Source of the DNA: Hungatella sp.
Lineage (GTDB): Bacteria; Bacillota; Clostridia; Lachnospirales; Lachnospiraceae
Reading direction: 5' to 3'
Assembly: GCA_022795805.1 (NCBI GenBank)
Contig: JAAWHK010000016.1
Location: forward strand, 1 to 37,318
DNA length: 37,318 nt
Below the pieces are notes generated by a model. That model had not been told where the DNA came from. It made no database searches and saw only the letters and a list, made by a program, of their open reading frames with translations. Below are positions 1 through 37,318 of this stretch, one piece after another; the first letter of the stretch is position 1, and the number at the start of each line of letters is the position of its first letter. Position numbers and translations under genes: made by a program.

Positions 1-345
1 GATTTGGTCTGTACCGATGAGACGGCCCTGCACCGCTATTTATCCTCCCTGCCCATGGAACATATTTCGGGGAACTACTCGTTTGCCCCGGAGGGGAGGT
101 CCCTGTTCCTGATATTTGACACCCCGGAGGGCGTGCTGGCCGTTACCCTGTCAGACAGATTTTTAAAGCTGGTTCCCCTGTACGGCAAGGCAAACGTCCA
201 ATACTATTATCTGCCGGATGGCATAGACTGGGACGGGCTGAGTGAATATATGGCTGAGCGTCCCCCGCAAAATGCGTCCATGCCGCCGGAAGGGAGGATG
301 AATGGGGCAGAGATTTCCCGCCATCCCTGTCCCATGTCAGTCTGA
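1..345 (+). CDS. Unrecognised protein, 3' portion (cut by window edge)
   Basis: The frame is open from the first base to a TGA at 343-345, about 114 codons. A TTG at position 4 could serve as a start, but no ribosome site can be seen, so this is most likely the C-terminal part of a longer gene. The product is soluble, with alternating hydrophobic and charged stretches and a Pro/Met-rich tail. I do not recognise a family. It runs on the plus strand, convergent with the aldo/keto reductase gene, and so belongs to a separate transcription unit. Confidence 0.45.
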   Translation, partial: DLVCTDETALHRYLSSLPMEHISGNYSFAPEGRSLFLIFDTPEGVLAVTLSDRFLKLVPLYGKANVQYYYLPDGIDWDGLSEYMAERPPQNASMPPEGRMNGAEISRHPCPMSV

Positions 346-449
346 CAGAAGAAAATCAATGGTGCCAATGAGCAGTTGGGGATTGACAGACAGCCAGCAA
401 TGGGGGGAATTCATCATAATCAGGAAAATTGTTATGCAGATATGACTGT

Positions 450-484
450 CTGCCAGTCCCATGTTTCACCCATGGGGCTGGCAG
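450..484. repeat. 14-bp inverted repeat in convergent intergenic region
   Basis: Arms 450-463 and 471-484 pair over 14 positions, with one G-U in RNA, around a 7-nt loop. It lies between the two convergent genes ending at 345 and 531. Neither side carries a T-run, so it is not a canonical intrinsic terminator, but its position suggests a transcript-end or stabilising hairpin. The rest of 346-530 holds no convincing gene. Confidence 0.5.
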
Positions 485-530
485 CAGTATATAGAACAAT
501 CATTGAGAATTTATATGGTCTCTCTTTATC

Positions 531-1451
531 TTACGGCAGAATATTGCCCGCAGCCAGATAGATTTCGTACCACTCTTCACGCGTGAGGCCTATGTCCGAA
601 GCGCGGCAGATATCTTCGAATCTGGACAGGGTCATGGTTCCCGACAATACCTGCATATTGGCGGGATGACGCAGAATCCAGGCGACAGTGATCACCGTAT
701 CCGACACTTCATACTTTTTGGCAAGTTTGCGGAGCGTTTCATTGAGGGCCGTATACTTTTCGCTGTTCAGGAATACCCCTTCAAACATGCCGTACTGAAA
801 CGGCGACCAGGCCTGTATGGTGATATCATGCAGGCGGCAGTAGTCTAAGACTCCTCCGTCCCGGTCCACCGCGCCGTCACTCATCATATTGGCTTCCAGG
901 CCGCTGCGGATCATGGAGGCATGGGCCGGGCCAAACTGCATCTGATTGGCCATGATGGGCTGGTTTACCCATTTTTTCAGCAGTTCAATCTGAAAGGGCG
1001 TGTGGTTGGATACGCCGAAATAGCGCACCTTCCCGCTCTGCTTTAGGTGATCAAAGGCTTCTGCAACCTCCTCCGGCTCACAGAGCGCGTCGGGCCTGTG
1101 CAGCAGCAGCGCGTCCAGATAATCGGTCTTCAATCGTTTCAGAGATCCGTCCACGGATTCCAGTATATGCTTTTTGGAAAAATCATACATCCTGCCGGGC
1201 ACGATCCCGCATTTGGACTGTATAAACATATCCTCCCGCTTTCGGCCGCAGAGCTCCCGGGCCCGGGCAAATATGGTTTCACATTCCCCTCCCCCGTAGA
1301 TATCCGCATGGTCAAAGAAATTCACACCTTTTTCCATGGCCGTGTCCACAAGCTTTGCCGCCTGTTCCAGAGAAACACGGTTGATTCTCATACATCCCAC
1401 TGCGATAGCCGACACGTTCTGTCCGCTGCTTCCCCAACTTACACGCTTCAT
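531..1451 (-). CDS. Aldo/keto reductase (YdhF-like)
   Basis: A 306-residue NAD(P)H-dependent oxidoreductase of the aldo/keto reductase superfamily with a TIM-barrel fold. The family's catalytic tetrad is visible: D47 and Y52 in FFDHADIYG, K80 in IQSKCG, and H118 in LLLHRP. The C-terminal region carries a nicotinamide-cofactor-type stretch around LSGTMTLSRFEDI. The start is fixed by AAGGAGG seven bases upstream. It follows the PTS IIA gene by 91 bp but has its own promoter-like sequence, so it may be only loosely coupled to the sugar operon. The substrate cannot be told from sequence; a carbonyl or sugar-derived aldehyde is likely. Confidence 0.9.
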   Translation of the reverse strand: MKRVSWGSSGQNVSAIAVGCMRINRVSLEQAAKLVDTAMEKGVNFFDHADIYGGGECETIFARARELCGRKREDMFIQSKCGIVPGRMYDFSKKHILESVDGSLKRLKTDYLDALLLHRPDALCEPEEVAEAFDHLKQSGKVRYFGVSNHTPFQIELLKKWVNQPIMANQMQFGPAHASMIRSGLEANMMSDGAVDRDGGVLDYCRLHDITIQAWSPFQYGMFEGVFLNSEKYTALNETLRKLAKKYEVSDTVITVAWILRHPANMQVLSGTMTLSRFEDICRASDIGLTREEWYEIYLAAGNILP

Positions 1452-1484
1452 TCGCTGTCCTCCTTAACCGGGTTGTTTGTCCCT

Positions 1485-1512
1485 ATTCTACCACAGAACG
1501 ACAGGTTAGCAA
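1485..1512 (-). promoter_or_regulatory. Sigma-A-like promoter for the aldo/keto reductase
   Basis: On the minus strand TTGCTA and TAGAAT are separated by 16 bp. The -10 matches consensus at 5 of 6 positions and the -35 at 4 of 6. It lies in the gap between the IIA stop and the reductase ribosome site, suggesting independent expression. Confidence 0.5.
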
Positions 1513-1542
1513 ACTAATATTTTCTGTCAGAAGGAGGTTACA

Positions 1543-1857
1543 CTACGGCGTCATCCGTTTGTAGATGTCGATGAACTCTTCTGCCATAACGCGGAAGGTT
1601 TCGGCGCTCATAAGCTGGTCTTCCGCGTGCATCAGGATCAGGCCGGAATTTCCCAGCTTTCCGTTTGCGTCCAGCGTCAGAAGATCCCCATGGATGTGAT
1701 GGCCCTGGGTGTAGGCTTCGTCACCCTGTATAATCAGTGCTTCCGCCCCCTGAAAATCACCCTTTTTTGCGCACTGTACGGCATTGATAAAACACGATCT
1801 TGCAGTTCCCACATATGTAATAATTCCAAAACACGCTGTTTCAAATTCCGGGGTCAT
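1543..1857 (-). CDS. PTS lactose/cellobiose-family IIA component
   Basis: 104 residues, the normal length for the all-helical lactose/cellobiose IIA family. It accepts a phosphate from HPr and passes it to IIB. The phosphorylated histidine is very likely H77 in LILMHAEDQLMSAE, matching the family's conserved histidine near the last helix. A strong GGAGGAGG ribosome site precedes the ATG. It sits 15 bp after the IIC gene and is the last PTS gene of the operon. Specificity is inferred from the adjacent GH1 enzyme (beta-glucosides such as cellobiose); chitobiose or lactose-type sugars remain possible. Confidence 0.95.
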   Translation of the reverse strand: MTPEFETACFGIITYVGTARSCFINAVQCAKKGDFQGAEALIIQGDEAYTQGHHIHGDLLTLDANGKLGNSGLILMHAEDQLMSAETFRVMAEEFIDIYKRMTP

Positions 1858-1872
1858 TTTGTCCTCCTCCTT

Positions 1873-3186
1873 TTACCATTCATCGTCCTGTGCGTCTTTT
1901 TCTGCTTTGGCTTCCTCAACCAGGCTTTGCTTATCGACTCTTCGTATAAAAGGAAGGTAGATAAGAAACGACAAGGTGAGAATCACCGTCTGTAATAGCG
2001 CTGTCCGCCAGCCTCCGATCAGGAATCCCGAAATAATCGGCGGGCAGGTCCAGGGAACCTGGATGGCGCCGTAAAGCGGGCAGAGTCCCGTATAGAGCGC
2101 CGCGTACTGCAGTACACAGGCGATCACAGGCATGGCGATAAACGGGAATGCAAGCATGGGATTCATCACAATGGGGATGCCGAACAATATGGGTTCATTA
2201 ATATTGAACAGTGCCGGCACCAGTTCCAGCCTTCCCAGCGTCTTCAGCTGCTTTGATTTTGCAAGGAAGAACATATAGATAACAAGGCCGATGGTAATGC
2301 CCGCACCGGTTGTGTTGATGAACTGATCCAAAAACTGCATGGTCACAATGTGGCCGCCGTTTTTTACCGTCAGTTCGATCCCCTGATCCAGAAGCGCCTG
2401 GTTTTCAAGTCCGTTGGCCTGAAGGATGCCGGTCATAATGCCTCCGACGATGGTCGAACCGTGTACGCCGAAGAACCATAAAAAGGGCGTCAGGAAACAC
2501 ATCAGGACGGCTCCGCCGATGGAGTCGGTCATGCTCTGGAGAGGCGTCTGAATAACATTGTAGATTCCCTCCATAGCCGTCATATGGAATCCCATGGAAA
2601 AGATTCCGTGGACGACGGTGGCTCCGGTTACAATGACAGCTCCGGGAACCAGCGCTGAAAATGCGTTGGACACACCCTCCGGAACACCTGCCGGCATCTT
2701 GATTTTGATATTCCTCTTCAGGAACCAGCAGTAGACATAGGCAACGATCAGACCTACAATAATTGCGCCGACCATGCCTTTTCCGGCTGTCCAGCTTTTA
2801 TCTATAATACCCCCCACTACAGCTCCGCCTTCTGTCACAATCGACGCCGGCGTCATCATAATGAAGACGCCAAGCGCAACGATCGCCCCGCTTAAAGGCT
2901 CCTGCCCCTCTAATTTGATGTAGTTATAGGCGATGCCCAGAACAGCTATCATCGCACTGACATTAAATGTTGCGCCGTTTGCCTGTTCCAGCACGGCTTT
3001 GATGCCTGTCTGTTCCAGTACGGTTACAACCGCCGGAATCGGGAAGTTGGTAATGATCAGGAATACGGAACCTACGATCAGAAGCGGCATCGAATAGACC
3101 ATACCGTCCTTAATCGCCTGTATCCCCTTGGTATTAACAAACGCCATAATCCTGGGGATTATTTTATCATTTATTAATTGTTTCAT
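1873..3186 (-). CDS. PTS cellobiose-family IIC permease
   Basis: 437 residues with about ten hydrophobic membrane segments, typical of the lactose/cellobiose/diacetylchitobiose EIIC family. It carries the sugar across the membrane while IIB phosphorylates it. The family motif NINEPILFGIPIVMNP, involved in sugar binding, is intact at about residues 323-338. An N-terminal amphipathic stretch (LINDKIIPRIMAFVNTKGIQAIKDG) precedes the first membrane helix, as usual. A charged cytosolic tail ends the protein. The gene lies between IIB (31 bp upstream) and IIA (15 bp downstream), so the IIA, IIB and IIC units are separate polypeptides in one operon. Confidence 0.95.
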   Translation of the reverse strand: MKQLINDKIIPRIMAFVNTKGIQAIKDGMVYSMPLLIVGSVFLIITNFPIPAVVTVLEQTGIKAVLEQANGATFNVSAMIAVLGIAYNYIKLEGQEPLSGAIVALGVFIMMTPASIVTEGGAVVGGIIDKSWTAGKGMVGAIIVGLIVAYVYCWFLKRNIKIKMPAGVPEGVSNAFSALVPGAVIVTGATVVHGIFSMGFHMTAMEGIYNVIQTPLQSMTDSIGGAVLMCFLTPFLWFFGVHGSTIVGGIMTGILQANGLENQALLDQGIELTVKNGGHIVTMQFLDQFINTTGAGITIGLVIYMFFLAKSKQLKTLGRLELVPALFNINEPILFGIPIVMNPMLAFPFIAMPVIACVLQYAALYTGLCPLYGAIQVPWTCPPIISGFLIGGWRTALLQTVILTLSFLIYLPFIRRVDKQSLVEEAKAEKDAQDDEW

Positions 3187-3217
3187 CTCTCATTTCCTTT
3201 CTGACACTGGTTATTCC

Positions 3218-3529
3218 TTATTTGCCTGTTGCCAGTTTAAAAGCAAACCGCAGGACGCTCATCCCATTGCACATCCCGTAGTCGGCCATGGGGATAACAT
3301 CCACAGGAACGCCTTTCGCGCCGCATATTTCCTTTGCCTTGGAAAGCTGATACCCTACCTGGGGCCCTAATAGGGCCACGTCGGCTTCTCCGATGAGCCT
3401 TTCCATGTCAAGGATGGGATAGGCTTTGATATCCACTTCTTTTCCCTTTTCGTTTGCCGCCTCCTCCATCTTTTTCACAAGCAGGCTTGTTGACATTCCG
3501 TTTGCACAAAACAGTCTGATTTTTAACAT
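3218..3529 (-). CDS. PTS lactose/cellobiose-family IIB component
   Basis: 103 residues, the usual size of a stand-alone IIB. The phosphocysteine is C8 in the N-terminal loop LFCANGMSTSLL, the family's P-loop-like signature. It takes phosphate from H77 of the IIA protein and transfers it to the incoming sugar bound by IIC. AAGGAGG lies seven bases before the ATG. It is placed between the 6-phospho-beta-glucosidase (24 bp) and IIC (31 bp) in one operon. Confidence 0.95.
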   Translation of the reverse strand: MLKIRLFCANGMSTSLLVKKMEEAANEKGKEVDIKAYPILDMERLIGEADVALLGPQVGYQLSKAKEICGAKGVPVDVIPMADYGMCNGMSVLRFAFKLATGK

Positions 3530-3553
3530 GTTTTACCTCCTTCTTCCTGACGG

Positions 3554-5122
<1,569 letters not shown>

Positions 5123-5135
5123 TCATTTGTTACAT

Positions 5136-5163
5136 AAAAAAAACAGACAGGAGCCCTGTCTGT
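5136..5163 (-). terminator. Intrinsic terminator after the first RpiR gene
   Basis: A perfect 9-bp stem (ACAGACAGG / CCTGTCTGT) with a 3-nt loop at 5143-5163 is followed on the minus strand by seven or more T. It lies 12 bp after the RpiR stop and separates the regulatory genes from the PTS operon. Confidence 0.9.
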
Positions 5164-5175
5164 TGGGTCGGTTTC

Positions 5176-5922
5176 TTATTGAGTTTGGAATCTCTGAATT
5201 TCGCCGGTCAGCGTTTCCAGCAGATATACCACGGGGATCTGGGAAACCAGTTCAATATGTCCATGTCCGGAAGTCCTGGAAATTTCCGGCATATAGCAGG
5301 AAAAATTCACATCAGACATCTGTGCCGCGGGACAATGGCCGGTATTTGTCACGCTGATCAGGGGGGCGCCTGCTTTCTTGTAGCGATTGATCAGGAAAAG
5401 GATATCTTCACCGCCTCCCCAGGTGGAGAGAATAAGAAGCGCTGTCCGGGAATCTTCTTTAGGAGAGACGATTCCCCATCCGTCCTCCGCGGTGAAAGCC
5501 GGTTTGCCGATGCCGGAAAATAAATATGCCCCGTAGCGGATCAGGGGTTTGCTCTCCCTGTTCCCCGAAAGGATGATCTGGCCTGCATCCGCACAAATCT
5601 TTGCGGCCTGTGCCATTTTCTCTGCAAATACGCCGTCCTTTGGGGATGTTTTCATGTACTGTATGGCCGGTTCGGCATCAAGGCTTCCGGTTCGGGTGGG
5701 ACTGGCAAGTTCCTGACGAATCCGGTATTTCAGTTCGGTATAGCCGGAACATCCGGCTTTTTCACAGAACCGGAGGACGGTTGTGGTGGATACCCCCACG
5801 CTTCCCGCAATCTGCCGGATATTCATTGCCGGCACGGCTTCCAGGTGGGACACAATAAAATTGTAAACCCTGAATTCGCCGGGATTCATGTTCCTGAGCT
5901 GTTCATAGGAGAAAACAGGCAT
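5176..5922 (-). CDS. RpiR-family transcriptional regulator (HTH + SIS)
   Basis: 248 residues from the ATG at 5922, which has GGAGG before it. The frame is open back to 5997 but lacks a ribosome site there. The N-terminal RpiR helix-turn-helix includes NIRQIAGSVGVSTTTVLRFCEKAGCSGYTELK, about residues 34-66. The C-terminal half is a SIS sugar-phosphate-binding domain (IILSGNRESKPLIRYGAYLF and LILSTWGGGEDILFLINRYKKAG). Its position beside the PTS/GH1 operon, with a terminator and a palindromic operator between, suggests control by a sugar phosphate. The SIS domain is rather divergent from its neighbour, so the two regulators may sense different ligands. Confidence 0.9.
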   Translation of the reverse strand: MPVFSYEQLRNMNPGEFRVYNFIVSHLEAVPAMNIRQIAGSVGVSTTTVLRFCEKAGCSGYTELKYRIRQELASPTRTGSLDAEPAIQYMKTSPKDGVFAEKMAQAAKICADAGQIILSGNRESKPLIRYGAYLFSGIGKPAFTAEDGWGIVSPKEDSRTALLILSTWGGGEDILFLINRYKKAGAPLISVTNTGHCPAAQMSDVNFSCYMPEISRTSGHGHIELVSQIPVVYLLETLTGEIQRFQTQ

Positions 5923-6025
5923 GGGATACCTCCATTTTCTGGGTGATGGTTTCCGGTGCTTGGCGGCGCAAGGCCGGCCAGATTCATGAGTATGCACGAT
6001 TGTCCCTGCTGCCGGGGAGCGGGGA

Positions 6026-6754
6026 TTACGGTGTGATCTTTAAGTACAGTTTTTTTGCCAGTGTTTCGATAATATAGAGCACAGGGACCTGGGTGGTCAC
6101 GTTTCGCTCGTTGACCATCTTTGCGGTGACATGATAGGAAATGTTGCAGTCAGACATTTTGGCGAGGACGGAGTTGGCGTTGTTGGTAACGGATATGAGG
6201 GGGCAGCCTCTCTGCTGGAGATGGGATGCGATGTAGAGCGTCTGCCTGGTGGTTCCCGATTCTGACAGGACGATCAAAACCGTGTCTTCGGACGGATTCT
6301 GAAGGATGGGCAGCCACGGATCGTCGATAAACAGGCTGAAATATCCTACATTGGAAAAATACCTTGCACCGTATTTCCCCAGCATTCCGGAGGTGCCTAT
6401 GCCGATGAACAGGATGCACTTTGCCCTGACAAGATAGCTGAGTGCTTTGTCGAGGCTTTCCTGAAAGTCCTGGCAGCGGATCCTGGAGATGAAACTCTGC
6501 AGCTGGGTTTCTTCATCGTCTTTAAATATCTCCTGCTGCCCTTCAAGATATTCTTTATACCTGAGCTTAAACTCACTGTACCCCTGGGCTCCGCATTTTT
6601 TGCAGAACCGCAGAACCGTGGCCGTGGAGACGTGGGCCATGGCGGCTAATTCCTTGATGGTTAGTTTACCGATCTGTTTTTTTGATTTTACAATACAGTC
6701 GTAAACCGCAAAATCAAGTTCCGTAAAACTTTCCATTACCTCTTTTGTAAACAC
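6026..6754 (-). CDS. RpiR-family transcriptional regulator (HTH + SIS), second copy
   Basis: 242 residues. The HTH has the family pattern TIKELAAMAHVSTATVLRFCKKCGAQGYSEFK. The SIS domain has a clear phosphosugar loop (CILFIGIGTSGMLGKYGARYFSN) and LIVLSESGTTRQTLYIASHL. The start is GTG at 6754 with GGGGGTG upstream. An ATG six codons in is possible but has poor spacing. The ribosome site overlaps the stop of the kinase gene, so the two are probably cotranslated. It is paralogous to, but clearly diverged from, the regulator 103 bp downstream. Confidence 0.9.
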   Translation of the reverse strand: MFTKEVMESFTELDFAVYDCIVKSKKQIGKLTIKELAAMAHVSTATVLRFCKKCGAQGYSEFKLRYKEYLEGQQEIFKDDEETQLQSFISRIRCQDFQESLDKALSYLVRAKCILFIGIGTSGMLGKYGARYFSNVGYFSLFIDDPWLPILQNPSEDTVLIVLSESGTTRQTLYIASHLQQRGCPLISVTNNANSVLAKMSDCNISYHVTAKMVNERNVTTQVPVLYIIETLAKKLYLKITP

Positions 6755-6769
6755 GGTTTGTCACCCCCA

Positions 6770-9361
6770 TTACCTGTTGCCAGGCCTGAACCTGCCCATG
6801 ACGCTGAACATCCGGTTGATGTCAATGGGCTTTGCCAGATGATCGTTCATACCGGCGGCCTTGGCCATGGCCACATCCTCCTCAAACGCGTTGGCTGACA
6901 GGGCTATGATGGGCACGGTTTTTGCGTCAGGACGGTCCATGCCGCGGATCACCCGGGCCGCCTCATATCCGCTCATGACCGGCATCATCAGATCCATGAG
7001 AACACAGTCAAAGGTTCCCGGGGACGACGCCGCAAACGCGTCAACGGCCTCTTTTCCGTCGTTGGCAGTGACCACGCCGGCGCCTGCCTGTCCCAGCATA
7101 AACTCCACGATCTCACAGTTAATCTCATTGTCCTCCACCAGAAGGACCTGCATCCCCCCGAGATCGTCCTGCACATGCTGTTTTTCATCCTCTGTCTGCC
7201 CGCTCCAGGCTCCGTCGATCCGAACCGGCAGGGTGATCCGGACTGCGCTTCCGCCGCCGTCCCGGCTGTCCACCACAATGGTTCCCTTCATCTGGTCGAT
7301 GAGCTTCTTTACGATAAACATGCCAAGGCCTACACCGTTGTAATGGGTTCTGGCGCCCTGATGTTCCTGGGTAAAGGGTTCAAAAATGTGTTTCTTAAAG
7401 TCTTCCCCGATCCCGATTCCGGTATCCTCGATCACGAACCGGTAGTCCGCGATTCCGTTTTTGCAGGCGGACTCCGTAACCTGAATCCTCACCGATCCGC
7501 CGGAGAGGTTGTACTTGATCCCGTTGTCTATGACATTCATCAGGATCTGCTTTATGTGTAGCGGATTTCCCAGGAGCCTGGTGTGCTGCACATCAACCTC
7601 CTCAAACGTCAGCTGTATATCCGCCTGCTGTGCCTGGGCAGACAGGATCGTGATGCAGTCCTTCAGCGTGTCGCGAAGGTCAAAAGGCTCATCCTCCGCA
7701 ATAGGTCTTCCGCTTTCCAGCTTGCTGATCTCCAGAACGTCATTGACCAGGGATAAAAGGTGTTTGGCCGACACACGGATTTTCTCCCGGCAGTCGCTCT
7801 GGCGGCCTGGGTCATCCACACTTTTCTCCATAATGGACAGCATCCCCAGGATCCCGTTGATGGGGGTGCGCAGATCATGGGACATGTGGGAGAGGAATTC
7901 GCTCTTGGCTGAGTTGGCCCGTCTCACCCTCTCCAGAAGTTCCATGATGGCCTGCTCCTGCTTCTTCCGGGTCATCATGGTCTCTGTGATGTCCTGATGA
8001 TACCCGTTGAGGCAGGCGCCCGGTTTCTTGAACTTTCTGTCGGGCACACCTCCGCAGCGCACATAGATCCTCCCCAGCTCAGGGTGATTCCAGGGGTAGA
8101 TCACCTCGCTGCACCCGTTTTCCAGCATTTCTTTCACGGACTCCTGCACCATGGCGACATAGTCCGGCTCAATATTTTCAAACCAGCAGCGGAAGCACTC
8201 CTCCGGCCCTGTCTCCTCCGGAACTCCCAGGAGTATCCGCATGGTCCGGTCCGCGTACATCCTGGGCTGACACCCCTCCTCTAGCTCGATGGTCCAGATA
8301 CCGGTTCTGGCGCCCTCCAGGATGTCCTCCAGGCTCTGCCTGGCCTCCAGCTTGTATTTCTCCTCCTGCTCCACCACGGCGTTCACATCCCGCTGGGCAA
8401 AGATCGCCTGGTTCTCCTCCCCCGTCCTGCCTGTGGCGGAGAAATGGATCTCCAGGTATTTCAGTCCGTAGGAATTGTCGTTTACCTGATAACGGACATA
8501 GAACTTCTTCTTCGTCTTAAGCTGATCCAGTACATACTCCTTTCGGGTCACGGCGTACAGCCGTTTCTGGTCCCGGGGGATCACGTACCGGGAAATATAC
8601 CGCTCCATGGCCGTCTCATACCCGTCCTCAAAGTTGACGGCCCAATCCATCCGCAGCCGCTCGTTGTCCCGGTATATCTCACACTCTCCCGTGTCAAAGT
8701 TCACCTGATAGATGCCCAGATAGTCCACGCTGAGGGCGTGGAGGACATTGTGGCTCCGCTTTTCAAGCTCACGCACCAGGTTGCGCCGTCTCAGGGAGGA
8801 CACGATAAAGTAGGCCGTGGTCTGCAGCATATTGGACGTGTATTCCAGCGACTTCACAGGCGGATTGTCCACGCCGAAAAAGCCCACCGGTTTTTCGTTG
8901 TCATACAGGGGGACCACCACGAGAGAGCGGATGTTCTGCCGTTTCAGGGTCTCATACATGAGCGGATCGTCCTCACGGGTCTCCTCCAGGTCCCTGATGA
9001 TAATATACCTGCCTGTGCTGAAATTCCGGTACCAGATGGCGCACACCTCCTGTGGGACGTTCTGAAGGCTCTCCTTCTCCGGCTTCACACCTTCTGCCAC
9101 CCACTCGTACGTGTTGTCGTTGCCACCGGACTCGTTTTTCTCGAATATGTAGGTCCGTTCCCCACTGAGCGCTTTTCCAAGGTGTTCCAACAGCACATTG
9201 AGGGACTCATCGGGAGTCTCCTCCAGAAGGGCGGCGCGGAGCCCTTCATTGATGACAGCCTCCAGATTCTGAACGCTTTCCATGTCGCTAGGGTGCTGAC
9301 TTCCCACGGCCTCCTGTACGGCTGTTTCGGCCGGTGCAAAAAGCTTGTTTGAATACCCCAT
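6770..9361 (-). CDS. Soluble hybrid histidine kinase (GAF-PAS-HisKA-HATPase-REC)
   Basis: 863 residues from the ATG at 9361, chosen for GGAGGT seven bases upstream; 15 more codons are open but lack a good ribosome site. Domains in order: GAF-like, about 35-190 (SLVVVPLYDNEKPVGFFGVD); two PAS-like regions, about 205-330 and 350-460; HisKA with H495 in FLSHMSHDLRTPINGILGM; HATPase with N box NVIDNGIKYN and G boxes DTGIGIGEDF and GVGLGMFIVKK; receiver with D790 in VLMDLMMPVMSG and K844. No membrane helices and no HPt domain are seen, so the phosphorelay must finish on a protein elsewhere. It leads a likely kinase-RpiR-RpiR transcript. The signal is unknown. Confidence 0.92.
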   Translation of the reverse strand: MGYSNKLFAPAETAVQEAVGSQHPSDMESVQNLEAVINEGLRAALLEETPDESLNVLLEHLGKALSGERTYIFEKNESGGNDNTYEWVAEGVKPEKESLQNVPQEVCAIWYRNFSTGRYIIIRDLEETREDDPLMYETLKRQNIRSLVVVPLYDNEKPVGFFGVDNPPVKSLEYTSNMLQTTAYFIVSSLRRRNLVRELEKRSHNVLHALSVDYLGIYQVNFDTGECEIYRDNERLRMDWAVNFEDGYETAMERYISRYVIPRDQKRLYAVTRKEYVLDQLKTKKKFYVRYQVNDNSYGLKYLEIHFSATGRTGEENQAIFAQRDVNAVVEQEEKYKLEARQSLEDILEGARTGIWTIELEEGCQPRMYADRTMRILLGVPEETGPEECFRCWFENIEPDYVAMVQESVKEMLENGCSEVIYPWNHPELGRIYVRCGGVPDRKFKKPGACLNGYHQDITETMMTRKKQEQAIMELLERVRRANSAKSEFLSHMSHDLRTPINGILGMLSIMEKSVDDPGRQSDCREKIRVSAKHLLSLVNDVLEISKLESGRPIAEDEPFDLRDTLKDCITILSAQAQQADIQLTFEEVDVQHTRLLGNPLHIKQILMNVIDNGIKYNLSGGSVRIQVTESACKNGIADYRFVIEDTGIGIGEDFKKHIFEPFTQEHQGARTHYNGVGLGMFIVKKLIDQMKGTIVVDSRDGGGSAVRITLPVRIDGAWSGQTEDEKQHVQDDLGGMQVLLVEDNEINCEIVEFMLGQAGAGVVTANDGKEAVDAFAASSPGTFDCVLMDLMMPVMSGYEAARVIRGMDRPDAKTVPIIALSANAFEEDVAMAKAAGMNDHLAKPIDINRMFSVMGRFRPGNR

Positions 9362-9546
9362 AAATCTGACCTCCATATAGTTGCCGGGACCAATAACGTC
9401 ATTCATCCCGGATTGCTTTCCCTTATGATTGTAATAAGCTTTCTAAATATAACATAAATCGTAGAATTTTACCATGGTTTTTCAGCAGACAATGCAAAAG
9501 ATATAGCAAAATGTCTGTATATCGTCCTCAAACCTAAAAAACCTTC

Positions 9547-9574
9547 TTGACTATATGGGATTACGTGATAAAAT
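9547..9574 (+). promoter_or_regulatory. Sigma-A-like promoter for tRNA-Val
   Basis: TTGACT, 16 bp, TAAAAT on the plus strand, ending ten bases before the mature tRNA 5' end. Both hexamers match consensus at 5 of 6 positions. The upstream gap 9362-9546 is AT-rich and should also hold the kinase promoter on the minus strand. A TGTTATATT extended -10-like element is visible there, without a clear -35. Confidence 0.75.
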
Positions 9575-9583
9575 AGAGACAAC

Positions 9584-9656
9584 GGAGACATAGCTCAGCT
9601 GGGAGAGCATTTGCTTGACGTGTAAAGGGTCGCAGGTTCGAGCCCTGTTGTCTCCA
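9584..9656 (+). tRNA. tRNA-Val(GAC)
   Basis: A full cloverleaf can be drawn: acceptor GGAGACA (9584-9590) pairs perfectly with TGTCTCC (9649-9655). The D arm is GCTCAGCTGGGAGAGC. The anticodon stem is TTTGC/GTAAA with loop TTGACGT, giving anticodon GAC at 9617-9619. The T arm is GCAGG/CCTGT around TTCGAGC. The discriminator is A9656. CCA is not encoded. It should read valine GUC and GUU codons. Confidence 0.95.
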
Positions 9657-9670
9657 TGACAGATTTACGT

Positions 9671-9708
9671 GCGAAACCGGAACCATCCGCCGATGGTTCC
9701 GGTTTCGC
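9671..9708. repeat. 17-bp perfect inverted repeat after tRNA-Val
   Basis: Arms 9671-9687 and 9692-9708 are fully complementary with a 4-nt CGCC loop. It lies 15 bp after the tRNA and 36 bp beyond the stop of the convergent Crp-type gene. No T-run follows on either strand, so it is not a standard intrinsic terminator. It may end both convergent transcripts or help tRNA 3' processing. Confidence 0.75.
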
Positions 9709-9743
9709 GTGTGATAAAAAAGAATCCTGCGCCAGTCTGATCT

Positions 9744-10358
9744 TCATAAGGCGCCATCTGCCACGCCCCGGTGCACCAAAACCCGTCTCCCGACGCTTCG
9801 CAGTTTTTTCTCCTCGTACAGCTCGGCGATCAGTTTCGACACGGTTACCCGGTTGGCGCCGATCATGCTGGCAATCTCCTGGTGGGTGTATCTGCGCTTT
9901 ATATCGTACCAGTCCTGTTCAAAGACCTGCTCACGGTCGCACTCCCTGGCCAGGATCTGCAGAATCCTCTGTTTGCAGGACATAAAGGAGATGTCCTCGA
10001 TCTCCTGCTTGAGAATCTCCTTTTTCCGGATGACTTCCCTGCAGATCTCCTGAAGAAATTCCCGGTTCCCCAACAGCTCCCCATGGACATAGGAATCTAT
10101 CTTCCACAGGCAGCAGTCCTCATTGCACACGGCGTCCATGGCGATCTCCTGTGGGTGGAACAAGATCTCCTCATTAAAAAAATGTCCCTGGCCCAGAATG
10201 TACAGTATTTTTTCATTCCCGTCCGCACTGTTGCAGACGAACCGGACGGACCCCCTGGCGATATAGTAGAGGCTGCTGTCTTTCGTTCCCGCCACGTGGA
10301 TGATCTGTCCCTTGGGAACCTGGATCTGGGTGGAACATCCGCGGATCAAATCTTTCAA
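9744..10358 (-). CDS. Crp/Fnr-family regulator, cysteine-rich
   Basis: 204 residues starting at a TTG that overlaps the upstream gene's stop (TTGA). AGAGGG precedes it, and no other start is available without losing the sensory domain. Cupin-like cyclic-nucleotide-binding fold at about 15-110; winged-helix HTH at about 156-185 (RYTHQEIASMIGANRVTVSKLIAEL), as in Crp/Fnr. It holds seven cysteines (8, 42, 78, 82, 83, 128, 140), which is many for this size and could suit a redox, sulfide or metal-cluster sensor. The spacing does not match the E. coli FNR cluster pattern. Being last in a cysteine-linked operon, it probably controls that operon. Confidence 0.88.
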   Translation of the reverse strand: MKDLIRGCSTQIQVPKGQIIHVAGTKDSSLYYIARGSVRFVCNSADGNEKILYILGQGHFFNEEILFHPQEIAMDAVCNEDCCLWKIDSYVHGELLGNREFLQEICREVIRKKEILKQEIEDISFMSCKQRILQILARECDREQVFEQDWYDIKRRYTHQEIASMIGANRVTVSKLIAELYEEKKLRSVGRRVLVHRGVADGAL

Positions 10359-11632
10359 CGTTCCCTCTCTCTTCCTGTAATAATGTCCACGATTCTCTGG
10401 TTGATGGTATGGGAAAGAGGCCTGTAAATCTGCGCGATATTTTCCAGAAGCCTGTCCAGATTGTCTGCCCAGAACCCCTCTTCATCCGTCTCCTCATATT
10501 CCATGGCGAGGATGGCGGATTTTATGGCCCAGGCCACGGAAAGACCCACCTTCCAGGCACAGCTCATGCGGCTTCCCTCACAGATGATCCCGGTGACGCT
10601 GCTCAGCATGTTTTTCACCGACCGAACCATGGCTCCGCAGTCGCCGCCCAGCAGATAGACACAGCCCACCGCCGTTCCCACGCCGACGGCCAGGCCGCAG
10701 TCACAGACAGAGGAGACGGAGCCTACATAGGAATTGACGCACAGGCTCATGAGATTGGACAAGGCAACGGCCTTAAGGATCCGCTCCTCGTCCGAATGAA
10801 GACAGCTTCCCACCCCGTAACCTGCCAGATAAATGGCCAGCCCGTAGTTGGCGCTGCCGGCGGCGGTCATCACAGGCAGGGAGACGCCCCGTATCCTGGC
10901 TTCGCAGGCCCGGACGCACAGATGCTGGGTGTAGGTTACCATGTCCTGTGCCACCCCGTACCGGTCCATGGCCCTTGTGAAGGAGTCCGCCATTCCGTCC
11001 CGGCTTCCGTACTCTGCAAGCGCCAGATTGTACCTCAGGCCGTCCCTGATAAACGAAAGAGCCTCGGTATCCACATGATTTACAAAGTCCAGAAAATCCT
11101 CCAGCCCCAGATTTTTGCTCCTTATAAAGTCGAGAGCCAGCGGCTTATGGAGATTCCCCAAATTCTCCATACAGTCGGCTACCTCATCGGATATGACGTT
11201 GAGGTGATGGTCCAGCACCAGAACCCGAACCACATTCTGTTCATTTTCCAGAATAGTCTCTATATAAAGCTTGTCGCAGTCGTCCTTGATAAGGATGGAC
11301 ACCATCCCGTGGGCCAGGAGCCTTTTGGCCTCCAGCACGTCGTCAGGCCCATAGTCGGACAAAAGCATCAGCCGCCGATCCGTGCTGCCGCACACATAGC
11401 CCAGGGCAGCCGCAAAATCCAGGCCTTTCTCATCACAGCCGGGAATGCTCACATTGAGACCGTTCTTGAAAATGGTGGAGTCCACGGTGATCTGTATCCG
11501 TCTTAATGCCCCGCCGGCCCGCTGCCTGGCATAGGCGGCGGAGTAGGCCACGCTGACCGCCTCCGTCCCGCCTATGGAGATGATGCTTTTGCTTTTTAAT
11601 TCTTCCAGGATCATCCGATGTCTGTCGTTCAT
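10355..11632 (-). CDS. UPF0597 / L-cysteine desulfidase-like protein
   Basis: 425 residues of the UPF0597 (YhaM/CdsB, serine-dehydratase-alpha-like) family. Known members split L-cysteine into pyruvate, ammonia and hydrogen sulfide using an oxygen-labile iron-sulfur cluster. The family stretch MTAAGSANYGLAIYLAGYGVG and C-terminal cysteines (CVNSYVGSVSSVCDCG and SVTGIICEGSRMSC) supply plausible cluster ligands and the substrate loop. Its start overlaps the TSCPD gene stop by 4 bp (ATGA) and its stop overlaps the Crp gene start, so the three are translationally coupled. Serine or another beta-substituted amino acid cannot be excluded as substrate. Confidence 0.85.
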   Translation of the reverse strand: MNDRHRMILEELKSKSIISIGGTEAVSVAYSAAYARQRAGGALRRIQITVDSTIFKNGLNVSIPGCDEKGLDFAAALGYVCGSTDRRLMLLSDYGPDDVLEAKRLLAHGMVSILIKDDCDKLYIETILENEQNVVRVLVLDHHLNVISDEVADCMENLGNLHKPLALDFIRSKNLGLEDFLDFVNHVDTEALSFIRDGLRYNLALAEYGSRDGMADSFTRAMDRYGVAQDMVTYTQHLCVRACEARIRGVSLPVMTAAGSANYGLAIYLAGYGVGSCLHSDEERILKAVALSNLMSLCVNSYVGSVSSVCDCGLAVGVGTAVGCVYLLGGDCGAMVRSVKNMLSSVTGIICEGSRMSCAWKVGLSVAWAIKSAILAMEYEETDEEGFWADNLDRLLENIAQIYRPLSHTINQRIVDIITGRERER

Positions 11633-11901
11633 ATCTCTTTTACGTCCCTTTTGCTCTCCTCATACTTTTCCCGCACGGCCCGGGCCAGCTGGTCGGCGCA
11701 GGAGGTACCTCTCTTCTTGCAGGTATTCCCCTTTAAGTACTCCTCGATCTGCTCCACGGTCATTCCCTCCACCAGCCTGGAAAGAGCCTTGAGATTCCCG
11801 TCGCATCCGCGGACAAAGGATACGTCCGTCACCACGTTCCCCTCCAGGTTAAAGGAGATGGAGGTAGGACACACATTTTCAGGAACTACGGTATATCGCA
11901 T
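11629..11901 (-). CDS. TSCPD-domain protein (TIGR03905 type)
   Basis: 90 residues with the N-terminal pattern MRYTVVPENVCPTSISFNLEG and a closing TCKKRGTSCADQLA, which is the TSCPD motif also found at the C-terminus of some ribonucleotide reductases. Four cysteines (11, 33, 61, 68) could bind a metal or be redox-active. The function of stand-alone family members is not known to me. It overlaps the desulfidase gene by 4 bp and follows the transporter by 31 bp. AGGTGAG precedes the ATG. Confidence 0.85.
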   Translation of the reverse strand: MRYTVVPENVCPTSISFNLEGNVVTDVSFVRGCDGNLKALSRLVEGMTVEQIEEYLKGNTCKKRGTSCADQLARAVREKYEESKRDVKEI

Positions 11902-11932
11902 ATAAATCTCACCTTTCTTCTCAGAACCTTCT

Positions 11933-13096
11933 CTAACCTATGATTTTGATCAGCATCTGTGCCATTCCCAGCGCGATAAATGTGCCGGATATGTCCCCGA
12001 GAAGGGACATAAGGACGGAAACGGACACCAGATTCCTGTCATAGGTAGCCGCGATAATGGGGGCCGAGGCCACACCGCCCACATTGGCGATGGACGCAAT
12101 TCCGCAGGTGTACAGATCCAGCCTGAAAACCCTGGCCATCAGGAGCATGAGGGCGGCGTGTATCAGAAGAATCACGAAACCGGCCAGAATGTAAACGGGA
12201 GCGTTTATCAGCGCGGCCAGATTCACATTGGATGCGGTGAGAATAAGGATCAGATACAGGGAAATATTGGAGATCTCGTCGATCCCCCGAAGCTTTCCCA
12301 CGTCTGTCAGAGCAAAGCCGATGCCTATAAAGGTTGCCAGGAGTATCTTCCAGATGCTGGCATCTATGAATCCCACAACCGGCAGCACGGTTGAGAGATA
12401 CTGGGAGATCGTGGATACCATCATGCTCATTCCCAGGATCAGCATCAGGTCCAGGTAGGTGGTTTTCCCCTCGCTGGCGGCGCTCTCCCCCAGTCTGCTG
12501 CATATTTTCTCAATGGGGCTTACATCCGTTTTGGTCCATGCGTTAAACCTGGAGGCAAACCCTCCGATGGCAACCAGGAACATGATCAGGATGGAGTAGT
12601 TAATGTTGCCCATGAGAAGGGTGTAGGTCATGGACTCGTCGCTCACCCCCAGGGCGCTCTTCACCGCCAGGAAATTCTGGGTCCCGCCCATCCACCCCGC
12701 CGCCATGGCGGAGAAGGCCAGGTGGGTGTCGCTCTCGAAGAATCCTCTGAAGATAAGAAAAGACAGCACAAATCCCGCCGCAATGGAACATGTGGCCGCG
12801 AAAAATGTGAGGGTAAGCCTGGGGCCAAGCTTCACGATTTCTCTTAAGTTGCATCGAAGGCACATGAGAAAGATCATCACCGGCACCAGGTTGTTTATAA
12901 ACGCGTTGCGGGTACCGGACACGCTCTCGTTCATCTCCCACACACCGCAGGTAAACATGACCATGGCCCCGATGTAGATCATGATAACCGGAGGTATAAA
13001 CTTGTAGAACTTAAGGGGATACTTGTTGGTTACTGCCAGCACCACTGCCGTAAAGAACAGTACAAACGATATAAAGCCAAAACCTGTCTGAATCAT
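11933..13096 (-). CDS. DUF819-family membrane transporter
   Basis: 387 residues, almost entirely hydrophobic with about ten membrane segments, of the DUF819 (YjcL-like) family. The conserved motif SAMAAGWMGGTQNFLAVKSALG is seen near residues 130-150, and the late segment GIASIANVGGVASAPIIAATY is also typical. Family members are thought to be secondary transporters or permeases. As the first gene of an operon with a desulfidase-like enzyme and a cysteine-rich regulator, import of cysteine, cystine or a related thiol is a reasonable guess. AAGGAGAGG lies upstream of the ATG. Confidence 0.85.
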   Translation of the reverse strand: MIQTGFGFISFVLFFTAVVLAVTNKYPLKFYKFIPPVIMIYIGAMVMFTCGVWEMNESVSGTRNAFINNLVPVMIFLMCLRCNLREIVKLGPRLTLTFFAATCSIAAGFVLSFLIFRGFFESDTHLAFSAMAAGWMGGTQNFLAVKSALGVSDESMTYTLLMGNINYSILIMFLVAIGGFASRFNAWTKTDVSPIEKICSRLGESAASEGKTTYLDLMLILGMSMMVSTISQYLSTVLPVVGFIDASIWKILLATFIGIGFALTDVGKLRGIDEISNISLYLILILTASNVNLAALINAPVYILAGFVILLIHAALMLLMARVFRLDLYTCGIASIANVGGVASAPIIAATYDRNLVSVSVLMSLLGDISGTFIALGMAQMLIKIIG

Positions 13097-13127
13097 AGCG
13101 AACCTGCCTCTCCTTTGTTTGTCGTCT

Positions 13128-13143
13128 CACTCTGTGCAGAGTG
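13128..13143. promoter_or_regulatory. Dyad CACTCTG-N2-CAGAGTG, candidate operator
   Basis: A 7-bp inverted repeat with a 2-bp spacer lies between the DUF819 promoter and its ribosome site. Its two-fold symmetry and 16-bp size suit a Crp/Fnr dimer, and the operon encodes one. It does not match the E. coli CRP or FNR consensus. Confidence 0.45.
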
Positions 13144-13169
13144 GCATGTGTATGTTTTACATAGTCCGC

Positions 13170-13198
13170 ATTATACATGATTTATCCTTCCCTGTTCA
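13170..13198 (-). promoter_or_regulatory. Sigma-A-like promoter of the DUF819-desulfidase operon
   Basis: TGAACA, 17 bp, TATAAT on the minus strand. The -10 is perfect and the -35 matches 4 of 6. It lies 74 bp upstream of the transporter ATG, after the acetyltransferase stop. Confidence 0.6.
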
Positions 13199-13232
13199 GT
13201 AGCTTTTACCACAAACCGAAAAAAATACCCAT

Positions 13233-13751
13233 TCACTCCCCATCCGGCAAAGATATGCCGTACACGCACACGGTCCGGTTCTCCCCGTCCCCAGAACCCG
13301 CGCACCCACAGGCGCTCTCCTCCTTAAACCCGCATGTTTCGAACAGTCTTATGGATGCCTGGTTGTTCTTAAGAATCCTCGCGCGGATATGGTTCAGCCC
13401 CATTCCGAAAAACGCGTGGGAGACCAGCACCGTGACCGCATCCCGGCCGTACCCTTTCCCCCTGGCCGGCCGCGTCAGTTTGATGTAGATCTCCGCCGTC
13501 TTTTCTGTGGGATCTACATGGGACAGAAGGATTATGCCCAGCCCCGCTTCCGGGCGTTCCTTTTGGGCGATAATGCCCCGCACATCACCGGCGGAACCGC
13601 AAAACCAGTGTATCTGATGGTTGTAGCTCATGGGGCGTGGATATTTGCCGGTCACTTTCACGGTTTTAGGATCGTCGATCAGGTGCCGGAGCATCTCCTC
13701 ATCCCGCTTTCCGGCCCTGCGGATAATCACCCTGTTTCCCGCAAGATTCAT
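13233..13751 (-). CDS. GNAT-family N-acetyltransferase (RimJ/RimL-like)
   Basis: 172 residues. Acetyl-CoA-dependent GNAT fold: the start NLAGNRVIIRRAGKRDEEML is typical of the RimJ/RimL branch. The pyrophosphate-binding loop is at about residues 93-103 (RPARGKGYGRDAV), followed by NHIRARILKNNQASIRLFETCGFKEE, the usual final strand-helix unit. The substrate could be a protein N-terminus, an amine or an antibiotic; sequence does not say. GGGAGGAAGG precedes the ATG. It is divergent from the alpha-galactosidase and upstream of the DUF819 operon promoter. Confidence 0.88.
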   Translation of the reverse strand: MNLAGNRVIIRRAGKRDEEMLRHLIDDPKTVKVTGKYPRPMSYNHQIHWFCGSAGDVRGIIAQKERPEAGLGIILLSHVDPTEKTAEIYIKLTRPARGKGYGRDAVTVLVSHAFFGMGLNHIRARILKNNQASIRLFETCGFKEESACGCAGSGDGENRTVCVYGISLPDGE

Positions 13752-13858
13752 AAGCCCCTTCCTCCCGTCTGTAAGTTCAGGCAGATTTTATCACACCCCG
13801 GCCGGCTGGGTCAAGCGCTCACCCATCATTTTTCCTGTTTTATCATTGATTTGGATAA

Positions 13859-13886
13859 TTGAAAAATTTCAAAAATATGGTAAACT
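13859..13886 (+). promoter_or_regulatory. Possible promoter of the alpha-galactosidase gene
   Basis: TTGAAA, 16 bp, TAAACT on the plus strand, about 75 bp upstream of the ATG. The -10 is moderate (4 of 6). The rest of the divergent region 13752-13962 is AT-rich near this site and shows no clear operator or catabolite-repression box. Confidence 0.4.
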
Positions 13887-13962
13887 TGCTTTACGGAAAA
13901 TAAAATAGTTTCGTGTCCCCAAAGGAGAGCCATCCCCGGCCGGAACACAAAAGGAGCGTCAT

Positions 13963-16164
13963 ATGGCTATCATTTTCAACAAACAGACAAAAACGTTTAC
14001 ACTTCAAACAAACAACACATCCTACCAGATGAAGATCGGCAATCTGGACTATTTGCTGCACCTCTACTACGGCCCGTCCATACGGGACGAAGACATGAGC
14101 TATCAGATCATGCAGTATGATCGGGGATTTTCGGGCAATCCCTACGAGTCTCGCAATGCGCGGACCTTCTCCCTGGACGCCCAGCCCCAGGAATTCTCCA
14201 CCCAGCAGCAGGGGGATTTCAGAACGTCCTCCATAGAAGTGGTCAACAGTGACGGAAGCTACTCCTTCCACGGCAAGGCCGCGGACTATAAGATCTCCAG
14301 AGGCAAATACCGGCTGAACACCCTTCCCACAGTGTTCGCCCGCAAAGGCGATGCTGCCGACACCCTGGAAGTAACCCTTCTTGACCGTATAAGCCATGTG
14401 AAGGTGATTCTTCTGTATGGCGTATTTGAGGAGGCGGATATCATCACCAGGGCCGTGAAAGTGGTCAACAGCGGAGACAGGCCCATCCATATAAAGAAGA
14501 TTATGTCCGTGTGTCTGGACTTTTTAAACGGGGCCGACTTTGACCTGTTAAGCCTTCCCGGGCGTTACGGCCAGGAGCGGCAGGTTGAGCGCCAGCCCAT
14601 GACCCACCACATTCACACCATCGGCAGTGTCCGCGGCTCCTCCAGCCACCAGCAGAACCCCTTCGTGATCCTCTGTGACCGGGATGCCACCGAGGATTAC
14701 GGCCGGTGCTACGGATTCTCCCTGATGTACAGCGGCAATTTTCTGGCTGAGGCAGAACTGGACCAGTACGATCAGCTGCGCCTTGTGATGGGAATCAATC
14801 CCAGGCAGTTTCTCTATGAGCTGAAACCCGGGGAAAGCTTTGAGGGCCCCGAAGCGGTCATGGCATTTTCGGACCGGGGCTTTACAGGGCTGAGTCATCT
14901 CTACCACGACTTTTACCGCACCAACTTATGCCGCAGCAAATTTATCAGCGGGGTGGAACGCCCTGTGCTCATAAACAGCTGGGAGGCCGCGTTCATGGAC
15001 TTCGACGACGTGAAGCTGGTTGAGATCGCCAAAGCCGCCAAAAATATGGGGGTGGATCTCCTGGTCATGGATGACGGATGGTTCGGCAAGCGGGACGACG
15101 ACAACAGCGGTCTGGGAGACTGGTATGTCAACGAGAATAAAATCCGGTGCGGCCTTCACAAGCTGGTGGAGCAGATCAACGGACTGGGCATGAAATTCGG
15201 AATCTGGTTTGAGCCGGAGATGGTATCGGAGGACAGCGACCTCTACCGTGCCCACCCCGACTGGGCCATGGAGATTCCCGGCAGACACGCCGTCCGCAGC
15301 CGCAACCAGATAGCCCTGGACATGAGCCGCAGGGAGGTACAGGACTACCTGATCGAGAGAATAAACGCCATTCTGGACGACGCCGACATTTACTATGTAA
15401 AGTGGGACATCAACCGCTCCCTGGCGGACATCTGGTCCAACAGCCTGCCTGCCGAAAAGCAGGGAGAAGTTTACCACCGCTATATCCTAGGGCTGTACCG
15501 GGTCATGGATGAAATCATCCTGACCCATCCGGACATCCTCTTTGAGGGGTGCAGCGGAGGCGGAGGCCGTTACGACCCGGCCATGCTCTCCTACTACCCT
15601 CAGTACTGGGTCAGCGACAACAACAACCCCATTGACCGGTTAAAGCTTCACTACGGAACCTCCTTCGTCTACCCCACCTGCACCATGGGCGCCCACATCT
15701 CCGACAGCGGCAGATTCGTTCCTCTGGAGACAAAGGCTGTGGTGGCCATGTGCGGTACGTTCGGGTACGAGCTGGACGCCACCCACCTGTCCGAAGAGGA
15801 GCAGGAAATCTGCCGAAAGCAAAGCGAACTGTTCCGCAGATACTACCATATTACGTTCACAGGCGACTTTTACCGTCTGACCGACCCATTCAGGCCGGGC
15901 AATATGACCGCATGGCAGCACGTGACCAAGGACAGAAGCGAATCACTGCTGAGCGTTGTGGTCACAAACCTGACCTGCAACGGCCCCCAGGAGTACATAC
16001 GGGCCAAAGGCCTGGACCCGGATGCCATGTACACCATAAACGGCGACGGACAGGCCCGCTCCGGCTCAGCCCTGATGAACGCCGGAATCCCAATCAACCG
16101 GGAGGTTCCGGAATATTCCGCCTTCCAGTTCCATCTGGTGAAAAAGAGCGCGGACCGTTTTTGA
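13963..16164 (+). CDS. Alpha-galactosidase, GH36
   Basis: 733 residues, normal for bacterial GH36 enzymes. It has an N-terminal beta-sandwich (1 to about 330), a catalytic TIM barrel and a C-terminal beta domain. Hallmarks: LLVMDDGWFGKRDDDNSGLGDW in the barrel start, nucleophile D482 in YVKWDINRSL, and acid/base D552 in YWVSDNNNPIDRL, with CSGGGGRYDPAML between. It removes terminal alpha-galactose from raffinose-family sugars or melibiose. No signal peptide, so the substrate must be imported; no transporter is next to it. AAAGGAG lies before the ATG and a strong terminator follows. It is the only long plus-strand gene here. Confidence 0.96.
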   Translation: MAIIFNKQTKTFTLQTNNTSYQMKIGNLDYLLHLYYGPSIRDEDMSYQIMQYDRGFSGNPYESRNARTFSLDAQPQEFSTQQQGDFRTSSIEVVNSDGSYSFHGKAADYKISRGKYRLNTLPTVFARKGDAADTLEVTLLDRISHVKVILLYGVFEEADIITRAVKVVNSGDRPIHIKKIMSVCLDFLNGADFDLLSLPGRYGQERQVERQPMTHHIHTIGSVRGSSSHQQNPFVILCDRDATEDYGRCYGFSLMYSGNFLAEAELDQYDQLRLVMGINPRQFLYELKPGESFEGPEAVMAFSDRGFTGLSHLYHDFYRTNLCRSKFISGVERPVLINSWEAAFMDFDDVKLVEIAKAAKNMGVDLLVMDDGWFGKRDDDNSGLGDWYVNENKIRCGLHKLVEQINGLGMKFGIWFEPEMVSEDSDLYRAHPDWAMEIPGRHAVRSRNQIALDMSRREVQDYLIERINAILDDADIYYVKWDINRSLADIWSNSLPAEKQGEVYHRYILGLYRVMDEIILTHPDILFEGCSGGGGRYDPAMLSYYPQYWVSDNNNPIDRLKLHYGTSFVYPTCTMGAHISDSGRFVPLETKAVVAMCGTFGYELDATHLSEEEQEICRKQSELFRRYYHITFTGDFYRLTDPFRPGNMTAWQHVTKDRSESLLSVVVTNLTCNGPQEYIRAKGLDPDAMYTINGDGQARSGSALMNAGIPINREVPEYSAFQFHLVKKSADRF

Positions 16165-16229
16165 ATCTCACGGATACTGACGATCTTCTCGTAAGGGGAG
16201 AAGACCGTGAGCAGACAGCAGCTGATCCA

Positions 16230-16263
16230 AAAAGGCTGCCGCAGTGATATGCGGCAGCCTTTT
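16230..16263. terminator. Bidirectional intrinsic terminator between GH36 and bioY
   Basis: A perfect stem of 10 GC-rich plus 4 AT pairs (16230-16243 with 16250-16263) and a 6-nt loop. T-runs follow on both strands (TTTT on plus, TTTTT on minus), so it can end both the alpha-galactosidase transcript and the convergent bioY transcript. Confidence 0.9.
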
Positions 16264-16330
16264 CGTAAAAACCGGGTCCCGGGATTCATCCTTTTACGTA
16301 TGTCTTCGCGGGCACATGTCCCGCCCTGCT

Positions 16331-16963
16331 TCAGCCCCGGCCGTCCAAGATCCTCATGACTGCCGGGCGCAGCTTTACAGCCGCGCTGGCGGCTGCCAGA
16401 CACAGGCCGAAATCCGCCTCAGCGGTGAGAAGGAAACAGTTAAACAAAAGAATCTGCCACGTCACCTCCTGACGGATCAGGAGACGGCAGATCAGATAGT
16501 AGTACACCACCCCGATGCCGTAGTAGATAAAGAGCCCTGCCGCGGATACCTTTAAGAGTCCGCCAAACCGGGACACCTGAAAGGACTCGCACAGCCAGGC
16601 CATGGCGTAGGCGGCGGCGCCGAAACCCAGGAGATACCCGAAGGTGGGCCTTAAAAGGTAGGAGGGGCCGCCGCCGGAGGCGAACACCGGCACTCCCACA
16701 AGCCCCAGGGCCAGGTACACGCCCACGCTCATTCCCGCCAGCCGCTTATCCAAAAGAAGCCCTGCCAGCAGCACAAAAAACCATTGGAGGGTAATGTGCA
16801 TGGGCACCGGCTGGAGAGGCAGCGTAATCTTCAAAAAAGCACCTGCGCCGATCAGTGCGGCGAACAATCCTCCCACAGTCAGTTCCCGGATAGTCAAGCT
16901 CCTTCTTCCCTTTGCCATAGCAGTACCTGCTTCTTTCCGTACGGATTTTTCCTGTATCACCAT
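16331..16963 (-). CDS. bioY: BioY-family biotin transporter (ECF S component)
   Basis: 210 residues with six hydrophobic segments. The BioY signature is clear: PVPMHITLQWFFVLLAGLLLDKRLAGMSVGVYLALGLVGVPVFASGGGPSYLLRPTFGYLLGF matches the family pattern of an LQ-type loop and a GG(P/T)xxxxxPTxGYLxGF stretch. It binds biotin in the membrane and works with the shared ECF energy-coupling unit encoded elsewhere. The ATG at 16963 overlaps the phosphatase stop, but its AGGAG is immediately adjacent; an ATG at 16918 (MAKGRRS) is an alternative start. Confidence 0.9.
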   Translation of the reverse strand: MVIQEKSVRKEAGTAMAKGRRSLTIRELTVGGLFAALIGAGAFLKITLPLQPVPMHITLQWFFVLLAGLLLDKRLAGMSVGVYLALGLVGVPVFASGGGPSYLLRPTFGYLLGFGAAAYAMAWLCESFQVSRFGGLLKVSAAGLFIYYGIGVVYYYLICRLLIRQEVTWQILLFNCFLLTAEADFGLCLAAASAAVKLRPAVMRILDGRG

Positions 16964-17592
16964 CTCCTTCTCAAGAGATCAGGCGTTTTCTCCATGTGGG
17001 CGTAGTCGTTAAACCTCTCCAGCGTAAAGCGGCGGCTGTCTCTGTCCGCCCGTATCTCCGTGATGCTGCAGTTTTCCAGATCCTTTCCCAAAAGCCTGTA
17101 CCTTCCCGGTTCCATACCCAGGATGTGGGCGGTCAGGCTGCGGATTACCCCTCCGTGGGTCACCACCGCCACCCTGTCCTCCGGCCTCCCGGCTATTCGT
17201 TCAAGAACCGGCAGGGCTCTGGCTATAACATCTTTTGCGCACTCCCCTTTCGGGTAGGGCAGATCCGCCTCCATCTTTTCCATTTCCCGCTTGTAATCAC
17301 CGAACCGGACTGCGATGTCACGGTCACTGAGGCCCTCCATCTGCCCGAAATCGATCTCCCTGAGATCCGGTTCCTCCTCATACTCCGCCATCCAGTAAAG
17401 GTTGGCCGCCCGGGCCGTCTCAACGGCCCGGATGAGGGAGCTGGAGTACACCTTCTGAATCTTCTGCTCTGCCAGGCGCTCTCCCACAAGGGCTGCCTGG
17501 CAAAATCCCTCATGGCACAGCCCCACATTCACGTTGCACAGACGGCTGCTCTGCCTGCCATGGCGGATCAGATAAATGGTCACATATCCCAT
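16957..17592 (-). CDS. Histidine phosphatase (phosphoglycerate-mutase-like)
   Basis: 211 residues of histidine phosphatase clan branch 1. The catalytic RHG is R10-H11-G12 in YLIRHGRQS; further marks are SSSLIRAVETA, the acid residue region EIDFGQMEG, and the second histidine in VAVVTHGGVIRSL. Substrate range in this family is broad (cobalamin intermediates, sugar phosphates, proteins), and nothing nearby fixes it. AAGGAG precedes the ATG. It is followed with overlap by bioY and preceded by the HAD phosphatase with a 12-bp gap. Confidence 0.9.
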   Translation of the reverse strand: MGYVTIYLIRHGRQSSRLCNVNVGLCHEGFCQAALVGERLAEQKIQKVYSSSLIRAVETARAANLYWMAEYEEEPDLREIDFGQMEGLSDRDIAVRFGDYKREMEKMEADLPYPKGECAKDVIARALPVLERIAGRPEDRVAVVTHGGVIRSLTAHILGMEPGRYRLLGKDLENCSITEIRADRDSRRFTLERFNDYAHMEKTPDLLRRRW

Positions 17593-17604
17593 ACACAGCT
17601 CCTT

Positions 17605-18402
17605 CTACAGCACATTCTTCTCAAACAGCTCCTCCAGCTTAAGAGCCACTCCGTCCTGTTCCACACCGGGACATACGGCCGTTGCCAGCTTTTTCACGGC
17701 ATCCACCCCGTTTTCCATGGCAAAACCGTTCCCCACGGTCTTAAACATCTCCACGTCATTGGGCCCGTCCCCGAAGCAAAAGCTGTCCTCCACAGGCACG
17801 TCCATCATCTCCAGAACCTGTCTGATGCCTGTGGCCTTTGACACCTGTCTGCTGTATATCTCTATGGTCTCCCCCGGCCCGTGAACCTCGCTGGCGAATT
17901 TCCGGCAGCAGCCTGCCGCGTATTCCACATCCTCCTTCGTGTCGGCCCAGGCCTCTATTTTCAGGGTCCGGCCGACTATGTCATCCTCCTCGAACACATG
18001 GACAAGGTTCTCAAAATCTATGTTGCACTTCCTGTAAAAGTCCAATAGCCCCGTGAACTTCCGGTCAATGTATGAGTGCTCCGGCGTTGACAGTATGTAC
18101 TGGATATTGCCCCGGCGAAAGGCCCGGCACAGCTCCCCCACATCTTCACGGTTCAGGTACCGGGTCCCCGCGTCCCTGCCCCGGTATTTGATGTTGGCTC
18201 CGTTGGCCAGCACATACCCGTCAAATTCCAGCCTCTTGATGTTTTCCGCTATGAAGGCCCATGGCCTGCCGCTGGCAATGAAACAAAGATGCCCCCGCCT
18301 TCTGGCCTCTGCGATACTCTCTCTGACTCTGTCGGTGACCCGGCCGATTTGGGTGCAGAAAATCGTCCCGTCGATATCAAAAAATAGGATCTTTCTGTTC
18401 AT
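17605..18402 (-). CDS. Cof-type HAD phosphatase
   Basis: 265 residues. HAD motif I is FFDIDGTIF (nucleophile D9, D11); motif II lies in CFIASGRPWAF; motif III/IV in CFGDGPNDVEMFKTVGNGFAMENG near residue 213. The large C2-type cap between motifs II and III is typical of Cof/YidA enzymes that dephosphorylate sugar phosphates or cofactors. It starts 2 bp after the stop of the C26 peptidase gene. Confidence 0.93.
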   Translation of the reverse strand: MNRKILFFDIDGTIFCTQIGRVTDRVRESIAEARRRGHLCFIASGRPWAFIAENIKRLEFDGYVLANGANIKYRGRDAGTRYLNREDVGELCRAFRRGNIQYILSTPEHSYIDRKFTGLLDFYRKCNIDFENLVHVFEEDDIVGRTLKIEAWADTKEDVEYAAGCCRKFASEVHGPGETIEIYSRQVSKATGIRQVLEMMDVPVEDSFCFGDGPNDVEMFKTVGNGFAMENGVDAVKKLATAVCPGVEQDGVALKLEELFEKNVL

Positions 18403-18404
18403 AC

Positions 18405-19130
18405 TCAGTCTCCGTTTCTGCTGTCAGGAGCAGCGCTGTCCACGAACCGTTTAAAAATCTTCCTGCTGTTTTCGTCAACCGGATGGGAGAATTCCGGATG
18501 CCACTGCACGCCCCAGACGAACGTCTTTTCAGGGGCGTAGACGGCTTCCGCCAGTCCGTCGTCGGAAACAGCCATGACTCTCAGTGCCGGCGCAAGCTCC
18601 CTCACCGCCTGATGATGGCAGCTGTTTACCATAAGACTGGGGGTACCCAGCATATCATAAAGGGGCGTGTCCCCGTCAACGGACACACTGTGGCTGGGTT
18701 TATCATAGGGCGGACTCTGGCGGTGGCTTATGGATGACGGATGCTCCTCTTCCAGATCCTGGTACAGGGTGCCGCCCATGGCAGCATTGATAAACTGAAG
18801 CCCCCTGCAGATGCCCAAAATGGATTTATCCTCCTCCCAGGCCAGTTCCAGCAGTATCTTTTCCATCTCATCCCGCTCTGCGCAGCAGGTCTCGCACTTT
18901 CCCGACGGGGTCTGGCCGTAAACAGAAGGCGACACGTCGTGACCGCCGGAAAACAGAAACCCGTCAAAGAGTCTGACCATCTGTCCCAGAGCCTCCCTGT
19001 CCGACGTCAGCGGCAGCATCACGGGGATTCCCCCCGCCTCCTCAATCCCTTTCATGTACCCGGGCAGCATCCAGTAGCTGTTCCTCTCTATATCCACCAG
19101 CGGGACAATCCCGATCACAGGCTTTTTCAT
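18405..19130 (-). CDS. Class I glutamine amidotransferase-like hydrolase (peptidase C26, PuuD-like)
   Basis: 241 residues. Nucleophile C108 sits in the elbow SILGICRGLQFINAAMGGTLYQDL; the catalytic H211 and E213 are in VQWHPEFSH. Family members hydrolyse gamma-glutamyl amides such as gamma-glutamyl-GABA or related folate/polyamine conjugates. No polyamine genes are nearby, so the substrate is open. TAAGGAGG precedes the ATG. The 150-bp gap to tatC (19131-19280) contains a GC-rich GGCCGC-N7-GCGGCC dyad but no gene. Confidence 0.9.
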   Translation of the reverse strand: MKKPVIGIVPLVDIERNSYWMLPGYMKGIEEAGGIPVMLPLTSDREALGQMVRLFDGFLFSGGHDVSPSVYGQTPSGKCETCCAERDEMEKILLELAWEEDKSILGICRGLQFINAAMGGTLYQDLEEEHPSSISHRQSPPYDKPSHSVSVDGDTPLYDMLGTPSLMVNSCHHQAVRELAPALRVMAVSDDGLAEAVYAPEKTFVWGVQWHPEFSHPVDENSRKIFKRFVDSAAPDSRNGD

Positions 19131-19280
19131 GTCCGTATATCCTCCTTAAATTTTATCCTTCACATAAACTCCATGTAAGCTCATGGGCCGCGGCATTGGC
19201 GGCCGCAAAAAAGTTAAGCCTGCCCTATAGAACCACCGTGTTCCACAGAGCAGACCGTTTCTCTGGTTTTTTGCGACGCA

Positions 19281-20081
19281 TTATTCTGCCTCTTCGCCGT
19301 CTTCCCCATCCGCTTCTTTCTTTTCCTTTTTCCTGAACTTCATCAGGATGGAACAGATAACAATGCTTATCTCATACAGGCCGATCATGGGGATGGCCAC
19401 CATGATCTGGGACACGATATCCGGAGGCGTGATCAGGGCTGCCACCACAAAGATAACAATCATAATCACCCTTCTGCCCTTTTTCATCCACTCGACTTTC
19501 AGAAGCCGCATCTGGGTGAGCAGAACGGAAATAACCGGCAGCTCAAACACAATGCCGAATATCATAAAGATAGTAAGCAGGAACGTAATGTAGTTCTGCA
19601 CGCTGATGGTGGCCACAATCTCGCTTCCCGCGCTTATGCCGATGAGGAAGCGGAGCATAAACGGCAGCATGATCCGGTAGGCAAACAGAATCCCGATTCC
19701 AAAACAGAGCAGCCCGAAAAACATGGCGCACAGAAAAAGAACATTCTCGTTTTTCTGCAGGCCGGGCTGTACAAAGGCCCATATCTGATAGAGGATCATG
19801 GGAAAGGTGATGCAGACTCCCGCCAGAAGGGCGATTGAGAAATACTGCATCAAAAGCTCCTGGGGCGCGATAAACACGTAGGAGTAGCCGTAGCCTTTCC
19901 CGATATCCGTCAGAGCCTCCACCAGTTTCGGCGCAAAATGCAGGCCCAGCAGGGATGAAACTACAAGGCATACGATACAGACTACCAGCCTGTTACGCAG
20001 TTCCCGCAGATGACCGGTGAGGGTCATGCTCTCCTGTTTTTGTTTTTTACGTTTTTTTCCTTTTGTTTTCTTGTCTCTCAT
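19281..20081 (-). CDS. tatC: Sec-independent translocase TatC
   Basis: About 266 residues, six membrane helices. The family start MTLTGHLRELRNRLVVCIVCLVV is preceded by a short Lys-rich leader. Other conserved parts are PLMLYQIWAFVQPGL-like (here PMILYQIWAFVQPGL) and FVVAALITPPDIVSQIMVAIPMIGLYEISI. It is the twin-arginine signal receptor and core of the Tat export channel. A GTG at 20084 or ATG at 20081 can start it, both overlapping the tatA stop, so translation is coupled. The C-tail is rich in Lys then Glu/Asp. Confidence 0.96.
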   Translation of the reverse strand: MRDKKTKGKKRKKQKQESMTLTGHLRELRNRLVVCIVCLVVSSLLGLHFAPKLVEALTDIGKGYGYSYVFIAPQELLMQYFSIALLAGVCITFPMILYQIWAFVQPGLQKNENVLFLCAMFFGLLCFGIGILFAYRIMLPFMLRFLIGISAGSEIVATISVQNYITFLLTIFMIFGIVFELPVISVLLTQMRLLKVEWMKKGRRVIMIVIFVVAALITPPDIVSQIMVAIPMIGLYEISIVICSILMKFRKKEKKEADGEDGEEAE

Positions 20082-20245
20082 CACGGTTCGGCTGTATCTT
20101 TATCTTCCTCCCCGTCAGACATGCCTGAGCGGAAATTCTTGATGCTCTTGCCTACGATCTTGCTCAGCTTAGGGATCTGGGTGGGGCCAAAAATTAAGAT
20201 GGCGATAACTAAAATAATGAGTAATTCCTGGGTTCCGATCTTCAT
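20081..20245 (-). CDS. tatA: Tat translocase subunit TatA
   Basis: 54 residues starting at 20245 after AGGAGG; the frame extends further upstream but those residues are antisense to the neighbouring repeat region. A single N-terminal helix (IGTQELLIILVIAILIFGPTQIPKL) with the FGP hinge is followed by an amphipathic helix (SKIVGKSIKNFRSGM), the standard TatA plan, and a short acidic tail. It forms the Tat pore with TatC. Encoded between the TatB-like gene and tatC. Confidence 0.93.
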   Translation of the reverse strand: MKIGTQELLIILVIAILIFGPTQIPKLSKIVGKSIKNFRSGMSDGEEDKDTAEP

Positions 20246-20297
20246 AATAGATCCTCCTGACGTAATATTTAGATATGGAAAATGGGCTGATACAGCT

Positions 20298-20816
20298 TCA
20301 TCCCACGGAAACTGCCGACTGTGGCTCACGGGGAATCTCCGGCTCTGCCGCAGGGAGATCCGTTTGTTCTGCTTCATGAGCCGCCGTTTTTTCCGTCTCA
20401 TGGGCAGCCGTCGTTTCCGCTTCATGAGCCGCCGTTTTTTCCGTCTCGTGGACGGCCTCTGTCCCTGTATGGGAATCGGAAACATCTTTGCGGCTTAAAG
20501 CCTCTGCCCGGCCTTCCTTCTCCGCCTTCACCGGCTTTCCGATGTCTGAAAACGACTTTTGGATTCCCTCCATATCGCTCCGGACTTCCTTCTCCAGCTC
20601 TGTGATAGGTTCCAAAGCCTCCTTGAGAGGCCGCTGGGCTTCCTCCAGGGGCTCCACAATACTCTCCCTGATATCCTTGGTGGCTTCTGAGGAAAACTTG
20701 CGGAACTCCCTTAAAGCCTCCCCGAACTTCCGCGCGTAAAGCGGGAGCTTGTCCGGCCCCAGGACGATCAGTGCCACAACAAAAACCACCAGAAGCTCCT
20801 GTATACCGATTTTCAT
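20298..20816 (-). CDS. tatB: TatA/TatB-like Tat component with repeat tail
   Basis: 172 residues. The N-terminus KIGIQELLVVFVVALIVLGPDKLPLYARKFGEALREFRKF is a TatA/B membrane-plus-amphipathic unit; LGPDKLP, the long charged helix and the length favour TatB over TatA. Residues about 50-105 are strongly acidic/helical. The tail (about 118-155) is an 8-residue repeat of the form ExExTAAH. Bacillus-type firmicutes usually lack TatB, so the assignment is on length and context. It is the first gene of the tat operon. Confidence 0.85.
   Translation of the reverse strand: MKIGIQELLVVFVVALIVLGPDKLPLYARKFGEALREFRKFSSEATKDIRESIVEPLEEAQRPLKEALEPITELEKEVRSDMEGIQKSFSDIGKPVKAEKEGRAEALSRKDVSDSHTGTEAVHETEKTAAHEAETTAAHETEKTAAHEAEQTDLPAAEPEIPREPQSAVSVG
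20371..20449 (-). repeat. In-frame tandem repeat in the TatB-like tail
   Basis: A 48-bp unit beginning at 20371 recurs at 20419, nearly identical for about 30 bp. Each unit encodes two 8-residue modules (ETEKTAAH, EAETTAAH). Being a multiple of three, copy changes keep the frame. Confidence 0.85.
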
Positions 20817-20865
20817 AACACCGAACCTCCTTGCAAACTGCCCTTTTCTGTCCCGTAACTTTTTT

Positions 20866-20894
20866 AGAATATCATATTTTCCCGCTTCTTACAA
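20866..20894 (-). promoter_or_regulatory. Sigma-A-like promoter of the tat operon
   Basis: TTGTAA, 17 bp, TATTCT on the minus strand, in the 99-bp gap after recU and 50 bp before the TatB-like ATG. Each hexamer matches at 4 of 6. Confidence 0.5.
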
Positions 20895-20915
20895 GTAGTT
20901 TTTCCGTTAAGGGAT

Positions 20916-21446
20916 TCACCGTCTCTCCAGATCTCTTTGGAGCATCTCCAGATAGTGGACCAGCACATCCCTCTGGCGGCCGATCCTCCAGGATTTGTCC
21001 ATCTCATCGTAGGTAAAGCTTTTTCTGCCTCCCTGCTCCATCCGGTTCCAGAACCGGAAGAGCCGGTCAAAGGGGATATAGTAAATTTCATCCTTCCCCG
21101 TCCAGTGGAGCACGATAAACGAGATGCCTCCCTGCTCCTCAAATTCCTTCATAAACCGTACCTGGTGTTCATGTACGTTGTGCAGGGGAAATGTGGTGGC
21201 CGCACACTCCTTGGCGTCAAAACACACGGGAATCCCCTGAACCGCACCGATATAGTCCACGGTGCTCTTCTGGTCAAAATATGCCAGGGTAATATGCCTG
21301 GTCTCCTTGTCGATGGCAATGGGCGTGATGGGAGTCGGTACTTTCTGGATCAGCGCCAGCTTTCTCTCCCGGTACACCTCATTGCTGTGATTGATCATAT
21401 CCTCCAGCGTGGAGCCCCGAAGGCCCCGGCTGTTCCATGTACCCAT
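20916..21446 (-). CDS. recU: Holliday junction resolvase RecU
   Basis: 176 residues, a little shorter than B. subtilis RecU. It keeps the family core: GSTLEDMINHSNEVY, ALIQKVPTPITPI, then STVDYIGAVQGIPVCFDAKE, where D64, D77 and K79 form the nuclease site (D77 in place of the more usual Glu). It resolves four-way DNA junctions in recombination and chromosome segregation. GGGAGG lies before the ATG. It is the last gene of the argS-SNF2-lipase-recU run, 117 bp after the lipase gene. The usual firmicute partner, a PBP1 gene, is not next to it. Confidence 0.93.
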   Translation of the reverse strand: MGTWNSRGLRGSTLEDMINHSNEVYRERKLALIQKVPTPITPIAIDKETRHITLAYFDQKSTVDYIGAVQGIPVCFDAKECAATTFPLHNVHEHQVRFMKEFEEQGGISFIVLHWTGKDEIYYIPFDRLFRFWNRMEQGGRKSFTYDEMDKSWRIGRQRDVLVHYLEMLQRDLERR

Positions 21447-21563
21447 CCGGATCCTCCCTCAGATTGTGATGTACGTGGGGAATCTGTCCCGAACCTGACT
21501 TTGCGGCTGATTTCCCCCGGCCACGGGGGTGCCGTCCCCTGCAGCCGTCCCCCGAAAAACCGG

Positions 21564-22751
21564 TCAGAACCCCCTTTTTTTCAGATCGGCTGCCAGCTCT
21601 ATGTAGAATTCCTTCACGTCAAACCCCTCATAGTCCTCCCGGGTCAGATCGATCATGTCCCCGTGGGAGATTCCCCGAAGCCGCCGGTTTGTCATCGTGC
21701 CTCTGAAATCCCCCCACCGGGCCGACTCCTCCGTCACCAGGCCGTCGTTGGGCCCGTCCAGCCGTTTCAGAATCCAGTAGGGGACACACAGAAGCTTGCT
21801 GGAAAATCCCGACCTCATAAGGCTGGCGTAGCTCTGATAAAAGACGCCCTCCCGGTCGCGGTATGCGGCGTTAAACGTTTTTGCAAAAGCCTGGGACAGC
21901 TGCCTGCTGGCGTGATAAGCGTCGGGTTTTGTATCCCCCAGCCTGGCGAAATACCTGTCAATCAGGCTGCAGACCGCCCGGTACACATGGTCCGGCAGTC
22001 TCTCCAGAAGATCCACCAGGGCAGATCCCCTGTGGGGCGTGCTGATGGTGGTCAGGGATGCCACAGACTCCTCCATGTGAAGGCCGCTTATGAGATACCG
22101 GGCATCCAGCCCGCCCTTGGAGTGGGCGATAATGTTCACCTTCCGGCATCCGGTTTCACGCTTTATCTCACGGATCTTATCCTTAAGAATCCGGGCGTTG
22201 TCCTCTATGGTGCCCCAGGCCTCCTGGTGACCGTAATACACTCTGGCCCCGTTGCGGACCAGCTCCCTGGGAATCCTTCCCCAGTAATTAAAATAGTGAA
22301 AATCCCGAAATCCCACCCCGTGGACCAGCATCAGAGGATATCGGGTGCCGCAGATCCTCCTCTCGGCGCGCACCCCGTCCAGCCGTATCCTGTACAGTGT
22401 GTGGTCGATCTCCTGCCGCGCCAGCCCTTTCACATAGAGGGCCAGCCCCAGGTTCACTCCCGGAATCCACAAAAGGGTCCACACCAGGACCCGCCTGGCT
22501 ATGCGCAGCCGCCTGCACATCAGGCACAGCCACACCATCAGGCCCCAAAAACACGCATACAGCAGGCCCGACAGAAATAAAATCCCTATGATGGCGGCCC
22601 CGAACCCATACCTGGTCCACCGTATCCACAGCGCAGCCGCGCACACGGCCATAAGACACATAACAGCCGTCAGAAGCCGCGTCAGAAGCCGAAGCAGATG
22701 AACGTGCACCCTCTCGGCCGCCGTCAGAACCGTATCGTACGTAAGCTTCAC
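21564..22751 (-). CDS. Membrane-anchored alpha/beta hydrolase (lipase/esterase-like)
   Basis: 395 residues starting at GTG with GAGGAG upstream. Two or three hydrophobic segments (about 24-45, 49-78, 88-106) tether the protein, followed by an alpha/beta hydrolase domain like triacylglycerol lipases. Features: oxyanion-hole HG at 144-145 (PLMLVHGVG), nucleophile S211 in NIIAHSKGGLDARYL, TISTPHRGSALVD, acid D336 (GPNDGLVTEE) and H363 (GISHGDMIDL). A membrane-facing lipase or acyl-esterase is likely; the real ester is unknown. It follows the SNF2 gene by 16 bp. Confidence 0.85.
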   Translation of the reverse strand: MKLTYDTVLTAAERVHVHLLRLLTRLLTAVMCLMAVCAAALWIRWTRYGFGAAIIGILFLSGLLYACFWGLMVWLCLMCRRLRIARRVLVWTLLWIPGVNLGLALYVKGLARQEIDHTLYRIRLDGVRAERRICGTRYPLMLVHGVGFRDFHYFNYWGRIPRELVRNGARVYYGHQEAWGTIEDNARILKDKIREIKRETGCRKVNIIAHSKGGLDARYLISGLHMEESVASLTTISTPHRGSALVDLLERLPDHVYRAVCSLIDRYFARLGDTKPDAYHASRQLSQAFAKTFNAAYRDREGVFYQSYASLMRSGFSSKLLCVPYWILKRLDGPNDGLVTEESARWGDFRGTMTNRRLRGISHGDMIDLTREDYEGFDVKEFYIELAADLKKRGF

Positions 22752-22767
22752 CGAAAATCTCCTCTTC

Positions 22768-25700
22768 CTATCCCAGCAGTCCCATAAGTTCCTTGGGAGT
22801 CAGCTCCCCAAGGGACACCATTCCCTCTGTCACCACCTGGCCGGCCAGGTTCTCCTTGGCCTTCTGCAGTTTCAGTATATTCTCCTCGATGGTATCCCTG
22901 GTGATCAGCTTAAACACCATCACCTGCTTATCCTGCCCGATGCGGTGGGCCCTGTCCGTGGCCTGGTTCTGGGCCGCCACATTCCACCAGGGGTCATAGT
23001 GGATCACCATATCGGCCCTTGTCAGGTTCAGCCCCGTCCCTCCCGCCTTCAAAGAGATGAGAAACACGGGCACATCATCCTGGTGAAACGCGTTGACCAT
23101 GGAGATGCGCTCCTCCTTGGACGTCTCCCCCGTGAGCATGTGAAAGGCGATTCCCTCCCCTGCCATGCGCTTCCCGATAAGGCGCAGCATGGAGGCGAAC
23201 TGAGAGAACACAAGGATCTTGTGGCCTGCTCCGATCCCGGACAGCACCAGCTCCATGCAGGTCTCCAGCTTGGCGCAGCCCCCGCCGTAATCGTCGTATA
23301 TCAGTCGCGGGTCGCAGCACACCTGGCGGGCTCTGGTAAGGCCTGCCAGAATCTGAATCCGGTTCTGGCCTGCCAGCTGTTTTCTAAGCTGCCACGCAGT
23401 AGCTCTGTAAAGCTTCTTCTGCTCCCCCTCCATGCGGGAGTACACCACGGACTCCATCTTCCCCGGAAGTTCCTTCAGAACATCCTTTTTCAGCCGCCGA
23501 AGAATAAAGGGGGACGTCATCTGCCGGAGCCTTTCGAGGGCCCGCTCATCCTTCTCCTTCACGATGGGCCCCTCAAACTCCCGCCTAAACTTCTGGTAAG
23601 TATACAGAAACCCAGGCATCAGATAGTCGAAGATGCTCCACAGCTCGCTGAGCCGGTTCTCCACCGGAGTCCCGGTCAGGGCATACCGGGTGACAGACCG
23701 GACCGCCTTCACGGCTCTGGCGTTCTGCGTGCCGGGATTCTTGATGTACTGGGCCTCGTCAATGATCTGGAACCGAAAACGGTATTCCTCATAGCGGGGC
23801 AGATCCCTCCGCAGCAGATCGTAGGAGGTCACCACCACATCAAAGTCCCCGGCGTTTTTCAGCAGCAGCTCCCTCTCCTGGGATGTACCCGTCACGGTCA
23901 GAACCCTTAAGGAGGGGGCAAAGGTCTCGATCTCACTCTCCCAATTGTAGATCAGCGACGCCGGACACACCACCAGGGACAGACTTTTCTCCTCCTTCTT
24001 GCCGGACGCATCCAGCAGAAGGCTGATGATCTGGATTGTCTTTCCCAGCCCCATATCGTCCGCCAGAAGTCCCCCGAATCCCCAGGCGTCCAGGGTTTTC
24101 AGCCATCCGAACCCGTTCTTTTGGTAGTCTCTCAGCACGTCTGACATCTCCTTTGGCACCGCATAATCACTGTCCCCGGCCAGCTTCATCCCCCGGATAA
24201 TCGCCCTGTAGGTGTGATCCCTGGTGAAGAGAATATCCGGTCTTCCCCTGCACAGGGCATCCAGATACAGGGCTCTGTATCTGGGAACGCGGATTGATTT
24301 AAGAGTCTGCTCCTTTTTGGAGAGGGACAATCCGTCCACCATCCGGGCCACAGCCAGAAGGCCGCTGTCCTCCAGCCTGAGAAACTCCCCGCTTTTCAGC
24401 CGGTAATAGGGTTTCTTACGGCGGTAGGCTTCCAGAATCCCCGTCATCTCCCGGCTGCTCATCTCCCCCGCGTCAACCGTCAGATCCAGCCACTGGTCCG
24501 TCACCTGAACTCCCACGGACACCCTGGGCGGCGGAAGGATCCTGAGGGCGTTTTCCCCTTCCGGAAGGCAGACATCCCCCACCTCCTTAAGCTTATCGAT
24601 CCCCTGGGACAGAAACAGAAACAGCGCCTCCTCGTCGTCCCGGATCATCAGGTCGTCGGTGACCGGATCCTTATATTTAAAATACCGGGTGAGAATCTGG
24701 CTGATATAAAATTCACGGGGCACATCCCGGCAGATACTCCCCGGCACGTTTCCGTCGTCCACAGGATGAAACGAATAGTCTCCGTAACTCAGGGTCGGGT
24801 GGAGGATCACCTGCCCCGGTGCAGGATTCTCCAGCTCAAATCTGGCTTTAAGCTCCAGAGGCCGGTACTTTTCCAGGTCCAGATCTCCCGTGTCCAGAAG
24901 GGCGCAGGCCTCCAGCTTTCTTAAGATCCTCTCATAGAACAGAGGCATATCCTTTTCGCTGACCGTCGCCTCATAGGGGGCTCCGTACCCCTGGGTCATA
25001 TGGCGGAAAAACACGTCGCCGTCTCTGCTGAGCTTCTCATCGCAGATATACAGGCAGCTGCCCCTGAGAACATACAGGTTCTTCTCCCCGGAAAAGGTAA
25101 AAATCTCCCGGTCGACGGTCAATCTGACCCCGTTTCTGCCGGTGCTCCTGACGGTGACCGCCTTTTCGGGGTTTTGGCTGACCACCCGGATCTGCTGCCG
25201 CGTGCCATGGGGGTCCTCCCCCTCTATGGTTTGTCCCGCCAAAAGCGCGAAAAAGCGGTCCCGGCTGCTGCGGCTGATGTCCAGCTCCCTCAGGGAGGAC
25301 ACGGACGCGTAGACGCTCTTGCGAAACTGCTCATAGTGCTCCTCATAGGTTCCCACCATCTCCAGAACCAGACCGAGAAGCTTTCGGCACTCCGGGGAGA
25401 ACGCCGCCATGGTGTGGTGAAAGGCCAGATGTTTCCCGTACTCTCCGTAGGCCCCCTGCTCCACGGTCCGGGCAAATGCCGTCAGATCTTTTATGACATA
25501 CTTCCGCCCGCTAACCAGACAGAACTCCGCCCGGATTCCCTGCCGCCCGAAGAGAATATGCGGCACGAACCGTACGGACTGCTCCCCCTCCTCCCCCAGA
25601 ATTCCGGCTACCTCCATGTTGGTGTACTCCCGTATCATGGTCCGCACCTGGGATGATGTGGACACGGGAGGGGCCGTCTGCCGGGACGCCTGGTCCTGAT

Positions 25701-25899
25701 AGTGGCGAAGGAGCGCCTTCTCATGAGGACACATCTCTTTGTAGGAAATTCCCCGTGTACAGGAACAAGAGCAGCTGTTGACATAGCTGCCCTTGACCTC
25801 CAGTTTTACATCATATAGCTTCTCACCGTCTCTCACCTGGCCGCTGATTCCGACCTCGCTTTTCCAGAAGGCTTTTGTCTGCATTCTGGTTATCTCCAT
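22768..25899 (-). CDS. SWIM-finger SNF2-family helicase
   Basis: 1043 residues. A SWIM zinc finger near the N-terminus is C45-x-C47-x9-C57-x-H59. A long middle region of the bacterial SNF2-associated type leads to an SF2 motor: Walker A DDMGLGKTIQI near 615, LVVCPASLIYNWESE, DEAQYIKN near 713, ALTGTPVENRLSELWSIF, then the second lobe with KILVFSQFASML, GGTGLNLTRADMVIHYDPWWN and QATDRAHRIGQ. It is a dsDNA translocase of HepA/RapA-like type; its cellular role in Clostridia is not established. The ATG is 3 bp beyond the argS stop, with GGAGAGG inside argS. Confidence 0.95.
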   Translation of the reverse strand: MEITRMQTKAFWKSEVGISGQVRDGEKLYDVKLEVKGSYVNSCSCSCTRGISYKEMCPHEKALLRHYQDQASRQTAPPVSTSSQVRTMIREYTNMEVAGILGEEGEQSVRFVPHILFGRQGIRAEFCLVSGRKYVIKDLTAFARTVEQGAYGEYGKHLAFHHTMAAFSPECRKLLGLVLEMVGTYEEHYEQFRKSVYASVSSLRELDISRSSRDRFFALLAGQTIEGEDPHGTRQQIRVVSQNPEKAVTVRSTGRNGVRLTVDREIFTFSGEKNLYVLRGSCLYICDEKLSRDGDVFFRHMTQGYGAPYEATVSEKDMPLFYERILRKLEACALLDTGDLDLEKYRPLELKARFELENPAPGQVILHPTLSYGDYSFHPVDDGNVPGSICRDVPREFYISQILTRYFKYKDPVTDDLMIRDDEEALFLFLSQGIDKLKEVGDVCLPEGENALRILPPPRVSVGVQVTDQWLDLTVDAGEMSSREMTGILEAYRRKKPYYRLKSGEFLRLEDSGLLAVARMVDGLSLSKKEQTLKSIRVPRYRALYLDALCRGRPDILFTRDHTYRAIIRGMKLAGDSDYAVPKEMSDVLRDYQKNGFGWLKTLDAWGFGGLLADDMGLGKTIQIISLLLDASGKKEEKSLSLVVCPASLIYNWESEIETFAPSLRVLTVTGTSQERELLLKNAGDFDVVVTSYDLLRRDLPRYEEYRFRFQIIDEAQYIKNPGTQNARAVKAVRSVTRYALTGTPVENRLSELWSIFDYLMPGFLYTYQKFRREFEGPIVKEKDERALERLRQMTSPFILRRLKKDVLKELPGKMESVVYSRMEGEQKKLYRATAWQLRKQLAGQNRIQILAGLTRARQVCCDPRLIYDDYGGGCAKLETCMELVLSGIGAGHKILVFSQFASMLRLIGKRMAGEGIAFHMLTGETSKEERISMVNAFHQDDVPVFLISLKAGGTGLNLTRADMVIHYDPWWNVAAQNQATDRAHRIGQDKQVMVFKLITRDTIEENILKLQKAKENLAGQVVTEGMVSLGELTPKELMGLLG

Positions 25900-25902
25900 C
25901 GG

Positions 25903-27681
25903 CTACATCCTCTCCGGTGCTTCAAATCCCAACAGATCAATACAGGTCTCCAGCACGCCTTTTGTCAGGGTGATCAGTTTTATATAGCTTGTCCGGCGGT
26001 CCTGATTCTCCTCCTTCAGGATCATGGTGCTGTTGTAAAATTTATTGAACACATCTGACAGTTCATAGATAAACTGGCAGATCTTGTGGGGCGCCGTCTC
26101 GGCAAAGCTGTTCTCCACGGCCTCCCTATATTTTGTCAGCTGCAGCATCAGATTTTTCTCCCCGTCGGACACGGCTTTCAGGATCGTTGCGTCCGGGGGA
26201 AGGGTCCCGCCCATCTCATTGTACCTGGACAGAATGGACTTAATCCGCACGATGGTGTACAGGATATAAGGGCCGGTATTGCCCTCGAAGGAGATGAACC
26301 GCTCCATGTCAAAGACGTAATCTTTGGATGCCTGGTTGGACAGATCGCCGTATTTGAGGGCCGCCAGCCCGATGATCCCGGCTGTCTTCCTGGCCTCCTC
26401 ACAGGATACGGTGCGGTTCTCCATGATCCTGTCGTATACTGCCCCGTTGATCTCCTCCATTAGGCTCTCCAGCCGCATGACGCCCCCTTCCCTGGTCTTA
26501 AAGGGCTTCCCGTCCCTTCCGTTCATGGTGCCGAACATCAGATGGACCATGGGAGTATCCTCCTTGACGTATCCCGCCATCTTGGCCACCCGGAACACCT
26601 GGATAAAGTGCAGCTCCTGCCGCTTGTCCGTAATGTAGACGTATCTGGAGGGAGCATATTTTTTCTCCCTGTCCAGGATGGTTCCCAGATCGGAGGTGGC
26701 GTACAGCGCGGCCCCGTCGGACTTTCGGATAATACAGGGGGGAAGTTCCTTGGAATCCGTCTCCTTTGCAATGTCCACCACCAGAGCACCCTGGCTCTCA
26801 TAGGCCAGCCCTTTCTTCCGTAGATCCTCAATAAGGCCCGGGATGTACTCCTGAGCGTCGCTCTCACCCTTCCACAGATCAAAGGTAACTCCCAGGTTGC
26901 CATAGTTCTTTTTAAGGTCGGTCAGGGACACGTTCATGATATGGCGCCAGATAGCCCTGAAAGGCTCATATCCGTTCTGTAAGCGGAAGGTGGCCTCCTG
27001 GGCCCTGGCCTTGAAGTCCTCATCCTCCTTTGACCTGGCGCTGGCCGCAGGGTAGATGTCCTCCAGTTCACTGATGGTAAAGGGCGCCTCGTCGGGGTAA
27101 GGGCCGTTCCAGGAATCGTCAAAGTATGGAAGGTCCGGCTTTCTCTCCCTCAGCTCCTCGATAATCAGCCCCATCTGCAGCCCCCAGTCTCCCAGATGCA
27201 CATCGCCGATCATATTGTAGCCCAGAAACCGCCCCAGCCGCTTGATGCTCTCACCGATGATGGCTGACCGCAGGTGGCCCACATGGAGCGGCTTGGCCAC
27301 ATTGGCGCCGCCGTAGTCCACGATCACCGTCTCGCCCTTCCCGGTCTCCTCCAGACCGTACTTGGGCTCCCTGTCCATGGAATTCATGTACTCCGCCAGG
27401 TACTCTTCACTGAGCCGGATATTGATAAATCCCGGCATCACCGCGGTGATCTGGGAGAACATCTCCCTCTGTGGGCTCTCCTCAACCTGCTTCACCACAT
27501 CCGCTGCAATGTCAATGGGTTTCTTTTTATACGTCTTGGCCGCAGCCATGGCTCCGTTGCACTGGTACTCACACAGGTCCGGCCGGTTGGACAGGGTGAC
27601 CCTGGCATAGCTGCCATCGTATCCGCAGGCTGTAAATGCGGGCATTATGGCCTGTGCAATACAGTCAAGAATCTTTTTCAT
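25903..27681 (-). CDS. argS: Arginyl-tRNA synthetase
   Basis: 592 residues of class I ArgRS. It has an N-terminal Add1-like domain, the HIGH-type motif HVGH at 133-136 (NVAKPLHVGHLRSAIIGESIKR), GDVHLGDWGLQMG, and an all-helical DALR anticodon domain ending with CIDLLGFEAPERM. A canonical KMSKS is replaced by the KTREGG stretch (PFKTREGGVMRLE), as is common in ArgRS. It charges tRNA-Arg. GAGGAG lies ten bases before the ATG, with a good promoter and a 5'-terminal hairpin upstream. Confidence 0.97.
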   Translation of the reverse strand: MKKILDCIAQAIMPAFTACGYDGSYARVTLSNRPDLCEYQCNGAMAAAKTYKKKPIDIAADVVKQVEESPQREMFSQITAVMPGFINIRLSEEYLAEYMNSMDREPKYGLEETGKGETVIVDYGGANVAKPLHVGHLRSAIIGESIKRLGRFLGYNMIGDVHLGDWGLQMGLIIEELRERKPDLPYFDDSWNGPYPDEAPFTISELEDIYPAASARSKEDEDFKARAQEATFRLQNGYEPFRAIWRHIMNVSLTDLKKNYGNLGVTFDLWKGESDAQEYIPGLIEDLRKKGLAYESQGALVVDIAKETDSKELPPCIIRKSDGAALYATSDLGTILDREKKYAPSRYVYITDKRQELHFIQVFRVAKMAGYVKEDTPMVHLMFGTMNGRDGKPFKTREGGVMRLESLMEEINGAVYDRIMENRTVSCEEARKTAGIIGLAALKYGDLSNQASKDYVFDMERFISFEGNTGPYILYTIVRIKSILSRYNEMGGTLPPDATILKAVSDGEKNLMLQLTKYREAVENSFAETAPHKICQFIYELSDVFNKFYNSTMILKEENQDRRTSYIKLITLTKGVLETCIDLLGFEAPERM

Positions 27682-27720
27682 GATTGTTTACTCCTCATTT
27701 TTGTCTGTTTTTAGCTGTGG

Positions 27721-27748
27721 AACCGCCGCCTCCCAGGCTTTGGTGGTT
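27721..27748. repeat. Hairpin at the 5' end of the argS transcript
   Basis: Arms 27721-27727 and 27742-27748 with an inner GCC/GGC stem. The predicted argS start site (about 27746) puts it at the very 5' end of the mRNA, where one A-C mismatch remains; a stabilising role is possible. On the opposite strand it pairs better and ends in T5, but no gene follows. Confidence 0.5.
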
Positions 27749-27752
27749 TTTA

Positions 27753-27781
27753 ATTATACTAGATTTTCAGACTGAAATCAA
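27753..27781 (-). promoter_or_regulatory. Strong sigma-A-like promoter of argS
   Basis: TTGATT, 17 bp, TATAAT on the minus strand: the -10 is perfect and the spacing is ideal. It follows the DUF1266 lipoprotein stop by 22 bp and drives argS and probably SNF2, the lipase-like gene and recU. Confidence 0.85.
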
Positions 27782-27802
27782 TGGTTTTCCCTGTCCTGTA
27801 AA

Positions 27803-29098
27803 TTACCAGGTTTTCTCCAATGTCATCTTAAAGTCCACCGTGTATGGACCTGCTTCCATAGCCTTTAACTCCTCATATATCTGCCGGCGTTCCTGGCTGC
27901 TCACCTCTGCCCAGAACTCGTATCCGGCCAGATAGCTGTCTGTCACCTCGTCCCATGACTCAAACTTTTCCTGCATGATTTTGGCAATTTCCAAAGACTT
28001 GTCCAGCGCTTCTGTATCTGTATAATATCCCCCAACATAATACAAACCTAACAAACTTAAGGCGCGGCAGTAATCCCACCCATCAATAGCCTTCTCTCCC
28101 TTGGTTTCATAGAACTTATATGCATCCGAATAAATCTTGGCCTCATCTTCATTCAGGCCGAACGTTTCCATAAGGAACTGAGTCCGGGCATCTTCTGACT
28201 GACCTGCCATTCCGCTTTCTTCTATGCTCTTCATGGAGGAAATGAAATCCGCCCTGTGGCCTTCTGTAATGATCCAGTCAAGGTTTTCATCTGCAGAAGC
28301 CTTGTCCGTAACTCCCCAGGAATCGGAAAGGGTATTCTGAGCCACGATCGCGCTTGTATCGTTGAGAGGAAGTCCTCCGAAACGGCTTAAATCCCATCCA
28401 TTTAAGGCCGTCAAAATGGCACAGGAAGCATTAAACCACCTCACGGTGTCCGTAACTTCCACAACGGAATTATCCGTAACCTCCACAGGAATGTCTTTAA
28501 ATGTTGCAGAGGATGCGTTTATAAACGCCATGGTATCATCGTCCAGCTCTTCTACCGTATACATCAGGGAATAATAAGCATAATCCGTCTCACCGTAGAT
28601 AGCAAAGACTTCTGCACTTTGTCCGTTTTGAGTAAGCGTAAATGTCTGGGCTTCCAGGCTCCTCATACCGGGAATCGACGGCGCATCTGTATCTTTTACA
28701 TTGCTGGCCTCTTCCTGGCTTGTGGCGCTGCTCTTCATGTCTTCAATGCCGGTAATGGAAAAAAGACTGCTGTCTTTGAGAAACTGCATCAGAACCAGAC
28801 CGTCGTTTGTTACCGGGCTTCCAATCATCATCCATGAGTCCAGGCCTGCATCCGATGAAACCCAGCTCTTATCCAGCATGATGGACACGGATCCGTCTTT
28901 GGAAGTAAATTCTTTCATGTCCTCAGTTAAGTCTTTTGCACCGTCGTTTTCCCCGACGCCATCCTCTTTTTTCGCATTCGTCTCCTGGCTGCTTTCAGAG
29001 CTGCTTTCCTTACTCCCGCAGCCCTGTAACGCAAAAGCACCCAGAATCACGGCAATTCCGGCCGCCGCCAGAACCTTGCTCCATTTCATTCCATACAT
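27803..29098 (-). CDS. DUF1266 lipoprotein, downstream paralogue
   Basis: 431 residues from the ATG at 29098, chosen for GGAGAG upstream and for matching the paralogue's start. Signal peptide with lipobox LQGC, C27 being the lipidated residue, then a Ser/Glu/Lys-rich linker. The middle holds a beta-rich region (KEFTSKDGSVSIMLDKSW and IYGETDYAYYSLMYTVEELDDD). The C-terminal DUF1266 domain starts near TVRWFNASCAILTALNGWDLSRFGGLP and includes GWDYCRALSLLGLYYVGGYY, then SWDEVTDSYLAGYEFW. It is membrane-anchored outside the cell; its function is unknown. The end MTLEKTW is shared with the other copy. Confidence 0.85.
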   Translation of the reverse strand: MYGMKWSKVLAAAGIAVILGAFALQGCGSKESSSESSQETNAKKEDGVGENDGAKDLTEDMKEFTSKDGSVSIMLDKSWVSSDAGLDSWMMIGSPVTNDGLVLMQFLKDSSLFSITGIEDMKSSATSQEEASNVKDTDAPSIPGMRSLEAQTFTLTQNGQSAEVFAIYGETDYAYYSLMYTVEELDDDTMAFINASSATFKDIPVEVTDNSVVEVTDTVRWFNASCAILTALNGWDLSRFGGLPLNDTSAIVAQNTLSDSWGVTDKASADENLDWIITEGHRADFISSMKSIEESGMAGQSEDARTQFLMETFGLNEDEAKIYSDAYKFYETKGEKAIDGWDYCRALSLLGLYYVGGYYTDTEALDKSLEIAKIMQEKFESWDEVTDSYLAGYEFWAEVSSQERRQIYEELKAMEAGPYTVDFKMTLEKTW

Positions 29099-29186
29099 AC
29101 TTGTTCTCTCCATTTTTTCATCTATAGTTCAGGCGGACCTCCCTGACTTATGTCGGAGTCTTACTTTCCCTCCTGAAACGTAAATT

Positions 29187-29262
29187 CGTCCTGAAAGCAG
29201 GTTCTTCACTTCCAGGACGTTTTTTAACATTTCCTTTATACTCTCCTTTGGGGAGAGTTTTT
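29187..29262 (+). terminator. Two hairpins with T-tails on the plus strand between paralogues
   Basis: Hairpin 29187-29219 (arms CGTCCTG/CAGGACG, extended past one mismatch) is followed by TTTTTT. Hairpin 29240-29258 (ACTCTCC/GGAGAGT) is followed by TTTTT. Both T-tails are on the plus strand, although both flanking genes run on the minus strand. No plus-strand gene is visible, so these may stop antisense transcription or act as mRNA-stability hairpins for the minus transcript. Confidence 0.45.
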
Positions 29263-29283
29263 GTTTTTGTATCCCGTTTCGGA

Positions 29284-30588
29284 TTACCAGGTCTTCTCCA
29301 GAGTCATCTTAAAGTCGATGGCATAGGGATTGTCGTCCTTGGACTTTAACTCTTCGTAGACACCGCGGCGCTCGTCGCTGCTCTCCTCAGCCCAGTATTC
29401 ATAGCCTACCATGTAGCTGTCAATCAGCTCATCCCATGAGCCGAACTCCGCCTGCACGGTCTGTGCGATCTCCAGGGATTTGTCCAGGGCCTCAGCATCG
29501 GTGTAGTAGCCCGCGGTGTAGTAGTATCCCAGAAGATTCAGTGCGCGGCAGTAATCCCAGCCGTCGATGGCCTTCTCACCCATGGTCTCGTAGGCGCCAT
29601 AGCAGTCTGCGTAGAACTGTGCGGTCGCTTCATCCATCTCATAAACGCCCAGGACGAATGCGGCTCTCTCCTCCGCTCCCACGCTGCCGATGCCTGCAGA
29701 CTCCAGATCCTTCATTTCGGTGACAAACTGAGTTCTGTGACCTTCGGTCAGGATCCAGTTCAAAGTCTCGTCCGCCGATGCCCGGTCCTTCACATCCCAC
29801 CAGCTCTCCAGCATCTGCTGAACCACGGTCTTGCTTTCCTCATTGACCGGCAGGCCGCCGAACCGGTTGTAATCCCAGCCGTTTAACTTGGTCAGCACGG
29901 CATAGGACGCATTAAACCATTTCACGGTATCGGAAACCTCGATGGTGGAGTTGTCCTCCGCCTCGATAGGGGTCTCGGCAAAGGTGCCGCAGGAAGCCTT
30001 CATGGAAGCGATCTGCTCCTCGCCCATCTTCTCGGCCACGTACATCAGAGAGTAGAATGCGTAATCCGTCTCGCCGTAGACCACATAGGCTTCGGCGCTT
30101 TCGCCCTCGGAACTGATGGTGCAGAGGCTGGCTTTCAAATCGGTCATGCCGGGAATTTCGGGGGCATCCGTGTCGGACTCACCCTGGATCCCGTAGCTCT
30201 CCACCACCAGCGCCTTCACCGTCTCCATGCTGTCAGCCGGCAGCATGGTTCCTCCCTTGGGGAACTGCATCACCAGCACGGCTTCCGCTCCGTCGCTGCT
30301 TCCGGCTCCCAGCCAGAAATCCACGCCCAGATCCTCTGTGGACCACGCGCTGTTCAGTTTGATGGACACGGAACCGTCCCCTGTGGTAAATTCCTTCATG
30401 TCCCCCGTCAGATCTTTTGTCTCCTCAGGAGCGGCCTCTTCGGCATCCTTTTCCTGAGCCTCGGTAACCTTGGCGTCCTGATTGCCGGTGCTGTCCGCCT
30501 TCCCGCCGCATCCCTGCAGAAAGGCGGCCGTCATCACTACGGCAGCTCCGGCCAGAGCCAGAATTCTCTTGCATCCTTTTCCATACAT
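29284..30588 (-). CDS. DUF1266 lipoprotein, upstream paralogue
   Basis: 434 residues. Signal peptide and lipobox LQGC with C27, acidic Ala/Glu-rich linker, beta-rich middle domain (KEFTTGDGSVSIKLNSAW and VVYGETDYAFYSLMYVAEKMGEE) and C-terminal DUF1266 (SDTVKWFNASYAVLTKLNGWDYNRFGGLP, then GWDYCRALNLLGYYYTAGYY and SWDELIDSYMVGYEYW). It is clearly a duplicate of the next gene, most similar in the C-terminal half. Even the ribosome-site region (GGAGAGAACA before ATGTATGG-type starts) is conserved. The function is unknown; extracytoplasmic and membrane-tethered. Confidence 0.85.
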   Translation of the reverse strand: MYGKGCKRILALAGAAVVMTAAFLQGCGGKADSTGNQDAKVTEAQEKDAEEAAPEETKDLTGDMKEFTTGDGSVSIKLNSAWSTEDLGVDFWLGAGSSDGAEAVLVMQFPKGGTMLPADSMETVKALVVESYGIQGESDTDAPEIPGMTDLKASLCTISSEGESAEAYVVYGETDYAFYSLMYVAEKMGEEQIASMKASCGTFAETPIEAEDNSTIEVSDTVKWFNASYAVLTKLNGWDYNRFGGLPVNEESKTVVQQMLESWWDVKDRASADETLNWILTEGHRTQFVTEMKDLESAGIGSVGAEERAAFVLGVYEMDEATAQFYADCYGAYETMGEKAIDGWDYCRALNLLGYYYTAGYYTDAEALDKSLEIAQTVQAEFGSWDELIDSYMVGYEYWAEESSDERRGVYEELKSKDDNPYAIDFKMTLEKTW

Positions 30589-30660
30589 ACCTGTTCTCTC
30601 CTTTTTGTTATTTATCTATTCCGGTCAGGCTTTTGCGCCTTCCGTCGGAATCGGAATCTG

Positions 30661-30691
30661 AAACAAAGAGTCCGGCTTGCCATAAGCCGGA
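30661..30691 (-). terminator. Intrinsic terminator of efp
   Basis: Perfect 8-bp stem TCCGGCTT / AAGCCGGA with a 5-nt loop at 30671-30691, followed on the minus strand by the T-rich tail CTCTTTGTTT. It lies 23 bp after the efp stop. The gap to the lipoprotein ATG shows no clear promoter. Confidence 0.8.
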
Positions 30692-30713
30692 TGCCTCTTT
30701 CTGCCATCTCTTC

Positions 30714-31271
30714 CTATACTCTGGACAGATACTCTCCTGTTCGGGTATCAATCTTAATCTTGTCGCCTCTGTCCACAAACAGGGGAACATACACCGTAGC
30801 CCCGGTCTCCACAACTGCGGGCTTGGTCGCTCCGGTAGCTGTATCTCCCTTGAATCCCGGCTCGGTGTCCGTGATCTCCAGCTCCACAAACAGCGGAGGT
30901 TCCACGGAAAAGACCTTTCCGTTGTAGGAGCACACCTTGCACACTTCGTTCTCCTTCACAAACTTTAACGCATCTCCGATGGTCTCCTTGCTGAGGGCCA
31001 TCTGCTCGTAGGTGTTGGCGTCCATAAAGTTGTACAGATCGCCGTCTGCGTAGAGGTACTGCATGTCCACCCGGTCGATTCTGGCTGCCGGAAACTTCTC
31101 CGTGGGGCGGAATGTCTTCTCCACCACGCCGCCGCTGATGACGTTCTTAATCTTGGTTCTGACGAAAGCGGCGCCCTTGCCCGGTTTTACATGCTGAAAC
31201 TCCATGATCTGATATACATTGCCCTCAATCTCTAAGGTAACGCCGTTTCTAAAATCGCCCGCTGATATCAT
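30714..31271 (-). CDS. efp: Translation elongation factor P
   Basis: 185 residues, standard EF-P length. N-terminal KOW-like domain with the tip loop [14 protein letters not shown], where K32 is the residue modified in many bacteria; OB domains follow, ending with the signature [29 protein letters not shown]. It relieves ribosome stalling at proline runs. AAGGAGGAA precedes the ATG. It has its own promoter and terminator, so it is expressed independently of the aro genes upstream. Confidence 0.98.
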
Positions 31272-31310
31272 AAATGATATTCCTCCTTGTATTTCGCATT
31301 AATCGTTTCT

Positions 31311-31339
31311 ATTCTATACTATATATTGTGTAATTTCAA
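31311..31339 (-). promoter_or_regulatory. Sigma-A-like promoter of efp
   Basis: TTGAAA, 17 bp, TAGAAT on the minus strand. The -35 overlaps the aroK stop codon. Confidence 0.75.
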
Positions 31340-31902
31340 CCGTTTTTTTCTGCAGAGTGACTGGCCATGGTGTGGACGGCATCCTCCGGTTTCCCGGCGG
31401 TTTCCCGTCCAAGTATCTCTTTGGCTATGTCCTTTGGCCGCTTCCCGTCCGCATCCACCGCAAAATCCGCGGCTTTCTCATACAGAGGGCTCCTGTATGC
31501 CATAAGCTCCTCCACCCGCTCCTTCACATGGTCTCCCGCAAGAAGAGGGCGGGAAGTATCGCCCCTGAGCCTGTCTATCACCGTATCCGGCCTCACACGG
31601 AGATACACCACCGTACCGATGGCTTTTAAAAGGGTGCGGTTCTCCTCACGCAGGGGAAGTCCTCCGCCGACGGACAGAATCCAGTTCTCCTCCCTGGTCC
31701 AGTCTCCTCCCAGGATCTCCGTCTCAAGGCTGCGAAACGTCTCCTCCCCCATCTCGGCGAAAATCCGGCTGACCTTCATGCCCGTCTTCTCCTCTATGAG
31801 CCGATCCGTGTCGAAAAACGCGTATCCCCGGTCCCGGGCCAGCACCCTGCCCACAGTAGTCTTGCCTGCTCCCATGAATCCGATTAGAATAATATGTCTC
31901 AT
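31336..31902 (-). CDS. aroK: Shikimate kinase
   Basis: 188 residues. P-loop GFMGAGKTT at 8-16; substrate-binding stretch FFDTDRLIEEKTGMKVSRIFAEMGEETFRSLE; SVGGGLPLREEN for shikimate; lid region RLRGDTSRPLL. It converts shikimate to shikimate 3-phosphate with ATP, toward chorismate and aromatic amino acids. Its ATG overlaps the aroE stop by 4 bp, so the two steps are coupled. Confidence 0.96.
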   Translation of the reverse strand: MRHIILIGFMGAGKTTVGRVLARDRGYAFFDTDRLIEEKTGMKVSRIFAEMGEETFRSLETEILGGDWTREENWILSVGGGLPLREENRTLLKAIGTVVYLRVRPDTVIDRLRGDTSRPLLAGDHVKERVEELMAYRSPLYEKAADFAVDADGKRPKDIAKEILGRETAGKPEDAVHTMASHSAEKNG

Positions 31903-32777
31903 GTGCCCTTCTGCCTTTCAAGAGTCTCTCTCATCAGGATCCTGGCCTTTTTGATGACCTCTTCCGGAATCACTGTCCCGGGGTTCCACAGCTGGAAGGC
32001 TTCCGCTCCCTGATAGATCAGCATGTCCAGGCCGCCTGCCGCCTGTCCCCCCGCCTCTTCCACCAGCAGGGCAAACCGGGTCCTGGCAGGCGTATAGATC
32101 ACGTCCATGGCACGGCTTATATTCCGGTAAAACGCCGGATCCTCCACAGGAGCCTGTCCCCCGTGGGGATACATGCCCACGCTGGTGGTCTGTATGGCCT
32201 GCCATTCCCTGTCCGGCAGCTTTCTCCAGTCATTGAGAGCGGCTGCGGTGACAAACTCCCTTCCGAAACGCCTGTTGGTCTCATCGGCCAGTTCCCTGGC
32301 CTTATATTCGTCCCGGTTCAGTATGACCACGGTGTTGGCGTCCCGGCTTCCCAGGACATAAGCCGCCGCCTTGGCTGCGCCTCCGGCTCCTATCAGGATC
32401 CAGTCTTTCCCCTCTATGGTCATGCCGAATTCCCCCATGGCCCTTGAAAGCCCGCCTGCATCCGTATTGTATCCTTTAAATCCGTCCTCCGTCCTCACCA
32501 GCGTGTTCACCGCGCCGATGGCCTTTGCCGCCGGATCCATCTCCTTCACCCACGGGATAACCCGCTGCTTGTGGGGGACCGTCACGTTCATTCCCGCCAG
32601 ATTCAGGGCGAATGCCCCTTTCACGGCATCCTCCACACACTCCGTTTGAACCTTAAAAGGTACATACACAAAATCAATCCCCATCTCCCCGGCAAAAAAA
32701 TTATGCATCAGAGGGGACAGGGAATGCTCCACCGGGTATGCCATCACACCGCAGACTTTCGCCTTTGCACTTATCAT
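31899..32777 (-). CDS. aroE: Shikimate dehydrogenase
   Basis: 292 residues. Substrate domain with HSLSPLMHN (18-26), catalytic K70 in MNVTVPHKQRV, NTLV (91-94) and D106 in NTDAGG. The Rossmann loop GAGGAAKAAAYVL begins near 130. The ending contains DMLIYQGAEAFQLWNPG, as in AroE. It reduces 3-dehydroshikimate with NADPH, feeding the adjacent shikimate kinase. The start has a modest AAGGA site. It follows yqeG by 27 bp. Confidence 0.96.
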   Translation of the reverse strand: MISAKAKVCGVMAYPVEHSLSPLMHNFFAGEMGIDFVYVPFKVQTECVEDAVKGAFALNLAGMNVTVPHKQRVIPWVKEMDPAAKAIGAVNTLVRTEDGFKGYNTDAGGLSRAMGEFGMTIEGKDWILIGAGGAAKAAAYVLGSRDANTVVILNRDEYKARELADETNRRFGREFVTAAALNDWRKLPDREWQAIQTTSVGMYPHGGQAPVEDPAFYRNISRAMDVIYTPARTRFALLVEEAGGQAAGGLDMLIYQGAEAFQLWNPGTVIPEEVIKKARILMRETLERQKGT

Positions 32778-32804
32778 CGCGTCATTCCTTCTTTCTGCGT
32801 CGTT

Positions 32805-33335
32805 TTAGCTCTCTTTGCGTCCTGCTTTTTGCCTCCTGCCCCGAAGGCTTCTTCTGTAAAACCAGAGAATCAGCTTCTCCGGATACCGCTTCAGGACGAT
32901 CTGGATCTCCTCCTTTGGGTCTATGGGCTCTGTCAGGAAACTGACGATCCCCGCCCGGTTGGCGCCCCATACGTCCGTAAACAGCTGATCCCCCACAAAA
33001 ATTGTGGTGTCACGATTTGTGCCCATCACCTCCATGGCTTTTGCGTAGCCTTTCACCGAAGGTTTGCCGGCTTTATAAATATACTTCGTGCCCACGGCGC
33101 CTGCAAAGGCCGCCACCCTGGGTTCACGGTTGTTGGAGAGCAGACATGTCTCCATCCCCATGGCGCGAAACTCCTCAAACAGCTTTACAGCCCTTTTATC
33201 GGCAGGCGCATCGTGGGGAACCAGGGTGTTATCCACATCGAAGATAACGCCCCGGATCCCTTTTTCATATAACTCTCTGTAGGGAATTCCATAGGCGGAG
33301 CGCACATAAAGCCTGGGATAAAATTGTTCCAGCAT
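32805..33335 (-). CDS. yqeG: YqeG-family HAD phosphatase
   Basis: 176 residues of the YqeG HAD-IIIA type: GVIFDVDNTLVPHDAP (motif I), CLLSNNREPRV (motif II), AGKPSVKGY and FVGDQLFTDVWGANRAG (motif IV). Family members dephosphorylate phospholipid precursors or small phosphates; the B. subtilis protein is linked to the yqeH-aroE region, and aroE is again the neighbour here. The C-terminus is Arg/Lys-rich. It follows nrdR by 8 bp. Confidence 0.93.
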   Translation of the reverse strand: MLEQFYPRLYVRSAYGIPYRELYEKGIRGVIFDVDNTLVPHDAPADKRAVKLFEEFRAMGMETCLLSNNREPRVAAFAGAVGTKYIYKAGKPSVKGYAKAMEVMGTNRDTTIFVGDQLFTDVWGANRAGIVSFLTEPIDPKEEIQIVLKRYPEKLILWFYRRSLRGRRQKAGRKES

Positions 33336-33343
33336 ACAGCCAC

Positions 33344-33796
33344 CTACTTTTTCAATAATTTTCCAAGCTCTTCCATAAACGTGTTCACGTCCTTAAATTC
33401 CCGGTACACGGACGCGAACCTTACATAGGCCACTTCATCCAGTTCCTTTAAGCTCTCCATCACCAGCTCTCCGATAACGGCGGCGGAAACTTCACGCTCC
33501 TCCAGATTGAAAATCCGGTTCTCAATATCGTCGATCATGGAATCGATCTGCTGTGTGGACACAGGCCGTTTATGACATGAACGGATGACCCCGGATTCAA
33601 TCTTGGACCGGTCAAAGGTTTCCCTGGAATTGTCTTTTTTGATTACCATAAGGGGCATGGTCTCCAGCTTTTCGTACGTGGTGAACCTTTTTTGGCATCT
33701 TTCGCACTGGCGCCGCCTGCGGATGGAGCAGTTGTCGTCGGCGGGTCTCGAATCAATCACCTTTGTTTCGTCTTCATTGCAGTAAGGACATTTCAT
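33344..33796 (-). CDS. nrdR: Transcriptional repressor NrdR
   Basis: 150 residues, typical size. N-terminal zinc ribbon MKCPYCNEDETKVIDSRPAD with later CERC, then an ATP-cone (MVIKKDNSRETFDRSKIESGVIRSCHKRPV). It represses ribonucleotide reductase genes in response to ATP/dATP. No NrdR-box-like pair is visible near its own promoter. GGGAGGGG lies before the ATG. It is the first gene of an nrdR-yqeG-aroE-aroK operon. Confidence 0.97.
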   Translation of the reverse strand: MKCPYCNEDETKVIDSRPADDNCSIRRRRQCERCQKRFTTYEKLETMPLMVIKKDNSRETFDRSKIESGVIRSCHKRPVSTQQIDSMIDDIENRIFNLEEREVSAAVIGELVMESLKELDEVAYVRFASVYREFKDVNTFMEELGKLLKK

Positions 33797-33847
33797 TGGT
33801 ATCCCCTCCCGGATTATTTCCTGGTCAGTTCTCTCCCAGTCCCTTCC

Positions 33848-33876
33848 ATTTTACTTCATTATCTGAAAATACGCAA
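33848..33876 (-). promoter_or_regulatory. Sigma-A-like promoter of the nrdR-aro operon
   Basis: TTGCGT, 17 bp, TAAAAT on the minus strand, 51 bp upstream of the nrdR ATG in the 165-bp gap after ylmC/ymxH. Confidence 0.6.
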
Positions 33877-33961
33877 GAAAATATTGGATTTCCTTACATT
33901 TTTCTTACGAATTTATGGCTCACGGACGCCCGGTGAACGGGGCAATTTGTGCCGCGGAGAG

Positions 33962-34222
33962 CTACAGCTTGCACGGGCCCTCCACGTCCTTTTTTTTCAC
34001 GTCCACGAGGATGATATCATCCCCCACCTGGCAGATATCTTTAAAGGGAATGACAAACTCCTTCTCCCGGCCCAGAAAGCCGCAGAAACAGCCGGGGCCG
34101 GGCACGATTATGGCCACCATACAGCCGCTGTCCATATCGAAATCCACATCCCCCACAAATCCAAGCCGCTTGCAGTCCTCCGCATTGATCACTTCTTTCT
34201 GTTTTAACTCGGAAATCCTCAC
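33962..34222 (-). CDS. YlmC/YmxH-family PRC-barrel protein
   Basis: 86 residues starting at GTG with GAGG upstream. A single PRC-barrel: RISELKQKEVINAEDCKRLGFVGDVDFDMDSGCMVAIIVPG, closing with IPFKDICQVGDDIILVDV. This pattern is typical of the sporulation-associated YlmC/YmxH family of Firmicutes. The role is not well defined. An insertion GPGCFCGFLGREKEF adds two cysteines. It lies alone between the metNIQ terminator and the nrdR promoter. Confidence 0.9.
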   Translation of the reverse strand: MRISELKQKEVINAEDCKRLGFVGDVDFDMDSGCMVAIIVPGPGCFCGFLGREKEFVIPFKDICQVGDDIILVDVKKKDVEGPCKL

Positions 34223-34337
34223 CGTAAATCCTCACTGGCTTTTGGTATAGCCTATGCGGATTTTTCCCTGTCCTATGCCCCATATTTTGCCCCGGGCTTC
34301 AGGCAGGGGCCCCGAAAGACACAGCCCGTTATACATC

Positions 34338-34370
34338 AAACAGGAACCTTCCGTAAACAGAAGATTCCTG
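34338..34370 (-). terminator. Likely intrinsic terminator of metNIQ
   Basis: An 11-bp stem with one G-U (arms 34341-34351 and 34360-34370) and an 8-nt loop, 14 bp after the metQ stop. The T-tail is short (TTTG), so termination may be incomplete. Confidence 0.65.
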
Positions 34371-34383
34371 CATAATCCTGATC

Positions 34384-35295
34384 TTAATACAGCGGAACCA
34401 CAGCTCCCTCGTAGGTGGTTTCAATAAACGCCTTCACCTCATCGCTCTCCAGCGCCTCAATCAGCGCCTTGATCGCCTCTTCGTTCTCCCTGCCCTCCTG
34501 CACCGCAATCACGTTGCCGTAGGTGGTGGCGGCGATGGACTGGGAGTCCTCCACAGCCAGGGCGTCGGACACTTTGAATCCGGCGTCAATGGCATAGTTT
34601 CCGTTAATGACAGCCACATCCACGTCGTCAATGGATCTGGGGATCTGGGCAGCCTCAACCTCGTACAGTTTGATATTCTTGGGATTCTCCACAATGTCGT
34701 TCTTGGTGGCGGTAAGCCCTGCGCCTTCCTTCAGCTTAATAAGACCCTGAGCCTCAAGAAGCAGAAGGGCTCTGGCCTCGTTGCTGGTGTCGTTGGGAAC
34801 CGCTACCGTGGCGCCGTCGGCCAGCTCCTCCAAAGATTTGGTCTTCCCGGCGTAGATGCCGAAGGGCTCATAGTGGATGGAAGCCGCGGATACCAGCTTG
34901 GTGCCGTTCTCCTCATTGAAGGACTCCAGGTAGGGAAGATGCTGGAAATAGTTGGCATCCAGATCCCCCGACTCCAGGGCCAGGTTGGGCTGAATATAGT
35001 CGACATACTCCTTGATGTCCAGCTCATACCCTTTGGCGGCCAGAACATCCCCTGCCGCTCTCAGAATCTCCGCGTGGGGCGCCGGGCTGGCGCCGATGAT
35101 AATCTTCTTCACTTCCCCTGAGGCCGCCGGCGCCGTATTGGTCACCTCTTTTGTCTCCGCCTGGGCCGCCGTGGTCTCCCCGCCGGCCGCCGTGGTCTGA
35201 GCCGCTGTAGTCTCAGTCTTTCCGTTTCCTGAACAGCCTGTGAGACTTCCCGTCAGCAGCGCCGCGGCTGCCAGCACACATATTGTTTTTCTCAT
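34384..35295 (-). CDS. metQ: Methionine-binding lipoprotein MetQ (NlpA family)
   Basis: 303 residues. Lipoprotein signal with C21 in LTGSLTGCSGN, then a Thr/Ala-rich linker, and the NlpA-family domain beginning IIIGASPAPHAEILRAAGDVLAAKGYELDIKEYVDYIQPN. Other marks are DANYFQHLPYLESFN, IAVPNDTSNEARALLLL-like (here VAVPNDTSNEARALLLLEAQGLI) and the C-terminus EAIKALIEALESDEVKAFIE. It captures methionine outside the membrane for MetNI. Third gene of the importer operon, 100 bp after metI. Confidence 0.95.
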   Translation of the reverse strand: MRKTICVLAAAALLTGSLTGCSGNGKTETTAAQTTAAGGETTAAQAETKEVTNTAPAASGEVKKIIIGASPAPHAEILRAAGDVLAAKGYELDIKEYVDYIQPNLALESGDLDANYFQHLPYLESFNEENGTKLVSAASIHYEPFGIYAGKTKSLEELADGATVAVPNDTSNEARALLLLEAQGLIKLKEGAGLTATKNDIVENPKNIKLYEVEAAQIPRSIDDVDVAVINGNYAIDAGFKVSDALAVEDSQSIAATTYGNVIAVQEGRENEEAIKALIEALESDEVKAFIETTYEGAVVPLY

Positions 35296-35395
35296 AATCG
35301 TTCTCTCCTCTTTTTTATATTTATTACAAAAGCATTATAGCCTTTATAATCTCTCCGCTTCCGGGGCGAATCCTTTCCGTCTGAGCTTAATGCAT

Positions 35396-36061
35396 TCAGC
35401 GTATCCGTTTATCCCCTTTTCTGGACATCCGCATGCCCGCTTCCTGGATGATCTGCACCATCACCACCAGAAGCACCACGGACACCCACATGAGCCCCGC
35501 CTCATACCGATAGTAGCCGTAGTTGATGGCAATGGCTCCCACGCCGCCTCCGCCTACAAACCCTGCCATGGCGGAGTAGCTTAAAATGGTGGTGACCGCC
35601 AGGGCCCCGCCCACCAGAAGGGACGGCCGGCACTCCGGCAGAAGCACTTTCCATATGATCTGCCAGTCCGAAGCCCCCATGGACTTGGCGGCCTCGATGA
35701 CGCCGCCGTCAATCTCACGCAGGGAGGACTCCACCACCCTGGCCACATAGGGGCCTGCCGCGATGGTCAGGGGAATCACCATGGCCGGGGAGCCGATGCG
35801 GGTTCCGATGACCATCTTTGACAGGGGCAGGACAATGAACAAAAGAATCAGAAAGGGCACGGACCGAAGCAGGTTGATCACCGTACCCAGCACCTTCTGC
35901 AGCACGGGCATGGGGTGGATGCCGTCGGTGTCCGTGACGACCAGAACGATCCCAAGGGGAAGTCCGATCACATAGGCAAACAGGGAGGACAGAAACACCA
36001 TGTAAAAAGTCTCCCAGATACCCGTCTTCAACATCTGTATAGTCGCCGGATCAAATGTCAT
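35396..36061 (-). CDS. metI: Methionine ABC transporter permease MetI
   Basis: 221 residues with five membrane segments. The N-terminus TGIWETFYMVFLSSLFAYVIGLPLGIVLVVT and the EAA-type coupling loop AAKSMGASDWQIIWKVLLPECRPSLL match MetI. Two copies form the methionine channel. Its ATG lies inside the metN 3' end (11-bp overlap), so translation is coupled. Confidence 0.96.
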   Translation of the reverse strand: MTFDPATIQMLKTGIWETFYMVFLSSLFAYVIGLPLGIVLVVTDTDGIHPMPVLQKVLGTVINLLRSVPFLILLFIVLPLSKMVIGTRIGSPAMVIPLTIAAGPYVARVVESSLREIDGGVIEAAKSMGASDWQIIWKVLLPECRPSLLVGGALAVTTILSYSAMAGFVGGGGVGAIAINYGYYRYEAGLMWVSVVLLVVMVQIIQEAGMRMSRKGDKRIR

Positions 36062-37064
36062 CTCCCGTTACCTCCTCATATGGAATCTTAACTGTCTCTA
36101 AATAGTGGAGAGCCCTGGCAGCCTCCGCCTCATCGTCGGGAAGCTGGACAATCATCTGCCCCATGGCCTTCCCGCCCACGTCCCTGGTCTGGGCGTACAT
36201 GATGTTCACCGCGGTCTTGCACGCCAGCACCATGTTGGAGATCACCGGTTCTGTGGACTCCCTGCCGTCGAAGATGATCCGTATCTGCCTGGAATTGCCG
36301 AAATTCACCTGTCTGGCAGCGTCTCCCAGAATCAGCTGACGGCCGATTTTTGACTTGGGCTCCGAAAAAATATCGGACACCCTTCCCACCTCCGCGATAT
36401 GGCTCTGATCGATGATCGCCACCCTGTCGCAGATGGCCTCGATCACCGCCATCTCGTGGGTGATCACGATCACCGTAACCCCCAGGTCTTTGTTGATCTC
36501 CTTCAAAAGCCCCAGAATGGACTTGGTGGTGTTGGGGTCCAGGGCGCTGGTGGCCTCGTCGCACAGGATAACCTTGGGATTGGTGGCCAGGGCTCTGGCG
36601 ATGGCCACTCTCTGCTTCTGTCCTCCCGACAGCTGAGCCGGGTAAGCCCCCGCCTTGTCCTCCAGGCCCACGGTCCTCAAAAGCTCCATGGCCCTGGTCC
36701 TGGCCTGTGCCCCCGGCGTGCCTGCAAGCTCCAGGGGAAAGCACACGTTGCGCAGCACGGTTCTCTGGGCCAGAAGGTTAAACTGCTGAAAGATCATCCC
36801 CATGGCCTGCCGGGTTTTCCTCAGCTCCGGCGAAGTCATCTTCCCCAGGCTTTTCCCCTCAAACAGCACGTCCCCCTCTGTGGGAACCTCAAGAAAATTG
36901 ATGCAGCGGACCAAAGTACTCTTTCCGGCACCGCTCAGGCCGATGATGCCGAAGATTTCGCCCTGGCAGATGTCCAGATTGATGTCGCCCAGGGCCCGGA
37001 CTTTTCCCTCCGTCGTCTGAAATTCTTTTCCCAGATGTGATATCTGGATAATCGGCTGCTCCAT
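36051..37064 (-). CDS. metN: Methionine ABC transporter ATPase MetN
   Basis: 337 residues from the ATG at 37064, which has GGAGG five bases upstream; a TTG four codons earlier overlaps that site and is unlikely. Walker A GLSGAGKST (42-50), Q-loop, signature LSGGQKQR (145-152), Walker B VILCDE (165-170), H-loop in VIVITHEMAVIEA. The C-terminal NIL domain (about 265-337), which binds methionine and inhibits transport when internal methionine is high, is present. First structural gene of metNIQ, directly after a terminator and a Met-rich leader ORF. Confidence 0.97.
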   Translation of the reverse strand: MEQPIIQISHLGKEFQTTEGKVRALGDINLDICQGEIFGIIGLSGAGKSTLVRCINFLEVPTEGDVLFEGKSLGKMTSPELRKTRQAMGMIFQQFNLLAQRTVLRNVCFPLELAGTPGAQARTRAMELLRTVGLEDKAGAYPAQLSGGQKQRVAIARALATNPKVILCDEATSALDPNTTKSILGLLKEINKDLGVTVIVITHEMAVIEAICDRVAIIDQSHIAEVGRVSDIFSEPKSKIGRQLILGDAARQVNFGNSRQIRIIFDGRESTEPVISNMVLACKTAVNIMYAQTRDVGGKAMGQMIVQLPDDEAEAARALHYLETVKIPYEEVTGDDI

Positions 37065-37085
37065 AGTATCCTCCAATCTCCTACG

Positions 37086-37118
37086 AAAAAAAGCCGTAAG
37101 TCCTATAGACCTACGGCT
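37086..37118 (-). terminator. Attenuator terminator in the metNIQ leader
   Basis: An 11-bp stem with one G-U (5' arm 37108-37118, AGCCGTAGGTC; 3' arm 37092-37102, GACTTACGGCT) and a 5-nt TATAG loop, followed by seven T on the minus strand (37086-37092). It ends 22 bp before the metN ATG, downstream of the Met-rich ORF, so it must be read through for importer expression. Being inside the operon leader, it is best explained as a regulated terminator. Confidence 0.9.
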
Positions 37119-37140
37119 GACATTTCACTGCTCAGACAAA

Positions 37141-37169
37141 ATACCTTCCGGTATGTTCACCGGGGGTAT
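37141..37169 (-). promoter_or_regulatory. Hairpin spanning the leader ORF stop codon
   Basis: Ten pairs in two blocks (ATACC/GGTAT and CCGGT/ACCGG) separated by a small internal loop, with a 6-nt loop. The leader stop TGA (37157-37159) lies at the top of this hairpin, so a ribosome finishing the peptide would melt it. Its last bases are followed by TTTTG. Confidence 0.65.
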
Positions 37170-37306
37170 GTTCTCTGCAAGGTAAGCTCTGTCGTCCCTA
37201 CAAGACCTTCAAATCCACTGAATTGTACGCACATGAACATACGGCACATGACCATCATGCCGTCTGCCATACACATATGCATCATCATGGACTTTGAATT
37301 GTACAT
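37157..37306 (-). CDS. Met/Cys-rich leader peptide of metNIQ
   Basis: A 49-codon ORF upstream of metN. GGAGGAG lies five bases before its ATG, at the very edge of the window, and it ends in TGA at 37157. It carries 11 Met and 3 Cys; residues 7-25 read MMMHMCMADGMMVMCRMFM, ten Met in nineteen. The remaining 24 residues are ordinary (ending QRTYPR). It is followed after 38 nt by an intrinsic terminator and then the methionine importer. I infer a regulatory leader peptide whose translation rate reports methionyl-tRNA, and perhaps cysteinyl-tRNA, supply. The frame stays open upstream to the window edge, so a longer ORF cannot be fully excluded; a metal-binding micro-protein is the main alternative. 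Confidence 0.75.
   Translation of the reverse strand: MYNSKSMMMHMCMADGMMVMCRMFMCVQFSGFEGLVGTTELTLQRTYPR
37241..37263 (-). promoter_or_regulatory. Leader hairpin inside the Met cluster (1:2 pairing)
   Basis: ACGG pairs with CCGT and CATGA with TCATG around a 3-nt loop, with a 2-nt bulge. The 5' arm covers codons 15-18 and the 3' arm covers codons 19-22 of the leader peptide. Its ACGGC and GCCGTA cores are the same words that form the downstream terminator stem, which makes alternative pairings possible. Confidence 0.6.
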
Positions 37307-37318
37307 TGCAGCTCCTCC

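Follow-up and report, generated by a model that had tools for sequence, protein, structure and literature searches.

A putative methionine attenuator with a Met- and Cys-rich leader peptide ahead of metNIQ in Lachnospiraceae

Results

The leader and the metNIQ operon

The window (the whole stretch of DNA that was analysed, 37,318 nucleotides) carries a methionine transporter operon on its minus strand. It is composed of metN, the ATPase of the methionine ABC transporter (36051..37064; best of 196 families TIGR02314, 5.6e-104, 347.9 bits against a cut-off of 499.7), metI, the permease (35396..36061; PRK10782.1, 209.3 bits, cut-off 212) and metQ, the substrate-binding lipoprotein (34384..35295; TIGR00363, 189.1 bits, cut-off 228.85). 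The three scores fall below the curated cut-offs, with the methionine transporter models still being the best matches. Upstream of metN and on the same strand lies a Met-rich leader ORF of 49 codons (MYNSKSMMMHMCMADGMMVMCRMFMCVQFSGFEGLVGTTELTLQRTYPR, 37157..37306), whose Shine-Dalgarno (SD) sequence GGAGGAG (37312..37318), read directly from the sequence, is separated from the ATG at 37306 by a 5-nt spacer. The encoded peptide has 11 Met and 3 Cys, and residues 7-25 hold 10 of the Met. At 38 nt past the ORF stop begins an intrinsic terminator (37086..37118, minus strand) with a 12-bp stem spanning 37118-37092 and a seven-T run ending at 37086, for which the homologous terminators of other clades covary; 21 nt separate it from the metN ATG at 37064. 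Two features by which attenuators are recognised are thus present, a short SD-led ORF enriched in the codons of the regulated amino acid and an intrinsic terminator between this ORF and the structural genes.

An earlier note on this DNA had described the same SD with its five-base spacing, the 49-codon ORF with its Met and Cys counts and the T7-tailed terminator 38 nt after the stop, and direct reading agrees with it on these points. The distance from the terminator to metN is 21 nt and not 22 as given there. Folding of the leader strand beats 200 of 200 shuffles (z -5.3), and an Rfam scan of the whole window returned a tRNA as its sole match. The conserved stretch of the ORF comprises about its first 28 codons; the tail is variable, 8 of the 9 nearest relatives having an ORF of 27-36 codons only. 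Since the last ~20 codons of the window ORF are unconserved, only its Met-rich part is characteristic.

An assembly break cuts the leader, which is why the window stops within it. An identical overlap of 99 nt links window 37220-37318 to G000:C122:16320-16418, the two being contigs of one genome. Contig C122 carries, behind another gene, a sigma-70-like promoter (TTGACA-17-TAGAAT) that ends 57 nt before the leader ATG, and as this promoter block is also found in near relatives, it supports C122 as the true continuation of the window. A promoter-like site (at least 9 of 12 matches) precedes 61 of the 62 leaders with enough upstream DNA, this being a raw count with no shuffle baseline.

Recurrence of the leader before metN

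Genomes of GTDB were scanned for metN, and the best 80 of 552 loci by MetN similarity were retained. In 64 of these 80 loci the 600 nt upstream of metN contain an ORF that has at least 6 Met within 20 residues. At a threshold of at least 7 Met in 20 residues, it was found in 63 of 79 upstream regions versus 0 of 7,900 dinucleotide shuffles (locus L020, with 150 nt upstream, was omitted from this comparison), which rules out a chance ORF; at least 6 Met arise in 11 of the 7,900 shuffles. A terminator follows the ORF in 63 of the 64 leaders as detected by script, and in the 64th (L008) by eye. Hence the check that the earlier note had proposed, whether a short Met-rich ORF followed by a terminator recurs ahead of metN, gave a positive answer. 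Moreover, all 26 loci found with a leader profile (E<0.01, downstream DNA present) adjoin metN. In one leader, L074, a Clostridiales-1 RNA (RF01699, L074:2758-2929) is located between the Met-rich ORF and metN.

Among the other 16 loci, 9 have a T-box, L020 and L045 are cut by a contig end, and in L012 metN starts ~20 nt behind the preceding gene. Inspected by eye, L044 and L063 retain promoter and terminator and have no Met-rich ORF; these are apparently broken or minimal attenuators. The leader of L078 has shrunk to 5 Met and L082 has no leader.

Signs of translation and peptide conservation

The 64 leader ORFs encode 57 distinct peptides, and an SD-like motif stands ahead of 63 of the 64 ORFs. 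The consensus MxxxxxMQMNMxMMxGMMxMCRMFxC was derived from 38 peptides (alignment A2), hand-picked from the 57 plus that of the window. In several columns Met hardly ever varies, and Gly and Arg recur often. All 64 leaders share the pair Met-Cys at alignment columns 25-26, its Cys being encoded by TGC in 50 and TGT in 14, so that the synonymous variation looked for on the earlier note's suggestion is seen in this column. Residues 2-27 of the 57 distinct peptides consist of 34.0% Met and 10.9% Cys, the selection of peptides having considered Met content, with Cys playing no part in it. Indels within the ORF core have lengths of 3 or 6 nt, those of 1 or 2 nt being located near the ORF 3′ end. Constraint at the RNA level is seen as well, since the codons of columns 19 and 20 keep a C in third position while differing in the first two. 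A named protein family was sought in NCBIfam with no match for the window peptide and two of three relatives, the third giving a meaningless match (E 0.024).

Competing helices

Three regions of the leader RNA, all on the minus strand, can be drawn into alternative pairings. Region 1 (37287..37305) consists of ORF nt 2-20, from the start codon to the first Met of the cluster, and forms 17 pairs with the stretch GUGGAUUUGAAGGUCUUGUAGG (37197..37218), made up of region 2 and an extension on its 5′ side. The region 2 core (37197-37208) pairs alternatively with region 3 (UCUAUAGGACUU, 37098..37109), which is made of the terminator loop and its flanks; these 12 pairs would constitute an antiterminator. 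Other clades have an element CUGUAUGGAUUGUGA after or at the ORF end, in differing frames or untranslated, which is the counterpart of region 2 in the window and can pair with the early ORF (helix 1:2) or with the terminator 5′ arm and loop (helix 2:3). In the window and in L003 the ORF passes through region 2 (window 37157-37217) because the spacing before region 2 differs from that of the relatives, and therefore a ribosome would stop near the terminator and not at region 2.

Pairing was followed outside the window clade in alignment A1, 35 of the 64 leaders hand-picked for diversity, in which the 3′ ends of L037, L056, L057 and L066 were trimmed by hand and the terminator loop of the L022/L030 group is misaligned. 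Helix 1:2 was paired in 93.5% of cells versus 22.7-48.4% in slid versions, helix 2:3 in 91.8% versus 24.1-41.5% and the terminator (3:4) in 94.6% versus 26.1-48.7%. Two-sided cells numbered 26 in the terminator, spread over 6 pairs, with 0 and 6 of 500 shuffles reaching these values, against 2 in helix 1:2 and 0 in helix 2:3. In letter shuffles of helix 1:2, 4 of 500 were as high for cells paired and 300 of 500 for two-sided pairs; for helix 2:3, 254 of 500 were as high for cells paired. Within the window clade (A3, 10 sequences), AGGUCUUGUAGG pairs with UCUAUAGGACUU in 120/120 cells of helix 2:3 (slid versions 25.0-51.7%), with no two-sided change and 500/500 letter shuffles as high for cells paired. 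Helix 1:2 of the same clade, AGGUCUUGUAGG and the 5′ extension with ORF nt 2-20, was paired to 97.0% over 17 positions (slid versions 29.1-53.2%), with one two-sided change (L008) and 50 of 500 shuffles as high. Shuffling of letters thus sets helix 1:2 apart only weakly and helix 2:3 not at all.

Strong covariation is thus seen in the terminator only, and helices 1:2 and 2:3 stand on conservation and on the slid controls. Scarce two-sided changes are what would be expected of an element held by two partners, an expectation that does not amount to proof. By conservation only, a mutually exclusive antiterminator (2:3) and anti-antiterminator (1:2) appear to be present, and through these conserved competing helices a ribosome stalled at the first Met codons could bring about antitermination.

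Folding with a masked ribosome

Equilibrium folding was performed with a ribosome mask on transcripts cut before the terminator 3′ arm for 59 leaders, leaving out L027, L037, L056, L057 and L066 (script-drawn terminator >42 nt) and one duplicate. With no ribosome, the antiterminator probability was below 0.5 in 24/59 leaders and at least 0.5 in 35/59. Masking within codons 5-14 lifted it above 0.7 in 20 of the 24 low-starting leaders. The mean rise was 0.16 to 0.22 for masks on codons 2-13, 0.12 for codon 14, about zero for codons 20-25 and 0.10 to 0.14 for codons 30-31; the later Met codons (15-28), though some are invariant, had little mean effect. Masks on codons 2-6, ahead of the Met cluster, helped as much as those on the first Met codons because the mask reaches region 1, and a mask at the stop codon likewise favoured the antiterminator in many leaders. 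Given the high start of 35/59 leaders and the effect of masks on codons other than Met, the model is crude and leaves the fast-translation state unexplained. As proof of attenuation these energy-model probabilities were set aside, being equivocal and bearing on equilibrium, not on kinetics.

S-box and T-box elements

Methionine genes of Firmicutes are usually assigned to S-box or Met T-box RNAs. With Rfam, no S-box (RF00162) or T-box (RF00230) was detected in the window or in the 21 leader loci scanned (19 distinct), and no Rfam family fits the leader in these 21 loci, besides the Clostridiales-1 RNA of L074, located beyond the ORF. The window's own genome (78% complete) has one S-box match, on contig C13, in front of a protein read here as MetK, and six T-box matches, on C68, C29, C116, C105, C10 and C16, three of them over the cut-off; both kinds lie on other contigs than C48 and C122. 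The remark in the earlier note that no hallmark of either element is visible here therefore stands, the upstream contig C122 included. That either element lies immediately before the window's end of the leader was rejected on the C122 sequence together with the genome-wide positions of the matches.

Among 26 genomes covered from the window's genus, MetN was matched at E<=1e-100 in 24. The leader is found in 10/24, a T-box in the same place in 12/24 and neither in 2/24, of which L156 has metN directly behind a gene and L163 is cut at 227 nt. Nine T-boxes of the GTDB loci show GAAC-AUG-G at the specifier as placed here. In a MetN tree of 49 hand-picked rows (L078 was labelled as leader-bearing by hand; L127, L131, L138 and L142 were labelled 'none' despite other Met/Cys-rich upstream ORFs), the 10 T-box rows form one clade (support 95/82) nested among leader-bearing rows. 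The branch uniting this T-box clade, with L012, and the window's clade has a support of 99/96; outside it all ingroup rows but one are leader-bearing, the deeper forks being weak. A quick tree of 100 rows agrees; in it L128, an additional row with a T-box, stands far outside. Most simply, that branch would have had the leader first and acquired the T-box later, although either the T-box or metN may conceivably have been transferred horizontally. Our initial idea, the leader as a replacement of a T-box, was abandoned, as the tree favours the reverse.

Leaders across the wider family

A profile search of the own genome detected a single leader, besides the contig end that overlaps it. It found the leader in at least 17 of 299 family genomes (the own one included) and in 10 of the 26 genus genomes, with 3 more only at E 0.35-0.98. 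These counts are lower bounds, since L200 (genome G117, within the 299-genome sample), of the window type by eye, was missed by the profile. Weak genus matches (E 0.29-0.98) were rejected as leaders, having no metN nearby. Among 391 genomes of the class, the search returned the own genome, one more family member and four weak, unrelated matches (E 0.02-0.08); the latter, with no metN nearby, were likewise dismissed as leaders outside the family.

A family set of metN regions was then assembled from the 68 of 150 genomes in which MetN was matched at E<=1e-90. Within 450 nt, 18/68 regions have an SD-led ORF in which 16 residues include at least 5 Met+Cys (at least 3 Met), versus 17 of 4,080 shuffles; at a threshold of at least 8 Met+Cys the counts are 15/68 versus 0 of 4,080. 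Inspection by eye assigns ten of these 18 ORFs to the window type; the other eight differ from it and precede metN in other genera (L127, L131, L142, L181, L188, L189, L191 and L206), those of L181 and L188 being alike. A terminator-like hairpin follows in 9/9 cases tested, the eight and L200, although at a looser threshold than for the 64 leaders, with no shuffle baseline and with a poor T tail in L181. A further Met/Cys-rich upstream ORF lies 576 nt upstream of metN in L138. Two of the 68 regions, L117 and L128, have a T-box, and 47/68 have neither such a leader nor a T-box at these thresholds, a few of them being cut by contig ends. As a side observation, Met/Cys-rich leaders in other genera may have arisen repeatedly or may turn over very fast. 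An attenuator that reads codons would be expected to retain Met/Cys content without its sequence being fixed.

Discussion

Comparison of the leaders brings together an ORF, its SD, a promoter-like site, a terminator and three competing helices, with recurrence before metN and exchange with a T-box. Anatomy and comparison give strong support, at roughly 0.85, to a ribosome-mediated attenuator that would adjust metNIQ transcription to the supply of methionine. From these sequence features we infer stalling of ribosomes in the leader, charged Met-tRNA as its signal and a resulting change in metNIQ transcription. RNA polymerase would start ~50 nt upstream of the leader ORF, onto which a ribosome would load. 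With ample charged Met-tRNA, the ribosome would clear the Met cluster and free region 1, which would then hold region 2, allowing the terminator to form before metN. With scarce Met-tRNA, the ribosome would wait at the first Met codons (7-14), covering region 1, and region 2 would be left to capture the terminator loop and its flanks, letting transcription proceed into metNIQ. It is worth considering that methionine starvation hits initiation as well as elongation. Reduced initiation on the leader would by this reasoning favour termination, which counts against an attenuator of this kind, and thus an attenuator reading Met codons must work despite that. Also weighing against the reading are the low profile count in the family (17 of 299 genomes, a lower bound), the 47/68 metN regions with neither leader nor T-box, and the loci L044, L063, L078, L082 and L012, in which the Met-rich ORF is missing or shrunken.

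Perhaps the leader senses more than Met. As Met and Cys codons occur together, and one Cys is invariant in 64/64, a wider reading may be put forward, in which a dual sensor of Met or Cys opens metNIQ, leaders of the family arose repeatedly or turn over fast, and a T-box later took over in one branch. We regard this combination as tentative and rather doubtful.

Another possibility is nascent-peptide arrest, in which a Met/Cys motif would stall the ribosome on a small ligand (methionine, SAM or other) with the same terminator output. Conservation beyond Met would suit it, namely the Met-Cys pair kept in 64/64 leaders with synonymous Cys codons and the frequent Gly and Arg, yet pairing explains part of the conserved RNA, and the leaders before metN in other genera stay Met/Cys-rich without the motif, which makes arrest improbable. 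We hold it still less credible that the leader is an unrecognised riboswitch or a protein-binding leader, with the ORF incidental. The highly conserved RNA element after the ORF could be read in this way, as could the lack of a fitting Rfam family in the 21 loci scanned apart from the L074 Clostridiales-1 RNA; however, pairing with regions 1 and 3 accounts for that element, and conservation extends to the Met codons, the SD and the reading frame of the core. The least probable of all is a functional Met/Cys-rich small protein (e.g. metal-binding) lying beside metN by chance, with a terminator that merely trims the operon, since its 11 Met, 3 Cys and conserved core have to be set against the adjacency to metN of 26/26 profile loci with downstream DNA, the T-box in the same place in sister species and the competing helices that extend to the terminator.

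The attenuator proposed here is of a mechanism type that is already known. Like the trp, his and leu attenuators, it has a leader ORF in which the regulated amino acid abounds, helices that exclude one another and an intrinsic terminator before the operon; it differs in that the amino acid is Met (with Cys), that region 1 lies at the ORF start, around the first Met codons, and that the hosts are Lachnospiraceae relatives. The earlier note had known of no described example in Clostridia. We found no Met leader of Firmicutes in an open-access PMC library, subscription papers being mostly outside this search; Met leaders have been proposed in Streptomyces and Campylobacter, so that such leaders are not without precedent. 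The Lachnospiraceae system, the within-genus exchange with a T-box and the Met-with-Cys make-up were likewise not found in print in the same library.

In Streptomyces lividans, a 29-aa metL leader was proposed before metNIQ, with no typical terminator, as described in the accessible part of that report (PMC8079986). As in the present case, the leader peptide is short, is located ahead of metNIQ and has Met and Cys in one stretch (CMCRRMC in metL). It differs in having 3 Met among 29 residues, the start included, in being leaderless and in coming from one genome, and the same accessible part shows no competing helices, unlike the window leader (PMC8079986). In Campylobacter jejuni, MetL is listed together with an MMYQMR small ORF upstream of a methionine transport gene, and an initiation signal was seen for MetL, according to the available portion of that study (PMC11955535). 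These are likewise leader ORFs with Met codons, although from another phylum and, in that portion, given with neither terminator nor helices (PMC11955535). As for other methionine genes, no conserved RNA structure was reported for the methionine operons of Actinobacteria in 2005, within the accessible text of that paper (PMC1262725), and Met T-boxes are mentioned for Lactobacillaceae in the accessible text of another (PMC4239095).

The hisS gene of Firmicutes offers a parallel for the exchange of sensors, His leader peptides being found there in place of T-boxes, as related in the accessible part of the source (PMC2965389). In both cases leader peptide and T-box alternate at one Firmicute gene; the amino acid there is histidine. 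In the present case a single genus shows the exchange, for which the tree suggests that the leader preceded the T-box. The Met T-box (RF00230) of the sister species occupies the same place before metN and presumably responds to the same signal, Met-tRNA charging, and it differs from the leader in binding the tRNA directly and in needing no ORF. A group of Lachnospiraceae relatives thus appears to sense Met-tRNA by translating a leader, and two sensors of one presumed signal, exchanged at one gene within a genus, would constitute a natural test of regulator replacement.
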